Below, in pieces: positions 1-64,000 of a DNA stretch of 64,000 nucleotides. Origin of the DNA: Pseudolysinimonas yzui (GTDB lineage: Bacteria; Actinomycetota; Actinomycetes; Actinomycetales; Microbacteriaceae); contig NZ_BNAI01000002.1 of NCBI RefSeq assembly GCF_014653215.1, positions 62,001-126,000 on the forward strand, read 5' to 3'. Positions within the stretch are counted from its first letter, which is position 1, and every line of letters starts with the position of its first letter. The notes under the pieces were generated by a model. The model saw only the letters and a program-made list of their open reading frames with translations. It had not been told where the DNA came from and made no database searches. Made by a program: the position numbers and the translations under genes.

Positions 1-450
1 CCGATAGCGCGTGAAGATTGTCTCAAGCTGTTGGGGGACCTCGTAGCCGTACGTCGTGAGGGCCTTCGCGATCGGCCGCCAGCCCCCGAACGGCATGATT
101 GCACGCTTCAGCGGAGCATCCGTCTGAAGGCCGACGATGAGCTCGTTCTCCTCATCGATGTAGCCGGGACGGTGCGAGGTGATGGTCGAGGGCGTCAGGC
201 TGTCGATCGAGTGGACGCCCCGAGCCCTCTCCTCGGGGAACATGTCGCTGATCCGCTTCCAGAGCCCGCTCGTGCGACTCGTCGGACCGCGAAGGAACGA
301 CTCGTCGCCCTCGTACGGGAGGTAATTGCGCTGGATGAAGTCACGCACGTCGATGGCGTCCCGCCACGGCCCCGGCCTGAACCTGTCCCACGCCTGGACG
401 ATCGGGTCGTCCGCGGCGGAGAGGTTCGGCATCAAGATGGAATTCTTCAT
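1..450 (-). CDS. pflB: Pyruvate formate-lyase, N-terminal part (3' end outside the window)
   Basis: The first 150 residues of formate C-acetyltransferase, the glycyl-radical enzyme that splits pyruvate with CoA into acetyl-CoA and formate. The translated segments IDVRDFIQRNYLPYEGDES, STITSHRPGYIDEENELIVG and LQTDAPLKRAIMPFGG match the conserved N-terminal region of PflB closely. The ATG at 448-450 is preceded by GGAGA at a good distance. The active-site cysteines and the glycyl-radical loop would lie beyond the left edge, so integrity cannot be judged. I see no FNR-type palindrome upstream. An oxygen-sensitive fermentation enzyme is unexpected beside the oxygenase-rich genes further right, which fits a transferred segment. 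Confidence 0.9.
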   Translation of the reverse strand, partial: MKNSILMPNLSAADDPIVQAWDRFRPGPWRDAIDVRDFIQRNYLPYEGDESFLRGPTSRTSGLWKRISDMFPEERARGVHSIDSLTPSTITSHRPGYIDEENELIVGLQTDAPLKRAIMPFGGWRPIAKALTTYGYEVPQQLETIFTRYR

Positions 451-691
451 GAGCGTCTCCTTCCCGATCTACGCTACGTGGGCGGTTGTGCAGCAGGCGG
501 GCCCAAAGTCCTATCGTCGTCGTTGCCGACGCGAACGCGTCACACCGTCAGGGGCACGAGTCTCCACCCCCTGAGCTGCCCGGTCGTGGCCGATGAGTAA
601 CACGATCCGTCGAATCGCGTGGCTCACCGCAAGGTGTCGATCTCGACCGCCACCGCCGCAGCGATCCGGCCCTTCTTGCGACCATCGCACG
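451..691. other. Intergenic stretch upstream of pflB
   Basis: No convincing gene, RNA or operator is seen here. It should hold the pflB promoter, but no clear -35/-10 pair stands out. Open frames crossing it are antisense extensions of pflB. Confidence 0.5.
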
Positions 692-892
692 ATGACTCAC
701 TCCGTCGAGAATCCGACGATCAGAACCGAGAACTGCACCACCTCAGGGGACGGCACCCGCATCGAGTGGAGTCCTGCATAGTGGTGTAATGCTCGGTGGC
801 CTCCCGTGGTCGTTCTCGGCCACGGCTTGGGCGCCACTCGGGAAATGCGTTTGGACGCCTTTGCGGCGCAGTTCGCAGGGGGCTGCTGGATG
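692..892 (+). pseudogene. Decayed N-terminus of an alpha/beta hydrolase
   Basis: Read in one frame, this stretch gives MTHSVENPTIRTENCTTSGD, then an in-frame TAG at 779-781, then PPVVVLGHGLGATREMRLDA and FAAQFA. The second part is the hallmark start of an alpha/beta hydrolase: the hydrophobic strand with the HG oxyanion motif, followed by the helix leading into the FA(A/E)-xFA segment. After about 892 the frame no longer resembles the family; the expected strand and nucleophile elbow (GxSxG) are absent. The next 50 bases lead into the 3' end of the convergent molybdoenzyme gene. This is a remnant cut off by rearrangement and carrying a nonsense codon, so no product is expected. Confidence 0.65.
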
Positions 893-939
893 ATCTCGGT
901 GCGGGGTCACCCGGAAGTCGTGCTGAGCCGCTCGATCTA

Positions 940-2505
940 TCACTTTGGACGGTGGCCCACATGTGGTAATTCGCGATGGAGCCAGGCGCTCAGTCCGAGC
1001 TTCGCCGTTCGCACGCGACCGCGAACATGATCGGTAAGCCACCATGCAGACTGGCGTTCCTGTACCGGTCGTCGCTCGTTGACGTCGATCTCGACGCTAT
1101 GGTATCCGCTAGCGCCGCCCGGGTATGGTGCGGCGATGGTTTCGCTCTGCACACCATCGCGGCCCCACGCTCGTGCCTCGAGGTAATGCCGACCCGATGT
1201 GGCTTGCCAGCGGATGAACCACTGACGCCAAGCATGCGGACCGAGGGCAGTACCCAATGTGCATTCCTCCCAATTGCCACCATCGATTCGCAGCTCAACC
1301 CGGACAACCCCGTGGGGTGGAGCCCAAGCCACGCCGGCCGCCACGTGCTCGGCGATCGACAGGTTCGCCGAGGTAGCTGGGACATCAATGCGGCACTGCG
1401 GCCCCATTCGAGAAGGTTCGCGCGGCCAACCCTTGCGCTCCGCGTAATCAATCGCGTAGGCGGAGCCCGTCGCCTCGATCGATTGCAGCCACTTGATATT
1501 TGCGTCGTAGCCATGAATTCCCGGTACCAACAACCGCAGCGGCGCACCGTGCGCTCGGGTGAGCGGTACCCCATTCATGGCGTAGGCGAGAACCGGTTCG
1601 TAACCCTCCTCGATCAGTTTCAGATTGAGGCCTGCGCTAAATCCGTCCACCGATGTCAGACGGAGGTGATCGGCGTCGCGTGATACTCCGGCTATCGCTA
1701 ACACGTCTATCAACCGAACACCTTGCCATCGAGCGTTGCCGACCGATGGGCCGCCGACCGGGTTGTGCACACACATCAGAACCGCGTCGATCTCCACTGA
1801 TGGCAAGGCGTGCAACTGGTTGTGGGTCAAAACCAGCGGGCGGTCGACCAGGCCGACAACGCGCAGCCGCCAACGATCCGGGGCGACCACAGGGGCCGGG
1901 AAAGCCACGTCGGTCACAAAGAATCGATCAGAGGAGGTGAACAACGGCGAGATGCCAGGAACCGAGATCACCGCGCCTGCCGCCGGCAAGGGCGACTGCG
2001 GTACGGGCAAGACGCGCTGCATGCCCCGCAACCGTGCGCTCGCTGCGCTACGCAAGACCACTACGCCCAGCGCCAGTGCCAAAGTGGTCGCCAGAGCCAC
2101 TGTTGGTGACAACCACGCGCCTCCTACACCGGCACCAAGAGCGGCCAGCCCGATGAAACATGCGGCGACTCGATTCAGTTCGTCACGACGCCAGAGCGCG
2201 ACAAGTCCGATACTTCCGAAAAGCGCGAGTGTCACGATGAGGGGACCGCGACCGCCGAGCGCAGCGAGCGCCGCCGAGCCCAACCAAATCACAAGCAACG
2301 TGACCGCAACGACGGGCTTGCTCGCCCGGCGCAACAGCGCCAGCAACAACTCGATGAGTGGTGTCGGAACTGCGTCGATGAGCCAGCGACCGATGGCCCG
2401 CAAAGGCGACGTTCGAGTACCGTTCGCCGCGGCTGCGAACTCGCCCACGACCACTTGGAGCGAGGCCGCAACCAACCCGCTTAGCCACAGTTCCCCCGGC
2501 ATCAT
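940..2505 (-). CDS. Membrane-anchored sulfite-oxidase-type molybdopterin oxidoreductase
   Basis: A 521-residue enzyme of the sulfite oxidase/YedY superfamily. The N-terminal 160 residues carry about four hydrophobic helices, one of them at the very start (LWLSGLVAASLQVVVGEF). The molybdopterin domain follows, with Cys245 in the motif LMCVHNPVGG as the expected molybdenum ligand, then a C-terminal dimerisation domain of immunoglobulin type. This layout is common in actinobacteria, where the catalytic domain is anchored to the membrane; the substrate is unknown. Two adjacent ATGs (2505 and 2502) are possible starts. The last 45 or so residues, rich in Arg and Trp, extend past the usual family end and reach the pseudogene junction, so the original stop may have been lost. 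Confidence 0.85.
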   Translation of the reverse strand: MMPGELWLSGLVAASLQVVVGEFAAAANGTRTSPLRAIGRWLIDAVPTPLIELLLALLRRASKPVVAVTLLVIWLGSAALAALGGRGPLIVTLALFGSIGLVALWRRDELNRVAACFIGLAALGAGVGGAWLSPTVALATTLALALGVVVLRSAASARLRGMQRVLPVPQSPLPAAGAVISVPGISPLFTSSDRFFVTDVAFPAPVVAPDRWRLRVVGLVDRPLVLTHNQLHALPSVEIDAVLMCVHNPVGGPSVGNARWQGVRLIDVLAIAGVSRDADHLRLTSVDGFSAGLNLKLIEEGYEPVLAYAMNGVPLTRAHGAPLRLLVPGIHGYDANIKWLQSIEATGSAYAIDYAERKGWPREPSRMGPQCRIDVPATSANLSIAEHVAAGVAWAPPHGVVRVELRIDGGNWEECTLGTALGPHAWRQWFIRWQATSGRHYLEARAWGRDGVQSETIAAPYPGGASGYHSVEIDVNERRPVQERQSAWWLTDHVRGRVRTAKLGLSAWLHRELPHVGHRPK

Positions 2506-2762
2506 GGGGCGACGCCCCGCGACTCAGCCATCCCTGCCCTGTCCCGGGTACTAGTCGGCACTGAGGAGGTCCTGCCGAATGCCAATGGTCTCGTCGACGA
2601 TCCGCATTGACGTTGCCACACACTTCATCGGCGACACCAGGTCCCTTCTGAGGCTTCCTCTACCGTGCAGCGTCGTTGCGTGCTCGTCGTTGCACGTGCC
2701 ATTAAATTTGGGGAGAGCGGTGCGGGGTAGGGCCGTTGGTCCTGCGGGCGTCAACGGCGGGA

Positions 2763-2897
2763 CTCCACTTCGCATCCACCGAGTTCCCCGAAGGGCTTTG
2801 GTCGCAGATCTGGTCCAACAACCCCAACGAACGACTCAACCGCGAGATCCGCCGCCGCACTGACAGTGTCGGCATCTTCCCCAACCGCGACGCGATC
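2763..2897 (+). mobile_element. IS256 (Mutator) family transposase remnant
   Basis: The translation includes FPEGLWSQIWSNNPNERLNR and EIRRRTDSVGIFPNRDAI, a diagnostic C-terminal segment of IS256-type DDE transposases. Resemblance begins near LHFAST and stops abruptly after RDAI, where the family normally continues with a hydrophobic IRLVGAVL-like stretch. No other transposase sequence or terminal inverted repeat is visible nearby. The scrap is in frame with the gene that follows, so the open frame continues across the junction. Confidence 0.8.
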
Positions 2898-2903
2898 CCG
2901 GAG

Positions 2904-3479
2904 ATGGTGCGCAGCCTCGTAGGCGATGCGCTGGAGAGATGGGCCGCCAACAGCTGGCATACCTTCGACAAGACCGAAGTCAACTGCAGCGGCCAGCTCT
3001 TCCGCCGGCTGATCGAAGCACGCCGCAGCGACAGTCGTTTCCATCCTCTCGAGGTGAAAATCGAGAACATCCTTCTCACGCCCGGGATGTTGAACGGAAC
3101 AGAGTCCGTGGCTGGCGCCTCACGACCAGACCTCCGCATCTCCGTGCGCAGCGGCGCTGTGCTCCTCGAAGCCAAGCGCCTCACCGACACGGCGAGCCTC
3201 TCTCGAGCCTATGTTCAGGACGGAATGGCGAGATTCATCAGCTCAACCTACGGCGCCAACGAGAGCTGGGGCATGATGGTCGGCTACGTGCAAGACCCGA
3301 CCACCGGTGGCCTCCAGCATCGCGTGAACGGATATGTGAACACGCACAAGTTGATGGGCGCGGGTCACGAGTTGATTCAAGAATCGACCAATGCGAACAG
3401 CGAGTGGCTAAGTTCATCCCACAATCGGGCGTCTGGCCTCACCATTCGTCTTGACCACATGTGGGTTGTCCTGCCATAG
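2904..3479 (+). CDS. PD-(D/E)XK nuclease-like protein, possibly 5' truncated
   Basis: A 191-residue protein of unknown function. The segment RPDLRISVRSGAVLLEAKRL has the spacing of a PD-(D/E)XK nuclease core: an Asp at the end of one strand and E-x-K in the next. This fold is shared by restriction enzymes and DNA repair nucleases. The ATG at 2904 has no good ribosome binding site. The frame is open upstream into the IS256 remnant, so translation may begin in the remnant or the native N-terminus may have been removed by the insertion. No methyltransferase or specificity subunit is adjacent. The nuclease assignment is an inference from the motif only. Confidence 0.5.
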   Translation: MVRSLVGDALERWAANSWHTFDKTEVNCSGQLFRRLIEARRSDSRFHPLEVKIENILLTPGMLNGTESVAGASRPDLRISVRSGAVLLEAKRLTDTASLSRAYVQDGMARFISSTYGANESWGMMVGYVQDPTTGGLQHRVNGYVNTHKLMGAGHELIQESTNANSEWLSSSHNRASGLTIRLDHMWVVLP

Positions 3480-3917
3480 ACCTTCGCTGACGGTCGCTTA
3501 TCTGCGAAGCGGCAAGTGAAGTCGCGCGGTCTCATCCAAGGTCTTCGACCTGTGGACCGGTCGAATCAGAATCCAACCGACCGGTCGCCGCGCCATCAGA
3601 TCTGCATTCCTGGTTCGCCCCACTCGATGCGACCCGCCTAGCATCGCGTCGACCGACTTCCCGCGACACTGGGCTCTCGGCTTTCATGAAGGCGCTGGGG
3701 CCAGCTCCGATTGCCGGATTACCTAGGTTAGGTCCCCCAGTTGGTCCCCCTCAGCCCGCCACTGGTCCCCGACTACTCCGGCGGAAATGCACGGACGAGA
3801 GCGTCGATGACGCTCTCGAATCGCTCGAGCGTCGCGTCTAACAGCGACTTGATTGACTCCGGATGCCTAGGACCAAAGGCCTCACCGCATCGCGGATATT
3901 GATCCCACAATGGGAGC
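3480..3917. other. Intergenic stretch after the nuclease-like gene
   Basis: No gene is supported here. The heptamer GGTCCCC occurs three times between about 3730 and 3770, spaced irregularly. I cannot assign it a role; arm-type integrase sites are one guess. A minus-strand frame running from 4096 to 3773 overlaps the SRPBCC gene and is treated as spurious. Confidence 0.4.
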
Positions 3918-4418
3918 GTGAAGGAAACCAATCCCGCATACGATGGCCACGCGGCGACGACAGTCGGGGTCGCCGCGTCGGCTTCCGAACTCTTCGCCTT
4001 TCTCGACGACCACCGCAACTTGTCCTCACACATGGCGAGTCCAAGATCGCCGATGATGGGTGGCGGCCAAATGGAGCTCATCCTCGACGAAGGCAAAGGA
4101 CGCGTCCTGGGGTCTCACGTCGTGATGCGGGGCTCGGCCTTCGGCCTCCGCTTGTTCGTTGATGAGATCGTCGCCACGCGCACTCCGCCGATCACCAAGA
4201 GCTGGAAGACCGTCGCTGAGCGACTCATCGTGATCGGCGCCTACACGCTTGGATTCACAATCACCGGCAACGGGACAGAGTCGAAGCTGACCGTGTGGAT
4301 CGACTACAACCTTCCCCGACGAGGGCGCTTTTGGGGTTTGATCGGCGGCAAGGCTTACGCACATTGGTGCGTCCGACAGATCGCTGACGCCCCGCTCGAA
4401 CGGTTCGGATCCACCTGA
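3918..4418 (+). CDS. SRPBCC (START-like) family protein
   Basis: A 166-residue protein with the outline of the SRPBCC/polyketide cyclase fold. An N-terminal strand and helix (TTVGVAASASELFAFLDDHR) open a sheet of alternating strands, and a C-terminal helix (YAHWCVRQIADAPLERF) closes the ligand cavity. Members bind hydrophobic ligands or act as cyclases; nothing here shows the ligand. The start is GTG at 3918, preceded closely by GGGAG. The gene stands alone, with 108 bases before the next one. Its codon use is less GC-biased than in the genes right of 8.9 kb, in line with the accessory character of this segment. Confidence 0.65.
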   Translation: MKETNPAYDGHAATTVGVAASASELFAFLDDHRNLSSHMASPRSPMMGGGQMELILDEGKGRVLGSHVVMRGSAFGLRLFVDEIVATRTPPITKSWKTVAERLIVIGAYTLGFTITGNGTESKLTVWIDYNLPRRGRFWGLIGGKAYAHWCVRQIADAPLERFGST

Positions 4419-4526
4419 GCGGCGATCGGAGGTCGAGCCTCATCGGTCTCCTCCGGCGAGACCTGATGCTCCCCCGAAGTCAAGGGGCCGATACCGCGAC
4501 TCGTTTAGAGAGAGAAGCACAATCCT

Positions 4527-5138
4527 ATGGATACCGCTGTCGCACTCGTTCAGGCTTACCTGCGCATCAACGGCTATTTCACTGTCGCCGAGTACCCCGT
4601 TCTCGACGTCTCCCCACGCATCCCCGCGCGAACTATGACCGATCTGGACATCCTCGCGATCCGGCTCCATCGCGAGCCTCCGGCACATGGCGGCCTCAAG
4701 GCCACTGATCAGGACCCCGCTCTTGGCGCGGCGCGCGGAACGGCAGACATGATCGTCGGCGAAGTCAAAGAGGGCACGCCGCGCCTCAACCCTGCCATGC
4801 GAGACCCGGCCGTGCTGGAGGCCGCCTTCACCCGCTTCGGATGCTGCCCGGCGGACACGGCCGCTGATCTTGTCGACGAACTGTTGCGTACAGGCCGTGT
4901 CGTAGCACCCGCCGGGCATGTCATCCGGACCGTCGCATTCGGCAACCCGCATCACGTCAGCTCTACTAGGGAGTGGCACACCGTCTCTTTGGAACACATC
5001 ATCGAATTCCTCGGCGACCACTTTCACACCAACTGGCATACCGTCGGGCACACCCAGATCAAAGACAACGTACTCGGCATGTTCGCCCTGATGGAGAAGT
5101 CGCGCCGCGCGACGCAATCAACACCGGCCAATCCCTGA
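4527..5138 (+). CDS. Hypothetical protein with a possible PD-(D/E)XK core
   Basis: A 203-residue protein that I do not recognise by name. Its first 80 residues contain MTDLDILAIRL and, after a variable loop, DMIVGEVKEG. The Asp-rich strand followed by E-V-K in a second strand resembles a PD-(D/E)XK nuclease core. The C-terminal half has several His residues (HTNWHTVGHTQ) and no known motif. The ATG at 4527 is preceded by AGAGAGAAG at a slightly long distance. Two proteins with nuclease-like motifs within 2 kb suggest leftovers of a defence or mobile module, but no partner gene is visible. Confidence 0.5.
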   Translation: MDTAVALVQAYLRINGYFTVAEYPVLDVSPRIPARTMTDLDILAIRLHREPPAHGGLKATDQDPALGAARGTADMIVGEVKEGTPRLNPAMRDPAVLEAAFTRFGCCPADTAADLVDELLRTGRVVAPAGHVIRTVAFGNPHHVSSTREWHTVSLEHIIEFLGDHFHTNWHTVGHTQIKDNVLGMFALMEKSRRATQSTPANP

Positions 5139-5230
5139 GACGTGACCATCCCCTTCGCCAGGACCAAAGTCACTATCGGCCTGTGGAGTCCTATGGGACT
5201 CTTCCGAGAGCTCGTGGAAGGAGGTCGGAG

Positions 5231-5893
5231 ATGTCGCTGGACAACGCGAGCGCGGTCGTCCCGGTGCTCGAGGCGAGGGGGATCTCCAAGACCTACCGAC
5301 AGGGCGTCTGGCCATTCCGGAAGCGAAATCAGGTGCTCGACGGCGTCGACCTCACCCTCCATCGCGGGGAGATCATCGGGCTTGTCGGGGAAAACGGCTC
5401 GGGAAAGTCGACGTTGATGCAGATCCTCGTCGGCGAGCTCGCCGCCGACGCCGGATCGATCGACCTGCGGGGCTCCCTGGGGTACTGCCCGCAGGGTCCG
5501 ATTGTGTTCGATCGCCTCACCTGCGACGAGCATTTCGAACTATACGGCGTGGCCTACGAACTCACGCGCGAGGAACGGGTCCGTGAGCAGCAGCGACTCT
5601 ACGATGACCTCGACTTCAAGCGCTACGCGGACACGCGCGTCGACCGGCTCTCCGGTGGCACGCTTGCGAAGCTGAACCTCGCGCTCGCGCTACTCGCCGA
5701 TCCGGCCGTACTGCTCCTCGACGAGCCCTACGCCGGATTCGATTGGGACACCTATCTGCGCTTCTGGGATCTCGTCGGGCGTCGCCGTGAAGCCGGCCGT
5801 TCGGTGCTGGTGATCAGCCACTTCATCGCCGACGAGCAGCGCTTCGATCGCGTTGTCGAACTTCACGATGGGAAGGCGACGGAGAAGAGATGA
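5231..5893 (+). CDS. ABC-2 type exporter, ATP-binding protein
   Basis: A 220-residue ATPase that drives the permease encoded next to it. It shows a Walker A motif GENGSGKST, a Q-loop region CPQGP, the signature LSGGTLAKLNLALALL, Walker B LLLLDEPYAGFD and a switch His in LVISHF. The ATG at 5231 is chosen because AAGGAGGT lies six bases upstream; the frame is open further upstream but without such a site. The signature motif LSGGT departs slightly from LSGGQ. The stop overlaps the permease start (ATGA), so the two genes are translationally coupled. The cargo could be a drug, lipid or peptide and is not shown by the sequence. Confidence 0.88.
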   Translation: MSLDNASAVVPVLEARGISKTYRQGVWPFRKRNQVLDGVDLTLHRGEIIGLVGENGSGKSTLMQILVGELAADAGSIDLRGSLGYCPQGPIVFDRLTCDEHFELYGVAYELTREERVREQQRLYDDLDFKRYADTRVDRLSGGTLAKLNLALALLADPAVLLLDEPYAGFDWDTYLRFWDLVGRRREAGRSVLVISHFIADEQRFDRVVELHDGKATEKR

Positions 5894-7446
5894 CGGCCGT
5901 CGCAGTCCTGACCCGGCGCTTCCTCCTGGAGTATGCCCGGAACCCGGTCAACCTGCTGGTGCTGGTGTTGGTTCCGGTTGTGTTCGTCTGGGTCGCGGCC
6001 GAGCCGATGGCCGACGCCGCCAAACTCCTCGGCGGCACGGGTACCGCCGTGGAAACCGCCACCACCGGCTGGGCGGCGGCGTTCCTCGCCGCCCTCGCGA
6101 TGTACTTCCAGACCCGGCAAGCCCGCTCCGCCGACCGGCGCCTCGCCATCGCCGGTCTGCCGGCCACCGTTCTCGTCGTCGCCCGCATGTCAACCGGGCT
6201 ACTCGTTGCGGTGCTGGTCTCCGGTGCGGCTCTCGTGACCCTGTTCCTGCGAGCCGACGTCGACGACCCGTGGCGGGTCGCCGCGGGCGCCCTGATCTTC
6301 GCCGCGATCTACGTCGGAATCGGTGCCGCCGTCGGTGCGATTGTCCGGGATCCGGTCAATGGAGCCGTCGTCATCCTGCTCATCTGGATCCTGGACGTGT
6401 TCTTCGGACCTGCCCTCAGCTCGCCGGATCAAGAAATCAACAGATGGATGCCCACGCATTTCGTGACGCTCTGGATGGTCGAACTGCCCTCGGGACACGC
6501 AGGGGGCCTCGGCGACCTCGGCATCGGCCTTGCATGGACGGGCGCTGCGCTCCTGGGAAGCAGCCTCCTGCTGGCTCGGGCGACCCGCGCCGGTCGTGGA
6601 TCTCGCCCATCGCGCCGGCCGGGGTGGGGCCGACAACTCGGAACCAGCTTCCGCATGGGCATGCGTGAATATCGCCGCAACCCTGCCCTCTGGACCCTCC
6701 TTGTCACGGTGCCGCTCATCTTCATCTGGCTGTCGAAACTGATCACCAACGAGCAGTACGCAGTGATGCGCGTGATCGAGAACGGCAGGGAGATCGACGA
6801 GCGCTTCTGGCTGCCCGACGCCCACGCTGGCACCATGGCGCCCATCGCAATCGCCGCCCTAGCCACCGTGGCCGGGCTCTTCATCGCCCTGAACAACCGA
6901 AACGGCGATCGGCGGCTCGTTCAGGCCGGCATCCACCGATCCGCTCTTCTCATTGGGCGCTTCGGCCAGGTCGGCGTCGCCGTGCTCGTCACCGTCGCGG
7001 CCTCGCTCGCGATCACGGTCATCATCTTCCCCGCCAGGCAATGGGGAGCGTACATCGGGGCGGCAGTACTCCTCGGGGTCGTCTACGCCCTCCTCGGGAT
7101 GTGCCTCGGCTTCCTTCTCGGACGTGTCAGCGGCGTGCTCGTCGCCTTCGTGGTGCCGTTCCTCGACCTGGGGATCACCCAGAGCCCGATGCTGCGGATA
7201 GAGCCGCCCGAGCTCGCCGTGTTGCTACCGGGGTATGGGCCGTTCCGCATGCTCATCGACGCGGGGCTCACCGACGAGTTCGACGAGGTCAGGGGGCTGC
7301 TCATCGGATCCGGCTGGGTCGTGGTACTGGCGCTCGTCGTCGGCCTCGTATTCGCCACCCGCACCGGCCCTGCGCGCCGTCGGGCGCGGCGGGCCAGGCA
7401 CCTGCGAGCCGCAGAACGGCATGAGCAGCCCGCCCTTGGAACCTGA
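5890..7446 (+). CDS. ABC-2 type exporter, fused two-half permease
   Basis: A 518-residue membrane protein made of two similar halves, each with about six hydrophobic segments. The first begins at FLLEYARNPVNLLVLVLVPV and the second, near residue 255, at MREYRRNPALWTLLVTVPLI. This repeat is typical of ABC-2 exporters in which both half-permeases are in one chain, working with a single ATPase subunit. It overlaps the ATPase gene by four bases and ends 27 bases before the convergent P-loop gene. There is no adjacent regulator or self-resistance gene to suggest the cargo. Confidence 0.85.
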   Translation: MTAVAVLTRRFLLEYARNPVNLLVLVLVPVVFVWVAAEPMADAAKLLGGTGTAVETATTGWAAAFLAALAMYFQTRQARSADRRLAIAGLPATVLVVARMSTGLLVAVLVSGAALVTLFLRADVDDPWRVAAGALIFAAIYVGIGAAVGAIVRDPVNGAVVILLIWILDVFFGPALSSPDQEINRWMPTHFVTLWMVELPSGHAGGLGDLGIGLAWTGAALLGSSLLLARATRAGRGSRPSRRPGWGRQLGTSFRMGMREYRRNPALWTLLVTVPLIFIWLSKLITNEQYAVMRVIENGREIDERFWLPDAHAGTMAPIAIAALATVAGLFIALNNRNGDRRLVQAGIHRSALLIGRFGQVGVAVLVTVAASLAITVIIFPARQWGAYIGAAVLLGVVYALLGMCLGFLLGRVSGVLVAFVVPFLDLGITQSPMLRIEPPELAVLLPGYGPFRMLIDAGLTDEFDEVRGLLIGSGWVVVLALVVGLVFATRTGPARRRARRARHLRAAERHEQPALGT

Positions 7447-7473
7447 CCTGCCGCCTGGGCTCGACCGGGTCAG

Positions 7474-7995
7474 CTAGAGCCGATCCAGAATGTACGCGAC
7501 CCGGTCAGCCGGGCTGAGAACCGGCACTTTCACGACCGGGGTCGAGAGGTTCCGGTAGACCTCGATGAGAAGGGCATGGATGCGCATTTGTGCGGAGACG
7601 TCCTCGGTACGGGCGTAGTCCGCGGCGAGGGGGAGTAAATCGAGGATGAAAGCCTTCCGATACGAGACTCGCTGGAGGGCGTCGAGGAGCTCTGCGTCGG
7701 GCTCGAGGTCGAGGAATCTGTAGTAGGCCAGCGAGTCGGGGATGGCGCGATCGAGGAAGATAGTCTCGTCGGGGTCCAGACTCGCCTCCTGGTCCAGCTG
7801 CATCGCAAGAACTCCGTGTTGGAACTCGCGTCGGCGCGCGCGCACTTCCTCGACGGTCTTGCCCTCGACCCGCTTGAGATCCAAGTAGTGCCGGGCGTGT
7901 TCGATCGTGGTCCTGTGACCAAGGTCGCGCAGCATGTCGACGGTCGTCGTCTTGCCCGAACTGGGGCCCCCGGTGATTACGTACCAATTTGTCAT
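7474..7995 (-). CDS. AAA/P-loop NTPase (NadR-like, AAA_28 type)
   Basis: A 173-residue single-domain P-loop protein. Walker A is GGPSSGKTT at residues 8-16, followed by a region beginning TTIEHARHYLD and a probable Walker B/acidic strand TIFLDRAIPDSLAYY near residue 90. The family includes small kinase-like ATPases and NadR-type kinases with uncharacterised substrates. The ATG at 7995 is preferred over one seven codons upstream because GGAGAGG sits just before it. The gene is transcribed alone and converges with the exporter operon. The function is not predictable beyond nucleotide binding, probably phosphotransfer. Confidence 0.7.
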   Translation of the reverse strand: MTNWYVITGGPSSGKTTTVDMLRDLGHRTTIEHARHYLDLKRVEGKTVEEVRARRREFQHGVLAMQLDQEASLDPDETIFLDRAIPDSLAYYRFLDLEPDAELLDALQRVSYRKAFILDLLPLAADYARTEDVSAQMRIHALLIEVYRNLSTPVVKVPVLSPADRVAYILDRL

Positions 7996-8229
7996 GATCG
8001 GTCCTCTCCAGGTCAAGGTGCCAGTCAGGTGGGAATTGTTGGGATCTGTTCGCTAGCCCGGGTGCTGCTCAGCGCTGGAGCAAGTAGACACCGTGTGTCA
8101 GCCGTGAACGCGACCACCGAAGCACGCGCCTATCCAGGTCGCTGGGTTGCTCGACCGTAGCCATGACGAGAGGCTGTCGGCACCGACGTGACCAGCTCGT
8201 GCGGAGCTGATCCAAGTCAGACCAATCGT

Positions 8230-8460
8230 CTACGGCTTGCCGCCCAAGATTTCCAGACGCTCGCGGTACTCCTGCGTGGTCAGCTCACCACGTGCATACC
8301 GATCAGCGAGGATCTGTTGCGGCGTCGATGCCGTGGTCTTTGCGGTGGAGGCCGCAGAATTGCGAACCAAGACCACGACGAGAACCACAATTCCGATGAG
8401 GACGAGTCCACCGATCAGCCACATCCAGCCCCAGCCCTCGTATCCATATCCCCACATCAT
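8230..8460 (-). CDS. Small SHOCT-domain membrane protein
   Basis: A 76-residue protein. The N-terminus MMWGYGYEGWGWMWLIGG runs into one hydrophobic helix (LVLIGIVVLVVVLV). After a Ser/Thr/Ala linker, the C-terminal 30 residues (ILADRYARGELTTQEYRERL) are a SHOCT domain, a short helical motif often found at the ends of membrane proteins. The two adjacent ATGs at 8458-8460 and 8455-8457 follow GAGAGGGG. In many actinobacteria such proteins lie near copper or stress genes, but no such neighbour is present here. The role is unknown. Confidence 0.75.
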   Translation of the reverse strand: MMWGYGYEGWGWMWLIGGLVLIGIVVLVVVLVRNSAASTAKTTASTPQQILADRYARGELTTQEYRERLEILGGKP

Positions 8461-8782
8461 GATGGTGCCCCTCTCTGCATTGGTAGGCGTTCGGGCGGAC
8501 AGGTACTCCGGCCCTCGCTGAGCTAACGATTCCCCAAGCCGGAGCAGCGTACTAAGGCCTTTGGTCCCCCCGCACGGGCTCATCCGAATACCACTCGAGG
8601 GTCTTGGCGGGGTCTAGGGGCCCAAGAGCCCCTCACTGGGGGCAACGTTCCATCGTCCCGAGATCGTCCCGAGCATGTCGTGGATGGGTGTGGGAGCCGC
8701 CGGATCGAGTGCAGCTCGGTCCCCGAATTCACTGCAATCTCTGGCCTGCACACGCACTCAACCCCAAGTCCGGTCGAGTGCA
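8461..8782. other. Non-coding stretch bordering the tRNA fragment
   Basis: No gene is supported here. It contains a perfect hairpin (AGGGGC, six-base loop, GCCCCT) at 8616-8633 without a T-run, and a tandem 11-base repeat ATCGTCCCGAG at 8652-8673. Either could belong to the end of the integrated element, but neither has a demonstrable function. Confidence 0.4.
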
Positions 8783-8842
8783 CCACCCTGCTAAGGTGGA
8801 GAACCCGCAAGGGTTCCGAGGGTTCAAATCCCTCCGTCTCCG
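8783..8842 (+). other. 3' fragment of tRNA-Ser(GCU): putative attachment-site duplicate
   Basis: The sequence folds as the 3' two-thirds of a class II tRNA. The anticodon stem CCACC/GGTGG surrounds the loop CTGCTAA (anticodon GCT at 8790-8792). A long variable-arm hairpin AACCC-GCAA-GGGTT, a T-arm GAGGG-TTCAAAT-CCCTC and the acceptor strand CGTCTCC plus discriminator G follow. The matching 5' acceptor strand GGAGACG and a D-arm are absent upstream, so this is not a complete tRNA. Tyrosine integrases commonly target tRNA 3' ends and leave such a copy at one side of the element, with the intact gene at the other. It coincides with the change from patchy accessory genes to ordered catabolic operons. 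Confidence 0.75.
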
Positions 8843-8881
8843 CTCCAAAACCCCTGGTCAGACCCCGCTTTCAGCGACGGG

Positions 8882-9541
8882 TCAGTGCACCGGCGGGTCC
8901 TCGGGATCGACGCCCGACCAGTGCTCGGCGAGCATCCCGTCGGTCACCCGGTAGCCGTCGTAGAGGTAGCGCAGATAGGTGCCGCCCTTCCCGTCGGGCT
9001 GCGGCATCGCGCCGGCGATGACGACGAGGTCGCCTTCGCCCATGAGGATCGCCGGCGGCATGGATGCCGTTTCCGGGGTGGGCAGGGGGCCGTCGGGGAA
9101 GGCGGCGCGCACGAAGCCCTCGAGGCCGGAGCGCCCGGGCGGCAGGTGCCGGGTGTGCTGGCGGTAGTCGACCGTGACGAAGTCCTTCACGGCATCCGCG
9201 TTCTGCGCCTCGAAGACGCAGCGGTAGAAGTCGGCGACCCGCTGCGTGTTCGCGGCGGGGTCGCCGACTCCGATCGCGGCCGGGGTGCGGGCCGGATCGG
9301 GCGCTCCCGACCCCGCGGGCGCGGAGCCGGTCGACGCGTTCGACCACTCGTCGACGATCTCGCCGTCGACGATGCGGAAGGTGTGGAAGGTCAGGAACTC
9401 GTGCTGGTCGGCTCCGCGCAGCTCGAAGCCGACGACGGTGACGAGGTCGCCCTCGGCGATCACGAACTCGGCGGGGAAGCGCTCCAGGTAGTCGGCGAGC
9501 CGGGCGGTCGCGATCGCCTTGTTCTGCTCGAGCGTGGTCAC
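8882..9541 (-). CDS. SnoaL/NTF2-like protein, tandem domains
   Basis: A 219-residue protein with two NTF2-like (SnoaL) units. The first, about residues 1-70, lacks its beginning and ends in FHTFRIVDGEIVDEWSNA. The second, about residues 97-215, is complete and ends in YRVTDGMLAEHWSGVD. Proteins of this fold are small-molecule isomerases, cyclases or accessory binding proteins and often sit in aromatic degradation clusters. Its GTG start at 9541 overlaps the stop of the upstream oxygenase gene by four bases (GTGA), so both belong to one operon and probably one pathway. The reaction cannot be told from the sequence. Confidence 0.72.
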   Translation of the reverse strand: MTTLEQNKAIATARLADYLERFPAEFVIAEGDLVTVVGFELRGADQHEFLTFHTFRIVDGEIVDEWSNASTGSAPAGSGAPDPARTPAAIGVGDPAANTQRVADFYRCVFEAQNADAVKDFVTVDYRQHTRHLPPGRSGLEGFVRAAFPDGPLPTPETASMPPAILMGEGDLVVIAGAMPQPDGKGGTYLRYLYDGYRVTDGMLAEHWSGVDPEDPPVH

Positions 9542-10836
9542 TTCTGCACCGGCTTGTTCTGCAGCCCGGCGGCGAACATGTCGAACGGGGGCTGGCCGAG
9601 CAGGCGGCGGCCGCTGATCTCGGCGAGCGACTCGATGCGCAGGGCGCCGTGCGACAGGATCACCTGGGCGTCACGGGAGTAGCGCTGCAGCGGGTTCGAC
9701 AGCGTCATGACCGACGATCCGAGGATGCGCACGAAGAGGTTGATCGCGTCGTGGCAGAGCTGCCCGGCGTAGGCGAGGTCGAGCGAACCCTGCGCCTCCT
9801 CGTCGGCGGTGTAGTCCTCTCCGGCGGTCGCGAGGTCATCGATCTGGTCGGCGTAGGTCATCAGGGTCGCCTTCGCGACGCCGATCATCGCCTTCGCCTT
9901 GCCGGCGGCCACCTGTGACGACGGCATCTCGGCCACCGACGGGTAGGGCGGGCTGAACGGCTTGCGCTTCTGCGCGAGGTCGGCGAACACCTCGAAGGCC
10001 CCCTCGGCCATGCCGACCAGGATGCTGATGTTGAGCACGGCGACGGTCATCATCGAGCCCCGGGCCTTCGCCTGGTAGGCGAGACCGTCGAAGCGATCCG
10101 ACACGGTGCTCATGTAGATCGGCAGTTCGGCCATGTCGACGAAGTGCGCGTCGGGGATGAAGATCGGGGCGGTCGTGACGAGGGAGTTCGAGTCGGATGC
10201 CGACATCCCGCTGACGTGCCAGTCGTCGAGGGTGGTGAGGTCCGCCGGGTCCATCATGATGAGGCCGTGACCGCTGCGGTCGCCGTCGGTCCACGACACC
10301 CCGCCGAAGATCCACGCGGCGTTGTGGTTGCCCGAGACGTAGGTCCACTTGCCTTCGACGGTCCAGCCGCCGTCGGCGCGGGTCGCGGTGCCGGTGATCG
10401 CGGCGAAGGTCGAGCCGCCGGCCGCGAGGGGGCCGACGTGGCCGTCGAGCCGCGAGTAGAGGTCGGCGGTCAGTTCGGGGCCGAACGTGCTGACCATGCG
10501 CAGCGAGCCGGCGACGAGGAACGTCCATCCCGCCGCCGCGTCGCCGCGGCCGAGGGCCATCGCGATCTCGGCGACGTCGCGCGCGCCGAGGGCGTAGCCG
10601 CCGTAGTCGAGCGGCGCGACCGCGCGGTAGAGGCCCAGCTCGGTGAGCGCCCCGAGGATCTCGGGGTGGAGCCGCCCGTTCTGTTCCGCTTCGGCGCCGA
10701 GTTCGCGGATGCGCGGCTCGAGCTCGCGGATGCCGGCAGCGATCCGCCGACCGTGGTCGGAGAGGTAGCGAGAGGCTGGCGGCTCGAGGGGGGTGGCGCG
10801 CTCGGGCGGCGGGGCAAGGGGCAGCGTGGTGCTCAT
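9538..10836 (-). CDS. Acyl-CoA-dehydrogenase-fold flavin monooxygenase (HsaA/HpaB-like)
   Basis: A 432-residue protein of the acyl-CoA dehydrogenase fold. The helical N-terminus (RIAAGIRELEPRIRELGAEA), the middle beta domain (GGWTVEGKWTYVSGNHNAAW) and the helical C-terminal domain match the group D flavin-dependent monooxygenases, such as HsaA, that hydroxylate aromatic rings with reduced flavin. Family members need a separate flavin reductase; none is adjacent. The ATG at 10836 is chosen over an upstream one because GGAG precedes it and the earlier residues do not match the family. The gene is divergent from a VOC dioxygenase with a palindromic operator in between, which suggests hydroxylation followed by ring cleavage. 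Confidence 0.78.
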   Translation of the reverse strand: MSTTLPLAPPPERATPLEPPASRYLSDHGRRIAAGIRELEPRIRELGAEAEQNGRLHPEILGALTELGLYRAVAPLDYGGYALGARDVAEIAMALGRGDAAAGWTFLVAGSLRMVSTFGPELTADLYSRLDGHVGPLAAGGSTFAAITGTATRADGGWTVEGKWTYVSGNHNAAWIFGGVSWTDGDRSGHGLIMMDPADLTTLDDWHVSGMSASDSNSLVTTAPIFIPDAHFVDMAELPIYMSTVSDRFDGLAYQAKARGSMMTVAVLNISILVGMAEGAFEVFADLAQKRKPFSPPYPSVAEMPSSQVAAGKAKAMIGVAKATLMTYADQIDDLATAGEDYTADEEAQGSLDLAYAGQLCHDAINLFVRILGSSVMTLSNPLQRYSRDAQVILSHGALRIESLAEISGRRLLGQPPFDMFAAGLQNKPVQK

Positions 10837-10874
10837 GGGCGTGTGGGACTCCTTCGTCGCTCCAGTCGCGGTAA

Positions 10875-10887
10875 CGGTACTGTACCG
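10875..10887. promoter_or_regulatory. Palindromic operator between the oxygenase genes
   Basis: CGGTACTGTACCG is a perfect 13-base palindrome centred between the divergent monooxygenase and VOC dioxygenase genes. A further half-site CGGTAC occurs at 10913-10918. The layout fits a dimeric repressor controlling both genes. No regulator gene is adjacent, so the protein that binds here is unknown. Confidence 0.55.
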
Positions 10888-10960
10888 CACAGTTCAGGTT
10901 GGCGGTACACTGGACGCGGGTGGCGACGGCGCCGCCGAGACCCGACCGAGGGAGCCCGTG

Positions 10961-11650
10961 ATGTCCGACGACACGTCCGTCTACGCCACCACCGCGAAGC
11001 CGCGGCCGATCCGGGTGCCGAAGTTGCATCACGCGACCTTCATGACGATGGAGATCGATCCGATGGTGCGGTTCTATGAGGCGGTGTGCGGGTTGCAGCC
11101 GGTGTTCTATTCCGAGCACGCCGCCTGGCTGACCAACGATGAGGCGAATCACCGGATCGCGTTGCTGCGCATCCCGGGCACGAAGCCGCCGGTCGACAAG
11201 CCGCACACGGCGGGGCTGCACCACACCGCGTTCGAGTACCCCGACTTCGACGCGTGGCTGGACAACTACGTGCGGCTGCGGGATGCCGGCATCCGTCCGG
11301 CGTTCTGCATGGATCACGGCATGACGATGTCGATCTACTACGCCGACCCCGACGGGAACGGCATCGAGATCCAGGTGGACAACTTCCACGACTGGGGAAA
11401 GTCCACCGAATGGATGTGGGCGTCCCGCGAGTTCAGCGAAGACCAGCTCGGTCCGCAGTTCGACCCCGACAAACTGGTCGCCGCCCGCGAAGCGGGACTG
11501 GATCATGACGAGATCCACCGCCGCGCCTACGCCGGCGAGTACCGCCCCGCCGTCGAAGTGCCGTATCCGATGTTCCCGGACCGGTGGGCGGAGCGCGTCG
11601 CCGCCAACCCGGAGCTGCTCGCGGGCGTGCCGTTGCCGCCGCTCGCCTGA
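10961..11650 (+). CDS. VOC-family extradiol ring-cleavage dioxygenase
   Basis: A 229-residue protein of the vicinal-oxygen-chelate fold with two beta-alpha-beta-beta-beta modules. Likely Fe(II) ligands are the first His in KLHHATF, the His in GLHHTAFEY and the Glu in DGNGIEIQ, the 2-His-1-carboxylate pattern of catechol 2,3-dioxygenases. The likely role is extradiol cleavage of a hydroxylated aromatic made by the divergent monooxygenase. The ATG at 10961 follows GAGGGAG; a GTG one codon earlier is possible. At 229 residues it is shorter than two-domain dioxygenases of about 290-300 residues. The exact substrate is unknown. Confidence 0.78.
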   Translation: MSDDTSVYATTAKPRPIRVPKLHHATFMTMEIDPMVRFYEAVCGLQPVFYSEHAAWLTNDEANHRIALLRIPGTKPPVDKPHTAGLHHTAFEYPDFDAWLDNYVRLRDAGIRPAFCMDHGMTMSIYYADPDGNGIEIQVDNFHDWGKSTEWMWASREFSEDQLGPQFDPDKLVAAREAGLDHDEIHRRAYAGEYRPAVEVPYPMFPDRWAERVAANPELLAGVPLPPLA

Positions 11651-11672
11651 CCGCGCGACGCCGAGGCGCTCG

Positions 11673-12956
11673 TCAGAGCCGGCGGTAGAGCTGCGCGGGG
11701 TGCTCGATCGCATCGACGATCATGCGCAGGAACCCGGAGGCGTAGCCGCCGTCGCAGACCCGGTGGTCGAACACGAGCGAGAGCTGCACGATGCGGCGGG
11801 GCACGATCTCGCCGTCGACGACCCACGGCCGTTCGAGCATGCGGCCGACGCCGAGGATGGCGACCTCGGGGTGGTTGATGATCGCCGCGGATCCGTCGAC
11901 CCCGAACGCGCCGTAGTTGTTGAGCGTGAAGGTGGAGCCGGTGAGCTCGTCGGGGCTCGACGCTCCCGACCGCGCCGACTCGGCCACGCGCCGCAGCTCG
12001 GCGTCGAGTTCGGCGATGGTCAGCCGATGGGCATTGCGCACGACCGGCACCATGAGGCCGCGCGGGGTGTCGGTGGCGACGCCGAGGTTCACGCCGGCGA
12101 ACTCGATCAGCTCGGTGCCGTCGTCGCTCAGCCGGCCCCCGAGAATCGGGTAGGCGTCGAGGGCGAGCAACACGAATCTGGCGAGGATCGCGGTGAGCGA
12201 CGGGCTCTTCCCGTCGACCGCCATCCCGGCGCGCAGGGTCCACAGGTCGGTCGCGTCGACATCCACCCACACGGTCGCTTCGGGGATCTCGGCACGGCTG
12301 CGGCTCAGCTTGGCGCCGACTGTCTTGCGCAGCATCCCGAGCGGTTCGCGCCGCGCGACCGCCAGCCCGGCGATCAGTTCGCCCGACCCCGCCGGTTCGC
12401 CCGATGGGGCCGGTTGCCGCACTGAGAGGGCACGCAGCACGTCGCCGCGGGTCACGGCACCGTCGGCGCCGGTGGCGGGGATGGTGTGCAGGTCGAGCCC
12501 TTCGGCGCGGGCGAGGCGTCGCACGATCGGCGACCGCACGGCGACCGGGCCGGTGGGCGCGGGCAGTGCGGCGGATGCGGCGAGCGGCGTGCGCGCGGGC
12601 TTGCGCCGCCGGGTTCCGCCCGAGTGGCCGCTGGTGCCGTATCCGATGAGCACGTTGCCGGAGCCGGCCTGCTCCTCCTGCCGGTACGCCTCCTTCTCGA
12701 CATCGACCGCTTCGACGGCGACGGGGTCGACCTCGAGCAGCGCGGAACCGACCTGAAGGGTGTCGCCCTCGGCGCCATGTAGAGCGGCGACGGTGCCGGC
12801 GTAGGGGGAGGGCAGTTCGACGACGCTCTTCGCGGTCTCGACCTCCGCGATCGGCTGGTCGACGCGCACGGTGTCGCCCGGCGCGACCAGCCAGCGGATG
12901 AGCGCCGCCTCGGTGAGGCCTTCACCGAGGTCGGGGAGGCGGAAGATCTTCGTCAC
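11673..12956 (-). CDS. bkdC: Branched-chain 2-oxoacid dehydrogenase E2 (lipoyl acyltransferase)
   Basis: A 427-residue dihydrolipoamide acyltransferase. The N-terminal lipoyl domain has ETAKS, with the Lys to be lipoylated. A flexible linker follows, then a peripheral subunit-binding domain (SPIVRRLARAEGLDLHTI) and the catalytic domain ending in the active-site motif DHRVCDGG. It transfers branched-chain acyl groups from E1 to CoA after valine, leucine and isoleucine deamination. The start is GTG at 12956, 16 bases after the E1-beta stop. No E3 (lipoamide dehydrogenase) gene follows, so E3 must be shared with another complex. Substrate class rests on gene order and the adjacent Lrp regulator; pyruvate or acetoin complexes are alternatives. 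Confidence 0.9.
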   Translation of the reverse strand: MTKIFRLPDLGEGLTEAALIRWLVAPGDTVRVDQPIAEVETAKSVVELPSPYAGTVAALHGAEGDTLQVGSALLEVDPVAVEAVDVEKEAYRQEEQAGSGNVLIGYGTSGHSGGTRRRKPARTPLAASAALPAPTGPVAVRSPIVRRLARAEGLDLHTIPATGADGAVTRGDVLRALSVRQPAPSGEPAGSGELIAGLAVARREPLGMLRKTVGAKLSRSRAEIPEATVWVDVDATDLWTLRAGMAVDGKSPSLTAILARFVLLALDAYPILGGRLSDDGTELIEFAGVNLGVATDTPRGLMVPVVRNAHRLTIAELDAELRRVAESARSGASSPDELTGSTFTLNNYGAFGVDGSAAIINHPEVAILGVGRMLERPWVVDGEIVPRRIVQLSLVFDHRVCDGGYASGFLRMIVDAIEHPAQLYRRL

Positions 12957-12972
12957 GTCGATTCACCGGCCC

Positions 12973-13986
12973 TCAGTCGTCCCAGTGCAGCGCGTCGACG
13001 GCGTCGAGCACCCGGTCGACGTCGGGGAGGGTGAACCGCTCGAGCTTCGGCGGCGCGTACGGCACGTCGAAGCCGGTGACTCGTCGCACCGGCGCCTCGA
13101 GGTACTCGAAGCAGCGCTCGCCGACGCGGGCGGCGATCTCGGCGGCGACGCTCGCGAATCCCTGGGCTTCGGCGATGACGACCGCGCGGCCGGTCGATCG
13201 CACGGCGGCCATGACGGTCGAGTCGTCGAAGGGGGTGAGCGTGCGCACATCCACCACCTGGATGCTGCGGCCCTCCGCCTCGGCGGCGACCGCGGCGTCG
13301 AGGGCGACCTGCACCGACGAGCCGTAGGCGATCAGCGTCACGTCGGTGCCTTCGCGGACGACGGCGGCCTCGCCGATGGGTGCCTTCAGGCTCGTGTCGA
13401 CGGGGCCCTTCGACCAGTAGAGCTTCTTCGGCTCGAGCACGACGACGGGGTCGGGGAACTCGATCGCGGCGCGCAGCAACGAGTAAGCGTCCTGCGGCGT
13501 CGACGGGGCGACGACGGTGAGGCCGGGCGTGTGCACGTAGTACGCCTCGGAGGAGTCGCAGTGGTGCTCGACGCCGCCGATACCCCCGCCATAGGGGATG
13601 CGGATGACCATCGGCAGGCGAACGGCACCCCGCGTGCGGTTGCCCATCTTGGCGACGTGGCTCACCACCTGCTCGAAGGCCGGGTAGGCGAACGCGTCGA
13701 ACTGCATCTCGACGACGGGGCGCATCCCGTTCATCGCCATCCCGACCGCCATGCCGACGATCCCGGACTCGGCGAGCGGGGTGTCGAAGCACCGCTTCTC
13801 ACCGAACCGGGCGGTGAGTCCGTCGGTGATCCGGAACACGCCACCGAGGGCGCCGACGTCTTCGCCGAAGATGAGCACGCGGTCGTCGGCGGTCAACGCG
13901 TCGGAGAGGGCTCGGTTGAGGGCCGCGGCCATCGACAGCGTCTCGGTCGTGCCGGTGCGCGCGGGTGCCGGTTCGAGTAGCGTCAT
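12973..13986 (-). CDS. bkdB: 2-Oxoacid dehydrogenase E1 subunit beta
   Basis: A 337-residue transketolase-like beta subunit of the thiamine-diphosphate-dependent E1 heterotetramer. It carries VLIFGEDVGALGGVFRITDG with the conserved Glu of the cofactor site, DTPLAESGIVGMAVGMA, and the beta-chain segment GGIGGVEHHCDSSEAYYVHT. The ATG at 13986 overlaps the alpha-subunit stop (ATGA), showing coupled translation for a stoichiometric complex. An in-frame ATG 14 codons upstream lies inside the alpha gene and is not used here. Together with E1-alpha and E2 it decarboxylates branched-chain 2-oxoacids, supplying primers for the iso and anteiso fatty acids typical of this family. Confidence 0.92.
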   Translation of the reverse strand: MTLLEPAPARTGTTETLSMAAALNRALSDALTADDRVLIFGEDVGALGGVFRITDGLTARFGEKRCFDTPLAESGIVGMAVGMAMNGMRPVVEMQFDAFAYPAFEQVVSHVAKMGNRTRGAVRLPMVIRIPYGGGIGGVEHHCDSSEAYYVHTPGLTVVAPSTPQDAYSLLRAAIEFPDPVVVLEPKKLYWSKGPVDTSLKAPIGEAAVVREGTDVTLIAYGSSVQVALDAAVAAEAEGRSIQVVDVRTLTPFDDSTVMAAVRSTGRAVVIAEAQGFASVAAEIAARVGERCFEYLEAPVRRVTGFDVPYAPPKLERFTLPDVDRVLDAVDALHWDD

Positions 13987-15074
13987 TCGGATGCCTCCCT
14001 CACGAGCTCGGCGGAGAGCGACGCCCACTGCTCCTGCAGCTGGGGGGTGCGCTGCGCGTAGACGTAGCGGAACAGGTCTTCGGGGTCGGGGCTGGTCTCG
14101 GTGTTGAGGGCGTCACGCAGGGAGGTGGCGACGGCCTCCGCCTCCGCCGCGAACTCCTCTTCCGCGGCGACGGTGAGCGCCTTCCGTGCGGCGAGATGCG
14201 TGCGCAAGCGCACCAGCGGATCGCGGTCGAGCCACGCGGTCACATCGGCGCTGTCGCGGTAGCGGGTGTCGTCGTCGGCGTTGGTGTGCGCCTGCATCCG
14301 GTAGGTGTGGGCCTCGACCAGGGTCGGTCCGGCCCCGGCGCGTGCCCGGCCCACGGCCTCGCCGAGAACCGCGAGCAGCGCGGCGAGGTCGTTGCCGTCG
14401 ACCCGTTCGCCCGGCATCCCGTAGCCGATCGCCTTGTGGGCGAGCGAGGGGGCTGCCGACTGGCGGGAGAGCGGAACCGAGATCGCCCAGGCGTTGTTCT
14501 GCACGAAGAAGATGACCGGCACCTGGAAGACCGCGGCGAAGTTGAGCGCCCCGTGGAAGTCGCCCTCGCTCGTCGCGCCGTCGCCGCAGAGGGCGAGCAC
14601 GACGGTGTCTTCACCGCGCAGCTTGGCGGCGTGCGCGAACCCGACGGCGTGCAGCAGCTGGGTCGCCAGCGGGGTGGCCTGCGGGGCGATGCGGTACTGC
14701 CGCGGATCGAAGCCGGAGTGCCAGTCGCCCTTGAGCAGGACGGTGGCCTCTGCCGTGGGCACGCCGCGCGTGATGACCGCGACCGCGTCGCGATAGGTCG
14801 GGAACATCCAGTCGCCGTCGTCGAGCACCATCGCGGCCGCGACCTGACAGGCCTCCTGGCCGTGCGACGACGGGTAGACCGCGAGCCGACCCTGGCGCAC
14901 CAGGGCGTTGCACTGGTCGTTGATGCGGCGTCCGATGACGAGGCGACGGTAGCCGTCGCGCAGCCGCTCGGCAGTCGGGGGGCGATACTCCGCGTCGGGG
15001 ACTTTCGCGCCGGCCGCGTCGATCAGCTGCACCGGCGCTTCGCGCGGGAGCAGGACGACATCGTCGCGGGTCAT
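13983..15074 (-). CDS. bkdA: 2-Oxoacid dehydrogenase E1 subunit alpha
   Basis: A 363-residue alpha subunit binding thiamine diphosphate. The GDG-to-NN cofactor motif is plain: GDGATSEGDFHGALNFAAVF followed by QNNAWAIS. The phosphorylation-loop region HTYRMQAHTNADDDTRYR is also conserved. The ATG at 15074 follows GAAGGG. It is the first gene of the E1a-E1b-E2 operon, and a 152-base gap separates it from the divergent Lrp-type regulator. That arrangement is usual for bkd operons and is the main reason to prefer branched-chain substrates over pyruvate. Confidence 0.92.
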   Translation of the reverse strand: MTRDDVVLLPREAPVQLIDAAGAKVPDAEYRPPTAERLRDGYRRLVIGRRINDQCNALVRQGRLAVYPSSHGQEACQVAAAMVLDDGDWMFPTYRDAVAVITRGVPTAEATVLLKGDWHSGFDPRQYRIAPQATPLATQLLHAVGFAHAAKLRGEDTVVLALCGDGATSEGDFHGALNFAAVFQVPVIFFVQNNAWAISVPLSRQSAAPSLAHKAIGYGMPGERVDGNDLAALLAVLGEAVGRARAGAGPTLVEAHTYRMQAHTNADDDTRYRDSADVTAWLDRDPLVRLRTHLAARKALTVAAEEEFAAEAEAVATSLRDALNTETSPDPEDLFRYVYAQRTPQLQEQWASLSAELVREASE

Positions 15075-15226
15075 CGGCAGCCCTTCATTGGGTGGACGTT
15101 CCGTTACCTCAGGATCGGTCAGAACGACAGCTGTCGCAACCAGACGTGATGAGTCGAGACAACAGGTCATCCAGCGGCTCGATCCTCTACGATTCGTCTA
15201 GAACGTGAGCGGCGTGAGGAGGCGGC

Positions 15227-15673
15227 ATGGATCTCGATGAGACCGATCAACGGATCCTCGCGGAACTGCGGCGCGACGGTCGCACCTCGATGAGTGCGCT
15301 CGCCGAGGTGGTGCACATCTCGCGGGCGAACGCCTACGCGCGCGTCAACCGTCTCGTCGACGCCGGCGTCATCTCGGGATTCGGGGCGCGCATCGACCCG
15401 GTGAAGGCCGGGTGGCACTCCTCGGCCTACGTCACGCTCTCGACCGAGCAGTCCTCGTGGCAGCAGGTGCGCGACCGGCTGCTCGAGATCCCCGAAGTCG
15501 AGCACATCGCGCTCGTCGGCGGCGACTACGACGTCATCCTGCTGGTGCGCGCCCACGACAACAGCGAGCTGCGCCGTGTCGTGCTGGAGCGGCTGCAGGC
15601 GATCCCCGAGGTGCGCTCGACGAAGACGGCGCTCATCTTCGAAGACTTCGACCCGGTGCGACCGGCTCCCTAG
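15227..15673 (+). CDS. bkdR: Lrp/AsnC-family regulator, probably of the bkd operon
   Basis: A 148-residue regulator. The N-terminal winged helix-turn-helix (LDETDQRILAELRRDGRTSM, then ALAEVVHISRANAYARVNRL) is followed by a RAM effector-binding domain of alternating strands and helices. Lrp-type proteins sense amino acids and form octamers. Divergence from bkdA with a 152-base shared region makes autoregulation and bkd control likely. I cannot pick out a single operator in the gap with confidence. The gene ends in a CTAG overlap with convergent paaG. Confidence 0.85.
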   Translation: MDLDETDQRILAELRRDGRTSMSALAEVVHISRANAYARVNRLVDAGVISGFGARIDPVKAGWHSSAYVTLSTEQSSWQQVRDRLLEIPEVEHIALVGGDYDVILLVRAHDNSELRRVVLERLQAIPEVRSTKTALIFEDFDPVRPAP

Positions 15674-16443
15674 GCGCGACCGGTGAACACCGGGGGGCGC
15701 TTCTGCTGGAAGGCCGCGAAGCCCTCCCGGTAGTCGTCGGTGTCACAGAGGTCGGCCTGCGTCCGGTTCTCGTCGCTCATGCTCTGCCACAGCCCCAGCC
15801 GCTCGTCGCGCAGCGCGGCGACCAGTTTCTTGCTGGCGAGGAACGCGAGGGTCGCCCCGGATGCCGCGGTGCGGGCGGCGGTCATCGTCGCCTCGTCGAC
15901 GTGGGCGGCGGGGAACACCCGGCTGAACAGTCCTGACTGCACGGCCTCCTCGCCCGACATCAGGCGGGCGGTGTAGATCAGGTCGAGCGTCTTGTGGGCG
16001 CCGAGGCGCTCGACGAAGAGCGAGTGCCCGCCGGAGTCGAGGGTCGCCCCGAGGTTCGCGAACGGCGAGCCGATCTTGGCGGTGTCGGCGACGTAGACGA
16101 CGTCGGTCGCGATGAGCAGCCCGAGTCCGACGCCGAGGCACGCTCCGTGTGCGGCGGCGAACGTCGGGGCGGGGAAGGCGCTCATCTTCTTCAGCAGCGG
16201 CTCGACGCGTCCGCCGAGGAAGCCGAGCACGTCGTCGTCGCGGGGGTCGACGCCGGCGATGTCGCGGCCGGCGCAGAACGCCCGGCCCTCGCCGCGCAGC
16301 ACGAGCGCCCGGACCCCGGCCGCAGCAGCCTCGTCGTACGCGGCGTCGAGTTCGTCGAGGGCGCTCTCGTCGAGGGCGTTGAGCTTGTCGGGGCGGTCGA
16401 GGGTGACGACGGCCACCCCGTCCTCGATCGTCAGCTTCGGCAT
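15670..16443 (-). CDS. paaG: Ring-oxepin-forming isomerase PaaG (enoyl-CoA hydratase family)
   Basis: A 257-residue crotonase-fold enzyme. The oxyanion-hole region is GRAFCAGRDIAGV. The catalytic segment GATLDSGGHSLFVERLG has Asp where hydratases use Glu; the DSGG sequence is typical of PaaG isomerases. PaaG converts ring-1,2-epoxyphenylacetyl-CoA into the seven-membered oxepin form and also isomerises later beta-oxidation intermediates. It lies 16 bases after paaE and is the last gene of the paaABCDEG operon. A generic enoyl-CoA hydratase is the alternative, but motif and position agree on PaaG. Confidence 0.85.
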   Translation of the reverse strand: MPKLTIEDGVAVVTLDRPDKLNALDESALDELDAAYDEAAAAGVRALVLRGEGRAFCAGRDIAGVDPRDDDVLGFLGGRVEPLLKKMSAFPAPTFAAAHGACLGVGLGLLIATDVVYVADTAKIGSPFANLGATLDSGGHSLFVERLGAHKTLDLIYTARLMSGEEAVQSGLFSRVFPAAHVDEATMTAARTAASGATLAFLASKKLVAALRDERLGLWQSMSDENRTQADLCDTDDYREGFAAFQQKRPPVFTGRA

Positions 16444-16459
16444 CCTCGCTCCTTTGCGG

Positions 16460-17584
16460 TCAGTAGTCGTAATCGACGGTGACGGCGTCGCTCGTCGGAT
16501 GGGACTGGCAGGTCAGCACGTACCCGGCATCCAGTTCCTCGGGTTCGAGCGCGTAGTTCTCGGTCATCCGCACGCTGCCGTCGACGAGTTTCGCGCGGCA
16601 CGTGCCGCACACCCCGCCGGCGCAGGCGAACGGCACGTCGGTGCGTACCCGCAGGGCGGCATTGAGGATGCTCTCCGCCGCCCGTTCGGGGATCACCACG
16701 GTCGAGGTGCGCCCGTCGAGGGTGAATTTGACGGTCGCCGCGTTGACGCCGGCCTCGCGATCGGTCGGGCGCCCCACCGCTCCGGAGGAGCCGTATTCGG
16801 GCCGATCCGTGGTGAACAGTTCGAAGTGCACGGATCCCCGGTCGACCCCGGCCTCGCGCAGTTTCGAGCGGCACAGCTCGACGAGATCGAACGGCCCGCA
16901 GAGGAACCACTCGTCGACGTCCGCGGGCGGCACCAGGTACTCGAGGATGCCGTCGAGGCGGCGAGCATCGATGCGGCCCGACAGCAGCTCGGAGGTGCGC
17001 TCCTCGCGCGACAGCACGTGGTGCAGGGCGAGGCGCTCGCGGTAGCGGTCTTTCAGGTCGGCGAGCTCTTCGAGGAACATCACGTCGAGCGAGGTGCGGT
17101 TCGTGTACACCAGGCTGAATCGCGCGTGCTCGGTCGCGCCGAGGATCGTGCGGATGAGCGCCATCAGCGGCGTGATGCCCGAGCCGGCGGCGATCGCCGC
17201 GAAGTGCTTGTGCTCGGCCGCCGTGAGGTCGGTGGTGAAGGTGCCCTGCGGGCTCATCACGTCGAGCTGCATCCCCGGCGCCAAGTGCTCGTTGGCCCAG
17301 CTCGAGAACACGCCCCCGACATCGCGCTTGATCGCGACCCGCAGCTCGCCGCGCACCGGCGGCTGACAGATCGAGTAGCTGCGCCGCAGTTCAGCGCCGT
17401 CGGGGCTCGCAAGGCGCGAGCGCAGGGCGACGTACTGCCCGGGCGCGTAGTCGTAGTCGTCGGCCAGTTCGTCGGGCACCGCGAAGGCGACCTCGATGCT
17501 GTCGGCGGTCAGGCGACGCACCTCGCGCACCGCGAGGGTGTGGAAGCGGGCGCGACGACGCGCCCCCAGATTCGTCGCGGCCAC
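16460..17584 (-). CDS. paaE: Phenylacetyl-CoA epoxidase reductase PaaE
   Basis: A 374-residue reductase that feeds electrons from NAD(P)H to the PaaABC oxygenase. The FAD-binding barrel comes first (APGQYVALRS, LRRSYSICQPP). The NAD-binding domain follows (AAGSGITPLMALIRTIL and a C-terminal CGPFDLVE). Last is a plant-type 2Fe-2S ferredoxin domain with CAGGVCGTCRAKLVDG and a fourth Cys in VLTCQSHP. The start is GTG at 17584, two bases after the paaD stop; in-frame codons further upstream lie inside paaD and do not match the family. Domain order and cysteine spacing are intact. Confidence 0.93.
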   Translation of the reverse strand: MAATNLGARRRARFHTLAVREVRRLTADSIEVAFAVPDELADDYDYAPGQYVALRSRLASPDGAELRRSYSICQPPVRGELRVAIKRDVGGVFSSWANEHLAPGMQLDVMSPQGTFTTDLTAAEHKHFAAIAAGSGITPLMALIRTILGATEHARFSLVYTNRTSLDVMFLEELADLKDRYRERLALHHVLSREERTSELLSGRIDARRLDGILEYLVPPADVDEWFLCGPFDLVELCRSKLREAGVDRGSVHFELFTTDRPEYGSSGAVGRPTDREAGVNAATVKFTLDGRTSTVVIPERAAESILNAALRVRTDVPFACAGGVCGTCRAKLVDGSVRMTENYALEPEELDAGYVLTCQSHPTSDAVTVDYDY

Positions 17585-17586
17585 AG

Positions 17587-18102
17587 CTACAGCACCTTGA
17601 AGTAGTCGAACGGCTCCAGGCACGCGCGGCACTCGTAGAGCGCCTTGCACGAGGTGGACCCGAAGCGCGAGATCTCGACCGTGTCGGCCGAGCCGCAACG
17701 CGGGCAGCGGGTGGCGAGAGTCAGCGGGATCGGCCCGCGAGTCACGTGGGGGTCAGACACGGTGGAGTGCCCGCTCGGGGGCGCGATGCCGTACTCCGCG
17801 AGCTTCCGCTTGCCGTCCTCGCTCATCCAGTCGGTGGTCCACGCGGGCGAGAGCACCCGTCGCACGGCGACATCCTCGATGCCTTCGCGCCGGAAGACGC
17901 TCAGCAGGTCGTCGCGGATGGCATCCATCGCGGGGCAGCCCGAGTAGGTCGGGGTGATCGTCACGGTCACGCCGTCGGCGCCGACTTCGACGTCGCGCAG
18001 GATGCCGAGGTCTTCGATCGTCAGCACCGGGATCTCGGGGTCAACAACGGTCGCCGCGAGCTTCCAGAGGTGCGCGCGGTCGGTCAGCACGGGGGTCACC
18101 AT
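17587..18102 (-). CDS. paaD: Phenylacetate degradation protein PaaD (MIP18/SufT family)
   Basis: A 171-residue protein. An N-terminal MIP18/DUF59 domain (VVDPEIPVLTIEDLGILRDV and YSGCPAMDAIRDDLL) is followed by a small C-terminal zinc-ribbon-like unit with four Cys in RCPRCGS and YECRACLEPF. PaaD is needed for activity of the PaaABCE epoxidase and is thought to help assemble its metal centres. The ATG at 18102 precedes the paaC stop, giving a short overlap that couples translation. All features expected of PaaD are present. Confidence 0.93.
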   Translation of the reverse strand: MVTPVLTDRAHLWKLAATVVDPEIPVLTIEDLGILRDVEVGADGVTVTITPTYSGCPAMDAIRDDLLSVFRREGIEDVAVRRVLSPAWTTDWMSEDGKRKLAEYGIAPPSGHSTVSDPHVTRGPIPLTLATRCPRCGSADTVEISRFGSTSCKALYECRACLEPFDYFKVL

Positions 18103-18914
18103 GTCGCCCCCGGGTGTTCGCGCGCGAGCACCTGCATCTCGGCGAGCAGCAGCGACAAGTACTCGGTGTGCCAGCCGCGCCGTCCGCCGCCACGCGCGGT
18201 GTCGGCCGCGGGGAACACGATCCCGGTCTCGGCCGCGAGGGCGTCGATGACGGCGTCGAACGCAGGCCGGAGGCTCGACGGGCGCACCGCGATGCCCTCG
18301 AGCCGGTCGATGAGCGGCTCGTCGCGGAACAGGTCGCCGACGTAGGGCCAGACGTGGTCGAGCGCGATCTCGAGGCGACGCCGCGACTCGTCGGTTCCGA
18401 GGGCGAGGCGGCGGAACCACTCGACACAGTGCTCGCGGTGGTACGCGACCTCCTTGACGGCTTTCGCGGCGATCGCGGCGAGCGTCGCATCGCCGGATGA
18501 CTGCAGGCGCGAGTAGAGCTCGTACATGGACACCGCCGCGGCGAGCTGCCGCACGATCGTGTGCGCGTAGTCGCCGTTGGGCTGTTCGACGAGCTGGCTC
18601 GACCGGAAGTCGCGCTCGCCGCGCCAGTAGGCGAGGTCGTCTTCCGTGCGACCGCTGGCGCTGCCCGCGTACGAGAGCAGCGAGCGGGCGTGACCGAGCA
18701 GGTCGAGGGCGATGTTGCCGAGCGCGATGTCTTCCTCGAGCTCCGGCGCGCGCGAGATCCACCAGCCGAGCTGCTGGGCGAGCACGAGGGCGTCGTCGCC
18801 GAGCCACAGGGCGTACTCGGCGACGTCGGCGGTCGCGACCCCGGCACGCCGCACGATCTCGTCGTCGAGGGCCAGTTCATCGAGCTGGATATCGCCGTGG
18901 TCGAAGGTTGTCAC
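18096..18914 (-). CDS. paaC: Phenylacetyl-CoA epoxidase structural subunit PaaC
   Basis: A 272-residue ferritin-like helical protein, the non-catalytic partner of PaaA in the multicomponent epoxidase. Recognisable segments are EYALWLGDDALVLAQQLGWW, ELEEDIALGNIALDLLGHAR and AAKAVKEVAYHREHCVEWFR. The start is GTG at 18914 overlapping the paaB stop (GTGA), and the gene ends within the beginning of paaD. Order and spacing match other actinobacterial paa operons. Confidence 0.94.
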   Translation of the reverse strand: MTTFDHGDIQLDELALDDEIVRRAGVATADVAEYALWLGDDALVLAQQLGWWISRAPELEEDIALGNIALDLLGHARSLLSYAGSASGRTEDDLAYWRGERDFRSSQLVEQPNGDYAHTIVRQLAAAVSMYELYSRLQSSGDATLAAIAAKAVKEVAYHREHCVEWFRRLALGTDESRRRLEIALDHVWPYVGDLFRDEPLIDRLEGIAVRPSSLRPAFDAVIDALAAETGIVFPAADTARGGGRRGWHTEYLSLLLAEMQVLAREHPGATW

Positions 18915-19219
18915 AAGTGCTTCACGCCCTCGGACTTCGTGTAGTAGCTGGCGTGCCGGTAGTTCTTGCCGGCGGGCGATTCGAAGTAGGCGCCCTTGGC
19001 ATCCGGGTCGGAGGTCGTGATGAACTCGGCCGGCACGACCCAGATCGACACGCCCTCGTTGCGGCGGGTGTACAGGTCACGCGCGTTCTTGACCGCCATC
19101 GTGGCGTCGGGGGCGTGCAGTGAGCCCGCGTGCACGTGGGAGAGGCCGCGGTTGGCGCGCACGAACACCTCCCACATCGGCCATTCCTCGCGGTCGTCGG
19201 CCGCGCCGGGCGTGGTCAC
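18911..19219 (-). CDS. paaB: Phenylacetyl-CoA epoxidase subunit PaaB
   Basis: A 102-residue small subunit that bridges the PaaAC heterodimers. It contains [20 protein letters not shown] and [20 protein letters not shown], the defining stretch of PaaB. The GTG at 19219 overlaps the paaA stop by four bases. An ATG 15 codons later would remove residues conserved in homologues, so the GTG is preferred. Confidence 0.94.
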
Positions 19220-20157
19220 GACGCCACCTTTTCGAGCTGCGCCTGCGTGCGGGCGTAGGCGGCGGCCGCCTCCCGCACCCAGGCGCCATCCTCGAACGCC
19301 TTCCGGCGGTGGGCGAGACGCTGGCCGTTGCACGGCCCGCGGCCGGCGAGCACCTCGTGGAACTCGTCCCAGTCGAGCTGCCCGTAGTCGTAGTGACCCG
19401 TCTGCTCGTTGAAGCGCAGGTCGGGGTCGGGCAGCGTGACGCCGAGGGCCTCGGCCTGCGGCACGAGCATGTCGACGAAGCGCTGCCGCAGGTCGTCGTT
19501 GCTGAAGCGCTTGATGTTCCACGCCATCGACTGCTGCGAGTTCGGGGAGTCGCCGTCGGGCGGGCCGAACATCATCAGGCTCGGGGCGTACCAGCGGTCG
19601 ACGGCATCCTGGGCCATCGCCTTCTGGGCGTCGGTGCCGTTCATCAGTTCCAGCAGGATCTCGAAACCCTGCCGCTGGTGGAACGACTCCTCTTTGCAGA
19701 TGCGCACCATCGCCCGGCCGTAGGGGCCGTAGGAGGCGCGGCAGAGCGGCACCTGGTTGCAGATCGCGGCGCCGTCGACGAGCCAGCCGATCGCGCCCAT
19801 GTCGGCCCAGGTGAGCGTGGGGTAGTTGAAGATCGAGGAGTACTTGGCCGTGCCGTCGACGAGCGCCTGGAACATCTCGTCGCGGGGGGTGCCGAGGGTC
19901 TGCGCGGCCGAGTAGAGGTAGAGACCGTGGCCGGCCTCATCCTGCACCTTGGCCATGAGGATCGCCTTGCGCTTGAGGCTCGGGGCGCGGCTGATCCAGT
20001 TGGCTTCGGGCTGCATGCCGATGATCTCGGAGTGCGCGTGCTGCGAGATCTGCCGCACGAGGGTCTTGCGGTAGCCCTCCGGCATCCAGTCCCGCGGTTC
20101 GACGCGCGCGTCGGCGGCGATCAGCTCGTCGAACCGCTGTTCCTCGAGCGTCGGCAT
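19216..20157 (-). CDS. paaA: Phenylacetyl-CoA epoxidase catalytic subunit PaaA
   Basis: A 313-residue diiron oxygenase subunit that epoxidises the aromatic ring of phenylacetyl-CoA. Ferritin-like iron-binding helices are visible: [39 protein letters not shown], and [18 protein letters not shown] near residue 180. The ATG at 20157 has an ideal AGGAGG seven bases upstream. It is the first gene of the paaABCDEG operon, and its promoter region holds the palindromic operator at 20188-20209 shared with divergent paaI. Confidence 0.95.
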
Positions 20158-20187
20158 CGTCGTCCTCCTGCGCGGCCGGGATAGATT

Positions 20188-20209
20188 ACTGACCGGACGT
20201 TTGGTTAGT
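20188..20209. promoter_or_regulatory. TetR-type (PaaR) operator between paaA and paaI
   Basis: A 22-base imperfect palindrome with arms ACTGACC and GGTTAGT separated by eight bases. A second copy with the same arm spacing lies upstream of paaF at 25341-25362. The site overlaps the -10-like TAGTAT of paaI and lies just upstream of paaA, so a bound repressor would block both genes. The TetR gene downstream of paaI is the obvious binder. Confidence 0.65.
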
Positions 20210-20217
20210 ATATCTCC

Positions 20218-20643
20218 ATGATGGATGGCGCGGTACCCCTCCGACCGATGCTGCGCAACGACCGCGCATCCGAAGCACTGGGGATGCGGGTGCTCGCCGA
20301 CGACCCCGGCCACGCCGTCGTCGAGATGCCCGTGCGCGGCGACATGCTCAACGGATTCGCGATCACCCACGGCGGGCTCGTCTTCGCGCTCGCCGACACC
20401 GCCTTCGCGATCGCGTGCAACGAAGACGACCGCGTCGCCGTGGCGGCCGGCGCCGACGTGACCTTCCTGAAGTCCACCACCGAGGGCGACGTGCTCACCG
20501 CGACGGCCGACCGCCGCATCCGCTCGGGGCGCACCGGGCTCTACGACGTCACCGTGCGCGACCAGGCCGGCGACGTCGTCGCCGAGTTCCGGGGACGCAG
20601 CATCGCCACCGACCGTCCGCTGCCGCCGGGGATGCGACACTGA
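20218..20643 (+). CDS. paaI: Acyl-CoA thioesterase PaaI (hotdog fold)
   Basis: A 141-residue hotdog thioesterase. The catalytic segment [20 protein letters not shown] (Asn/His-Gly-Gly with the helix Asp) is characteristic of PaaI, which releases CoA from stalled phenylacetyl-CoA pathway intermediates. No Shine-Dalgarno sequence precedes the ATG at 20218, and TAGTAT (20206-20211) lies six bases upstream, so the transcript may be leaderless. A second ATG directly follows the first. The TetR regulator starts four bases after its stop. Confidence 0.9.
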
Positions 20644-20647
20644 TCGG

Positions 20648-21244
20648 ATGACGACGGTCGGCGAGAGCAGGCGAGGTCGCCCCGGGTACGACCAGGGCGG
20701 CATCCTCGAGATCGCCGTCGCCGCGTTCAACCAGTACGGCTACGAGGCCACCTCGATGGGCCTGCTCGCCGAGCGTCTCGGCCTCTCGAAGGCGGCGATC
20801 TACCACCACGTCTCGTCGAAGGAAGAGCTGCTCTCCCTCGCCCTCGATCGGGCGCTCGGCGCCCTCGAGGGCGTGCTCGACGAGGAAGGCGCGCGCACCG
20901 GATCCGCCGTCGACCGGCTCAGTCACGTCATCGACCGCGCCGTGCACGTGCTCGTCGCCGAGCTGCCCTCGGTGACTCTGCTGCTTCGGCTGCGCGGCAA
21001 CACCGAGGTGGAGCGGCAGGCACTCACCCGGCGCCGCGAGTTCGACCGCGCCGTCACCGCACTCGTCGTGGCCGCCCGCGACGAGGGGTCGCTGCGCTCC
21101 GACATCGACCCGCGCATCGCCGAGCGCCTCGTCTTCGGCATGATCAACTCGATCGCCGAGTGGTACCGCCCCGACGGCTCCGAGGATGTCGACCGCCTCG
21201 CCGCCGACGTGCTCGCGGTCGCCCTCGACGGCCTGCGCAGCTAG
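20648..21244 (+). CDS. paaR: TetR-family regulator of phenylacetate degradation
   Basis: A 198-residue TetR-type repressor. The N-terminal helix-turn-helix ([20 protein letters not shown], then [11 protein letters not shown]) is followed by a helical ligand domain resembling TetR_C of fatty-acid and phenylacetyl-CoA regulators. It is in one transcription unit with paaI, next to the operator at 20188-20209. By analogy with PaaR repressors in other bacteria, phenylacetyl-CoA should release it from DNA; that is inferred. It ends in a CTAG overlap with convergent paaZ. Confidence 0.85.
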
Positions 21245-23310
21245 GCCGCTGCCGGCTCCTTCGCCACCAGGGTCAGCACGTCGTAGGTGGCGACGACGGC
21301 ATCCTCGTGGTTCTTCAGCACCGCATCCCAGCGCACCTCGCCGTATTCGTCGGTCTCGCGCGGCGTGATCTGCTTCGCGGTGAGTTCGACGCGGATGCTG
21401 TCGCCCGGCGAGACGGGCGTGAGGAACCGCAGGTTCTCGAGCCCGTAGTTGGCGAGCACCGGCCCGGGCGCGGGGTCGACGAACAGTCCCGCCGCCCACG
21501 ACACGAGCAGGTAGCCGTGAGCGACGCGTCCCGGGAAGAACGGGTTCGCCGCCGCGGCCTCCTCGTCCATGTGGGCGTAGAAGGTGTCGCCGGTGAACTC
21601 GGCGAACGTCTCGATGTCGGCCAGGGTCACGGTGCGCGACGAGGAGATCACCTGGTCGCCGAGGCGCAGCTCGGCGAGGCTCTTGCGGAACGGATGCCGC
21701 CCCTCCGGCTGCGACGCGGCCCCCGCGTGCCAGATGCCGGTGAGCGCGGTGAGCATCTCCGGGGAGCCCTGCACCGCGGTGCGCTGCATGTGGTGCAGCA
21801 CGGCGCGCATCCCGCCCAGTTCTTCGCCGCCGCCGGCGCGACCGGGGCCGCCGTGCACGAGGCTGGGCAGCGGGGAGCCGTGGCCGGTCGACGAACGCGC
21901 GTCGTCGCGATCGAGCAGCAGGATGCGCCCGTTGTACGCGGCGGCGCGGTTCACGAGGGCGACCGCGAAGGCCGGGTCGTGCGTCGCGACGCTCGTGACG
22001 AGCGAGCCGCCGCCGCGCGCGATGAGGTCGGCCGCCTGGTCGACGGTGTCATAGGTGAGCAGCGACGACACCGGCCCGAACGCCTCGGTCGAGTGCACGA
22101 CCGCATCGGGTCCGGGTGCGAACCGCAGCAGCAGCGGGGCGACGAATGCTCCGTCGGGTGACGAGCCGCGCGAGCCGTCGGCGAGGGTCACCTCGGGAGC
22201 GTCGGTCGAGCCGAGCACGATCTCGCCCCCCGCGGCCTCGAGCTTGCCGACCTGGCGCAGCACCTCGTCGCGCTGCTCGAGCGAGGCGAGCGGGCCCATA
22301 GTGACCCCCTCGCCGCGCGGGTCGCCGAGCACGGTGCGTTCCGCGATGCGGGCGGCGACCGCTCCGACGACGGCGTCAGCGGATGCCGTGGGCACGATCG
22401 CGCGCCGGATCGCGGTGCACTTCTGGCCGGCTTTCGACGTCATCTCGGCGACCAGTTGCTTCACGTACGCGTCGAACTCCGGCGTGCCGGCCACGGCATC
22501 CGGACCCAGCACCGACGCGTTGATCGAGTCGGTCTCGCTCGTGAACCGCACACCCCCGGTCTGCACCGCGTCGTGCGCGCGCAACCCCTCGGCGGTCGAG
22601 GCCGACCCGGTGAACGCGACCAGGTCGCCGAGACGCAGGTGGTCGAACAGCGTCGGCACGTTGCCCGAGACGAGCGAGAGCGTTCCGGCGGGCAGCAGGC
22701 CCGACTCGACGAGGATGCGCACGAACGCCTCGGCGAGGTATCCGGTGGGCGTCGCGGGCTTCACGACCGTCGGCACTCCGGCGAGGAACGCGGGCGCGAA
22801 CTTCTCGAGCGACCCCCACACCGGGAAGTTGAAGGCGTTGATCTGCACGGCGACGCCGGGCAGCCGGGTGTAGATGTGGCGGCCGAGGAACGAGCCGTCT
22901 TTCGAGAGCACCTCGACGGCGCCGTCGACGTACACCGTCGTGTTGGGCAGCTCGCGCCGGCCCTTCGAGGCGTAGGTGAACAGCACGCCGATGCCGCCGT
23001 CGATGTCGACCCAGGAGTCGGTCTTCGTAGCTCCCGTGCGGGCCGAGATCGCGTACAGCTCCTCTTTGCGTTCGGTGAGCGCGAGGGCGAACTGCTTGAG
23101 CAGCAGGGCGCGTTGGTGGAAGGTCAGAGCGCCGAGGCTCGCCTGCCCGACCGTGCGGGCGTGCTCCAGCGCGGCCCCGAGGTCGAGGCCTTCCGTGCTG
23201 ACCCGCGCGACCGTCTCGCCGGTCGAGGCGTCACGCACCGCGGTGGATGCGACCTCTGCGGCGGGGGTCCACCAGGCGTCGGTGACGTAGCTCGGCAGAA
23301 TGGTGGTCAT
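21241..23310 (-). CDS. paaZ: Bifunctional ring-opening enzyme PaaZ (aldehyde dehydrogenase / MaoC hydratase)
   Basis: A 689-residue fusion. The first 520 residues are an aldehyde dehydrogenase with catalytic Cys in KAGQKCTAIRR and the usual Glu in a RFTSETDS segment. The C-terminal 150 residues are a MaoC-type enoyl-CoA hydratase with FTGDTFYAHMD and GRVAHGYLLVSWAAG. PaaZ hydrolytically opens oxepin-CoA and oxidises the resulting aldehyde. The ATG at 23310 follows GAGGAG; one seven codons upstream lacks such a site. Only 29 bases separate it from the divergent thioesterase gene. Confidence 0.93.
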   Translation of the reverse strand: MTTILPSYVTDAWWTPAAEVASTAVRDASTGETVARVSTEGLDLGAALEHARTVGQASLGALTFHQRALLLKQFALALTERKEELYAISARTGATKTDSWVDIDGGIGVLFTYASKGRRELPNTTVYVDGAVEVLSKDGSFLGRHIYTRLPGVAVQINAFNFPVWGSLEKFAPAFLAGVPTVVKPATPTGYLAEAFVRILVESGLLPAGTLSLVSGNVPTLFDHLRLGDLVAFTGSASTAEGLRAHDAVQTGGVRFTSETDSINASVLGPDAVAGTPEFDAYVKQLVAEMTSKAGQKCTAIRRAIVPTASADAVVGAVAARIAERTVLGDPRGEGVTMGPLASLEQRDEVLRQVGKLEAAGGEIVLGSTDAPEVTLADGSRGSSPDGAFVAPLLLRFAPGPDAVVHSTEAFGPVSSLLTYDTVDQAADLIARGGGSLVTSVATHDPAFAVALVNRAAAYNGRILLLDRDDARSSTGHGSPLPSLVHGGPGRAGGGEELGGMRAVLHHMQRTAVQGSPEMLTALTGIWHAGAASQPEGRHPFRKSLAELRLGDQVISSSRTVTLADIETFAEFTGDTFYAHMDEEAAAANPFFPGRVAHGYLLVSWAAGLFVDPAPGPVLANYGLENLRFLTPVSPGDSIRVELTAKQITPRETDEYGEVRWDAVLKNHEDAVVATYDVLTLVAKEPAAA

Positions 23311-23339
23311 CGGGGCACTCCTCAAGCGCAAGGCGGAAC

Positions 23340-23738
23340 ATGACGAACGACTGGACGATCGAGCTCGGCGAACTCGACGTGAAGATGGGGGTGACCGTGC
23401 TCGAGCAGTCGGCCGAACGGGTCGTGGCGACGATGCCGGTCGAGGGCAACCGTCAGTCGTTCGGGCTGCTGCACGGCGGGGCGTCGGTGGCCTTCGCGGA
23501 GGCGCTCGGCTCCTGGGCGGCGGTCATCCATGCGGGACCCGGGCGCACCGCCGTCGGCGTCGACATCAACGCGACGCATCACGCGAGCGCGACGTCGGGC
23601 ATCGTGACCGGCGTCGCGACGGCCATCCGGCTCGGCCGCACGATGACGTCGCACGAGATCGTCGTGACGGATGAAGACGGCCGACGCCTGTGCACGGCGC
23701 GGCTGACGAACCTCATCCTCGACAAGCCTCACGGCTGA
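23340..23738 (+). CDS. Hotdog-fold thioesterase (second PaaI-like protein)
   Basis: A 132-residue hotdog thioesterase with the core SFGLLHGGASVAFAEALGSW. It resembles the EntH/MenI/YdiI type, in which a Glu on the central helix follows the HGG turn, rather than the PaaI type encoded at 20218. The likely substrate is an aromatic or medium-chain acyl-CoA. It lies between paaZ and paaH, so it may recycle CoA in the same pathway. AAGGCGG precedes the ATG. Its last 10 bases overlap the end of convergent paaH. Confidence 0.85.
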   Translation: MTNDWTIELGELDVKMGVTVLEQSAERVVATMPVEGNRQSFGLLHGGASVAFAEALGSWAAVIHAGPGRTAVGVDINATHHASATSGIVTGVATAIRLGRTMTSHEIVVTDEDGRRLCTARLTNLILDKPHG

Positions 23739-24589
23739 TCCGGCCGATCCCACACGAAGAACCCTTCGCCGGTCTTGCGGCCGAGCTTCCCCGCGGCCAC
23801 CATCTCGCGCAGCAGGGCGGGCGGCGCGAAGCGTTCCCCGAGCTTCTCGTGCAGGTACTCGGCGATGCCGAGTCGCACGTCGAGGCCGACGACATCCGTC
23901 GTGCGCAGCGGACCGGTCGCGTGCTTGTAGCCGAGCACCATCGCGGCGTCGATGTCTTCCGCGCTCGCGACGCCGTCCTCCAGCATCCGGATCGCCTCGA
24001 GCGCGAGCGCCACGCCGAGGCGCGATGAGGCGAACCCGGGGGCGTCGCGCACGGTCACCGGGGTCTTGCCGAGCGCGCGCACCCACTCGCCCGCCGTCGC
24101 CACGAGCGCGGGATCGGTTGCGGCTCCCGCGACCACCTCGACGAGCGTCGACACCGGCACGGGGTTGAAGAAGTGCAGGCCGAGGAACCTCGCGGGGCGC
24201 GTCAGCCGGGTCGCGAGATCGTCGATCGACAGCGACGACGTGTTGCTCGCGAGCACCGCGTCGGGGCCGAGCAGCTCCTCCACGGCGGGCAACGTCGCGG
24301 CCTTCAGCTCGGGGATCTCGGGGATCGCCTCGACGACGAGGTCGCGGTCGCCGAGCGCGGTGCGGTCGGCGGTGACGCGCAGCCCGGCGTCGAGGTCCGA
24401 TCGCGACCGCAGGGCCGTGCCGCGTTCGACACTCGTCGCGATCGCCCGCCGGATGCCCGCCTCCGCCGTCTCGAGGGCGTCGGGTTGGTCGACCACGACG
24501 ACGTCGGATCCGGCCAGCAGGAAGGCGTGCGCGATCCCGCCGCCCATCCGGCCGCCGCCGAGCACTCCGACTTTCGCGGGAACCGTCAC
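23729..24589 (-). CDS. paaH: 3-Hydroxyacyl-CoA dehydrogenase (PaaH type)
   Basis: A 286-residue NAD-dependent dehydrogenase. The Rossmann motif is GVLGGGRMGGGIAHAF at the N-terminus. The HxFNP catalytic region is FLGLHFFNPVPVSTLVEVV, and the C-terminal helical domain (PGFASSRLGVALALEAIRML) is complete. Within phenylacetate breakdown PaaH oxidises 3-hydroxyadipyl-CoA. Its GTG start overlaps the paaF stop (GTGA), so paaF-paaH is an operon. Length and motifs are normal. Confidence 0.9.
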   Translation of the reverse strand: MTVPAKVGVLGGGRMGGGIAHAFLLAGSDVVVVDQPDALETAEAGIRRAIATSVERGTALRSRSDLDAGLRVTADRTALGDRDLVVEAIPEIPELKAATLPAVEELLGPDAVLASNTSSLSIDDLATRLTRPARFLGLHFFNPVPVSTLVEVVAGAATDPALVATAGEWVRALGKTPVTVRDAPGFASSRLGVALALEAIRMLEDGVASAEDIDAAMVLGYKHATGPLRTTDVVGLDVRLGIAEYLHEKLGERFAPPALLREMVAAGKLGRKTGEGFFVWDRPDQP

Positions 24590-25323
24590 GGCGTCTTCTT
24601 CCGGTTCAGGAACTCCGTCATCCGCCGGTGCTTCTCGGGCGACGAGAACAGCAGCGCCTGGGTCTGGTCGTCGATCGCGGGGTGCGCCGCGCGGGGAGCG
24701 GCGAGCACCGCCTTCGTGAGGCGGGTCGCGAGCGGGTCGTTGCGGGCGATCCGGTCGGCGATCTCGTGGGCGGCGGCGAGCAACTCAGGTGACGGCACGA
24801 CCCGGCTCACGAGTCCCGCCGCGAGCGCCTCGGCGGCGTCGAGGGTGCGCCCGGTGAGCAGCAGCTCGGCGGCGAGCGCCGGGCCGACGATCGCCGGCAG
24901 CCGCCAGGTCGCTCCGGCGGCGGCGATGATGCCGAGGCCGGTCTCGGGGTTGCCGATCTTCAGCCCCTCGCCGGCGATGCGGATGTCGGCGGCGTAGGCG
25001 AGCTCGGCGCCCCCGCCGAGGGCCCAGCCGTCGATCGCGGCGATGACCGGCATCGGCAGTTTCGCGATGCGGTCGAAGACCCGCGAGTTGATGCCGGCGA
25101 GCGCGTCGTCAGCGGTGCGGTCGCGCAGCTCCGCGATGTCGGCACCCGATGCGAAGACGTCCGTACTGCCGGCGATGATGAGGATGCGGGGGTCGGTCTC
25201 GAGGTCGGCGCAGACGGCGTGCAGTTCGGCGGCCATCCCGCGCGAGATGGCATTGCGGGCCTCGGGCCGGTCGAGGATCACCTCGACCCGATCCGCCGTC
25301 ACCGCGATGCGCAGGTCGCCCAT
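24586..25323 (-). CDS. paaF: Enoyl-CoA hydratase (PaaF type)
   Basis: A 245-residue crotonase-fold hydratase. The oxyanion-hole segment is VFASGADIAELRD, and the loop AAIDGWALGGGAELAYAADI contains the conserved GG. The second catalytic region GNPETGLGIIAAAGATWRLP carries the Glu of true hydratases, in contrast to the DSGG of PaaG. It would hydrate dehydroadipyl-CoA. It leads the paaF-paaH operon; the operator copy at 25341-25362 lies 18 bases upstream of the ATG. Confidence 0.85.
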   Translation of the reverse strand: MGDLRIAVTADRVEVILDRPEARNAISRGMAAELHAVCADLETDPRILIIAGSTDVFASGADIAELRDRTADDALAGINSRVFDRIAKLPMPVIAAIDGWALGGGAELAYAADIRIAGEGLKIGNPETGLGIIAAAGATWRLPAIVGPALAAELLLTGRTLDAAEALAAGLVSRVVPSPELLAAAHEIADRIARNDPLATRLTKAVLAAPRAAHPAIDDQTQALLFSSPEKHRRMTEFLNRKKTP

Positions 25324-25340
25324 GCCCCGCCTTCCGAATT

Positions 25341-25362
25341 ACTTACTTACCGTTCGGTCAGC
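25341..25362. promoter_or_regulatory. Second TetR-type (PaaR) operator, upstream of paaF
   Basis: A 22-base element with arms ACTTACT and GGTCAGC spaced eight bases apart, matching the arm spacing and central CGTT of the site at 20188-20209. Its position just upstream of the paaF start suggests one TetR repressor co-regulates paaFH with the paaA and paaI units. Confidence 0.6.
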
Positions 25363-25403
25363 ATACCGACACCTCCGGCGGAAGCACCAGACGTCGGGCC
25401 GGA

Positions 25404-25607
25404 TCAGAAGAGGCGTGCGGTGTAGGCGGAGGTGCGGGCGCCGTCGAGGAGGCGCTCGGCCAGCAGGTGCTGTTCGCGCAGCTGTGCGAGTTCCTCGCGG
25501 CTGAGTTCCCGCCGAGGGGGGAAGACCCGGCGAGCGAGGGCGAGACGGATGCGGCGGGCGAGGCCGGACACCCGGATGGACGATTCGAGGGGGAGTGCGT
25601 TGTTCAT
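25404..25607 (-). CDS. Small basic hypothetical protein
   Basis: A 67-residue Arg- and Leu-rich protein (net positive), starting MNNALPLESSIRVSGLARRI and containing RRELSREELAQLREQHLLAE, which should form an amphipathic helix. I do not recognise a family. No strong ribosome binding site precedes the ATG at 25607. It is kept because codon use looks coding and no other frame explains the stretch. The function is unknown. Confidence 0.45.
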   Translation of the reverse strand: MNNALPLESSIRVSGLARRIRLALARRVFPPRRELSREELAQLREQHLLAERLLDGARTSAYTARLF

Positions 25608-25685
25608 GCAGGTAGTCCACCGCGCGAGGGGGTGCCGCCTCGTCGGTGACCACTACCGAGATCGGTGCGAGCGACTACCGAGATC

Positions 25686-28259
25686 TCAGATTCCGAGCTC
25701 CGCGGCGGCCCGCACGGCATCCTGCCGCGTTTGCACGCCGAGTTTCGCGAGCACCGCGGCCACGTGGGTGTCGACGGTGCGCACCGACACCACCAGCCGG
25801 TCCGCGATCGCCGCGTTGGTGAGGCCCTCGGCCATCAGCCGCAGGACGGTCACCTGACGTTCGGTCAGGCCCTCGGGGTTCCCGCGCGTCGTGGTCGACG
25901 GTCCGCGCGGGATGCTCCGCACCCCCCGCTCGCGCAGCTCCGCCCGGATCCGGCGCGCCAGCGGCACCGCGCCGATGCGATCGAGGATCGCCAGCGCCTC
26001 GAGCTGGTCGGCATCCTCGGGGCTCTCGGACAGGGCGACGGCCTCGTGGTACGGGGCTCCCGCCTCGCGCCACAGCTCGGCGGCGCGCCGCCAGTCCCCG
26101 CGGGCCTGCACGGCGGCCGGGAACGCGTCGCGCTCCGGGATGTGGATGTCGTCGTCGCCCGACCGCCTCAGAATGTCGCCGAGTTCGGCGCGCAACGACG
26201 CCGCCTCGCGGCGGACGGCATCCTCGTATTCGGGGCGTGCGATGGCCCTCGCCTCGGCGGGGTCGCCGCGCAGCAGGGCGGCCTCGGCCCGGGCGACGGC
26301 GACCGGGCCGCGGCGCTGGAGTTCGCCGAGGTGGTCGGCCAGGCGCTTCGCCTCGTCGAGCGCCTCGTCGACGCCCTCGTCGCCGCGGCGCAGGCGCACG
26401 GTTCCGGTCACCGTGAGCGCGACGCACCGGGCGTGCGGGGGATCCGGCAGCGGGTCGACCATCGCCAGGGCGTCATCCCAGCGTGCCCGCGCGAGGTCGA
26501 GCCGCGCCTGTTCCATCTGCTGGTAGGTGACGAAGCCGATGTACTCGGCGCGTTCCGTGACCTCGAGGGCGCGGTCGAGGTGGAGCTCGGCGAGGGGCAA
26601 CCGGTACTGATCGAGCAGGCCCCACACCAGGTTGACGGCCGCACGGGCCGCATCCTCGATGTCGTCGACCGCGAGCGCGACCTCGCCGGCCTCGACGAGT
26701 TGCTGCATTCCGTCGAGGTCGCCGCGGTACATGAGTGCCGTGCCGTAGTTGGTCAGAGCGTGCGACAGGGCCCCGGCATGGCCTGCCTCCCGGGCGATGG
26801 TGATCGCGCGGGAGGAGAGTTCCAGCGCTCGGGCGGTGTCGTGGGCGAGCAGGGCGAGCTGGGCCTCGTTGCTGATGGCCAGGGCGTAGAGGCTCCGGTC
26901 GGCGGCGTCGACCAGCACGGCGGATGTCTCACGCGCCGAGACCTCGGCGTCGGCCCGCCGGCCGTCGAACCACTGGAATCGGGAGAGCCAGCGCAGGCTC
27001 GCCCCGAGCCGCTCGGGGTCACCGAGCTCCCGGCGCAGCCCGACCGCGTCCAGCTGGGCGATCACGGCCTCGTGACCCAGGCCGACCGTGTACGCCTCGA
27101 TCGCGTACTCCTCGACGAGGTCGGCCCGCTCCCCGAGCGGATACCGGTCGGCGTAGTTGCGCGCCACGCGGTAGTGCTCTGCGGCCTGGCGGTGAGCACT
27201 CGAGGCCGCCGCGTCGCGGGCGGCCCGCGGAGCCCACTCCACGACGGCCTCGACGTCACCGGCGGCGAGCGCGTGGTGCACCAGCCGGGCCGGGTCGGCG
27301 AGGCCGGTGTCGAGGAGGGCCGCGAGCACGCGGCGCTCGAGCTCGATGCGGCGCGACGCGGGCAGCGCGTCGACCACGGCGCGGCGGGTCAGCTCGTGTC
27401 GGAAGCGCACCCCCTCGGGGCTCACGTCGAGGATGCCGCCCTCCTCCGCGGCTTGGAGCGCACCTGCGCCGTCGACCAGCCGTTCGAGCAGCTCGGCGTC
27501 GACGACGAAGGGCACGACCGCGAGCTGCTCGACGTGATCCTGGGTCGTCCGATCGAGACGCCGAAGGCGTCCCGTGACGGCGGCGACGACCGTCGGCGGC
27601 ACGCTCGCCTCATCGGCTGACGCGACCAGCTCGCTCACGAAGTACGGGTTGCCCGAGGTCTGGGCGAACACGCGATCGGCGTCGAGCCCGCTCCCCGCCG
27701 TGAGCGCCTCCACGGCCCCCGGTGAGAGACGCTGCAGGGCGATGCGGTCGACGCCGTCGCGGTGTCCGAGGTCACCGAGCAGCCGTGTGAGCGGATGGTC
27801 GCGGTCGAGCTCGTCGCGATAGGTCAGCACCACCACTCCGGGGAGGGTATCGATGCGCCGGGCGAGGAAGCGCACCACGTCGAGGGTGGCCTCATCCGCC
27901 CAGTGCGCGTCTTCGATGACGAGGATGGTGCCCGGCGCAGCCTTCAGCTCCTCCTGGATCGCGCTGAAGACCTCGTCCCGATCGCCGCCACGCAATGCCT
28001 CGGCGAGGCGGGCACCGACCGCGTCGGTCAGATCGCGCAGCGGACCGAGCGTCCGCGGCGTCGACATCGCGTCGCACGACCCGACGAGCACCCGCGCCTC
28101 GTCGGGCGGGTCGGCGCGCAGGGCACGGATCAGGCTGGACTTGCCGATGCCGGCCTCCCCGTGGAGCAGCACGACGCGACCGCGTCCCTCCGCGGCCGCT
28201 CGGGCAGCCGTGCGGAGCCCGGCCAGCTCGGGCCCACGCTCCAGGAGGTCCCTGGACAT
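25686..28259 (-). CDS. LuxR-type ATPase transcription regulator (LAL/MalT-like)
   Basis: An 857-residue regulator. The N-terminal AAA module has Walker A LLHGEAGIGKSSLIRAL at about residues 30-46 and Walker B ILVIEDAHWADEAT. A long middle part of helical TPR-like repeats covers about residues 350-770. The C-terminal LuxR helix-turn-helix is GLTERQVTVLRLMAEGLTNA plus VVSVRTVDTHVAAVLAKLGV. These large regulators use ATP to switch assembly and often control catabolic or antibiotic genes. The ATG at 28259 is chosen because the family's N-terminus begins here; the frame is open far upstream. No clear target operon is linked. Confidence 0.85.
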   Translation of the reverse strand: MSRDLLERGPELAGLRTAARAAAEGRGRVVLLHGEAGIGKSSLIRALRADPPDEARVLVGSCDAMSTPRTLGPLRDLTDAVGARLAEALRGGDRDEVFSAIQEELKAAPGTILVIEDAHWADEATLDVVRFLARRIDTLPGVVVLTYRDELDRDHPLTRLLGDLGHRDGVDRIALQRLSPGAVEALTAGSGLDADRVFAQTSGNPYFVSELVASADEASVPPTVVAAVTGRLRRLDRTTQDHVEQLAVVPFVVDAELLERLVDGAGALQAAEEGGILDVSPEGVRFRHELTRRAVVDALPASRRIELERRVLAALLDTGLADPARLVHHALAAGDVEAVVEWAPRAARDAAASSAHRQAAEHYRVARNYADRYPLGERADLVEEYAIEAYTVGLGHEAVIAQLDAVGLRRELGDPERLGASLRWLSRFQWFDGRRADAEVSARETSAVLVDAADRSLYALAISNEAQLALLAHDTARALELSSRAITIAREAGHAGALSHALTNYGTALMYRGDLDGMQQLVEAGEVALAVDDIEDAARAAVNLVWGLLDQYRLPLAELHLDRALEVTERAEYIGFVTYQQMEQARLDLARARWDDALAMVDPLPDPPHARCVALTVTGTVRLRRGDEGVDEALDEAKRLADHLGELQRRGPVAVARAEAALLRGDPAEARAIARPEYEDAVRREAASLRAELGDILRRSGDDDIHIPERDAFPAAVQARGDWRRAAELWREAGAPYHEAVALSESPEDADQLEALAILDRIGAVPLARRIRAELRERGVRSIPRGPSTTTRGNPEGLTERQVTVLRLMAEGLTNAAIADRLVVSVRTVDTHVAAVLAKLGVQTRQDAVRAAAELGI

Positions 28260-28364
28260 AGTGGGAGCATGCCCGCGACGGTCGGGATTCGCAACCGGGC
28301 GCAGGGCCGACCTGAGGACCTTCGGCCCTACTCGCGCTCCGCCCCGATGACGAGGATCGTGCGC

Positions 28365-28823
28365 ATGACCGACATCCAGATCACCGAGCATCACGAGCAG
28401 CCGACCGCGGGCGTGCGGGAGACGGTGCCGATGGCCGAGCTCACCGACTTCTTCTCCCGGGCCTTCTCGGCGACCATGGAGGCGCTGGGCGCACAGGGGC
28501 TCCATCCGGTTGGCCCGCCGTACGGCAAGTACTACGGCATGCCGGGGGAGGTCGTCGACGTCGAGGCCGGGTTCCCCGTCGCGACCCCGATCACCCCCGC
28601 AGGAAAGGTCGTGCCGGGAACCCTTCCCGGTGGTCGCACCGTCGAGGCGACCCACATCGGGCCGTACGACACGATGGAGAACACCTACGCCGACGTGCAG
28701 CGCTACTTCGCCGAGCAGAAGCTGACGCCGTCGGAGATCATGTGGGAGTGCTACCTCAGCGACCCTGACACGGAACCCGATCCGGCGAACTGGCGCACCC
28801 AGATCTGCTGGCCCCTCGCATGA
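28365..28823 (+). CDS. GyrI-like small-molecule-binding protein
   Basis: A 152-residue single-domain protein of the GyrI/SOUL-like fold, the effector domain also found at the end of AraC and MerR regulators such as Rob and BmrR. Visible features are ETVPMAELTDFFSRAFSATM and the binding-site segment GRTVEATHIGPYDTMENTY. Stand-alone members bind or hydrolyse hydrophobic molecules. The ATG at 28365 follows GAGG; an ATG six codons upstream is the alternative. The next membrane protein gene overlaps it by four bases, so the two form an operon. Confidence 0.78.
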   Translation: MTDIQITEHHEQPTAGVRETVPMAELTDFFSRAFSATMEALGAQGLHPVGPPYGKYYGMPGEVVDVEAGFPVATPITPAGKVVPGTLPGGRTVEATHIGPYDTMENTYADVQRYFAEQKLTPSEIMWECYLSDPDTEPDPANWRTQICWPLA

Positions 28824-29236
28824 GCCCCGTGGTCGCGCGGCTGCTCGCCGTCGTCGGCACGGTACTCGTCGGCCTTCCTCTGGTCGCGCCGGTCGGCCTG
28901 GCGATCGCCTCGCTGTTCGTCGGGGGCTTCCACCTCGACTTCCTGCTGCCCGGTGAGCTGTTCCTCGTCGTGCTGGCGGGCGGTGCCGCGCTGCTGGGGG
29001 CCGCCCTGGTGTCGCGGCGACGCCGCTGGCCGATCGGCGCACTCCTCGCAGCGGTCGTGGTGCTGCTCGCCGCCACCGCTCTGTTCGCGAACGCGACCGG
29101 CCTCGCCTCGGGAAGCACCGAGGCCGAAGGCTGGCCGCTCGCGATCGTCGCGGGAACCTACGCCCTCTACGTCGCGGCCGTCGTCACCCTCTTCGTTACC
29201 GGCATCGTGCTGTGCCGCGACCTCTTCCGCCGCTGA
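28820..29236 (+). CDS. Small four-helix membrane protein
   Basis: A 138-residue protein with four hydrophobic segments (about residues 7-34, 43-64, 71-92 and 106-132) and short charged loops such as SRRRRW. No known domain is recognised. It overlaps the GyrI-like gene by ATGA and ends about 50 bases before tRNA-Arg. A role linked to the GyrI-like protein is possible because of coupling, but nothing further can be said. Confidence 0.65.
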   Translation: MSPVVARLLAVVGTVLVGLPLVAPVGLAIASLFVGGFHLDFLLPGELFLVVLAGGAALLGAALVSRRRRWPIGALLAAVVVLLAATALFANATGLASGSTEAEGWPLAIVAGTYALYVAAVVTLFVTGIVLCRDLFRR

Positions 29237-29286
29237 TATAGTCGTCAGGTTGACCACCGTTCCATCGGTCTCGGTCAGCCAGCCAC

Positions 29287-29362
29287 GCGCCCGTAGCTCA
29301 ACGGATAGAGCATCTGACTACGGATCAGAAGGTTGGGGGTTCGAATCCCTCCGGGCGCACCA
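29287..29362 (+). tRNA. tRNA-Arg (anticodon ACG)
   Basis: A complete cloverleaf. The acceptor strands GCGCCCG (29287-29293) and CGGGCGC (29352-29358) pair fully. The D-arm begins GCTCAACGGATAGAGC, the anticodon stem TCTGA/TCAGA encloses CTACGGA, and the T-arm GGGGG-TTCGAAT-CCCTC is regular. CCA is encoded at 29360-29362. The anticodon ACG, read as ICG, serves CGN arginine codons. No integrated element is attached to its 3' end. Confidence 0.97.
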
Positions 29363-29384
29363 TGAGAAGTGCTGGTCACGCCGA

Positions 29385-30059
29385 TCAGCGGTCGACCCGA
29401 GATGCGACGTGGTCCTCGACGGGGAGGAGCGCGAGCACGGTGGAGGTCAGTTCCTCGACGAGCTGGGATGCCGAGAACGTCCGATCGGGTCTGAAGTCGG
29501 CACCGATTCCGAGCCCCAGGTGCCGGGAGGCGAGACTGTAGACGATCTCGTCGCACCACTCCACCCGCGCGGCGGTCACCGGTGAACCGTTCTCTGTGCA
29601 TGCTCGGGCGAGCGCTGCCACAAACCACCCTTGAGCCAGCAGCGCCGACTCGCGGCCCCGTGCGACGAGTGTCGAATCACGATATGCGCTGAGCATCAGC
29701 GCGCTGATGATCGGGGCTTCGCTGGCAAGAATCGTCACCCGGGCCGATACCAGCGCGCGGACGTTCTCCTCGAATGCGCGCTCAGCATGCACGGCGGTCT
29801 CGAACGCAGTCTTGGTGCGCGCGTCGATCCGGTCCAGCTCGCGCTCCTGCACGGCCCGCACGATCGCACTCTTGCCATCGAATCGCGCGTAGATCGACCC
29901 GACCGAGACGCGGGACCGATCACTCACCTCGGCGATGGTGAGGCTGCTGTCTCGTCGTTCGACCAGCAGGTCGAGCGTGGCATCGAGCACGCGCGCGAGC
30001 GACTCCCTGCTGCGGGCCTGCTGGGGCTCGAGCATTCCGGATCCAGCCGGCATCGGCAT
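29385..30059 (-). CDS. TetR-family regulator, probably of the rhamnosidase operon
   Basis: A 224-residue TetR-type regulator. The helix-turn-helix is SLTIAEVSDRSRVSVGSIYA with RFDGKSAIVRAV; the remainder is a helical ligand domain without close recognisable relatives. The ATG at 30059 follows GGAAGGTGG; later ATGs at 30053 and 30038 are possible. It is divergent from the GH78 gene with a perfect TAGAAT/ATTCTA palindrome between them, so the two are likely regulator and target. Confidence 0.78.
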   Translation of the reverse strand: MPMPAGSGMLEPQQARSRESLARVLDATLDLLVERRDSSLTIAEVSDRSRVSVGSIYARFDGKSAIVRAVQERELDRIDARTKTAFETAVHAERAFEENVRALVSARVTILASEAPIISALMLSAYRDSTLVARGRESALLAQGWFVAALARACTENGSPVTAARVEWCDEIVYSLASRHLGLGIGADFRPDRTFSASQLVEELTSTVLALLPVEDHVASRVDR

Positions 30060-30105
30060 TCCACCTTCCACGGACAATTCCCTCGAACAACACCCGGGGA
30101 TGAAA

Positions 30106-30121
30106 TAGAATCCTAATTCTA
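30106..30121. promoter_or_regulatory. Palindromic operator between TetR and GH78 genes
   Basis: TAGAAT-CCTA-ATTCTA is a perfect inverted repeat in the 106-base gap between the divergent TetR and rhamnosidase genes. TAGAAT itself could serve as a -10 box for the GH78 gene, which would place the operator on the promoter. The sequence is much richer in A+T than its surroundings. Confidence 0.6.
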
Positions 30122-30165
30122 GTATGGTCGAAGACGTCGCCGCATCGTCGCTGGGAGGAAGGGCA

Positions 30166-32994
30166 GTGCACCTCGAGTACCTCCGCGTCGAGCAGCTGGC
30201 CGCGCCGATCGGACTGTGGACTTCACGCCCGCGCTTTTCATGGCAGCTCCCAGCCGGGTCCACCGGTCACGTTCAGAGTGCGTATGAGCTGGTGATCCAT
30301 GATCGCGAGGGGGCGGTCTGGACGACGGGTCGCGTCGAGTCCGCCGATTCCGTTCTCGTGGAAGTGCCGGGATTCGAGGCGCGATCGCGCACCGCCTACT
30401 CCTGGCGTGTGCGGGTCTGGGCCGAGGGATCGCCCGACCCGACGGGGTGGGCCGAGTCGACGTTCGAGACGAGCATCCTCGACCCCGCCGAGTGGGAAGC
30501 TCACTGGGTCGAACCGGAGCAAGAGTCGGTGCGCCCGGACGGTGCGCAGAACTTCGCGGAGCTGTTCTCGCTCCGCATCGACACGCCTCCCGGGGAACGG
30601 CTGCTGCCGACCCCCTACGTGCGACAGCGCTTCGAACTCGACGGAGTGCCGGTGCGCGCACGGGTGTACGCGACGGCGCACGGCATCTATCAGGCGGAGC
30701 TCAACGGGCATCCCCTCGGCGACGAGGTGTTCGCCCCCGGGGTCGAGACCTACGGCGCCTCGCTGTCGTTCCAGACCTACGACGCGACGTCGGCGGTGCG
30801 GGTCGGACCGAACGTCTTCGGCATCGTGCTCTCGGACGGATGGTATGCGGGTCGGGTCGGGATCCTCGGGTCGAGCCGAGGCTACGGCGATCGGTTGCGG
30901 GCGTACTGGCAACTGCACGTGGAGACCGAGGACGGTCGCACCCACGTGTTCTCGTCGGACGGGTCGGCGCGCAGCTCCACGCGGGGTCCGATCCGATACG
31001 CCGACCTCGCGGTGGGCGAGGGGTACGACGCTCGAATCGCCTGGACCGGCTGGAGCACGGCCGGCTTCGACGACGGCGACTGGTCCCCGGTGACCGTCGC
31101 GCACCCCGAGCAGAGGCTCGTCCCGTTCGAAGGCGAACCGGTGCGTCGAGTGCTCGAACTGCCCGCCGTCGAGATCCTCCGGACGCCGGCCCACGAGATC
31201 GTGGTGGATTTCGGGCAGGTCATCGCGGGGCGCGTGCGGTTCCGGGTCGAAGGGGAACGTGGTCAGGAGGTCAGCCTTCAGCACTCCGAGGTGCTCGACC
31301 ACGACGGCAACTTCTTCATGAACATCCTCGGCCCCAACAAGGACCAGACCGACGTGTACACCCTTGCCGGGACTCCCGGCGGCGAGGTGTGGGAGCCGAC
31401 CTTCACGTTCCACGGTTTCCGCTACGTGCGCCTCACCGGGTTCCCCGACGACCTCGACGAGTCCGACTTCACCGCGATCGTCACCGGGAGCGACCTGCGG
31501 GTCACCGGGAGCTTCCGGTGCTCCGACGACCGTCTCAATCGGCTGCACGAGAACGCGGTGTGGAGCCAGCGCGGCAACTTCCTCTCCATCCCCACCGACT
31601 GCCCGCAGCGCGAGCGGTACGGGTGGACGGGCGACCTGCAGATCTTCGCCCCCACCGCCGCCACGAACATGGCGGTCGGGCCATTCCTGTCGCGTTGGTT
31701 GCGCATCGTGCGTGACGACCAGTTGCCCGACGGACGCATCGTCAACATCTCGCCCATCCCGCCCCAGCTCGACTTCCTGATGCACGCACCCCCGCCGAGC
31801 TACGACGACCCGATCCTGCTCCTGGCCTCGTCGGCGGGGTGGGGCGACGCGATCGCGATCGTCCCGCAGGTGCTGTACGAGCGGTACGGCGATCGTCGGG
31901 TCTTGGCCGACAACTACCCGGCCATGGTGGCCTGGGTCGAGTACCAGATCCGGTCCGCAACGGAGGGGGTGGCGCCCAGGCTGGCCGGCGTCGAGCTCTC
32001 GGCTGTCCAGCGTGACCGCCAGCAGTACCTCTGGAACACCGTGCCGCACTTCGGCGACTGGCTCGCTCCGAGCACGCTTCGCGGCCCTGATGGCAGTCAG
32101 ATGAACGCCCCGCGCCGCACCGGCGAGGTCGTGGGCTGCCTGTTCCACGGGCGCACTCTGGAGATCGTGGCGCAGGTCGCCGAGATTCTCGGCCACGACG
32201 CCGACGCGGAACGCTACCGTCGCCGCGCCCACCGGGTGTGGGCGGCGTTCGCGGACGAGTACATCGGCGACGATGGCCGCATCCTGGGCGATCTGCAAGG
32301 GCCGTCGGTGCTCGCCCTCGCCTTCGGGGCCGTCCCCGAGAGGCTGCGGGGCGCGGTGGTGGATCGGCTGGTCGAGCTCATCCACGAGGCCGGGGATCAC
32401 CTGGACACGGGGTTCGTCTCCGTGCCGTTCCTGCTCGACGTGCTGTGGACGCACGGTCACCGGGATCTAGCGCTCACGCTGCTCTGGCAGGACACGGCGC
32501 CGTCGTGGCTGTACGAGGTCGATCGCGGCGCGACGACCATCTGGGAGGGCTGGGAGGCGATCCAGCCCGACGGTGTCGTCACCGACCTGTCGTTCAACCA
32601 CTATGCCTTCGGCTGCGTCGACGACTGGATGTACCGGCGTCTGGGAGGACTTCAGGCGACGGCTCCGGGATTCCGCCGTTCGCGCATCGAGCCCGCCTTC
32701 ACGAGCGGGCTCGACGACGTGAGCGCCACCATCGAGACGCCGTACGGCGCGCTCCAGTGCGAGTGGCATCGCCGCGGCGATCACGTCGAGGTCGAGGTCC
32801 ACGTGCCGTCGAACACCACCTCGACGATCGTCCTCCCCGCCGTCACGGGATCGGTCGTGGATGCGAACGGTCATCCCGTCGACCCCGACAAGGACGGCGA
32901 GGTGCCCCTCGGGCCCGGCAGCGGCCGCTTCACGTTCACCCTCGAGACCCACGAGCGAAGGAACCCTGAATGGCACGACCACGGAAAGCACTGA
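30166..32994 (+). CDS. Alpha-L-rhamnosidase (GH78)
   Basis: A 942-residue glycoside hydrolase of family 78, built from N-terminal fibronectin-like and beta-jelly-roll modules, an (alpha/alpha)6 catalytic barrel and a C-terminal beta domain. The catalytic region TDCPQRERYGWTGDLQ has Asp478 and Glu483 of the acid motif DxxxRxExxGW. SFNHYAFGCVDDWMYR near the end of the barrel is also typical. It releases terminal alpha-L-rhamnose from plant glycosides or polysaccharides. The GTG at 30166 follows GGGAGGAAG and matches the family N-terminus; an ATG 14 codons upstream lacks a ribosome site. No signal peptide is seen, so it acts inside the cell on imported glycosides. Confidence 0.9.
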   Translation: MHLEYLRVEQLAAPIGLWTSRPRFSWQLPAGSTGHVQSAYELVIHDREGAVWTTGRVESADSVLVEVPGFEARSRTAYSWRVRVWAEGSPDPTGWAESTFETSILDPAEWEAHWVEPEQESVRPDGAQNFAELFSLRIDTPPGERLLPTPYVRQRFELDGVPVRARVYATAHGIYQAELNGHPLGDEVFAPGVETYGASLSFQTYDATSAVRVGPNVFGIVLSDGWYAGRVGILGSSRGYGDRLRAYWQLHVETEDGRTHVFSSDGSARSSTRGPIRYADLAVGEGYDARIAWTGWSTAGFDDGDWSPVTVAHPEQRLVPFEGEPVRRVLELPAVEILRTPAHEIVVDFGQVIAGRVRFRVEGERGQEVSLQHSEVLDHDGNFFMNILGPNKDQTDVYTLAGTPGGEVWEPTFTFHGFRYVRLTGFPDDLDESDFTAIVTGSDLRVTGSFRCSDDRLNRLHENAVWSQRGNFLSIPTDCPQRERYGWTGDLQIFAPTAATNMAVGPFLSRWLRIVRDDQLPDGRIVNISPIPPQLDFLMHAPPPSYDDPILLLASSAGWGDAIAIVPQVLYERYGDRRVLADNYPAMVAWVEYQIRSATEGVAPRLAGVELSAVQRDRQQYLWNTVPHFGDWLAPSTLRGPDGSQMNAPRRTGEVVGCLFHGRTLEIVAQVAEILGHDADAERYRRRAHRVWAAFADEYIGDDGRILGDLQGPSVLALAFGAVPERLRGAVVDRLVELIHEAGDHLDTGFVSVPFLLDVLWTHGHRDLALTLLWQDTAPSWLYEVDRGATTIWEGWEAIQPDGVVTDLSFNHYAFGCVDDWMYRRLGGLQATAPGFRRSRIEPAFTSGLDDVSATIETPYGALQCEWHRRGDHVEVEVHVPSNTTSTIVLPAVTGSVVDANGHPVDPDKDGEVPLGPGSGRFTFTLETHERRNPEWHDHGKH

Positions 32995-33122
32995 TCGTCG
33001 GCGCGGGGACGCGCTCCCGGGGTATCGACGGCGTCGATGTCCTGATCGGCGATTTCAGGTTCCCTGATGAGCGCTTCTCTCGCGATGATCGGAATCGGAT
33101 GTGCGAAGGAGCCTCTCGATGA
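32970..33122 (+). CDS. Short coupled ORF, relic of a larger gene
   Basis: A 50-codon frame starting ATG inside the end of the GH78 gene and ending in an ATGA overlap with the monooxygenase. Its first residues, MARPRKALIVGAG, look like the start of a protein with a KALIV-type first strand, either a dinucleotide-binding enzyme (like the next gene, RKILIVGAGIGG) or a ThuA-type protein. The rest (DGVDVLIGDFRFPDERF) fits neither. It is probably the remnant of a deleted gene. Whether it is translated, and whether it matters for coupling, is open. Confidence 0.35.
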   Translation: MARPRKALIVGAGTRSRGIDGVDVLIGDFRFPDERFSRDDRNRMCEGASR

Positions 33123-34282
33123 CACCCACCCGGAAGATCCTGATCGTCGGCGCCGGAATCGGGGGGCTGTCCGCGGCCATCGCGCTCGCCCAGGCCGGCC
33201 TCGAAGTCGACGTCGTCGAGATCGAGGCGGCGAGCCGCGCCCCGGGCGTCGGCTTCGGGCTGCGCACCAACGGGATGCGCGCGATCCGGGAGCTCGGTCT
33301 GCTCGACGCGTGCGTCGCGATCGGCACGGTCGGTGCCGGACTCACGTACTACGACAACGAAGGCAACCACCTCTGCGACCTCTACTACGAGGAGGGCGAG
33401 GAGGGGATGCCGAGCAACCTCAACCTGTCGCGGCTCGGCTTCGTCGAGGCGGCGACGGCTCGCGCGACCGAGCTCGGCTGCCGTTTCCGCATGTCGGCGA
33501 CCGTATCGAGCCTCGAGCAGGACCCCGACGGTGTCGACGTCGTCTTCAGCGACGGCGGCTCCGGCCGGTACGACCTGGTGATCGGCTACGACGGCGTCAA
33601 TTCCCAGATCCGCGACGAGTACTTCGGAACGCAGTACGGACCCACCCCGGCCGGAGGGGTCGCGTGGCGGATCCCGCTGCCGCGGCCGGAGGGACTGGAG
33701 AGCACCATGTTCTGTCAGGGCTATGGAGGCAAGTTCGTCTTCGCCCCCCTGCCCGACGACCTCATGTACATCGTGCTCACCGTCGCCGAGCAGGACCGGC
33801 CGCGCTACGACCCGGCAGAGATGCCGCAGATCATGTACGAGCGGGCGCGCGCGCTGATGGGCGACTCGACCTTCATGGCCGAGTCGATCGAGCTCATCCG
33901 CTCGGCGCCGAGCGTGACCTACTCGCCGTACTCGACGGTGTGGGTGCCCTACCCGTGGTTCCGGGGTCGCGTGATGATCATGGGCGACGCGGCGCACGCG
34001 ATGGTGCCGTATCTGGGGTCGGGGGCCGCCATGGGGATCGAGGACGGCGTGGTGATCGCCCAGGAGCTCGGCCGCGACCAGTCGCTCGTCGAAACCCAGA
34101 TCCGCTTCATGGCGCGCCGCCTCCCGAGGGTGCGGGCCGTGCGCGACCGGTCGATGGAGTCGATGTACCAGGAGTTCGACACGCTCACCGATGAGGCTCT
34201 GCAACGCCGCTACGCGTGGCTGCGCCACGACGAGCCGATCGCCAACGAGTACTCCAACCGGCTGCTCGCCCAGCCGTACTGA
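33119..34282 (+). CDS. FAD-dependent aromatic hydroxylase (class A monooxygenase)
   Basis: A 387-residue flavoprotein monooxygenase. The GxGxxG FAD-binding motif is LIVGAGIGGLSAAIALAQAG near the N-terminus. A DG-type motif occurs in VIGYDGVNSQIRDEYFG, and the second FAD motif is IMGDAAHAMVPYLGSGAAMG near residue 290. Class A enzymes hydroxylate phenolic rings using NAD(P)H. The ATG at 33119 follows GAAGGAG. The gene sits between a rhamnosidase and a GH39-like gene, so the substrate may be the phenolic aglycone freed from a rhamnoside; that is inference from context. Confidence 0.85.
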   Translation: MTPTRKILIVGAGIGGLSAAIALAQAGLEVDVVEIEAASRAPGVGFGLRTNGMRAIRELGLLDACVAIGTVGAGLTYYDNEGNHLCDLYYEEGEEGMPSNLNLSRLGFVEAATARATELGCRFRMSATVSSLEQDPDGVDVVFSDGGSGRYDLVIGYDGVNSQIRDEYFGTQYGPTPAGGVAWRIPLPRPEGLESTMFCQGYGGKFVFAPLPDDLMYIVLTVAEQDRPRYDPAEMPQIMYERARALMGDSTFMAESIELIRSAPSVTYSPYSTVWVPYPWFRGRVMIMGDAAHAMVPYLGSGAAMGIEDGVVIAQELGRDQSLVETQIRFMARRLPRVRAVRDRSMESMYQEFDTLTDEALQRRYAWLRHDEPIANEYSNRLLAQPY

Positions 34283-34326
34283 CCGACGACACGTCCCCGA
34301 ACTCCCCCGACCCCAGGAATGGATCG

Positions 34327-35769
34327 ATGACCCCGACGACCGTGCGCGAGCTCGAGATCGATGCGAGCGCGACCAGTGCCTTCCGGCCCCACCGGGCGGC
34401 CGGCGGGGTGCCGGGCCCGGTGACCGCTTACCCCGACTTCCCCGACCTGACGCCGCTCTGGCGCGAGGCCGGGCTGACGGTGGTGCGCTCGTTCGACTGG
34501 GTCTCGCGGCTCGACACGCGCGACAACCCCGAGAGCCTCTTCCCGCGTTGGGACGCCGATCCGACGGATCCCGCGAGCTACAACTTCGCGGCGACCGACG
34601 AATGGGTGGATGCCGTGCACGGCATCGGCGCCGAGGTGCTCTTCACGATCGCCAGCTCCATTCCGCAGAACAAGCTCCCCGCGCTCGACGTCGCGACTTA
34701 CGGCGTCGTCGTCGAGCACGTCGTGCGCCACTACGCCGCGGGCTGGGCCAACGGACCGGCGAAGCCCGTGCGCCGCTTCGAGTTCGGCGACCAGCCCGAC
34801 CTCGGGCCGCTGCACTTCGACGGTCCTGCCGACGCCTTCTACGCCATGTACGAGGCCTTCGTCACGGCCGTCGCGCGGGTCGACGAGACCCTCGAGGTGG
34901 GCGGACCCTCGCTCGCCTTCCCGCTCAACCGCGACGCGCCCTTGCGCGAGGGCTTCCTCGAGTTCGTTCGCGAGCGCGGCCTGCGGCTCGACTTCTTCTC
35001 GTTCCTCTGGTTCACCGACGCCTCACGCGACCCGCTCGACTTCCGTTTCGTCGCCCAGGAACTTCGTTCCCTGCTCGATGGATTCGGCTTCACCGACACG
35101 CGGCTCCTGCTGTCGTATTGGAACTACCTCGCCGTCCCCAGCAACTCGGCGCCGTCGGACGAGAAGGCCGCGTTCCAGGCCGCCGCGGCGATCTATCTGC
35201 AGGACACCCTCATCGACGAGGCGTTCTTCTTCCGGGCCGACAGTGGCAAGGATCCGCACTACGGATTCGACGACCCCGCTGGGCTGTACGCCGACGGAGT
35301 TCCCGATGAGCGAGCCACCGCGTTCGCCCTCATCGGTCGTGCGATGACCGGCCGGCGTCTGGCGGTGACGGGCGGCGACGAGTCGGGATTCGCCTGCGTG
35401 GCGAGCCTCGACGGGGATGTCGTCCGCATCCTCATCGCGAACTTCGTCGCGCCCGCTTCTGCCCTCGAGCCCCGGAAGAGCGACGAGTTCCGGTTCACGA
35501 TCCCGATCGGTCCGCAACGTATCGAGCTCGGCCTCCGCCTTCCCCCGCAGCGCTCCGGATTGGCGTCAGCGATGGTCGGGTCGGCGCGAATCACGATGAG
35601 CCACCTGCCGTGGCCGGGCCGCACGGTCGCGATCAGAAAGCACGCTCTACATGGGGGGTGGCAGTCGGAGGGCCCGGCTGCCGTCTCGCACGAGGGTGTC
35701 CTCGAGCTCGACGTGGCGACCGAGGCGCAATCGGTCGTGCTGGTCGAGATCGCTGCCGGAGAGCATTAG
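34327..35769 (+). CDS. GH39-like TIM-barrel protein lacking the usual acid/base motif
   Basis: A 480-residue protein related to GH39-type beta-xylosidases: LTPLWREAGLTVVRSFDWVS, a segment DADPTDPASYNFAATDEW and a C-terminal beta domain from about residue 370. Where family 39 enzymes carry N-E-P, with Glu as acid/base, this protein has RRFEFGDQPDLGP, so the Glu is absent. It may be a non-hydrolytic or reassigned member. The ATG at 34327 is in the same transcription unit, 44 bases after the monooxygenase. No signal peptide is seen. The family call is moderately secure; the function is not. Confidence 0.65.
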   Translation: MTPTTVRELEIDASATSAFRPHRAAGGVPGPVTAYPDFPDLTPLWREAGLTVVRSFDWVSRLDTRDNPESLFPRWDADPTDPASYNFAATDEWVDAVHGIGAEVLFTIASSIPQNKLPALDVATYGVVVEHVVRHYAAGWANGPAKPVRRFEFGDQPDLGPLHFDGPADAFYAMYEAFVTAVARVDETLEVGGPSLAFPLNRDAPLREGFLEFVRERGLRLDFFSFLWFTDASRDPLDFRFVAQELRSLLDGFGFTDTRLLLSYWNYLAVPSNSAPSDEKAAFQAAAAIYLQDTLIDEAFFFRADSGKDPHYGFDDPAGLYADGVPDERATAFALIGRAMTGRRLAVTGGDESGFACVASLDGDVVRILIANFVAPASALEPRKSDEFRFTIPIGPQRIELGLRLPPQRSGLASAMVGSARITMSHLPWPGRTVAIRKHALHGGWQSEGPAAVSHEGVLELDVATEAQSVVLVEIAAGEH

Positions 35770-35898
35770 GACGTCGTCCGCCCCGTGCCGTCGAGCCCAT
35801 CGACAGGCCGGATCAGGGGATCACGCTCGGGAGGGCCCCGGTAGGTTGATCACGTGGAGACCCGTGCCCCATCGATTCCTCCGCGTGAGGGCTGAGGC

Positions 35899-37317
35899 AT
35901 GCCCGAGCGCGAGGATTTCGAGGAGCTGTATCACGACGCTCCCGTCGGGTATCTCACGACGCGAGTCGATGACCGCATCACGCGGGTGAACCGCCGGCTG
36001 CTGGAGTGGACCGGCTACGACGAAGCGGATGTGCTCGGCCGACGGTTCGTCGATCTGCTCGACCCCGCCACCCGGGTCTTCTACGAGACCCGGCACGTGC
36101 CGGTGCTGCACCGCGAAGGCGAGACGCGCGAGGTGGTTCTCGGCATCCGCTGCAAAGACGGCCGGGTGATGCCGATCCTCATCAACTCGGTGCTCGTGCT
36201 CGGGCCGGACGACAAGCCGCGACTGGTGCGGTCGGCGATCTTCGACGCGACGGAGCGCAGCCAGTACGAACGCGACCTGGTCGCCGAGCGACGGCTCGCC
36301 GAGTCGGCCGCCGCGCGCGTGCAGGTGCTGCAGAACGCCTCGGTGGAGTTCGCCGAGGCGGCCACCGAGACGGAACTCGCCGAGGTTCTGACTCGCATCG
36401 TCGGGGATGCCCTCGGCGCGTCCGCCTCGTGCGTGGCGACCGTCGATGCCGCAGGCGAGCTCGAGGTCATCGCCGGGGTGAACCCGCTGGCGGGGCTCTA
36501 CGCGCAAGACGATCCCCGCCCCGGGCCGGACTCGTTGCTCACCGGGGAGCCCATCGTCCTTGCCGGGCACGACGAGGTCGAGGAGCAGTATCCGACGATC
36601 GCCGAGGCGATGCGCACGGCGCGGCTCGAGGGGCTCGCGGCGTTCCCTCTGCTGCGCGATCACGCGCCGTTCGGCGTCGTCGCGGTGTTCTTCGACCGCC
36701 GACGCGAGCTGGAGCCCGCCGCGATCGCCCTGGTGGAGGCGATCTGCCTGCAGGCCGCGCAGGCGCTCGCCCGTGTCCGCCTGCAGGAGGAACTAGCGCA
36801 CCTCGCCCTGCACGACCAGCTCACGGGGCTCGCCAACCGGGCGCTGCTGCGCGAGCACATCGAGGCGGCGCTCGCCGCGAGCGCGCGCTCGAGCCAACCG
36901 GTGGCGATGATGTTCCTCGACCTCGACCGGTTCAAGCCGATCAACGACCGGCTCGGTCACCCGACGGGCGACGAGGTGCTGCGCGAGGTCGCCGAGCGTC
37001 TGCGCGCGGTGGTTCGAGACAGCGACGTCATCGGCAGGTTCGGCGGTGACGAGTTCATCGTGCTGTGCCCCGAGACGGATGACGCGGAGGCCGCCCTGAT
37101 CTCGGAGCGCCTGCGCGAGGAGATCGGCCGGCCGATGGAGTGGTTGCCCGACGGGTTCGCGGTGTCGGCCAGTGTCGGCGTCGTCGTGCACCGAGCGAGC
37201 GAGCATCCGGCGACGACCGACGAACTGCTCGAGATCGCCGACGCCGAGATGTACCGCGCCAAGAACGGCGGGCGCGACCGGGTGAGCATCGCCGGCCGCT
37301 CCCAAAGTCGGCCGTAG
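35899..37317 (+). CDS. PAS-GAF-GGDEF diguanylate cyclase
   Basis: A 472-residue soluble sensor. A PAS domain covers about residues 6-120 (FEELYHDAPVGYLTTRVDDR). After a short coiled linker (RDLVAERRLAESAAARVQVL), a GAF domain spans about 140-290. The GGDEF domain follows with LTGLANRALLREH, MMFLDLDRFKPINDRLGH and the active site RFGGDEF. An RxxD inhibitory site (RDSD) lies five residues before GGDEF, so product feedback is expected. It makes cyclic di-GMP from GTP. It is monocistronic, and the sensed signal is unknown. Confidence 0.92.
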   Translation: MPEREDFEELYHDAPVGYLTTRVDDRITRVNRRLLEWTGYDEADVLGRRFVDLLDPATRVFYETRHVPVLHREGETREVVLGIRCKDGRVMPILINSVLVLGPDDKPRLVRSAIFDATERSQYERDLVAERRLAESAAARVQVLQNASVEFAEAATETELAEVLTRIVGDALGASASCVATVDAAGELEVIAGVNPLAGLYAQDDPRPGPDSLLTGEPIVLAGHDEVEEQYPTIAEAMRTARLEGLAAFPLLRDHAPFGVVAVFFDRRRELEPAAIALVEAICLQAAQALARVRLQEELAHLALHDQLTGLANRALLREHIEAALAASARSSQPVAMMFLDLDRFKPINDRLGHPTGDEVLREVAERLRAVVRDSDVIGRFGGDEFIVLCPETDDAEAALISERLREEIGRPMEWLPDGFAVSASVGVVVHRASEHPATTDELLEIADAEMYRAKNGGRDRVSIAGRSQSRP

Positions 37318-37349
37318 CTCGGTCAGTACCCCTGATTGTGGCGGGCGAG

Positions 37350-37363
37350 TCTACACGAGTAGA
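37350..37363. promoter_or_regulatory. LacI-type operator upstream of the nucleoside hydrolase
   Basis: TCTACACGAGTAGA has arms TCTAC/GTAGA, and its near copy lies upstream of the ribokinase (39398-39411). It overlaps a TAGAGT (37360-37365) that could serve as a -10 box 30 bases before the ATG. The LacI gene between the two targets is the likely repressor. Confidence 0.6.
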
Positions 37364-37394
37364 GTCGTCGATCACGAGACGGTATGGAGTGACG

Positions 37395-38291
37395 ATGAAG
37401 CCGTTGACGATGACGTCGCCCGTGACCTTCGCCCTCGACACCGACATCGGCACCGACGTCGATGACCTCTTGGCGCTCGCGCTGACCTTGGGATCGCCCG
37501 AGTTGTCACTCGCCGCCGTCTGCACGGTCTACGGCGACGTGACCCTGCGTGCGCGCATCGTCGCGAAGGCCTTCGCCGTTGCGGGCCGCACGGCGCCATC
37601 GATCGCTCCGGGCCTGGCCGAGGCACGGTCCGGGCGAGAGGTCTGGTGGCCCGGCCACGAGGGCTCGACGATCGTTGGTCTCGACCAGCAAGGGTTCTCG
37701 ACCTTCCGTGATGCGATCGAGGAACTGTCGGCGGCCTCCCTCGTCGTTGCCATCGGCCCGTTGACGAACGTTGCGGCCGCCGTCGAGAGGCCGGGTAACA
37801 CGATCTCCGAGATCGTCATGATGGGAGGCGAGTTCAGGGATGGGCGCGTCGAGCACAACATCCGGTGTGACATCGACGCTGCCCGCGCCGTCTTCGCAGC
37901 GGGAACGAACCTCACCGTCGTCGGGCTCGATCAGACCGAGCGCGTCCGGCTCGAGCGTGGCGACGCGGCACGGATCGCCAGGGCGGGGTCCCTGGGTCGG
38001 ATGATCGACGCGGAGGTGCAGCGATTCTGGAAGGTCTCCGGGGCGACGTCGAACGTTCCGCACGACCCGCTGGCGTTGCTTCTGCTCGTGGCACCCGAGA
38101 TCTTCCACATCGAGCAGGGTGTGATCACTGTCGACCCGGACGGCCGTACCCGGTTCGCGGCCATCGCGGGCGGGCCGCACCGCATCGTCACCGACTACGA
38201 CGTCGACGAGGCCAAGCGACAGATCGTCGAACGCATCATCGCCGCCTGCACGAGCGACCCGGGATCGCTCGTCGACGCGGTGAGGTCGTGA
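37395..38291 (+). CDS. Nucleoside hydrolase (IUNH family)
   Basis: A 298-residue N-ribohydrolase. The calcium-binding Asp cluster DTDIGTDVDDLLALA at the N-terminus defines the family, and VIMMGGEF and HNIRCDIDAARAVF are further active-site segments. It cleaves nucleosides into free base and ribose. The ATG at 37395 has GGAG upstream. The neighbouring LacI gene and ribokinase, with a shared operator motif, support a nucleoside/ribose salvage unit: the hydrolase frees ribose and the kinase phosphorylates it. Base preference cannot be told. Confidence 0.9.
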   Translation: MKPLTMTSPVTFALDTDIGTDVDDLLALALTLGSPELSLAAVCTVYGDVTLRARIVAKAFAVAGRTAPSIAPGLAEARSGREVWWPGHEGSTIVGLDQQGFSTFRDAIEELSAASLVVAIGPLTNVAAAVERPGNTISEIVMMGGEFRDGRVEHNIRCDIDAARAVFAAGTNLTVVGLDQTERVRLERGDAARIARAGSLGRMIDAEVQRFWKVSGATSNVPHDPLALLLLVAPEIFHIEQGVITVDPDGRTRFAAIAGGPHRIVTDYDVDEAKRQIVERIIAACTSDPGSLVDAVRS

Positions 38292-38340
38292 CGACGGGCC
38301 GCCGGCTCACCGTCGATCGGGGATGACACCCACGCCGGGG

Positions 38341-39354
38341 TCACTCGGTGCAGCCGCAGGATCGCCGAATCACCAGGTCGACGGCGATCTGCTGTCGCCC
38401 GCGGGGTGGGGGCTGGCCGAGCACGGCACTGAGAGCGGCATCTGCGATGCGCGCAAGCGGCTGCTCGACCGCGGTGAGCGGGGGATCGCTGAACACCGCA
38501 TCCGCGGTGCCGTCGAACGAGACGACCGCGAGGTCCTGCGGTACCGAGATGCCGAGCTCCCGGGCAGCTCGCAGTAGACCGAGAGCCTGCACGTCGGATG
38601 CGACGAAGACGGCGTCGACGCGAGGCCGTCGCGACAGCAGGTCACGGGCGGCCGCGTGACCGCCCTCGCGCGAGTAGTCCGCTTGGACCGACAGGTCGGC
38701 TCCGGATTCGAGTCCGGCCCGGGCGAGGGCTTCCCGCCATCCCCGCGCGCGATCGTCGGCCCCGGGCGCGCCGGCGAGGCCGCCGAGGTGCGCGATGCGA
38801 CGCCGGCCGTGTCCGACGAGATGCTCGACAGCGGTTCGAGCGCCGCCGGCGTTGTCGATGACGATCGAGGCCTGCCCGGGGCGGCTGCGCTGATCCAGGT
38901 AGACGGTGGGCGTGCCCCGGAGTTCAACGGTGGAACCGGGCTCGAGGCTCAGCACGATGAGTCCGTCGACCTGGCGATCCACGAGGGACTCGACCTGCGC
39001 GCGTTCGCGCTCGGGATCGTTGTTGGAGTCACCCAGCAGCAGTCCGTAGCCGGCGGTGAAAGCCCGGTCGGAGAGTTCGCGGGCCAGCGCCCCGAAATAG
39101 GTGTTGCTCACGTCGGGGACGACCAGGCCGATCGCGGTGGCACGACGAAGACGAAGTGCCCGGGCTGCCGCGTTCGGGCGGTAACCGAGTGCGGCCATCG
39201 CATCGAGGACTCTCTGGCGGGTCGCCGGGGCGACCGGGCGCGGACCGCTGTTGACGACATAGCTGACGACCGCGGTGCTCACTCCCGCGCGACGCGCGAC
39301 GTCGGATCGAGTCGGGGGGTGACGTGGGGCGTCCCCGGGGGGAGTGGGATGCAT
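38341..39354 (-). CDS. LacI-family regulator of the nucleoside/ribose genes
   Basis: A 337-residue LacI-type regulator. The helix-turn-helix is TRSDVARRAGVSTAVVSYVV, preceded by a 14-residue tail, and the hinge helix follows in AARALRLRRATAIGLVVPD. The periplasmic-binding-protein-like sensor domain ends in VIRRSCGCTE. It lies between the nucleoside hydrolase and ribokinase genes, both preceded by a TCTAY-type palindrome, and it is divergent from ribokinase. Effector specificity is probably ribose or a nucleoside, by context. Confidence 0.88.
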   Translation of the reverse strand: MHPTPPGDAPRHPPTRSDVARRAGVSTAVVSYVVNSGPRPVAPATRQRVLDAMAALGYRPNAAARALRLRRATAIGLVVPDVSNTYFGALARELSDRAFTAGYGLLLGDSNNDPERERAQVESLVDRQVDGLIVLSLEPGSTVELRGTPTVYLDQRSRPGQASIVIDNAGGARTAVEHLVGHGRRRIAHLGGLAGAPGADDRARGWREALARAGLESGADLSVQADYSREGGHAAARDLLSRRPRVDAVFVASDVQALGLLRAARELGISVPQDLAVVSFDGTADAVFSDPPLTAVEQPLARIADAALSAVLGQPPPRGRQQIAVDLVIRRSCGCTE

Positions 39355-39397
39355 CCTGCCTCTCTCGGTGTCCGACGGGAGTCTACGACGCCGTCGT

Positions 39398-39411
39398 TCT
39401 ATTCGAGTAGA
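39398..39411. promoter_or_regulatory. LacI-type operator upstream of ribokinase
   Basis: TCTATTCGAGTAGA differs from the copy at 37350-37363 in two bases. It overlaps the TAGATT (39408-39413) that sits six bases before the ribokinase GTG, so repressor would cover the promoter. It also lies in the upstream region of the divergent LacI gene. Confidence 0.6.
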
Positions 39412-39419
39412 TTCGGAGC

Positions 39420-40316
39420 GTGAGCATCGTGGCTGACATCGTCGTGCTCGGGAGTGCCAACGTTGATCTCGTCGTGCGTCAGCCGAGGTTGCCGGTGCCA
39501 GGCGAAACCGTGGCCGGCGCAGACTTCACCCGGGTACCCGGCGGCAAAGGGCTCAATCAGGCCATCGCGGCCGCCCGATCTGGGGCCACCGTCGCTTTCC
39601 TCGGCGCCGTGGGGCGCGATGAACTCGGAGACAGCCTGCGTCGCACCCTGCGCGACGACGGGATCGACACCCGTGGGCTCACCGAGACCGACGTGTCGAC
39701 GGGAATCGCCGTCGTCTCGGTGCTCGACGGAGGTGAGAACGCGATCACCGTCGTGCCCGGCGCGAACGGTGCCGTGAGGACGCTCGACGACGAGTCGCGC
39801 GCCGCCATCACCCGGGCCCGGTTCCTGGTGGCGCAGTTCGAGCGCCCGATCCCACTGGTCGCGCAGGCGTTCGAGTTCGCGCGAGGCCTGGGGATTCCGA
39901 CCGTGCTGACGCCCGCTCCCGTGACGCCTCTCGGCGGCGACGTTCTTGCGCTGGCCGACATTCTGGTGCCCAACGCTCAGGAGGCGTGCGAGCTGGCAGG
40001 CACACCGGATGAGGAGGTGGCGGCGCGGGAGCTCAGCAGAGGGGGTGCCACAGTCGTCATGACCCGCGGCGGCCGCGGGGTGCTCGTGGCGAAAGACGGC
40101 GCCGTGACGATCGCGGTGCCGGCCCGAGAGGTCGATCCGGTCGACACCACTGCGGCCGGGGATACCCTCGCCGGCTTCCTGATCGGGCGCCTTGCGCTGG
40201 GCGACGAGCTCGAGTCGGCACTGCGCGCTGCGGTGATCGCCGCTTCCCTGGCCGTCACCCGACGGGGCGCGTCGTCGTCGATCCCGTTCTGGCCGGAGGT
40301 CGAGCAACTGCTCTGA
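39420..40316 (+). CDS. rbsK: Ribokinase (PfkB family)
   Basis: A 298-residue sugar kinase. PfkB signatures are GKGLNQAIAAARSGATVAFL near the N-terminus and DPVDTTAAGDTLAGF with the catalytic Asp. It phosphorylates ribose to ribose 5-phosphate. The GTG at 39420 has no proper Shine-Dalgarno sequence and follows a TAGATT by six bases, so the message may be leaderless; a GTG three codons later is an alternative. Other PfkB substrates are possible, but the nucleoside hydrolase context favours ribose. Confidence 0.85.
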   Translation: MSIVADIVVLGSANVDLVVRQPRLPVPGETVAGADFTRVPGGKGLNQAIAAARSGATVAFLGAVGRDELGDSLRRTLRDDGIDTRGLTETDVSTGIAVVSVLDGGENAITVVPGANGAVRTLDDESRAAITRARFLVAQFERPIPLVAQAFEFARGLGIPTVLTPAPVTPLGGDVLALADILVPNAQEACELAGTPDEEVAARELSRGGATVVMTRGGRGVLVAKDGAVTIAVPAREVDPVDTTAAGDTLAGFLIGRLALGDELESALRAAVIAASLAVTRRGASSSIPFWPEVEQLL

Positions 40317-40336
40317 AGCCGGCGCCGAGCGGTGAC

Positions 40337-40350
40337 GCAAATCCGTTTGC
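40337..40350. promoter_or_regulatory. Sugar-locus LacI operator, distal copy
   Basis: GCAAATCCGTTTGC, one base from the perfect palindrome at 40415-40428. It lies upstream of the -35 box of the solute-binding-protein promoter, 78 bases from the proximal copy, a distance suited to looping. Confidence 0.6.
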
Positions 40351-40380
40351 CCGCAGCGTGGGCAGCGAAGTGGGCGGAGC

Positions 40381-40410
40381 TTGACGCGCCGACGATCGAA
40401 GGGTCATAAT
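40381..40410 (+). promoter_or_regulatory. Promoter of the solute-binding-protein gene
   Basis: TTGACG at 40381-40386 and CATAAT at 40405-40410 are spaced 18 bases apart and stand immediately upstream of an operator palindrome and the AAAGGAG ribosome site. Confidence 0.6.
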
Positions 40411-40414
40411 CGCT

Positions 40415-40428
40415 GCAAATCCATTTGC
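40415..40428. promoter_or_regulatory. Sugar-locus LacI operator, proximal copy
   Basis: GCAAATCCATTTGC is a perfect 14-base palindrome just downstream of the CATAAT box. The identical element recurs at 49416-49429 and, with one mismatch, at 49530-49543. The LacI regulator at the end of the locus (54209) is the likely binder. Confidence 0.7.
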
Positions 40429-40445
40429 GCTCAAAGGAGAGCCAC

Positions 40446-41717
40446 GTGACCATCACCCGAAAGCTTCCCGCCGCATCCGCTCTCGCGATCGGCGTCCTCG
40501 TCCTGTCCGGATGTTCGCCGTTCGCGGGCCTGGCCGACAGCGACACCGTCACCCTGCTGACCATCGATGGCGGTGACGACAATCTCGCGCTCGAAGAGAT
40601 CGTCGCCGCTTTCGAGGAGCAGAACGAGGGCGTCGACATCGCCATCACCTATGTGCCCGAAGACACCTACGCGACCAAGCTCCAGACGTCGCTGCTCGCC
40701 GACGCCCCCGACATCGCGGCGCCCTACGGCGCAGAGACCATGTTCGAGTTCGAACCCCTCAACGACATCGTCTTCGCGGACAACGGCCTGAACGTCGGCG
40801 ACTACAACGCCGTGCTCGAGTCGTTCTGCGGCATCGACGGCCAGCTCTACTGCCTTGGCACCACCGTGGGCAACATGGGGATCTTCTACAACAAGGGCAT
40901 GTTCGATGCCGCGGGCGTCGCGTACCCCTCGACGACCGAGGCGATGAGCTTCCAGGAGTTCGCCTCGCTCGCCGCTCAGCTCACCCAGCCCGGTGACGAG
41001 GCCACCAAGGTGTGGGGCGGCGGGGGCGACACCCTTCAGGCCTACATCGACCCCGCGCACTACCTGGATGACACCGGCCGCATCGTCGACGTGCTCAACG
41101 ACGGCTACATCGGCGCGATCGAGACGCTGGCCGGCATGGTCACCGACGGCAATGCTCCGACGGCCGGCGAGACGCTCTCCGTCGGCGCGGACCAGGGTCT
41201 TCAAGCCCTGTTCCTCGACGAAAGGATCGCGATGTTCATCGGGGACAACTACGCGCTCGATGCCATCGAAGAGACCGACATCGAGTTCGGCCTCACGCCG
41301 GTGCCCGTCGTCGAAGGGGACGAGCCGTGGGTTCCCGTGTGGACGAACACCTTCGGCATCCCCGCCAACGCGACCCACAAGGAGGAGGCCATCGACTTCC
41401 TCACCTTCGTGGCCACCGAGGGCCAGGAGATCCAGGCGAAGTACGGTCAGATGCCGCTGCTGACCTCGGTCGCCGAGACCTGGGCGAACACCGACGGACG
41501 CAAGCAGCTCGTCGAGGTGAGCAAGCTCGCTCGCACGAGCGTGTTCAACCCCAACCAGTGGGCGTGGAACGCCCCGCTGATGGATGCCTTCGTTCTGGCA
41601 ATGGACGGCGAACCGGTGCGCCCCCTGCTCGAAGACGCTCAGCCGAAGGCGCAGCAGGCCAACGACAAGACCTGGGAGACCTTCGACCTCGCCAAGGAAG
41701 CCGCCGGGGCGGACTGA
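40446..41717 (+). CDS. Sugar ABC transporter solute-binding lipoprotein
   Basis: A 423-residue extracytoplasmic binding protein of the MalE/UgpB family. The signal peptide ends in the lipobox LVLSGC, with Cys23 as lipid anchor. The mature part shows the usual two-lobe outline (LLTIDGGDDNLALEEIVAAF at the start, IPANATHKEEAIDFLTFVAT in the C-lobe). The GTG at 40446 follows AAAGGAG. It delivers a sugar or glycoside to the two permeases encoded at 47610-49402, which share its operator sequence. No transporter ATPase is in the window; actinobacteria often use one shared MsiK-type ATPase. Confidence 0.92.
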   Translation: MTITRKLPAASALAIGVLVLSGCSPFAGLADSDTVTLLTIDGGDDNLALEEIVAAFEEQNEGVDIAITYVPEDTYATKLQTSLLADAPDIAAPYGAETMFEFEPLNDIVFADNGLNVGDYNAVLESFCGIDGQLYCLGTTVGNMGIFYNKGMFDAAGVAYPSTTEAMSFQEFASLAAQLTQPGDEATKVWGGGGDTLQAYIDPAHYLDDTGRIVDVLNDGYIGAIETLAGMVTDGNAPTAGETLSVGADQGLQALFLDERIAMFIGDNYALDAIEETDIEFGLTPVPVVEGDEPWVPVWTNTFGIPANATHKEEAIDFLTFVATEGQEIQAKYGQMPLLTSVAETWANTDGRKQLVEVSKLARTSVFNPNQWAWNAPLMDAFVLAMDGEPVRPLLEDAQPKAQQANDKTWETFDLAKEAAGAD

Positions 41718-41783
41718 CCGCCCTTCGTCATGCCGGGGTCGATCGGCCCACCCTTTTCGCACCACGATCTGAGATGAGCCGCC

Positions 41784-43109
41784 GTGCATGAACCGATGAG
41801 TCCGTTCGACCTCGTGTCCGATGAGATCGAGCAGCGTGAGCAGACCGGATACGAGGTCGGGTCCGCGGTCGCGGCGCTCGCGAAGACCGACCCCGATGAC
41901 GAACCTCGTCTCGAGCAGATCTACGCCGAGCTGATCACGGCGCCGCGATCCGGTGCGTGGGACTACGAGGAGCCCGAAGACCTCGACGACATCCTCGAGT
42001 CCCTCGCACCGGCCGGCGAGCACCCGGTGCCCGACGGCCGGGTCGACGACAAGGTGCTCGGCGGCTGGCTCGGGCGAATCGCGGGGTGCAACCTCGGCAA
42101 GCCGGTCGAGTGGGGCCCGCACTGGACCTCCTCCCACATCCGGCGCTACCTCGAGCAGGCGGGCGCGTACCCGCTGCGCGACTACTTCCCGCTGCTCGAC
42201 CCGATGCCCGCCGAATATGAACTGCGGGAGAACTGGCCCGAGACGACGCGCGGAAATGTCGACGGAGGGTCGCGCGACGACGACGTCGACTACCCGATCC
42301 TCGGCCTGCACCTGCTCGAGACCCACGGAAGCGACATCACCCCGGCGGTGGTCGGCGAGGCCTGGCTGCAGCTGTTCCCCTACCGCCAGATCTACACCGC
42401 AGAGCGTGCCGCCTACCTCAACCTGCTGCACGGCGTGCCCGCCGAACTCGCGGCGACCGTCCGCAACCCGTACCGGGAGTGGATCGGAGCACTCATCCGG
42501 GGCGACGTGTTCGGCTGGGTGAACCCGGGGCGGCCCCGCGCCGCGATGGCGCTGGCGTACCAGGACGCGTCGCTGTCGCACACCGCGAACGGCATCTACG
42601 GCGAACTCTGGTCGGCCGCGCTGATCGCCGAGGCCTTCACGGCATCCACGGTGGCGGAGGCGTTCGAAGCCTCATTGGCGCATGTGCCGCCGCGCTCCCG
42701 GCTGGCCGAGGCCCTGCACGACGTCAACGGCATGCGCCGCAAGGGCCTGAGCTGGGATGAGGCCCTCGTCGGCATCCAAGAGCGGTACGCGCACTACAGC
42801 TGGGTGCACACCATCCCGAACGCCGCGCTCATCGCGGCGGGATTGCTCTGGGGCGAGAACGACTACGCGGCGACCGTCGGGCTGACTGTCATGGGCGGGT
42901 GGGACACCGACTCGAACGGCGCGACGGCTGGATCCGTCGCGGGAGTCGTGCTCGGCGCGGCCGCGCTGCCGGGCAGGTTCGTGACCCCGCTGCGCGACCA
43001 CACCCGCTCGGCGCTGTTCGGGTTCGACCACTCGCGCATCTCCGACCTTGCCGAGCGCACGAGCGCGCTGGCCCGCGCCGGGATCACCTCGGGCGCGCGA
43101 ACCGCCTGA
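41784..43109 (+). CDS. ADP-ribosylglycohydrolase-fold protein in a sugar operon
   Basis: A 441-residue protein of the ADP-ribosylglycohydrolase superfamily. A metal-binding Asp cluster DGGSRDDDVDYPILGLHLLE occurs near residue 160, and the C-terminal metal motif GGWDTDSNGATAGSVAGVVL near residue 370; GGWLGRIAGCNLGKPVEWG lines the site. Classical members remove ADP-ribose from proteins or nucleotides. Here it follows a sugar-binding protein in one transcription unit, so an N- or O-glycoside hydrolase role is more likely. The start is GTG at 41784 with a weak ribosome site. It ends one base from the convergent ThuA gene. Confidence 0.75.
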   Translation: MHEPMSPFDLVSDEIEQREQTGYEVGSAVAALAKTDPDDEPRLEQIYAELITAPRSGAWDYEEPEDLDDILESLAPAGEHPVPDGRVDDKVLGGWLGRIAGCNLGKPVEWGPHWTSSHIRRYLEQAGAYPLRDYFPLLDPMPAEYELRENWPETTRGNVDGGSRDDDVDYPILGLHLLETHGSDITPAVVGEAWLQLFPYRQIYTAERAAYLNLLHGVPAELAATVRNPYREWIGALIRGDVFGWVNPGRPRAAMALAYQDASLSHTANGIYGELWSAALIAEAFTASTVAEAFEASLAHVPPRSRLAEALHDVNGMRRKGLSWDEALVGIQERYAHYSWVHTIPNAALIAAGLLWGENDYAATVGLTVMGGWDTDSNGATAGSVAGVVLGAAALPGRFVTPLRDHTRSALFGFDHSRISDLAERTSALARAGITSGARTA

Positions 43110-43110
43110 G

Positions 43111-43848
43111 TCAGAGGTCGCGCAACGGCGACTCGTGCGCGGTCGCGGGGGCGACCACCGGCCCGACCGGACGCGCCCACTCGACGGCGTTGGCGAGCAC
43201 CCGCCGCACCTGCGGGTGGTAGTACACCGGGAACGCCTCGTCTCCCGGGCTGAAATAGAAGACGCGTCCACGACCGCGGCGGTAGGTGACGCCCGACCGG
43301 AACACCTCGCCCCCGGCGAAGGTACTGGCGAACACCAGCTCGTCGGGCACCGGGATGTCGAAGGGCTCGCCGTACATCTCTTGCTCCGGGATGACGACCG
43401 GATGCTCGATGCCCGCCGCGATGGGATGCGTCGGGTCGATGGTCCAGACGAGTTCGCGCTCCCCGGTGTTGCGCCACTGGAGCGAGCAGGTCGTGCCCAT
43501 GAGCCGGATGAACACCTTCGAGTAGTGACCCGAGTGCAGGACGATCAAGCCCATGCCGCCCTGCACGCGCGCGACGACCCGCTCGACCAGGGCGTCGTCG
43601 ACCTCGTCGTGCGCCATGTGGCCCCACCAGAGCAGCACGTCGGTCTGATCGAGCACCTCGGGCGGCAGCCCCTGGCCGGGCTCGGCGAGCGTGGCGGTGC
43701 GGATGTCGGCGCCGCCGAGCAGCCCGGTCAGCCCCTCGGCGATCGCGCCGTGGATGCCGTCGGGGTAGGTTCCGGCCATCTCGGGCTTGGTGCGTTCGTG
43801 CACGCCCTCGTTCCAGACGGTGACGCGCAGCGGCGCGGAGCCGGTCAT
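43111..43848 (-). CDS. ThuA-domain (trehalose-utilisation type) protein
   Basis: A 245-residue protein of the ThuA family, a class-I-glutamine-amidotransferase-like fold. Typical segments are [12 protein letters not shown] at the N-terminus, [34 protein letters not shown] and [20 protein letters not shown]. ThuA proteins occur in sugar clusters and are linked to 3-keto-sugar metabolism, although their reaction is poorly known. The ATG at 43848 overlaps the stop of the preceding isomerase gene. It is the last gene of the six-gene operon that starts at 49402. Confidence 0.82.
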
Positions 43849-44639
43849 CGCTTCAGCAATCCGGCGACCCGGGGCAGTACGTCGGCCGGCGGTCCGCTCA
43901 GCCCGCATTCCATCGCGAGCCAGCCGTCGTATCCGATGTCGTCGAGCGCCGCGAGCGTCTCGTCCCAGTCGTAGTGTCCGGCGCCCGGCTCGAGACGGTT
44001 GCTGTCGCCGAGCTGCACATGCGCGATCCGGTCGCCCGCGTCGCGGATCGCCTGGCCGACGTCGGCCTCCTCGATCGACATGTGAAAGGTGTCCGCGATC
44101 ACCCGCAGGCGGGGGTCGGCGAGCTCGTCGACGACGCTCGATGCGTCGGCCAGAGTGTGGATCAGGTAGTCCTCGTAGCGGTTCAGTGGCTCCAAGTAGA
44201 TGACGGTGTCGACATCGGCGGAGGTCACCAGCGCCTGCCGAAGGGCGTCGAGCAGGAGCGCACGGGAATCCTCGTCGCTCCGGGGCGGGTCGAACGGCGG
44301 CAGCTTGGCCGAGAAGACGCCGAACGAGTTCGGGCAGACGATCCCGTGCGCTCCGGCGTGCCCGAGCGTGCGCAGGAAGCCGGCGAGCTCGCCGATCGCC
44401 ACCCGCCGACGGCCGGGGTCGAAGTCGCCCAGGAAGGCGCTCGGAAGCACGACGGCGCTCGGCATGACCACCCCGGCGTCGCGCGCCGCGCTCAGCTCCT
44501 CGGCGCGCCGCTCGAACTCGCCGGCGCCGACCGCGCCGAGTTCGATGCCGTCGAACCCGACCGAGAGTGCGAACGCGAACTTCTGCTCGAGCGTGTCGCC
44601 CTCGAGCATCCATTCCTGAGCGGCCAGCCGGAAGCTCAC
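43845..44639 (-). CDS. Sugar phosphate isomerase/epimerase (xylose-isomerase-like TIM barrel)
   Basis: A 264-residue TIM-barrel protein. Metal-site elements of the family are [34 protein letters not shown] with the Asp-x-x-His pair, [16 protein letters not shown] and a final Glu in GWLAMECG. Members isomerise or epimerise sugars, and some eliminate the aglycone from 3-keto-glycosides. The GTG at 44639 overlaps the dehydrogenase stop. The substrate is unknown; the context of oxidoreductases and ThuA suggests keto-sugar chemistry. Confidence 0.8.
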
Positions 44640-45676
44640 GAGGTCACCTCGAGCGCGACCTGCAGAACGTCGGGGCCGGCCTGGTCGAGCAGGTCGAACG
44701 CCTCGGCCGCCCGCTCGAGGGGAAAGGTATGCGTGATGAGCTCGGTGACGGCGATCCGCCCGGCGACAGCGAGTCCGATCGCGGTGCTGTCGAGCCGCAT
44801 CCGATCCCACCGGTGTTGCAGCGCCGGCGCGACCCCGGAGATCTGGCTCGCCACGACCTGAACGCGATTGTGGTGGAACTCTTCGCCGAGCCGCAGTCCC
44901 GCGCCGTCGCCTTGCATGAACCCGGCGACGCAGACCCGGGAGCTGTAGGCGACCGACCTGATCGCTTCGTGGAGGGCGGCGTAGTTGCCGGTGACCTCAA
45001 GACAGACGTCGGCGCCTCGTCCGCCGGTGAGGTCGCGGATGCGCTCGGCGACCTGGCCCTCGGCGACGTCGAGCGCGACGTCGGCTCCGAGGCGCAGCGC
45101 GAGGTCACGGCGCGCGGCGACGCCGTCGACCCCGATCACCCGGGCCCCGTTGAGACGAGCCAGCTGGGCGACGAGCTGCCCGGGCACGCCGAGCCCGAAC
45201 ACAGCCACCGTCTCCCCCACGTGGATGTCGGCATCCAACACCACGTTGAGGGCAATCCCGCCCATCTGCGAGAACATGCCGACGCGGGGGTCGGCCGCCG
45301 GGTCGAGCAGCCGCGGTCGAGCGTGCTCGGCGGTGAGCACCGTCTCGGAACGGTGTCCCCAGGTGCCCCACACTCGGTCCCCGGCCGTCACCCCGGTCAC
45401 CGCCGCACCGACCTCGACCACCTCGCCGACCTCTTCGTAGCCCCAGCCGTCGAGCGGGTACTCCAGCGTCGCGGCACCGTCGACGAAGAGCCGGCGCTCG
45501 TCGTCCCACCGCTTGGCGAGGTAGGGGTTGCTTCCTCGGTAGGCCGTCAGCTCCGTTCCGGCCGAGATGCCCGAGAACAGGGTGCGCACGCGCACCTCGT
45601 CGGGCCCGACCGCGAGGGCCGCCTCGTCGATCACCTCGAGCACTCGGGGCGACCGGAAACTCACGACTCTGGGCAT
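44636..45676 (-). CDS. MDR-family (zinc-type) sugar dehydrogenase
   Basis: A 346-residue medium-chain dehydrogenase/reductase. The Rossmann motif is [20 protein letters not shown]. The N-terminal catalytic domain has SGISAGTEL where zinc-dependent alcohol dehydrogenases carry a ligand Cys, and no structural Cys cluster is visible, so it is likely a zinc-free member of the SAGTE type. Such enzymes oxidise or reduce sugar carbonyls. The ATG follows the GH13-like gene by five bases and the end overlaps the isomerase start, so it is firmly within the operon. Confidence 0.78.
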
Positions 45677-45681
45677 CTCGC

Positions 45682-47613
45682 TCAGCCTTTCAGGTGCACA
45701 TGCACGTAGTCGATGCCCGCGAAGCCCTTGCCGGCGTCGCGCTTCTCGATGCGGATGGTGTGTTCGCCGGCGGCGAGACCCGTGGCGCGGAACAGCAACA
45801 CCCCGTGGCGGGTGTGCTCGGCCAGCTGGCTGTGGGTGCCCTGCGAGACCCCGTCGATGAAGATCTCGACCTCGGCGGCACCGCCGGGCCCCACCGGACC
45901 TCGGACCTCGATGCCGGTGCCGGTGAACGCGATCTCGGCGAATCCATCGGTGGTCGATCCGCCGATCCGGCCGCCGCCATAGGCCGACCGGTCGGGCACC
46001 TCCGCCCAGTCGCTACCGGTGCCCCAGGCATCCGCCGCGCTGTCGACCATCGTCGTGGCGGCAGGCGGGTCCGCCGCGACGTCGAGGAAGAGCCAGCCGT
46101 GGCCGGGAATCGTCACAGTCAGCGAGCCATCCCGGATCGCCGGTCCCGGCTCTCCCGTGCGGAGGTCGGTCGTGGGCTGCGAGGGCCGAACGTCGCTCCC
46201 GGTCAGGTCCACCGTGATCTCGGTCGGCGTCGCCGCGAAGTTGAACACGTTGAGGGCGCTCGCGGAACCGTCGGCGCTGGTGCGCAGCAGCGCATAGCCG
46301 CTCGCCGCAGGACTCGCGGGCACCCGTTCGCGCCGCGCCCCGGGCGCCTCGGCCGGTGATGCGGCGAGCGCGGTCGTGACGTCGAAGAGCGCCTGCACGT
46401 CCGGAGCCGGGAGGGCGTCGATGAGCATCTGCTGGTCGATCGAGATCAACGCCCCCGACCCGCCTTGCACCGCGAGGTTGAACGCGCGCAGCGCACCCGG
46501 CTGGTCGGACTGCGTCGCGGGCGCCGAGCTGGTACGGCCGAGGAGGCGCCGGTGGTCGAGGAAGCTGACGTAGTGCGCCTCGAGCTCGTCGAGGGTCAGG
46601 TCGGGCGGATCCGCCGCGGCACCGAGCGCGAACGAGTAGTCGTCGGAGTCGGCGTTCAACATGATGTCGGTGTACCCGATGCGGTCCATCGCGGCTTGGG
46701 CATCGAAGGTTCCCATGCCCTCCGCGGTGACCCGCACCTGCCACTCGGGCCGGTACTCCTGCGGGTAGCGCACGAGCTCGGCGTGACGGAGTTCGCCCAC
46801 GCCGTCGACCCCACCCTCCTGGAATCCCCACATGGTCTGGGGCGCGTCGAGTTCGAAGCCCTGCACGCCGTTGTCCATCCAGAACCGCAGCACCTCGTGT
46901 GCGAACTCCATGGTGGCCGGACTCTCATAGTTCAGAGCGGGATGCTGCCAACTGGTCGCGTACCACCGTTGAGCGACCTCGCTGAAGGCCCAGTCGCCCT
47001 CCATCGGCCGCTCGATCTGGGACTCCAGCGGAGGCTGGGACGGCGGCGTCTCGCCGTTCGGCTCGCGCTCGTCCCAGAGGAAGAGCCGGCTGTGCCAGGA
47101 GTCCGTTCCCGCGGCCCGGTCCTTCTCGGCCTGGACGAAGATCGGGCTCGTCGCGTGGAGGTACAGCAGGGCGATGTACATCGTCACGGTGATGCCGCGG
47201 TCGTTCGCCGCGGTCACCATCTCGCGCCAGTCGTCGAGCGTTCCGTTCGCCGGGTCGAAATCCATCAGGTCGCCGGTCGCGGGCAGCCCGCGCCACTGCC
47301 CGGTGCTCGCGTACGGGCCGTACATCATGAGGTTGGTGATCCCGCGGTCGGAGAAGTAGCCCGCCTCGATCTGCTTCGTGACGCTCGCGAATGTCGTCGC
47401 GCCGTAATCCCAATGGCGGCCCATGAAGTCGAACGGTTCCGTCGCGGTGACGTAGATGTTCATCGTCGAGCCGCCTTCGGCGAACGGCTTGCCCGGTACC
47501 CCCGGCAGCGGCTTCCGGTTGGGTTCGCGCGAGAGCGCCCACCCCGCGCCTGCCGCGGCGAGCACGACGGTGCCCGCGGTCAGCCACGCGATCACCCGGG
47601 TCGGGGGCGTCAC
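45682..47613 (-). CDS. Membrane-anchored GH13-like alpha-amylase-family enzyme with C-terminal beta domain
   Basis: A 643-residue protein. An N-terminal hydrophobic anchor (VIAWLTAGTVVLAAAGAGWAL) without a lipobox Cys precedes a TIM-barrel catalytic region. GFELDAPQTMWG offers the GH13 nucleophile Asp, and VTAEGMGTFD is a candidate for the acid/base Glu; the usual NH/HD motif is less clear. A beta-sandwich from about residue 400 is followed by a lectin-like C-terminal domain (FTGTGIEVRGPVGPGG to the end). It should act at the cell surface on the oligosaccharide or glycoside imported by the adjacent permeases. The GTG at 47613 overlaps the permease stop. Confidence 0.7.
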   Translation of the reverse strand: MTPPTRVIAWLTAGTVVLAAAGAGWALSREPNRKPLPGVPGKPFAEGGSTMNIYVTATEPFDFMGRHWDYGATTFASVTKQIEAGYFSDRGITNLMMYGPYASTGQWRGLPATGDLMDFDPANGTLDDWREMVTAANDRGITVTMYIALLYLHATSPIFVQAEKDRAAGTDSWHSRLFLWDEREPNGETPPSQPPLESQIERPMEGDWAFSEVAQRWYATSWQHPALNYESPATMEFAHEVLRFWMDNGVQGFELDAPQTMWGFQEGGVDGVGELRHAELVRYPQEYRPEWQVRVTAEGMGTFDAQAAMDRIGYTDIMLNADSDDYSFALGAAADPPDLTLDELEAHYVSFLDHRRLLGRTSSAPATQSDQPGALRAFNLAVQGGSGALISIDQQMLIDALPAPDVQALFDVTTALAASPAEAPGARRERVPASPAASGYALLRTSADGSASALNVFNFAATPTEITVDLTGSDVRPSQPTTDLRTGEPGPAIRDGSLTVTIPGHGWLFLDVAADPPAATTMVDSAADAWGTGSDWAEVPDRSAYGGGRIGGSTTDGFAEIAFTGTGIEVRGPVGPGGAAEVEIFIDGVSQGTHSQLAEHTRHGVLLFRATGLAAGEHTIRIEKRDAGKGFAGIDYVHVHLKG

Positions 47614-48506
47614 CCTTTGAGTCCGATCGACGCGATTCCCCCGATGAGATACTTCTGCGCGACGAAATACAGCACGAGCACCGGGATGATCGTGATGAGG
47701 TTCGCCGCCATGAGCAGGTTGTACTCCGGGTTCTGCGTCGAGATGAACCCGGCAAGGCCGACCGCCGCCGTGAACTGCTCGTTGCGGTTCAGGTAGATCA
47801 CGGGCCCGAGCAGATCGTTCCAGGTGCTGAGGAAGGTGAACACGGCGCACACCGCGAGTGCCGGGCGGCTGAGCGGCAGGATGATCGACCAGAAGATGCG
47901 GAACGCCCCGGCGCCGTCCAATCGCGCAGCGTCGTCGAGGTCCTTCGGGATCGACTTCATGTACTGCCGGATGAGGAAGACGAAGAACGCCGAACCGGTG
48001 AACGACGGCACGATCAGTGGCAGGTAGGTGCCGTACCAGCCGAGCTCGTAGAAGAAGACGAACTGCGGGATCATCAGGCCCTGCCACGGGATGAGCATCG
48101 TGAGAATCACGATCGTGAAGATCACGTTGCGCCCGCGGAAGGTCATGCGGGCGAGGGGGTAGGCGACGAGGGCGCACGACACCACCGAGCCGAACACCAC
48201 GAAGAACTCGAGGAAGATCGTGTTGAACAGGTAGAGCGCGAACGGCCGCTGCGGGTTGAACAGCGCGCGTTCGAAGTTCTCCCAGTGCCAGAACTCGGTC
48301 GGGAACCACCGGGGTGGACTCGTGAAGATGCTCACATTGTCCGGCAGCAGGGCGACGGTCAGCATCCACCCCAGCGGAAGCATGATGAACGCGGACAGCG
48401 CGATGAGGCCGATGTAGACCACGCCTTTGCCGAGGCTCTCGCGCACGACGCTTCGACCGGCGCGCCTGCGGCGCCCGGGTCGCTCGATGGTCGCGGTCAC
48501 CGTCAC
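47610..48506 (-). CDS. Sugar ABC transporter permease (MalG type)
   Basis: A 298-residue inner-membrane permease with six predicted helices. The EAA loop that contacts the ATPase is KDLDDAARLDGAGAFRIFWS followed by IILPLSRPAL. The GTG at 48506 overlaps the stop of the MalF-type gene (GTGA). With the MalF-type protein and the lipoprotein at 40446 it forms a carbohydrate importer of the CUT1 type. The partner ATPase is not encoded locally. Confidence 0.93.
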   Translation of the reverse strand: MTVTATIERPGRRRRAGRSVVRESLGKGVVYIGLIALSAFIMLPLGWMLTVALLPDNVSIFTSPPRWFPTEFWHWENFERALFNPQRPFALYLFNTIFLEFFVVFGSVVSCALVAYPLARMTFRGRNVIFTIVILTMLIPWQGLMIPQFVFFYELGWYGTYLPLIVPSFTGSAFFVFLIRQYMKSIPKDLDDAARLDGAGAFRIFWSIILPLSRPALAVCAVFTFLSTWNDLLGPVIYLNRNEQFTAAVGLAGFISTQNPEYNLLMAANLITIIPVLVLYFVAQKYLIGGIASIGLKG

Positions 48507-49402
48507 TCCTCGTCCTGGTAGTGCACCCAGCGGTCCTGGGTCTTGAGCAGCACGATCACCACGACGGTTCCGATGAGGAACAGCACCATGCTGAGGGCCG
48601 CCGCGTAGCCCAGCCGGCCGTCGCGGAACCCGGCCTCCCAGAGGTAGATCAGGTAGAAGCGCAGCGAGTCGCCGCTCCGCCCGCGGTTGATCGTGAAGGC
48701 GGTGTCGAACACCTGGAATGCACCGATGATCGATGTGAGCAGCATGAAGAAGAGCGTGGGGGTGAGCAGCGGCATCGTGACGCTCCAGAACCGCCGCCAG
48801 GCGCCGGCCCCGTCGATCATCGCGGCCTCGTACAGCGTCGGCGAGATGTTCTGCAGGCCGGCCAGGTAGATGATCGCGCCGTTGCCCAGCACGCCCCACA
48901 GCCCGGTGATGACAAGTGCCTGCACGGCCCACGCAGGGTCCTGGAACCAGCCGGGCGGGTCGGAGACCCCGACCGCCCGCAGGAGGGTGTTGACCACGCC
49001 GCGGTCGGGGTTCAGCAGCAGGAGCCACAGGATGGCGACCGCGACGCCGCTCAACACCGACGGCATGAACAGGATGGTGCGGAAGAACCGGATCCCCCAC
49101 ACCCGCTGGTTGAGCAGCAGCGCGGTGGCGAGGCCGACGACGAGGTAGAGCGGAACCGAGAGCAGGAGGAAGAATCCGGTGATCCGCAGCGACAGCCAGA
49201 AGCGGTAGTCGTCCGTCAGCATCTCGGCGTAGTTGTCGAGACCCACCCACTCGATCGGATACCGGAGATTCCAGCTGGTGAAGCTCATCGCGAAGCCGAA
49301 GAGCGCGGGCCCGATCGTGAAGGCCGCGGCGCCGATCAGCCAGGGGAGGAGGAAGATCCACGGCGTCAGCGCGCGGCGCAGCCGGACGTTCGTCGCTTGC
49401 AT
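48503..49402 (-). CDS. Sugar ABC transporter permease (MalF/UgpA type)
   Basis: A 299-residue permease with six hydrophobic helices, beginning TPWIFLLPWLIGAAAFTIGP. The EAA loop is LYEAAMIDGAGAWRRFWSVT. It is the first gene of a six-gene operon (two permeases, GH13-like enzyme, dehydrogenase, isomerase, ThuA). The ATG at 49402 follows GGGAGAG. A TTGACG/TAGTTT promoter and the GCAAATGGATTTGC operator lie directly upstream, so the LacI regulator at 54209 probably controls it. Confidence 0.93.
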   Translation of the reverse strand: MQATNVRLRRALTPWIFLLPWLIGAAAFTIGPALFGFAMSFTSWNLRYPIEWVGLDNYAEMLTDDYRFWLSLRITGFFLLLSVPLYLVVGLATALLLNQRVWGIRFFRTILFMPSVLSGVAVAILWLLLLNPDRGVVNTLLRAVGVSDPPGWFQDPAWAVQALVITGLWGVLGNGAIIYLAGLQNISPTLYEAAMIDGAGAWRRFWSVTMPLLTPTLFFMLLTSIIGAFQVFDTAFTINRGRSGDSLRFYLIYLWEAGFRDGRLGYAAALSMVLFLIGTVVVIVLLKTQDRWVHYQDEE

Positions 49403-49415
49403 GGCTCTCCCTTGA

Positions 49416-49429
49416 GCAAATGGATTTGC
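49416..49429. promoter_or_regulatory. Sugar-locus LacI operator before the permease operon
   Basis: GCAAATGGATTTGC is the reverse complement of the perfect palindrome at 40415-40428. It sits immediately downstream of the -10 box of the permease promoter, an ideal place for a roadblock repressor. Confidence 0.7.
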
Positions 49430-49431
49430 TA

Positions 49432-49460
49432 AAACTACTGCCGACCTCGGGAACCGTCAA
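49432..49460 (-). promoter_or_regulatory. Promoter of the permease operon
   Basis: On the minus strand TTGACG (49460-49455) and TAGTTT (49437-49432) are separated by exactly 17 bases. The operator palindrome begins two bases downstream of the -10 box. Confidence 0.65.
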
Positions 49461-49497
49461 GCGCGGCTCGGATTCCGCCCGAGTCGGGTGCCTGGTC

Positions 49498-49526
49498 TTG
49501 ACACACTGCGCCCCCAGCGGCAGAGT
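49498..49526 (+). promoter_or_regulatory. Promoter of the isomerase/oxidoreductase operon
   Basis: A consensus TTGACA at 49498-49503 is followed after 17 bases by CAGAGT (49521-49526). Transcription would then start at about 49533-49534, the first base of the ATG, which suggests a leaderless message. Confidence 0.5.
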
Positions 49527-49529
49527 GAT

Positions 49530-49543
49530 CCAAATGGATTTGC
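49530..49543. promoter_or_regulatory. Sugar-locus LacI operator spanning a start codon
   Basis: CCAAATGGATTTGC has 13 of 14 bases of the locus operator. The ATG of the isomerase gene (49534-49536) lies inside it, so DNA-binding site and first codons coincide. Confidence 0.6.
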
Positions 49544-50280
49544 AGTCACGACCATCCCTCCAGCTCTACTCCGTCCGACGAGAGTTCGAGGCCGACCCCC
49601 GCGGGACGCTCCGCCGTGTTGCGGAACTCGGTTATGAGTCCGTCGAGGTGGTCGGGTTCTCGGGGCGCGCCGACCTCTTGGCCGGACTCCTCCAAGAAAG
49701 CGGGCTGCGCGCGATCTCCGGTCACGCGCACCTCGTCGGTGTGCCCGATGTGGAGGCGATCATCCGGGACGCGCAGATTCTCGGGCTGAACGCCGTCATC
49801 GACCCGGCGATCCCCCGCGAGCGCTGGAGCACTCGGCACGACATCGAAGAATCAGCACGCGGATTCGCGGCGGTCGCCGAAATCGCGGCGGCGGCCGGTC
49901 TCGAAGTCGGCTATCACAATCACGAGTGGGAGCTGCAGTCCGTCATCGACGGCCGTCCGGCGCTGGAAGTCTTCGCCGAAGTCCTGGACCCCCGCGTCGT
50001 TCTCGAGGTCGATACCTTCTGGGCGGAGGTCGGCGGGGTCTCGGCGCCGGGGCTCCTCAGCCGGCTCGGCGACCGCGTCCGCTACCTCCACTTGAAGGAC
50101 GGACCCCTCACCCGCGACACCATTTCGCAGCTGCCCCTCGGCCAGGGCGCCGTCGACGTCCCCGCCGTGCTCGCGGCCGCACCCCGGGCGCATCGCATCG
50201 TGGAGTTCGACGATCATGACGGTGACATCTTCGCGGCTGTCGAAGCGTCGCGCCGATTCCTGGTCGATCGCGCCGCATGA
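49534..50280 (+). CDS. Sugar phosphate isomerase/epimerase (second xylose-isomerase-like barrel)
   Basis: A 248-residue TIM-barrel protein starting LQLYSVRREFEADPRGTL, a typical opening for this family. Metal-site segments are LEVGYHNHEWEL, VVLEVDTFWAEVGG, VRYLHLKDGPL and the last Glu in RIVEFDD. It belongs to the group often encoded beside Gfo/Idh/MocA oxidoreductases. The ATG at 49534 lies within an operator and has no ribosome site, in line with a leaderless transcript. It heads a plus-strand operon that ends with the LacI regulator. Its stop overlaps the first oxidoreductase start. Confidence 0.8.
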   Translation: MDLQSRPSLQLYSVRREFEADPRGTLRRVAELGYESVEVVGFSGRADLLAGLLQESGLRAISGHAHLVGVPDVEAIIRDAQILGLNAVIDPAIPRERWSTRHDIEESARGFAAVAEIAAAAGLEVGYHNHEWELQSVIDGRPALEVFAEVLDPRVVLEVDTFWAEVGGVSAPGLLSRLGDRVRYLHLKDGPLTRDTISQLPLGQGAVDVPAVLAAAPRAHRIVEFDDHDGDIFAAVEASRRFLVDRAA

Positions 50281-51374
50281 GCCGGGTCGGAGTCGGGATC
50301 GTCGGCGCGGGCGTGATCAGCGAACAGTATCTGCGCAATCTCTGCGCCTTCCCGGACGTCGAGGTACTGTTCGTGGCCGACCTGGATGCCGGGAGGGCCG
50401 CGGGCCGCGCCACGGCCTTCGGCATCCCCACCAGCGGCAGCGTCGAGCAGCTGCTGGCGGACGATCGCGTGGAGATCGTCGTCAACCTCACCGTGCCCGT
50501 CGCCCACGTTGATGTCGGAGTCGCGGCGCTGGAGGCTGGCAAGCACGTCTGGATCGAGAAGCCGTTCGCCATCGACCGCGCTGGTGCCGAACGCCTCCTG
50601 GCCACCGCGACAGCGTCCGACCGCCGGCTCGCGGGCGCGCCGGACACGTGGCTCGGTCCCGGCCTGCAGGCCGCACGCCGGCTCATCGACGAGGGCGCCA
50701 TCGGCCGGCCAACCGCGGCGTCCGCGGTGTTCCAGAGCGCTGGTCCGGAGCCGTGGCATCCCAACCCGGACTTCTACTACCAGCCGGGTGGGGGGCCCTT
50801 GCTCGACATGGCCCCCTACTATCTCACCGCCCTGGTGCAGCTGGTGGGACCGATCTCGCGGGTGTCGGCATTGGCATCCAGCGCACGATCGGAGCGTGTC
50901 ATCGGTTCAGGGCCCCGCCAGGGCGAGCGAGTGCCCGTCGAGACGCCCACCCACTACGTCGCGCTTCTCGAGTTCGCCGCCGGGCTGGTCGCGCAGGCGG
51001 TCTTCAGTTTCGACGGGCACGGTCACGGAAACAGCCGCGAACTCGTGGTGTCGGGCAGTGTCGGGCACCTCGAACTGCCGGATCCGAATGAGTTCGACGG
51101 AGCATCGACTCTCCGGGTGCCCGGCCGGGAAGCCGTCGTGCACTCACTCTCGCCCGCCGGATTCTCGCGCGGAGTCGGGGTGCTCGAGCTGGCTCGCGCC
51201 GTGCGCGGCGGAGTGCCCGAGCGGGCGGGCGCCGCCCTGGTCGGTCACGTGCTCGACGCGGTGTTCGCGATCGCCGAGTCCGCCGAAACCCGCGCGGTGG
51301 TCGAGGTGACGTCGACCGTCGAACGGGCGGCCCCGCTTCCCGTCGGGTGGGACCCGTTCGTGCGGACGGTCTGA
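50277..51374 (+). CDS. Gfo/Idh/MocA-family oxidoreductase (1)
   Basis: A 365-residue NAD(P)-dependent sugar oxidoreductase. The Rossmann start is VGIVGAGVISEQYL and the conserved EKP Lys is in VWIEKPFAID. In the C-terminal domain the motif GGGPLLDMAPYYLTALVQL has Tyr where many members carry a catalytic His, a variation seen in one subgroup. It is coupled to the isomerase gene by ATGA. Members oxidise or reduce C3 of sugars and glycosides; direction and substrate are unknown. Confidence 0.85.
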   Translation: MSRVGVGIVGAGVISEQYLRNLCAFPDVEVLFVADLDAGRAAGRATAFGIPTSGSVEQLLADDRVEIVVNLTVPVAHVDVGVAALEAGKHVWIEKPFAIDRAGAERLLATATASDRRLAGAPDTWLGPGLQAARRLIDEGAIGRPTAASAVFQSAGPEPWHPNPDFYYQPGGGPLLDMAPYYLTALVQLVGPISRVSALASSARSERVIGSGPRQGERVPVETPTHYVALLEFAAGLVAQAVFSFDGHGHGNSRELVVSGSVGHLELPDPNEFDGASTLRVPGREAVVHSLSPAGFSRGVGVLELARAVRGGVPERAGAALVGHVLDAVFAIAESAETRAVVEVTSTVERAAPLPVGWDPFVRTV

Positions 51375-51377
51375 CCG

Positions 51378-52394
51378 ATGATCGGGGTCGGAATCGTCGG
51401 GCTCGGGCCGGCGACCCAGGCGATCCATCTGCCGACCCTCGCCCGGCTCGCGGATGAGTTCCGGGTGGTCAACGTCGTCGATATCGACGAGGCGACGGCG
51501 CGTGCCGTGGCGGATCCGATCGACGCTGGCTGGTCGACGTCGTTCGGGCAGCTCTTGGCCGACGAGCGCGTGGATGTCGTGGCGGTCTGCAGCCCCCACG
51601 CTCTTCACGTCGCGCACGTGATCGCGTCGCTCCAGGCAGGCAAGGCGGTGTTGTGCGAGAAGCCGCTGACCATGGATCTCGCGGGGCTGGCGGCGCTTCG
51701 TGAGGCGGCCGGAGGTGCGACGGCGCCGCTGATGGTCGGATGGATGCACGCCTACGACCCTGTCGTGGAAGCGGCGATCAGCTCGTGGAGCGCCGACGGG
51801 AATCGCGCGAGTGCGCTCCGGGTGTCGACGGTTCTGCCCCCCAACCACCGCTTCGAGGATGCCGCGACCGAGGTGCTTCCGCGCGCTCCGGCGACGGCCG
51901 GCGGAGGCGAGCCCGCGCTCCGCGAGGCGCTGCTCACCCTCGCGATCCACGACCTTCCTCTCGTCCGCCGTCTGCTGCCCGACCTCTCCGCTCCGCTGCA
52001 GATCACGCACGCTTCCTGGCGCGCGCCCTGGGGGTATCTGGTGCTCGGTCGGATCGGCGAGACGCGGGTCGAGCTGCACGCGTCGCTCGGTCAGCCAGGG
52101 GGACCGGCCTGGACCCTGGAGGCGATCTCGCCCACGGCGAGCCTCACCCTCGACTTTCCCCCTTCCTATGTTCATGTCGGGTCGGCGACGTCGCGGCTGG
52201 CCCGGGCCGGCGGTCGCGTCGACGAGCAGACGGCGGCTCCCGAAGACGGTTACGACGGGGAGTGGCGGCGGATGGCAGCGGCGATTCGCGAGGGTGCCGT
52301 CGGTGCACTCGACGATGCGTTGCTCGACGCGGAGTTCGCCATCGCGCTGGCGGATGCGGCAGGCCGGTGGGTCGGGAAGGCGAGAGCCGCGTGA
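51378..52394 (+). CDS. Gfo/Idh/MocA-family oxidoreductase (2)
   Basis: A 338-residue protein. The N-terminal Rossmann domain is VGIVGLGPATQAIHLPTLAR, the EKP motif occurs in VLCEKPLTMD, and the C-terminal domain contains LTLAIHDLPLVRRLLPD, where a His is retained. It starts three bases after the first oxidoreductase gene and its stop overlaps the next gene's GTG. It is distinct from the other two copies, so the three are not recent duplicates and may act on different intermediates. Confidence 0.82.
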   Translation: MIGVGIVGLGPATQAIHLPTLARLADEFRVVNVVDIDEATARAVADPIDAGWSTSFGQLLADERVDVVAVCSPHALHVAHVIASLQAGKAVLCEKPLTMDLAGLAALREAAGGATAPLMVGWMHAYDPVVEAAISSWSADGNRASALRVSTVLPPNHRFEDAATEVLPRAPATAGGGEPALREALLTLAIHDLPLVRRLLPDLSAPLQITHASWRAPWGYLVLGRIGETRVELHASLGQPGGPAWTLEAISPTASLTLDFPPSYVHVGSATSRLARAGGRVDEQTAAPEDGYDGEWRRMAAAIREGAVGALDDALLDAEFAIALADAAGRWVGKARAA

Positions 52395-53179
52395 CCGTCC
52401 TGACGATCGACGTCGCCGAGGATGCGCCGGAGCGGATTCGGACCGCGGTGGCCACCTTCCCACGTTCGTTTCGCACCGCCGGGCCGGCGATCGCCGACGT
52501 TCACGTCATCGGCGGTGACGGGGGGTGGACGGCTCGAGCGACTTCGCTTATCCAGGAGGGGAGTCGTGCCGTGCTCGTCGGCGATCCGGTCGTCGAGGAC
52601 GCGCGCGAATTGCATGCGGTCACCGCAGAGGCCGGCGCATCGGTGCTGCTCGCCCCCGCGGGCGCCGAGGATCCTGCTCTTGCGTCGCTGGGTGCGCGGC
52701 TGGGCGGATCGAATGGCGGGCTCCTCGAGTGCCGCCTGATCGCGTCGCGGTCGTCGTCCCGTTCGGCGACGACGATGGCGATGCTCAACGTGCTGAGGAG
52801 TGCCGACTCTCCCCTCCGCGAGCTGCACGCGACATCGGGCAACGAGCACGGTCTTCATGCGACCGGACGTCTCGAGTCGGGCCGTGACGTGGTCCTCGCG
52901 ATCGACATCAGCGACGCCGTGCGGCCGATCGCGCGTCTGCGCGTGATCGCATCCGTCGGCGTCATCCAGGCCGACATCCCCTTGAGCGAGCGCAGCCGGC
53001 CCGCGCTGCTGCGTGAGAACTCCGCCCTCGGGGAGTGGCATGCCGAGCCGGCCTACCTCAGTTCGTCGCGTGCGGTTCTCGCGCGACTTCACGCGACGGT
53101 CACCGGGTCGCCCGAGCGCAGCGACCTCGAGGTCCTCGAGCGCCTGATTCCCGTCGCTCGCGAGCTGTCGTGGCCCTGA
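52391..53179 (+). CDS. Unknown protein coupled to Gfo/Idh/MocA genes
   Basis: A 262-residue protein I do not recognise. The first 110 residues alternate strands and helices (AIADVHVIGGDGGWTARATS, AVLVGDPVVEDARELHAVTA, ASVLLAPAG), compatible with a nucleotide-binding-like fold but without a glycine motif. The second half (GNEHGLHATGRLESGRDVVL) recalls the C-terminal sheet of Gfo/Idh/MocA proteins. It could be a degenerate, cofactor-free relative that pairs with a neighbour. The GTG at 52391 overlaps the previous stop, and its end overlaps the next gene by 10 bases, so tight coupling is clear. Confidence 0.6.
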   Translation: MTVLTIDVAEDAPERIRTAVATFPRSFRTAGPAIADVHVIGGDGGWTARATSLIQEGSRAVLVGDPVVEDARELHAVTAEAGASVLLAPAGAEDPALASLGARLGGSNGGLLECRLIASRSSSRSATTMAMLNVLRSADSPLRELHATSGNEHGLHATGRLESGRDVVLAIDISDAVRPIARLRVIASVGVIQADIPLSERSRPALLRENSALGEWHAEPAYLSSSRAVLARLHATVTGSPERSDLEVLERLIPVARELSWP

Positions 53180-54204
53180 CGCCCGCGGTGCCCGAGGCAT
53201 CCCCCATCGGCGTCGCGACGCTGAGCTTCTGGCACGTTCACGCCGACGAGTACTCGGCGGCCGCTGTCGCCCACCCCGACACGCACCTCGTCGCCATCTG
53301 GGACCGGAACGCCGAGCGAGGGGAATCGGCAGCGCGGGAACGAGGAGTGCCCTTCGTCGCGGATCTGGAGACTCTGCTGGGCCGGGCTGACGTTGACGGG
53401 GTGATCGTCACGAATGAGACCTCCGAGCACACCGCGGTGATCCTGGCGGCCCTCGCGGCCGGCAAGCATGTGTTCAGCGAGAAACTGCTCGCCCCGACGA
53501 GCACCGAGGTGCAGGCGATTCTCGACGCGGCGGTGACCGCCGGCGTGCAGCTGGTGACGTCGCTTCCGTACTTCTCGCTCTCGCCGACGCGCACCGCGCT
53601 CGCGCACATCGCCGCGGGCAGGCTCGGCCGGGTGCACTACGCGCGCGTTCGCGTCACCCACGACGGCGCGACGCGCGGCTGGCTGCCCGACCGCTTCTTC
53701 GATCCCGCGGCGGCCGTCGGCGGCGCACTCACCGACCTCGGATGCCATCCGGTCTCGCTGATGCTCGCCTTCATGGGGCGTGAACCGGTGACGATCTCTT
53801 CGACCTATGGCTCGATCACCGGGCACGAGGTTGAGGATCTGGCATCGACGACGGCGTCGTTCGCCGGCGGGGGTGTCGGTGTCGCGGAGACGAGCTTCGT
53901 CGACCCCGGGAGCTTCGACTTCGAAGTCAGCGGCGACGCCGGCGCCATCGCGTACAGTTCGCGGGACGACATGCTGTGGGCCCGGGGGGCGGTCTTCTCC
54001 GAGAGCGCATGGATCCGGCTCCCCATGGAGCCGGCGGCCGCGAAACCGTTCGACCGGTGGGTAACGGGCATCCGCACGTCCAGGCCGGATCAGGCGAACC
54101 TGCGCGCCGCGCAGACGCTCACGGCCTACGTCGTCGCGAGCAACCGCTCGGCGTCGACGGGACGTACCGCGCGGTGCGCCCGCCTCAGCGGGGTGTCAGG
54201 ATAG
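53170..54204 (+). CDS. Gfo/Idh/MocA-family oxidoreductase (3)
   Basis: A 344-residue oxidoreductase. The N-terminal strand (GVATLSFWHVHADEYSAA) lacks a clean GxGxxG; the EKP motif is changed to EKLLAPT but keeps the Lys; ALTDLGCHPVSLMLAFMG holds the likely catalytic His. The start is GTG at 53170, inside the end of the unknown gene. The altered nucleotide-binding motif suggests a tightly bound or different cofactor, or an unusual family branch. It directly precedes the LacI gene. Confidence 0.78.
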   Translation: MALTPAVPEASPIGVATLSFWHVHADEYSAAAVAHPDTHLVAIWDRNAERGESAARERGVPFVADLETLLGRADVDGVIVTNETSEHTAVILAALAAGKHVFSEKLLAPTSTEVQAILDAAVTAGVQLVTSLPYFSLSPTRTALAHIAAGRLGRVHYARVRVTHDGATRGWLPDRFFDPAAAVGGALTDLGCHPVSLMLAFMGREPVTISSTYGSITGHEVEDLASTTASFAGGGVGVAETSFVDPGSFDFEVSGDAGAIAYSSRDDMLWARGAVFSESAWIRLPMEPAAAKPFDRWVTGIRTSRPDQANLRAAQTLTAYVVASNRSASTGRTARCARLSGVSG

Positions 54205-54208
54205 CGCT

Positions 54209-55207
54209 GTGGAGCGGATCACGATCGAGGACGTCGCGGCTCGCGCCGGGGTGAGCCCGACGACCGTGTCGCACGTCTTCAGCGGTCACCGACCGGTTCG
54301 CAGCGAGACCAAGGCGCTCGTCGAACGTGTCGCGATCGAGTTGGGATACCGGCCCAACGCCGTCGCGCGTTCGCTGCGCGTGCAGCGCACCAACACCGCG
54401 ATGATCATCCTCCCTGACATCACGAACCCGTTCTACCCGGTGTTCGCGCGCGGGGTGCAGGACGTTCTGCGCGCCGGCGAGTATCACACGCTGCTGTGCA
54501 ATACCGACTCGCGAGAAGAGGAGGAACGTGCGTTCCTCGACGAGGCGATCTCGCGTCGCCTCGACGGCGTCGTGTTCATGGGCTATTGGGTGTCGCCCGA
54601 AGAGTTGCTCGACGTCGCCACCGCAGGCGTCGCCGTCGTCAACCTCGGGGAGGGGGTCCCGGGCGCCCCGATCGACTCCGTGCGGTCGACCGACGAGGAG
54701 GGCGCGCGCGACGCGACGGCCTTCCTGCTCGGGCGCTACGGCAGCGCGGTGGCGCTGATCGACGGCACCATGTTCGCGCCGGTCGCCCGCGCGCGCACGA
54801 GCGGCTACCAACGGGCTCTTCGGTCGGCGGGCCTCGTGCCCGTTCCGGAGTACGAGGTCAGCGAAGAGTTCACCCGGGAGGGCGGGAGTCGGGGCATGGC
54901 CGCCTTGCTCGACTTGGCCGACCCCCCGCGCGCGGTGTTCTGCGCCAACGATCAGATCGCGATCGGCGCGCTTCAGGAGGCCGCTCGGCGGGGGCTGTCG
55001 GTCCCCGCCGACATCGCGATCGTCGGCTTCGACGACATCGACGCGGCGACCATGGTGCGTCCGAACCTCACGACGGTGCGCAACTCGCCGGACGCGCTGG
55101 GCGCGCACTGTGGTGAGTTGCTGCTCTCGCGCATGACGGGTGAGTTCACGGGGCCGGGGCGCGACGTGGTGATCCCCGCCGAGCTCGTCATCCGGGAAAG
55201 CGCGTGA
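54209..55207 (+). CDS. LacI-family regulator of the sugar/glycoside locus
   Basis: A 332-residue LacI-type repressor. The helix-turn-helix is TIEDVAARAGVSPTTVSHVF, with the hinge in NAVARSLRVQRTNTAMIILP. The sensor domain is complete, ending VVIPAELVIRESA. The start is GTG at 54209, four bases after the last oxidoreductase, so it belongs to the operon. Four copies of a GCAAAT/ATTTGC palindrome stand before the three transcription units of the locus, and this is the only unassigned LacI gene nearby, so autoregulated control of all three is likely. Confidence 0.88.
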   Translation: MERITIEDVAARAGVSPTTVSHVFSGHRPVRSETKALVERVAIELGYRPNAVARSLRVQRTNTAMIILPDITNPFYPVFARGVQDVLRAGEYHTLLCNTDSREEEERAFLDEAISRRLDGVVFMGYWVSPEELLDVATAGVAVVNLGEGVPGAPIDSVRSTDEEGARDATAFLLGRYGSAVALIDGTMFAPVARARTSGYQRALRSAGLVPVPEYEVSEEFTREGGSRGMAALLDLADPPRAVFCANDQIAIGALQEAARRGLSVPADIAIVGFDDIDAATMVRPNLTTVRNSPDALGAHCGELLLSRMTGEFTGPGRDVVIPAELVIRESA

Positions 55208-55246
55208 TGCCGCGCGTCTCTGTCATAACCTGACGATCTTCTCGCC

Positions 55247-55266
55247 CGGAGCGGGGCCTCGTTCCG
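55247..55266. terminator. Weak hairpin between convergent operons
   Basis: CGGAGCG and CGTTCCG can pair (one G-U) around a six-base loop in the 119-base gap between the LacI gene and the convergent ferritin-like gene. There is no T-run, so terminator function is only suggested by position. Confidence 0.3.
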
Positions 55267-55326
55267 CGGCTAAGGCACGCGCGCGGGCTCCGTATCGCCG
55301 ACCCGTTGGGCGCCGAGCGCTGACCG

Positions 55327-56187
55327 TCAGGCCGTCTGGGTCTCGACCGCGACCGTCTCCTCGAGCGGAAGCGCGTCGGGCGTGCCTTCGCCCTCACCCG
55401 AGATGCCGCGCTTGTCGAGCGCACTTTCGACGATGGTGAGGCCCTGCATGCCGGGGAGCTTCGCGATGTGCGAGTCGATGCTGCGGATCAGCTTGCGCCC
55501 CTCGGCGCCCGCGAACAGGTGCCCCATGACGTGGGTGACCTCGCTATCGGGCGAGATCGTCGAGCCGACGGGCGCCCAGAACTTGCTGAGCGCGAAGCGG
55601 GCGATCACCTGCGCCTTCTTGCTCTTCTCGAGCCGGTCGCGGGCCTGTGAGGCGTAGAAGGCGACGTGCTTGGTCTCTTGCGCCGCGATCCGCTTGAGCA
55701 GTTCGGCGAGCACGGGGTGGTTCTCCTGGCGGGCCATGCGCAGGTAGGCGGCGTTGGCCGACCACTCGTTGGCGGCACCCCAGGCCATGTGCACGGCGAC
55801 GAAGTCGTGGCCGACGAGCCCGCCGAGCAGCGACTGCTTGATCGGGTCGAGCCGGTCTTTCCAGCCCAGCTTGAGCCGCGAGGCCTTGAGCTGGTCGAAG
55901 TCGACGGTGATGCCGTGCTTGCCGAGCACCGCGGCGAGGGCTTCGCCGTGCCAGAACTCCTCACGGTTCCACATCGTCATGAACGAACCCACTTCGGGTT
56001 CCTTGTGCGACGGGGTGGTGAGCAGATCGCGCAGGTAGCAGACCGTGTGGTACTCGACGTCGCACATGTAGCGCAGCACGCGCAGGCTCGACTCGGGCAG
56101 CGGGTTGGTCTCGAAGGACTCGAGGTCGAGGTCGGTCCAGGTCACCGGCTCGGAGTTCGCGGTGTACTTGTCGATGTCGAACGCCAC
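55327..56187 (-). CDS. Ferritin-like diiron protein, complete ligand set
   Basis: A 286-residue four-helix protein of the ferritin-like/acyl-ACP-desaturase superfamily. All expected diiron ligands are present: Glu45 (MCDVEYHTVCYL), Glu77-x-x-His80 (REEFWHGEAL), Glu141 (AANEWSANAAY) and Glu171-x-x-His174 (AAQETKHVAFYA). Such a site can activate oxygen for desaturation or hydroxylation. It is the last gene of a three-gene operon with a fatty acyl reductase and an altered paralogue, so the substrate is probably an acyl or alkyl chain. Helices align with the paralogue residue for residue over the first 150 positions. The exact reaction is unknown. Confidence 0.75.
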   Translation of the reverse strand: MAFDIDKYTANSEPVTWTDLDLESFETNPLPESSLRVLRYMCDVEYHTVCYLRDLLTTPSHKEPEVGSFMTMWNREEFWHGEALAAVLGKHGITVDFDQLKASRLKLGWKDRLDPIKQSLLGGLVGHDFVAVHMAWGAANEWSANAAYLRMARQENHPVLAELLKRIAAQETKHVAFYASQARDRLEKSKKAQVIARFALSKFWAPVGSTISPDSEVTHVMGHLFAGAEGRKLIRSIDSHIAKLPGMQGLTIVESALDKRGISGEGEGTPDALPLEETVAVETQTA

Positions 56188-56211
56188 GGGGTGCCTCCCT
56201 TCGAGGTGCGT

Positions 56212-58536
56212 CTACGAGTTCTCGGGTTGTGAAGTCTTCGAAACGGCCGTCGTGGCCGGATTGCCGTCCATCAAAGCACGCTTCGGTGACCGAATGCCCC
56301 GCTTCCAGTGGTGAATCGGCCAGTGGCGCTTCTGCGCTTCCTTGGTCAGCTGGGGGTCGGGGTTGATCGCGGTGGGGTGACCGAGCATCTCGAGCCAGCC
56401 GAGGTCGGCGTGGCTGTCGCCGTAGCCGTACGACGCGGCGAGGTCGGCGCCGTGCTCCTTCGCATACCGGGTGAGCCAGGCCGCCCGGGATTCGTCGACG
56501 ATCGGCGGCTTCGTGAGGTAACCGGTGAGCACCCCGTCGCGCTCGTGCATCGTGGTGGCGACGACATCGTCGAACAGGTTCTCGAACGGCTTCGCGAGCA
56601 GGCCGATCGAGCCGGAGACGAGCACCGTACGGTGGCCGGCCTCCTTGTGCAGACGGATCTGCTCGAGTGCCTCGTGGCTGGTGTGACGGCGCATGGTGTC
56701 GCCATAGCCGCCGGCGACGATCTTCTCCAGCCGGCTGACCGGCATCCCCTCGTAACGCCGCAGGAAGGTGCGGATGAACTCGCCGCGGTTGCGACGCTCC
56801 GCCCGCAGGTAGCCGGGCACCGAGGCCAGCATGCCGAGCACCTCGCCGGGCCAGGCCGCCTTGCGCAGGCCGGCGGAGCGCACCCAGAGGTACTGCTGCA
56901 CGATGTTCGAGTCGACGACCGTGCCCTCCATGTCGAACACGGCGAGCACGTCGCCGCGCGGGGGCAGCTCGGCCTTACGGGTCGGCTGGGCGGCGGCGCG
57001 TTCGGCCTGGCGGGCGCGCGAGAACGCCTTCGTCAGCTTGGTGATCGCCGGGAAGTGCACGTTCTGCAGGTAGTCGTCCCAGTCGATCGCCGAGATGTCG
57101 AAGCCCTTGTCGGCCTTCTCTTTCGCCGGCAGGGCGTCGTGGAGGGCGCGCAGGTTGGAGTCGTCGAAGATCAGCTCGGTCTCGACGTACACCCGGTAGA
57201 GCGAGACGAAGTTGCGCAGCGTCGCGAGGTCGGCGACGCCCTTTTGCAGCTTCTCGAGGGTCGCCTGAGATCCCTTGGTCTTCGGCAGGATGCGCAGCGC
57301 GCGCTCCCCGGCACGCACCCGGCGTTCCAGCCGGTTGATGCCGCGTTCCACCTTGTCGGGCCCGGGGAACTTCCACACCGGAACCACGATGGGCTTGCCG
57401 CGGCGATCGGTGAGCGGGTTCTTCGTGAAGAACTCGTGCACGTTCTCGTACATCTGGTGGAACGGCACCGGGTTCGAGGCGCCCGAGGCCACGTGGTAGT
57501 ACTCGGGCTCGCCCTTCTTCGCGGGGTTGGCGGCGGCGGCGAGGATCGTGTTGACGACGTAGTCGACCGGGATGAGGTCGAGGATGCTGTCGGGCAGCCC
57601 GGGGAACTCGGGCAGCTGCCCCTTGCCGTACGCCATGATGAGCGGGTCGGCGACCTTGAAGCCGTCGATCCAGCCGGGGTAGGGGTGCTTGAGGGCGCTC
57701 TCGATGATCGCCGGCCGCACGACCGACAGGCGGTGGTCGGCGCCCCACAGCTCTTCGGCGGCGCGCTCCGAGAACGCCTTCGACAGCGTGTAGACGTCGG
57801 TCCAGCCGAGGCTCTGTGCGCGCGTGCGGCCGGCATCCACCAGTTCGCTCCGCACCCAGGCGAGCCGGGCCAGCTCGCTCCACTTCGCGACCGCCTGCGG
57901 GCCCTCCTTGCCGTGCTCGGCCTGCGCGGTCTCCATGAAGGTGCGCAGCCGGTGCGGCTCGCGCGACTCGGTTTCGATGCGCCGGTGCGCGTCGAACGCC
58001 GAAGCGTACTCGGCGCGCCAGTCGATGTCGTGCTTGAGGCTCGTCTCGGGCGCGACGCCCTTGCGCAGCCCCTGCACGTAGCAGGTGGAGACGTGCACGA
58101 CCCGGGGGTCGCCGCCGGCCGCGCGCAGGCTCTCGTAGAGGTTGACGACGCCGCCGATGTTGGCCTCGAACGACTCGTTGATGGGGTCGTCGAACGACAC
58201 GCTCGCGGCGCTGTGGATGACGAGGTCGAGGTCCTTCGGCAGCGTCAGCGGCGAGGTCAGCCCGCCCTCGACGACCTTGATGCGGTTCTTGACGGCATCC
58301 TCGATGCCGGCGGCGCCGACCTTGTCGCGCCAGGCGGCGAAGACGGGCTTCTTGAGCAGGCTGCGCACGCGGTCTTCGGCGCTTGCGCTGCCCTTGACCC
58401 GCACGAGGATCGTGACCGTGGTGCCGGGGTGGTCGTTGAGCAGCCGCTCGAGCACGGCCTGGCCGACGAAGCCGGTGGCGCCGGTGAGGAATACGCGAGC
58501 GCTGCCGAGGTCGGTGGTCGCCTTCTTGGGGGTCAC
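56212..58536 (-). CDS. Fatty acyl reductase fused to a HAD-IB phosphatase
   Basis: A 774-residue fusion. Residues 1 to about 400 form an NAD-binding reductase of the male-sterility/FAR type: TGATGFVGQAV (Gly19 to Gly25) for cofactor, and Tyr249-x-x-x-Lys253 (YTLSK) as catalytic pair. A Sterile-type linker spans about 400-520. The rest is a HAD hydrolase with the nucleophile loop DMEGT (Asp535), VSGS and GYGDSHAD near residue 708. The reductase would make fatty aldehyde or alcohol from acyl-CoA; the HAD domain would dephosphorylate a lipid precursor. The second acid of the HAD motif is Glu rather than Asp. The GTG at 58536 overlaps the upstream stop. Confidence 0.82.
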   Translation of the reverse strand: MTPKKATTDLGSARVFLTGATGFVGQAVLERLLNDHPGTTVTILVRVKGSASAEDRVRSLLKKPVFAAWRDKVGAAGIEDAVKNRIKVVEGGLTSPLTLPKDLDLVIHSAASVSFDDPINESFEANIGGVVNLYESLRAAGGDPRVVHVSTCYVQGLRKGVAPETSLKHDIDWRAEYASAFDAHRRIETESREPHRLRTFMETAQAEHGKEGPQAVAKWSELARLAWVRSELVDAGRTRAQSLGWTDVYTLSKAFSERAAEELWGADHRLSVVRPAIIESALKHPYPGWIDGFKVADPLIMAYGKGQLPEFPGLPDSILDLIPVDYVVNTILAAAANPAKKGEPEYYHVASGASNPVPFHQMYENVHEFFTKNPLTDRRGKPIVVPVWKFPGPDKVERGINRLERRVRAGERALRILPKTKGSQATLEKLQKGVADLATLRNFVSLYRVYVETELIFDDSNLRALHDALPAKEKADKGFDISAIDWDDYLQNVHFPAITKLTKAFSRARQAERAAAQPTRKAELPPRGDVLAVFDMEGTVVDSNIVQQYLWVRSAGLRKAAWPGEVLGMLASVPGYLRAERRNRGEFIRTFLRRYEGMPVSRLEKIVAGGYGDTMRRHTSHEALEQIRLHKEAGHRTVLVSGSIGLLAKPFENLFDDVVATTMHERDGVLTGYLTKPPIVDESRAAWLTRYAKEHGADLAASYGYGDSHADLGWLEMLGHPTAINPDPQLTKEAQKRHWPIHHWKRGIRSPKRALMDGNPATTAVSKTSQPENS

Positions 58537-59309
58537 GGAACCAGTCTCGCAGCCACGATGGGCGCGGCGGCACCGAGTCCGGGGAGCGCGGCGATACGGT
58601 CCGCGATCTCGGCGGCGCGCGCGGCACCGTCCTTGCCGCCGAACACGACCGCCTCGAAGGAGGAGCGGTCTTCGGCCGACCGGTCGATCGCGCCGAGCGG
58701 CCAGGCCGACCGCTTGACCTCCTTGAGGGAGAGTTTGCGGGCGCGGGCTGAGTCGGCGAGGCGTCGCTGCGCGTCTTCGGCGAGGAAGAGGATGTGGCGC
58801 TCCTTGAGTTCGATGATGAGGTCGGCGACCGCGCGCACGGCGGGGGCGATCTCGCCGAGGCGACGGTAGGCCGCGGTCGTCACCCACTCGTCGATGAGTC
58901 CGGTGGTGACGTGGGCGGCGACGAGTTCGGGGCCGGCGATGTTGCCGGCGATGGCGCGGGCGATCGGGCCGCGTCGTTCGACGCGTTCGACGCGTGACCG
59001 GCGCCGCGCCCCCGCGGGTGAGGTGAGGTCGTGCCCGGTCGCCTCGAGCACGGCGTCGAGGGCGTCGGCGATCCAGAACTTCTCGAACGCCCAGGTGGTG
59101 AGGAACGCGGTGACGCGGGCATCCTTGTGCGTCGCCGTCACCAGCACGTTGCGCATCCGCTCCATCGTGTGACGCTCGAGGTCGCGCATCGTGCGGATGA
59201 GCCGGGCGGCGTCGGCATCGACGTCGGCGGCGGTCAGGGACTCGAGGTCGAGTTCACCGCGGTGGCTTCCCCGGGCGGTGCGGGCGAACTCACGGACATC
59301 GAAAGTCAT
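58533..59309 (-). CDS. Ferritin-like paralogue with disrupted diiron site
   Basis: A 258-residue protein colinear with the diiron protein at 55327-56187. Glu45 (RDLERHTMERM), Glu141 (IDEWVTTAAY) and the last His (ELKERHILF) are kept, but both ExxH motifs are broken: Glu77 becomes Lys and His80 becomes Ile (FEKFWIADAL), and the Glu corresponding to 171 becomes Lys. Glu-to-Lys changes at iron positions are what inactive partners of diiron oxygenases show. It is the first gene of the operon and its stop overlaps the reductase start. I infer a structural subunit for the active paralogue. AAGGA precedes the ATG at 59309. Confidence 0.72.
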   Translation of the reverse strand: MTFDVREFARTARGSHRGELDLESLTAADVDADAARLIRTMRDLERHTMERMRNVLVTATHKDARVTAFLTTWAFEKFWIADALDAVLEATGHDLTSPAGARRRSRVERVERRGPIARAIAGNIAGPELVAAHVTTGLIDEWVTTAAYRRLGEIAPAVRAVADLIIELKERHILFLAEDAQRRLADSARARKLSLKEVKRSAWPLGAIDRSAEDRSSFEAVVFGGKDGAARAAEIADRIAALPGLGAAAPIVAARLVP

Positions 59310-59384
59310 GGCGGGGTCCTTCGGTACGGGGGTGGGAGGTCCCGTGCGCGGAGCGTTAGTGCCCCGCACCGTATCGTAAGGCAC

Positions 59385-60182
59385 ATGGCTATCGCTCTCA
59401 TCACGGGAGGAACGTCGGGCATCGGGGCCACGTTCGCCCGGCAGCTCGCGGCCGCGGGCTCCGACATCGTGCTCGTCGCGCGTGACCGCGAGCGTCTCGA
59501 GCAGATGGCGCATGAACTTCGCGGCATGGGTCGTGAGGTCGAGATCATGCCCGCCGACCTGGCGAAGCGCGCCGACGTCGCGAAGGTCGTGAAGCGGCTC
59601 GAAGACCCGAAGAAGCCGGTCGACGTCCTGGTGAACAATGCCGGTTTCGGCATGCATTCTCGGCTCTCGGATGCCGACTCGACCGGCCACGACCGCGCGT
59701 TCGAGGTGATGGTGCGTTCCGTGCGCGAGCTGGGGGCGGCATCCGCTCGGGCCATGCGCGCCCGCGGCCGGGGCCGCATCATCAACGTCTCGAGCACCGC
59801 CGGCTTCGTCGCGATGTCGAGCGGCTACTCCTCGATCAAGGCCTGGGTGACGAGTTTCAGCGAGAGCCTCTCGAATGAGTTGCACGGCACCGGGGTGACC
59901 GTCACGGCGCTCTGCCCGGGCTGGGTGCACACCGAATTCCACGATCGGGCCGGGATCTCGAAGGGCGGCATCCCGAGCTGGTTGTGGCTCGACGCCGACA
60001 AGCTGGTGCGCGCCGCGCTGCGGGATGCCGAGCGCGGCAAGGTGATCTCGATCCCCACGGTGCGCTACAAGGTGCTCATGGGGATCGTGCGTCACCTGCC
60101 CCGGTCGACCGTGCGGGCGATCTCTCGTGCCATCAGTTCCAGTCGCACAGTCTCCAGTGGCAGTAGTACCGTGACCAAGTGA
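59385..60182 (+). CDS. Short-chain dehydrogenase/reductase of the lipid cluster
   Basis: A 265-residue classical SDR. Cofactor motif ITGGTSGIGATFARQL, NNAG in VDVLVNNAGFG, and a catalytic Ser and YxxxK in INVSSTAGFVAMSSGYSSIK are all present. In context it could reduce 1-alkyl (or acyl) dihydroxyacetone phosphate to the glycerol form, the step after ether-bond formation. It is divergent from the ferritin-like operon with a 75-base gap and coupled to the acyltransferase gene. TATCGT lies seven bases before the ATG, so a leaderless transcript is possible. Confidence 0.85.
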   Translation: MAIALITGGTSGIGATFARQLAAAGSDIVLVARDRERLEQMAHELRGMGREVEIMPADLAKRADVAKVVKRLEDPKKPVDVLVNNAGFGMHSRLSDADSTGHDRAFEVMVRSVRELGAASARAMRARGRGRIINVSSTAGFVAMSSGYSSIKAWVTSFSESLSNELHGTGVTVTALCPGWVHTEFHDRAGISKGGIPSWLWLDADKLVRAALRDAERGKVISIPTVRYKVLMGIVRHLPRSTVRAISRAISSSRTVSSGSSTVTK

Positions 60183-60214
60183 CCGAAGACGAGCGCGCGG
60201 AAAAGGAGCGATCC

Positions 60215-60934
60215 ATGTCCGCGAAGGCGAAACGGTTCACGTCGAGAGGGCGTGCGGCCGCTCGGTTCGTCGCCCAGCGCGGATTGCTCGTGCCGGTGGC
60301 CTGGTCGACCGTCAAGGTCGAGGTGCACGGCGTCAAGAAACTGAAGAAGGTCGGCAAGGCGTTCATCGTCATCGCCAACCACTCCAGCCACCTCGATGCC
60401 CCGCTCATCCTCGGGTCGCTGCCGATGCGCATGTCGCGCTACCTCGCCGCCGGGGCCGCGGCCGACTACTTCTTCGACGTCTGGTGGCGGCGCGGGCTGA
60501 CCGGCCTGTTCTTCAACGCCTTCCCCGTCGACCGCAGCGGCGTCAACCCGCGCAGCGTGAGCGCCAAGGTGCTGCTGCAGAAGGGCGTGCCGCTGCTGGT
60601 CTTCCCCGAAGGCACCCGGGCGAAGGACTACCGCAAGCGCGGGCACTTCAAGCCCGGCGCCGCCGCTCTCGCCATCTCCACGGGTGTGCCCATCATTCCC
60701 GTCGCCCTGGTCGGAGCCGGTCGCGCCCACCCGCGCGGCAGCAAATGGCCCAAGCCGGGTCGGCTCCCGGTCGGCGTCGTCTACGGTGACCCGATGTTCG
60801 CGCGTCCCGGCGAAGTGCCCAACGACTTCATGGCGCGCATCAAAGCCGAGATCGAAAGCCTGCTCGCCGAGCACAGTCCCCGTATCCTGGGCTCCGACGC
60901 CCCGCCCGCCCCCGAAGAAGGACCGAAGTCATGA
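60215..60934 (+). CDS. PlsC-type lysophospholipid/glycerolipid acyltransferase
   Basis: A 239-residue acyltransferase with the four-block PlsC signature: NHSSHLDAP (HX4D), then FNAFPVDRSG, LVFPEGTRAKDYR and VPIIPVALVG. It acylates a glycerol- or dihydroxyacetone-phosphate backbone at the membrane surface. The ATG at 60215 is chosen because AAAAGGAG lies six bases upstream; a GTG at 60179 overlapping the SDR stop is the alternative and would add 12 residues. Its end overlaps the AGPS-like gene by four bases. In this cluster it could make acyl-DHAP for exchange or acylate the ether lipid at sn-2. Confidence 0.88.
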   Translation: MSAKAKRFTSRGRAAARFVAQRGLLVPVAWSTVKVEVHGVKKLKKVGKAFIVIANHSSHLDAPLILGSLPMRMSRYLAAGAAADYFFDVWWRRGLTGLFFNAFPVDRSGVNPRSVSAKVLLQKGVPLLVFPEGTRAKDYRKRGHFKPGAAALAISTGVPIIPVALVGAGRAHPRGSKWPKPGRLPVGVVYGDPMFARPGEVPNDFMARIKAEIESLLAEHSPRILGSDAPPAPEEGPKS

Positions 60935-62652
60935 CCGACGCCAGGAACAACCAGGTGAGCCATATGAAGTGGTGGGGCTGGGGCCTGGACGGGGTGGGGT
61001 TCCACTGGGAAGACAAACCCGGCTTCGCGCCGTTCGTGCTGAAGGCCGTCGGCCTCGACCTGCACACCGCGCAGCCGGTGCCCGAGCCGTCGTTCGCCGA
61101 CCTCAAGGTGCCGAAGTCGAAAGCCACCGCGACCTTCACCGGAGCGCTCGCCGGCATCGTCGGCGAAGACGACGTCACGACCGACGACCTGGAGCGGGTC
61201 GTGCACACCTACGGCAAGAGCCTGCGCGACCTGGTGCGCATCCGCACCCACAAGATCGAACGGCTCCCCGACGTCGTGGTCTACCCCGACGACGAGGCCG
61301 AGATCCAGAAGGTCGTGGATGCCGTGGTCGCCGCCGACGCGGTGCTTATCCCGTTCGGTGGGGGCAGCAACATCGCCGGATCGCTCGAGCCGCGCGCCGA
61401 CGAGAAGCGCATCGTCGTCTCGCTCGATCTCGGTCGCCTCAACAAGGTGCTCGACATCGACGAGGAGTCGGGCATCGCCCGCATCCAGGCGGGGGCGCTC
61501 GGGCCGCACCTCGAGAAGCAGCTGAACGACAAGGGCTGGACGATCGGGCACTTCCCCGACTCGTTCACGCACTCCTCGATCGGCGGCTGGGTCGCCACCC
61601 GGTCCTCGGGCATGCAGAGCGACAAGTACGGCGACATCGCCGAGATCGCCCGCGGCATGCGCGTCGTGCGCCCCGGCGGCACCCTCGTCATCCGCGCCCT
61701 GCCGTCGACCTCGTCGGGGCCGAGCGTGCGCGAGATGATCCTCGGCAGCGAGGGCCGTCTCGGCGTCATCACCGAGGTGACCGCCCAGGTGCACCGCATC
61801 CCGGCGAAACGCGACGTGTACGCGTACTTCTTCCCGAACATCGAGGCGGGCTTCGCGGCGATGCAGGAGATTTCCGAATCGGACGCCACCCCGTCGATCA
61901 CGCGCGTCTCCGACGCCCGCGAGACGGGCTTCTCGCTCGCGACGAGCAAGAGCCGCAAGGGCCTCGACAAGTTCCTGGCCGGCACCGTTCTCCCGGGCCT
62001 GATGAAGCGCAAGGGCTGGGCGAAACAGCCCGGCGGTCTCGAGAACATCTGCCTGTCGTTCATCGGCTTCGAGGGTTCGGTCGAGCACGCGAAGCGGCAG
62101 AAGAAGCTCGTGGATGCCATCGTGAAGAAGCACAACGGCATGGGCGTCGGCACCGGCCCCGGCGTGCTCTACGACCAGAAGAAGTTCGACACCCCGTACC
62201 TGCGCGACTTCCTGCTCGACCGGGGCGCCGCGGGCGACGTCTCCGAGACGGCGGGGCCGTGGTCGAAGCTCGCCGACCTGCACGCCGGGGCGTATGCCGC
62301 CGCGAACGCGGCCTACGAGAAGATCGGCCGCAAGGGCTGGATCATGTCGCACCTCTCGCACTCGTACCACTCGGGGGCGTGCCTGTACTTCACCTTCGCG
62401 TTCGTCGGCGGCGACGACATGCTCGGCGAGTACGACGTCGTGAAGTCGGCGATCCAGCAGTCGTTCATCGACAACGGCGGAACGCTCTCGCATCACCACG
62501 GCGTCGGCCTGGAGCACTCGCCGTGGCTGGAGCAGGACATCTCTCCGGAGGGCGTCAAGGTGATGCGCGGGCTGTTCGCGGTGACCGACCCGGGTGAGAA
62601 CCTCAACCCGCGCAAGATCGTCGCCGACGTGCGGGAGTCCATCTCTCGGTGA
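60931..62652 (+). CDS. agpS: Alkylglycerone-phosphate synthase-like FAD enzyme
   Basis: A 573-residue flavoprotein of the VAO family that closely follows eukaryotic alkyl-DHAP synthase. It shares the opening KWWGWG, the FAD-binding PFGGGSNIAGS (Pro141 onward), IGHFPDSFTHSSIGGWVATR, GSEGRLGVITEVT, HSYHSGACLYFTFAF (Tyr479, His480) and the His-rich loop SHHHGVG (His521-523). That enzyme exchanges the acyl chain of acyl-DHAP for a fatty alcohol, creating the ether bond. A generic glycolate-oxidase-like FAD protein is the alternative, but the His-rich loop and the fatty acyl reductase nearby support AGPS. It is coupled to the acyltransferase gene by ATGA. Confidence 0.88.
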   Translation: MTDARNNQVSHMKWWGWGLDGVGFHWEDKPGFAPFVLKAVGLDLHTAQPVPEPSFADLKVPKSKATATFTGALAGIVGEDDVTTDDLERVVHTYGKSLRDLVRIRTHKIERLPDVVVYPDDEAEIQKVVDAVVAADAVLIPFGGGSNIAGSLEPRADEKRIVVSLDLGRLNKVLDIDEESGIARIQAGALGPHLEKQLNDKGWTIGHFPDSFTHSSIGGWVATRSSGMQSDKYGDIAEIARGMRVVRPGGTLVIRALPSTSSGPSVREMILGSEGRLGVITEVTAQVHRIPAKRDVYAYFFPNIEAGFAAMQEISESDATPSITRVSDARETGFSLATSKSRKGLDKFLAGTVLPGLMKRKGWAKQPGGLENICLSFIGFEGSVEHAKRQKKLVDAIVKKHNGMGVGTGPGVLYDQKKFDTPYLRDFLLDRGAAGDVSETAGPWSKLADLHAGAYAAANAAYEKIGRKGWIMSHLSHSYHSGACLYFTFAFVGGDDMLGEYDVVKSAIQQSFIDNGGTLSHHHGVGLEHSPWLEQDISPEGVKVMRGLFAVTDPGENLNPRKIVADVRESISR

Positions 62653-62665
62653 CGGTCGTCACCCG

Positions 62666-64000
62666 GTGAACGACCTGGGCGAGCGCAACCAGACCCGCGC
62701 GGCAGCGATGGCAGCCGACCTGGCCGACGTCCGTCGCGCCCTCGACCGCTTCGCGATCGGCTACCTGCTCGTGCGGGGTGACGACGATCGACCGGTCATC
62801 GCGGTGGATCGCGCGGGGCGGCCTCAGCTGGAAGCCGCATTCGCCGCCGATTTCGCCGGGCTGCCGTTCTACGCGCGGGTCGACGAGAGCGGGAAGCGCT
62901 CGGAACGTCGGCTCGCATCCGGTCTGCCGCTCGGCGCCGAGGCCGAGCTGTTCCTGCTCTACCGGCGGCGTCCCCGCGAGTCGCGGGCGGGGTGGAAGGT
63001 CGCCGAGGCCGCGGTGCGGCTCGAGCTGTGGACGTTCGACGCCGACGAGATCGTGGCGCCCCGTGCGAACGCGCTGACCCGTCGCCGCATCCCCCGGGCG
63101 GATGCCGTCGAGACCTCGGTCTCGCGCGGCGGTCAGGACTGGCCGACCCTCGCCGGCATGTTCGACGATCACGCCGACGACGTGGACTTCGACATCGACA
63201 TGGTGTTCTCCTGGGTCGACGGCAGCGAGCCGGGATACCTCGAGGAACGCCGCCGCTGGAGCACCCTCAGCGGCCTCGACGCCGACACCGGCCCGGCCCG
63301 GTACCGCCAGATCGACGAACTGCGCTACGCCCTGCGCAGCGTGCACGCCTTCGCGCCCTGGGTGCGGCGCATCTTCGTCGCCAGCGACTCCCCGGCGCCG
63401 GCCTGGCTCGACCCGGCGCATCCGCGGGTGACCTTCGTGCGCAGCGAGGAGTTCTTCGCCGACACCGGGATGCTGCCGACCTTCAACTCGCACGCGATCG
63501 AGAGCCAGGTGCACCGCATCCCCGGCCTCGCCGAGCACTTCCTCTACTCCAACGACGACATGTTCTTCGGCCGTCCGATGACGCCCGCGATGTTCTTCTC
63601 GCCGGGCGGGATCTCCCGATTCGTCGAAGCCACCGTGCGCATCGGCCTCGGCGAGTCCGACCCGGTGCGCACTGGCCACGACAACGCGATGCGGGTCAAC
63701 CGGGCGCTGCTGCGGGAACGATTCGGCCGTACCATCACCCGGCACCTGGAGCACACCGCCGCCCCGATGCGCCGCAGCGTGCTGGCGGAACTCGAGCAGG
63801 AGTTCCCCGCCGACTTCGCCCGAACGGCCGCGTCGCGGTTCCGGTCGGGCGACGACATCTCGGTCACCAACTCGCTGTATCACTACTACGCGCTGCTCAC
63901 CGGGCGAGCGGTGACCCAGACGGCTCTGCGCGTGCTCTACGTCGAGACGACCCTCGCCCGCAGCGCGGCGCTGCTGCGCCGCCTGGAGCGCCGGCGCCAG
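62666..64000 (+). CDS. Stealth-family sugar-phosphate transferase (3' end outside the window)
   Basis: The first 445 residues of a Stealth protein. Conserved regions are visible in order: CR1 (IDMVFSWVDGSEPGY), CR2 (ELRYALRSVHAFAPWVRRIF, then MLPTFNSHAIESQVHRI and HFLYSNDDMFFG) and CR3 (HDNAMRVNRALLRERFG). CR4 may begin near the edge. Stealth enzymes transfer sugar-1-phosphate units to make phosphodiester-linked capsules or cell-wall glycans. The N-terminal 160 residues are variable. The start is GTG at 62666, 13 bases after the AGPS-like gene, so both are probably cotranscribed. No ribosome site is obvious. Confidence 0.85.
   Translation, partial: MNDLGERNQTRAAAMAADLADVRRALDRFAIGYLLVRGDDDRPVIAVDRAGRPQLEAAFAADFAGLPFYARVDESGKRSERRLASGLPLGAEAELFLLYRRRPRESRAGWKVAEAAVRLELWTFDADEIVAPRANALTRRRIPRADAVETSVSRGGQDWPTLAGMFDDHADDVDFDIDMVFSWVDGSEPGYLEERRRWSTLSGLDADTGPARYRQIDELRYALRSVHAFAPWVRRIFVASDSPAPAWLDPAHPRVTFVRSEEFFADTGMLPTFNSHAIESQVHRIPGLAEHFLYSNDDMFFGRPMTPAMFFSPGGISRFVEATVRIGLGESDPVRTGHDNAMRVNRALLRERFGRTITRHLEHTAAPMRRSVLAELEQEFPADFARTAASRFRSGDDISVTNSLYHYYALLTGRAVTQTALRVLYVETTLARSAALLRRLERRRQ

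Follow-up and report, generated by a model that had tools for sequence, protein, structure and literature searches.

A candidate gene cluster for plasmalogen-type ether lipids with a soluble diiron protein in Pseudolysinimonas yzui and other Microbacteriaceae

Organization of the cluster

The window, a stretch of 64,000 nucleotides from Pseudolysinimonas yzui (contig NZ_BNAI01000002.1), carries a cluster of six genes at 55327-62652, arranged as a pair of divergent operons (Table 1). Coordinates and domain searches bear out the first-pass annotation, which had described two such operons with a fatty acyl reductase (FAR), an AGPS-like flavoenzyme, a PlsC acyltransferase, an SDR, a HAD phosphatase domain and two ferritin-like proteins. 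One correction concerns the reductase and the HAD domain, which are both present as parts of a single fused protein of 774 residues. Given the chosen start codons, ferB/FAR, SDR/PlsC and PlsC/AGPS each overlap by 4 bases, and the divergent starts of ferB and SDR lie 75 bases apart. No sigma-70 consensus is detected across 55100-62900. No ferredoxin or reductase partner for ferA is encoded within the cluster, and the next gene beyond it encodes a Stealth protein.

Table 1. Features of the cluster, with positions in the window
Feature	Position	Strand	Description
ferB	59309-58533	minus	258 aa; first gene transcribed on the minus strand
FAR-HAD	58536-56212	minus	774 aa; second in transcription order
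ferA	56187-55327	minus	286 aa; third in transcription order
ferB-SDR divergent intergenic region	59310-59384	none	75 bases, by coordinates; presumed promoter region
SDR	59385-60182	plus	265 aa; first on the plus strand
PlsC-family acyltransferase	60179-60934	plus	251 aa; second on the plus strand
AGPS	60931-62652	plus	573 aa; FAD-dependent, carries an HHH loop; third on the plus strand

Reductase, acyltransferase and alkyl-DHAP synthase

FAR-HAD is a fatty acyl reductase of the male sterility type (Pfam NAD_binding_4, E 6.5e-45) fused to a HAD-IB phosphatase (HAD, E 2e-29). GxxGxxG, S150, YxxxK and the HAD aspartates are unchanged in 69/69 sequences, in all of which HAD motif I reads DxE instead of DxD; the score against the HAD-IB family TIGR01490 of NCBIfam is 93.6 bits, with a cut-off of 98.3. 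The SDR (adh_short, E 8.6e-46) retains the glycine motif, S137, Y148 and K152 in 71/71, and its best NCBIfam match, among the 25 of 249 listed, is mycolate reductase at 160.8 bits against a cut-off of 380. The PlsC-family protein (Acyltransferase, PF01553, E 2.1e-20) keeps HX4D (H68, D73) in 68/68. Among the NCBIfam matches listed, none of the six proteins exceeds a family cut-off. The SDR is proposed to be a 1-alkyl-DHAP reductase, and PlsC a DHAP acyltransferase and/or sn-2 acyltransferase.

The His-rich loop previously reported for the AGPS-like flavoenzyme is present as LSHHHGVG, in which H521-H523 align with H615-H617 of 4bby. In PDB sequence searches two solved alkyl-DHAP synthases match the protein, 2uuu over residues 57-564 (E 3.1e-115) and the peroxisomal AGPS 4bby over residues 87-556 (E 1.3e-78), whereas the best match to a D-lactate dehydrogenase or glycolate oxidase has E 4.2e-21. 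The 2uuu enzyme is from Dictyostelium and the 4bby enzyme from guinea pig. R325, R425 and Y486 align with R419, R515 and Y578 of 4bby, which together with its three histidines are presumably active-site residues, and all six positions are kept in 65-66 of the 66 relatives aligned, one of which has a gap. By sequence, this protein is an alkyl-DHAP synthase, its activity being predicted. Identity as a lactate or glycolate oxidase, which the first-pass annotation had set against its ether-lipid reading, is ruled out by the far stronger matches to alkyl-DHAP synthases, and that reading is supported by the AGPS identity.

ferA and ferB

FerA has a complete E/ExxH/E/ExxH diiron set (E45, E77, H80, E141, E171, H174), which is invariant, as is E76, in 80/80 relatives. 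When its AlphaFold2 model (pLDDT 85.5) is compared with solved structures by VIA-align, the ten best rows are all acyl-ACP desaturases, headed by 4v0j (Z 18.7, rmsd 3.0 over 236 residues); plant desaturases score Z 17.4-18.7 and DesA2 Z 16.5, and R2lox comes next after the acyl-ACP desaturases at Z 15.7, tied with DesA2. Foldseek gives one match below E 0.001, a plant desaturase. Structure alignment yields 13-18% identity with acyl-ACP desaturases, and the score against Pfam FA_desaturase_2 (PF03405), 19.4 bits, is below the cut-off of 22.7. A single-sequence PDB search finds weak rubrerythrin-type matches only (best E 0.0055), a profile search of the PDB gives zero matches at E 0.01, and PF10520 (Lipid_desat, the PEDS1/CarF family) is absent among Pfam matches up to E 1. 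Judged from its model, ferA is a soluble diiron protein of acyl-ACP-desaturase-like predicted fold.

The two ferritin-like proteins noted earlier are both present, but they are not equivalent: ferA has the full ligand set and that of ferB is incomplete. FerB is a paralogue of ferA (28% identity in the window, 24-38% in relatives) with a model of the same fold class (pLDDT 93.2), and 0/10 members scanned give a Pfam match at E 0.01. In 77/77 sequences E77 is replaced by K or R, H80 by I, L, V, M or T, and E171 by K or R, a loss of metal ligands that the first-pass annotation had not flagged, so the pair are not two equal diiron proteins. These substitutions mark ferB as a paralogue that lost its metal site. 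FerA is proposed to catalyse a delta-1' (vinyl-ether-forming) desaturation, with ferB as its structural partner in the enzyme; yeast Rnr4, which serves Rnr2, is an analogy for a metal-less partner of a diiron subunit. We infer the ferA-ferB complex, its O2 dependence and the position of the bond that ferA would make.

Distribution of the genes

In a survey in which 80 named loci were kept, all six genes occur together at 70, and therefore the grouping exceeds chance. One gene order is shared by 67 of the 80 (68 counting L066, where the ferB had been taken for a ferA in scoring); at two loci the order is rearranged yet the cluster intact, and in a genome of another family (G048, locus L139) the genes form one single-strand operon. 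In crude gene calls over the 80 loci, the commonest extra neighbours are a TetR-type family (29) and a diacylglycerol-kinase family (11), labels that come from the Pfam identity of one example each; neither adjoins the window cluster.

Among 349 family genomes, 102 carry both ferA and a close AGPS, 10 ferA only, one AGPS only and 236 neither (Fisher p 3e-75, shared ancestry ignored). FerA is present in 31/85 sampled genus codes of Microbacteriaceae; Microbacterium (genus code g106) includes genomes without ferA. FerA accompanies 102 of the 103 close AGPS, but ferA with ferB is also found in genomes without the ether-lipid genes, a point absent from the first-pass annotation. FerA without a close AGPS and without FAR occurs in 12 distinct genomes (FAR in 0/15 entries) of Agromyces, Leifsonia and one further genus. 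Six of these, which are named, fall inside the cluster-bearing clade of the ferA tree, and in these six the state is derived. Since ferA is kept there without AGPS and FAR, it has or retains a role in such genomes beyond the ether pathway. One genome (G133, 85% complete) has FAR, SDR, PlsC and AGPS adjacent, with no ferA or ferB there and no ferA elsewhere.

Of 396 genomes sampled across the phylum, 22 carry ferA and 67 an AGPS-like protein, and only 3 of 19 ferA genomes outside the family have an AGPS-like match. At 10 ferA loci from these 19 genomes, zero other cluster genes adjoin ferA and no common neighbour is apparent in crude gene calls. These older ferA relatives are stand-alone genes outside the cluster. 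Likewise, eight loci of other actinobacteria with weak AGPS homologues (31-36%) have no adjoining cluster gene except one 30% SDR.

In the ferA tree, the window ferA belongs to an 18-row clade (support 100/97) of Microbacteriaceae and four Streptomyces, and the shortest paths lead from it to Microbacteriaceae MAGs, to a MAG that bears the label Acidobacteria and to an uncultured Schumannella. The Streptomyces ferA are nested among Microbacteriaceae and are nearest L025; their AGPS, FAR, ferB and SDR are nearest Schumannella (L040, L043), with a support of 0.999 for the AGPS clade. From these trees, the block seems to have been transferred as a unit into Streptomyces.

Dimethylacetals and other plasmalogen genes

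The dimethylacetals (DMA) that the first-pass annotation mentioned for Subtercola are indeed abundant in Subtercola vilae DB165, for which the available text of the paper gives i-16:0 DMA 17.0%, a-15:0 DMA 3.2% and a-17:0 DMA 1.9%, about 22% in total, in a fatty acid table that contains no unsaturated acids (PMC5945732). All six genes are present in this strain (L102). The six genes had been expected to co-occur in DMA-positive Microbacteriaceae, and they do so in the one strain in which cluster and published DMA can be matched strictly, Subtercola vilae DB165. Reports of dimethylacetals in aerobic actinobacteria go back to 2000 (cited in the accessible parts of PMC5945732 and PMC7472656), and the dimethylacetals of Kineococcus rubinsiae were verified by GC-MS, according to the portion available (PMC7472656). 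As far as the accessible text of the open-licence PMC literature goes, no gene is named for them; a report in a subscription journal or preprint is possible. In Lacisediminihabitans profunda, congeners of which carry the cluster (L050, L063), a C14:0 2-OH peak appears in traces only. For Salinibacterium metalliresistens, three saturated branched acids make up about 94% and DMA is absent from the main text; the cluster occurs in other members of Salinibacterium (L039, L052).

The DUF2229 (PF09989) reductase domain, which we take to be that carried by PlsA, matches in 0/10 genomes with ferA and AGPS, including Subtercola vilae, and in 4/14 controls. A CarF homologue (PF10520) is found in 0/10 cluster genomes, yet control genomes are likewise silent, so its absence is unproven.

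Proposed pathway and alternatives

FAR, acyltransferase, AGPS and SDR are co-encoded, as the AGPS route to plasmalogens calls for. FAR would reduce acyl-CoA or acyl-ACP to a fatty alcohol, and PlsC would acylate DHAP. AGPS would then exchange the acyl chain of acyl-DHAP for the fatty alcohol, and the resulting 1-O-alkyl-DHAP would be reduced by the SDR to 1-O-alkyl-glycerol-3-phosphate. Acylation at sn-2, by PlsC again or by a housekeeping enzyme, and dephosphorylation by the HAD domain would feed the product into polar lipids. Finally, ferA, as a soluble O2-dependent diiron enzyme with metal-less ferB, would remove two hydrogens from alkyl C1'-C2' to form a vinyl ether, and the end products would be plasmalogen-type (1'-alkenyl) glycerolipids.

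This scheme draws on protein families, conserved active sites, the predicted fold, co-occurrence and presence in a DMA-positive strain, and we infer from these the individual reactions in the organism of the window. The cluster very probably encodes an AGPS-route ether-lipid pathway, and its end product is likely a vinyl ether. FerA is rather more plausible than not as the maker of this vinyl ether, and the same leaning applies to the whole reading, an AGPS-route pathway ending in plasmalogens with the vinyl ether made by ferA with ferB. Several observations weigh against this reading: ferA in genomes without AGPS or FAR, the stand-alone ferA relatives outside the family, the lack of a ferredoxin or reductase in the cluster, a strict match of cluster and DMA in a single strain, and the fatty acid data for Lacisediminihabitans profunda and Salinibacterium metalliresistens. 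The link between the cluster and vinyl-ether lipids in Subtercola vilae DB165 is indirect and correlational, and such lipids may be made by the cluster there. The earlier suggestion that a diiron protein introduces the vinyl-ether bond is strengthened by the fold, the ligands, the co-occurrence with close AGPS and the 0/10 result for DUF2229, and it stays a suggestion.

Alternatively, the cluster might yield saturated (plasmanyl) ethers only, ferA and ferB oxidizing acyl or alkyl chains in some other way, for example by hydroxylation or by desaturation at mid-chain. The Subtercola DMA would then come from a different pathway. The nearest fold to ferA is that of mid-chain acyl-ACP desaturases, 12 genomes keep ferA without AGPS and FAR, and single-copy ferA relatives sit in unrelated contexts. 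However, if ferA were a fatty acid desaturase unrelated to the pathway, its retention in all but one of the close-AGPS family genomes would be surprising, and Subtercola vilae has DMA without any DUF2229 match as a source and, in the part of its paper available, a table without unsaturated acids; this alternative is thus considered unlikely, though deserving of attention.

It is improbable that ferA acts as an aldehyde-deformylating oxygenase or the like, converting the FAR aldehyde to hydrocarbons with AGPS and PlsC in a parallel branch. FerA has a ferritin-like diiron fold, and its fold matches include a Kitasatospora protein that can deformylate aldehydes (6d9f, Z 15.1), but this lies 3.6 Z units under the best acyl-ACP desaturase; moreover, ferA is found where FAR is absent, and AGPS, beyond FAR alone, is kept with ferA in the cluster. 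It is still harder to believe that the operon serves fatty alcohol or wax metabolism and not ether lipids, with a divergent 2-hydroxyacid dehydrogenase or oxidase as its AGPS-like flavoenzyme. The protein shares the FAD_binding_4 and FAD-oxidase_C domains (Pfam) with such enzymes, and GlcD is its top NCBIfam match among those listed, far under the cut-off (125.2 vs 567.9 bits), whereas the E-values for 2uuu and 4bby and the retained AGPS-type Arg, Tyr and HHH residues argue against this assignment.

Comparison with known systems

The vinyl-ether makers covered by two reviews, in their accessible parts, are CarF/PEDS1 and PlsA/PlsR, and one of the two singles out myxobacteria as strikingly exceptional for aerobic bacteria (PMC9131029, PMC9702350). 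If true, the AGPS-route reading with ferA would add a third, unrelated route to plasmalogens and explain plasmalogen traces in related oxygen-using bacteria. A wider proposal, on which belief and doubt are evenly balanced, is that ferA/ferB is a third, independently evolved vinyl-ether maker, a soluble diiron heteromer with a duplicated metal-less partner, common in Microbacteriaceae and moved with the cluster to Streptomyces, and that aerobic actinobacterial plasmalogens were overlooked partly through the naming of C14:0 2-OH by routine fatty acid software. In chemotaxonomy, revision may be due for some reports of C14:0 2-OH. The cluster supplies genes, a named strain, a natural variant lacking ferA/ferB and a simple assay through acid lability, which make the plasmalogen origin directly testable, and a soluble plasmanyl desaturase would be simpler to study than membrane-bound PEDS1.

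The animal pathway (FAR1, GNPAT, AGPS, acyl/alkyl-DHAP reductase and PEDS1), as far as the available text describes it, has a like order of steps with homologous or analogous enzymes, and its O2-dependent desaturation comes late, as proposed for the cluster (PMC9131029). Animal PEDS1 belongs to Lipid_desat (PF10520), whereas ferA has no match to this family and a model of acyl-ACP-desaturase fold; also unlike the animal pathway, the cluster reductase bears a HAD phosphatase and the genes are grouped in one cluster. In Myxococcus xanthus, according to the accessible part of the same review, MXAN_1676 is AGPS, MXAN_1675 is FAR with a GNPAT-like acyltransferase and MXAN_1674 is SDR-like, and elbB of the elb operons encodes a HAD-like protein, comparable to the HAD domain here; no ferA/ferB-like protein is named there (PMC9131029). 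The fusion partner of FAR is thus an acyltransferase in that bacterium and HAD in the window cluster, and its desaturase CarF is of a different family from ferA. The reductive PlsA/PlsR system of anaerobes, in the portion of its description available, shares the product class proposed for the cluster but takes diacyl lipids as substrates and involves neither DHAP nor fatty alcohol (PMC9702350), and cluster genomes lack its DUF2229 match. Soluble acyl-ACP desaturases (plant stearoyl-ACP desaturase, mycobacterial DesA) resemble ferA in predicted fold and diiron ligands despite the low identity and sub-threshold Pfam score, and in the cluster, unlike these desaturases, the metal-less paralogue ferB is encoded beside ferA.

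Gene content of the cluster

Six genes in two divergent operons lie within the final 9 kb of the window, and their coordinates and Pfam domains bear out the first-pass annotation, which had described a reductase, an AGPS (alkyl-DHAP synthase)-like flavoenzyme, a PlsC acyltransferase, an SDR, a HAD domain and two ferritin-like proteins (here ferA and ferB) in this arrangement. With the start codons chosen here, three gene joints overlap by 4 bases.

Genes of the six-gene cluster, with their positions in the window
Gene	Coordinates	Strand	Pfam
ferB	59309-58533	-	no match
FAR-HAD, fatty acyl reductase fused to HAD-IB phosphatase	58536-56212	-	NAD_binding_4 + HAD
ferA	56187-55327	-	below cut-offs for Rubrerythrin (21.8 vs 22.8 bits) and FA_desaturase_2 (19.4 vs 22.7 bits)
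SDR	59385-60182	+	adh_short
PlsC-type acyltransferase	60179-60934	+	Acyltransferase
AGPS-like flavoenzyme	60931-62652	+	FAD_binding_4 + FAD-oxidase_C

The catalytic motifs of all five classical domains are kept across the relatives examined (rows used, after exclusion of those of odd length: AGPS 66/70, FAR-HAD 69/72, PlsC 68/71, SDR 71/71). Motif I of the HAD-IB domain is DxE instead of DxD in 69/69 relatives, and its activity as a phosphatase is therefore likely but not certain. A Stealth protein (CR1-CR3 domains) is encoded immediately 3' of AGPS (62663-64000, plus strand), and among 80 other loci, 29 carry a TetR-type gene near the cluster, its median position lying shortly past AGPS.

AGPS aligns with two alkyl-DHAP synthases of known structure, 2uuu (E 3.1e-115, residues 57-564) and 4bby (E 1.3e-78, residues 87-556), whereas its best match outside these enzymes is D-lactate dehydrogenase (E 4.2e-21). 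Grouping with lactate/glycolate oxidases, which the first-pass annotation had named as an outcome that would count against its reading, is thus not what was found. Residues R325, R425, Y486 and H521-H523 align to R419, R515, Y578 and H615-H617 of 4bby, which we take to be important in catalysis. Judged from its sequence and predicted active site, AGPS belongs to the alkyl-DHAP synthases.

The ferritin-like proteins

Residues E45, E77, H80, E141, E171 and H174 of ferA are kept in 80/80 relatives. The window's ferB shares 28% identity with its ferA; in 77/77 cases ferB has K/R at E77 and E171 and I/L/V/M/T at H80, and with these ligand positions replaced it cannot carry a diiron site of the ferA type. 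The ten structures best aligned to the AlphaFold2 model of ferA (pLDDT 85.5) are all acyl-ACP desaturases, namely plant enzymes (Z 17.4-18.7) and mycobacterial DesA2 (16.5), followed by R2lox (15.7, tied with DesA2) and RNR R2 (15.3), helical bundles generally scoring high in such alignments. Foldseek gave one match below E 0.001, a plant acyl-ACP desaturase. ferA is below the Pfam cut-off for acyl-ACP desaturases, but resembles that family in predicted fold and in ligands. The ferB model (pLDDT 93.2) falls into this fold class too, and desaturases score level with R2lox against it. The ferA model suggests O2-dependent oxidation of an unactivated chain, the fold giving no position, and from the duplication, conserved site loss and joint inheritance we infer a ferA-ferB heteromer.

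Conservation and probable transfer of the cluster

A profile search of genome contigs with the ferA alignment gave 288 relatives. Among the best 80 of these, retained with names, all six genes are together at 70 loci, in the same order at 67 (68 counting L066, whose ferB scored as ferA). Six of the remaining ten loci hold ferB and ferA only (four Agromyces, two Leifsonia); L024 is without AGPS, its contig beginning within PlsC; and at L047, L093 and L095 several cluster genes are missing, yet a close AGPS is present in the genomes. The pairs standing alone are at L051, L071, L072, L086, L087 and L103, and several Agromyces pairs have msrA/msrB-like genes and a small membrane protein nearby (named from sequence inspection).

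The block was found in Microbacteriaceae, Ruaniaceae, Jiangellaceae (Phytoactinopolyspora) and Streptomyces, and it forms one single-strand operon at L139, from another family of the order. Four Streptomyces ferA proteins are nested among Microbacteriaceae (18-row clade, 100/97), with L025 of the same clade as the closest relative, and Streptomyces AGPS, FAR, ferB and SDR are closest to Schumannella (L040, L043); the block has therefore probably been passed on as a unit. ferA of L041 (G290 according to contig coordinates, genus code g106) and L042, records named Microbacterium, groups with Salinibacterium and looks like an acquisition by transfer; ferA is missing from at least three further g106 genomes (G138, G196, G247). 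L026 (named Acidobacteria bacterium), grouping with Microbacteriaceae, and L069 (Corynebacterium-like bacterium B27), grouping with Herbiconiux, are probably mislabelled or misbinned records.

Co-occurrence of ferA and the ether genes

Among 349 genomes of Microbacteriaceae, ferA (E <= 1e-20) is present in 112, spread over 31 of 85 genus codes, and close AGPS (E < 1e-150) in 103; 102 have both, 10 ferA only, one AGPS only and 236 neither (p = 3e-75, which takes no account of shared ancestry). Three weaker AGPS homologues (G017, G096, G360), all in genomes without ferA, were excluded from the counts. In the sole AGPS-only genome (G133, 85% complete), FAR, SDR, PlsC and AGPS are adjacent, and neither ferA nor ferB was found in the 14 kb examined around them. 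FAR is present in none of 15 ferA-only entries, which represent 12 distinct genomes (coordinates show G061=G244, G063=G134 and G064=G377 to be duplicates); G139, which completes the survey's ten ferA-only genomes, corresponds to the fragment L024 and does contain FAR. Thus FAR, SDR, PlsC and AGPS behave as one module and ferA and ferB as another. Six named ferA-only genomes form a clade (100/99) nested in a 21-row clade (100/100) that is otherwise cluster-bearing, so that their state looks derived, through loss of the ether genes.

In a sample of 396 genomes of the phylum, ferA is found in 22 and AGPS-like proteins (E <= 1e-60) in 67, mostly 31-39% identical. Outside the family, 19 genomes have ferA; three of them (G518, G649, G738) also have an AGPS-like match, and no other cluster gene adjoins ferA at the ten of these loci examined. 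At L138 and L140, from other families of the order, ferA is either unaccompanied or paired with a divergent ferB, and AGPS is not nearby. The ferA family is therefore older than its link to ether lipids. L128 and L129, from distant actinobacteria, have a 57%-identical AGPS adjoining a PlsC-type gene (32-34%), with no match to ferA, ferB, FAR or SDR across the stretch examined.

Dimethylacetals

The first-pass annotation had proposed a survey of Microbacteriaceae containing dimethylacetals (DMA), which derive from plasmalogens. All six genes are present in Subtercola vilae DB165 (L102), for which the text of PMC5945732 gives DMA of i-16:0 (17.0%), a-15:0 (3.2%) and a-17:0 (1.9%), with comparable amounts in other Subtercola, low amounts in Agreia and none in Frondihabitans. 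Among the genomes listed, eight of its genus code (g8) have ferA and AGPS. The cluster is also present in Agreia bicolorata, Plantibacter flavus, Glaciihabitans tibetensis and two Frigoribacterium MAGs; a-15:0 aldehyde/DMA is described in F. adelgis D8 and F. faeni, not in two other Frigoribacterium species, in the text of PMC12823222. In Kineococcus rubinsiae, GC-MS identified a peak named C14:0 2-OH by software as anteiso-C15:0 DMA, miscalled because DMA is named by the anaerobe library only (text of PMC7472656). C14:0 2-OH amounts to 4.2% in cluster-bearing G. tibetensis (TSBA6 library) and 17.0% in F. faeni. Against the link count the mere traces of C14:0 2-OH in Lysinibacter cavernae and Lacisediminihabitans profunda, the latter of a genus with the cluster (text of PMC7033078), and, if that species carries the cluster, the profile of Salinibacterium metalliresistens, where three branched saturated acids reach ~94% and DMA is absent from the main text of PMC10713820. 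The main text of the S. vilae genome paper contains none of the terms plasmalogen, dimethyl, DMA and ether (PMC6518244). The link to plasmalogens is suggestive, not proof.

Proposed pathway and comparison with known systems

In the proposed pathway, FAR would supply fatty alcohol, PlsC would form acyl-DHAP or acylate sn-2, AGPS would produce 1-O-alkyl-DHAP, the SDR would reduce it, and ferA with ferB would desaturate the alkyl chain at C1'. The cluster has no electron donor gene, and this role would have to fall to a housekeeping ferredoxin. The HAD domain may dephosphorylate alkyl-acyl-glycerol phosphate en route to glycolipids, which the text of PMC5945732 lists alongside PG and DPG in S. 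vilae. At L102, FAR-HAD and ferA are separated by a lactate-racemase-like Lar_N gene (6564-8099) and a second PlsC (8090-8830), and the gene directly following ferA encodes a diacylglycerol kinase, which fits two acylations and a phosphorylation-dephosphorylation of a glycerolipid.

That the cluster encodes an ether-lipid pathway is close to certain, and plasmalogen is its likely end product, with ferA/ferB the best but unproven candidate for the desaturase. ferA gave no match to CarF/PEDS1, and the PlsA pathway, sought through its reductase domain DUF2229, was not found in the ten ferA+AGPS genomes checked, including S. vilae (control genomes positive, 4/14). If true, this would be a new form of the AGPS route to plasmalogens, one that employs an unrelated desaturase.
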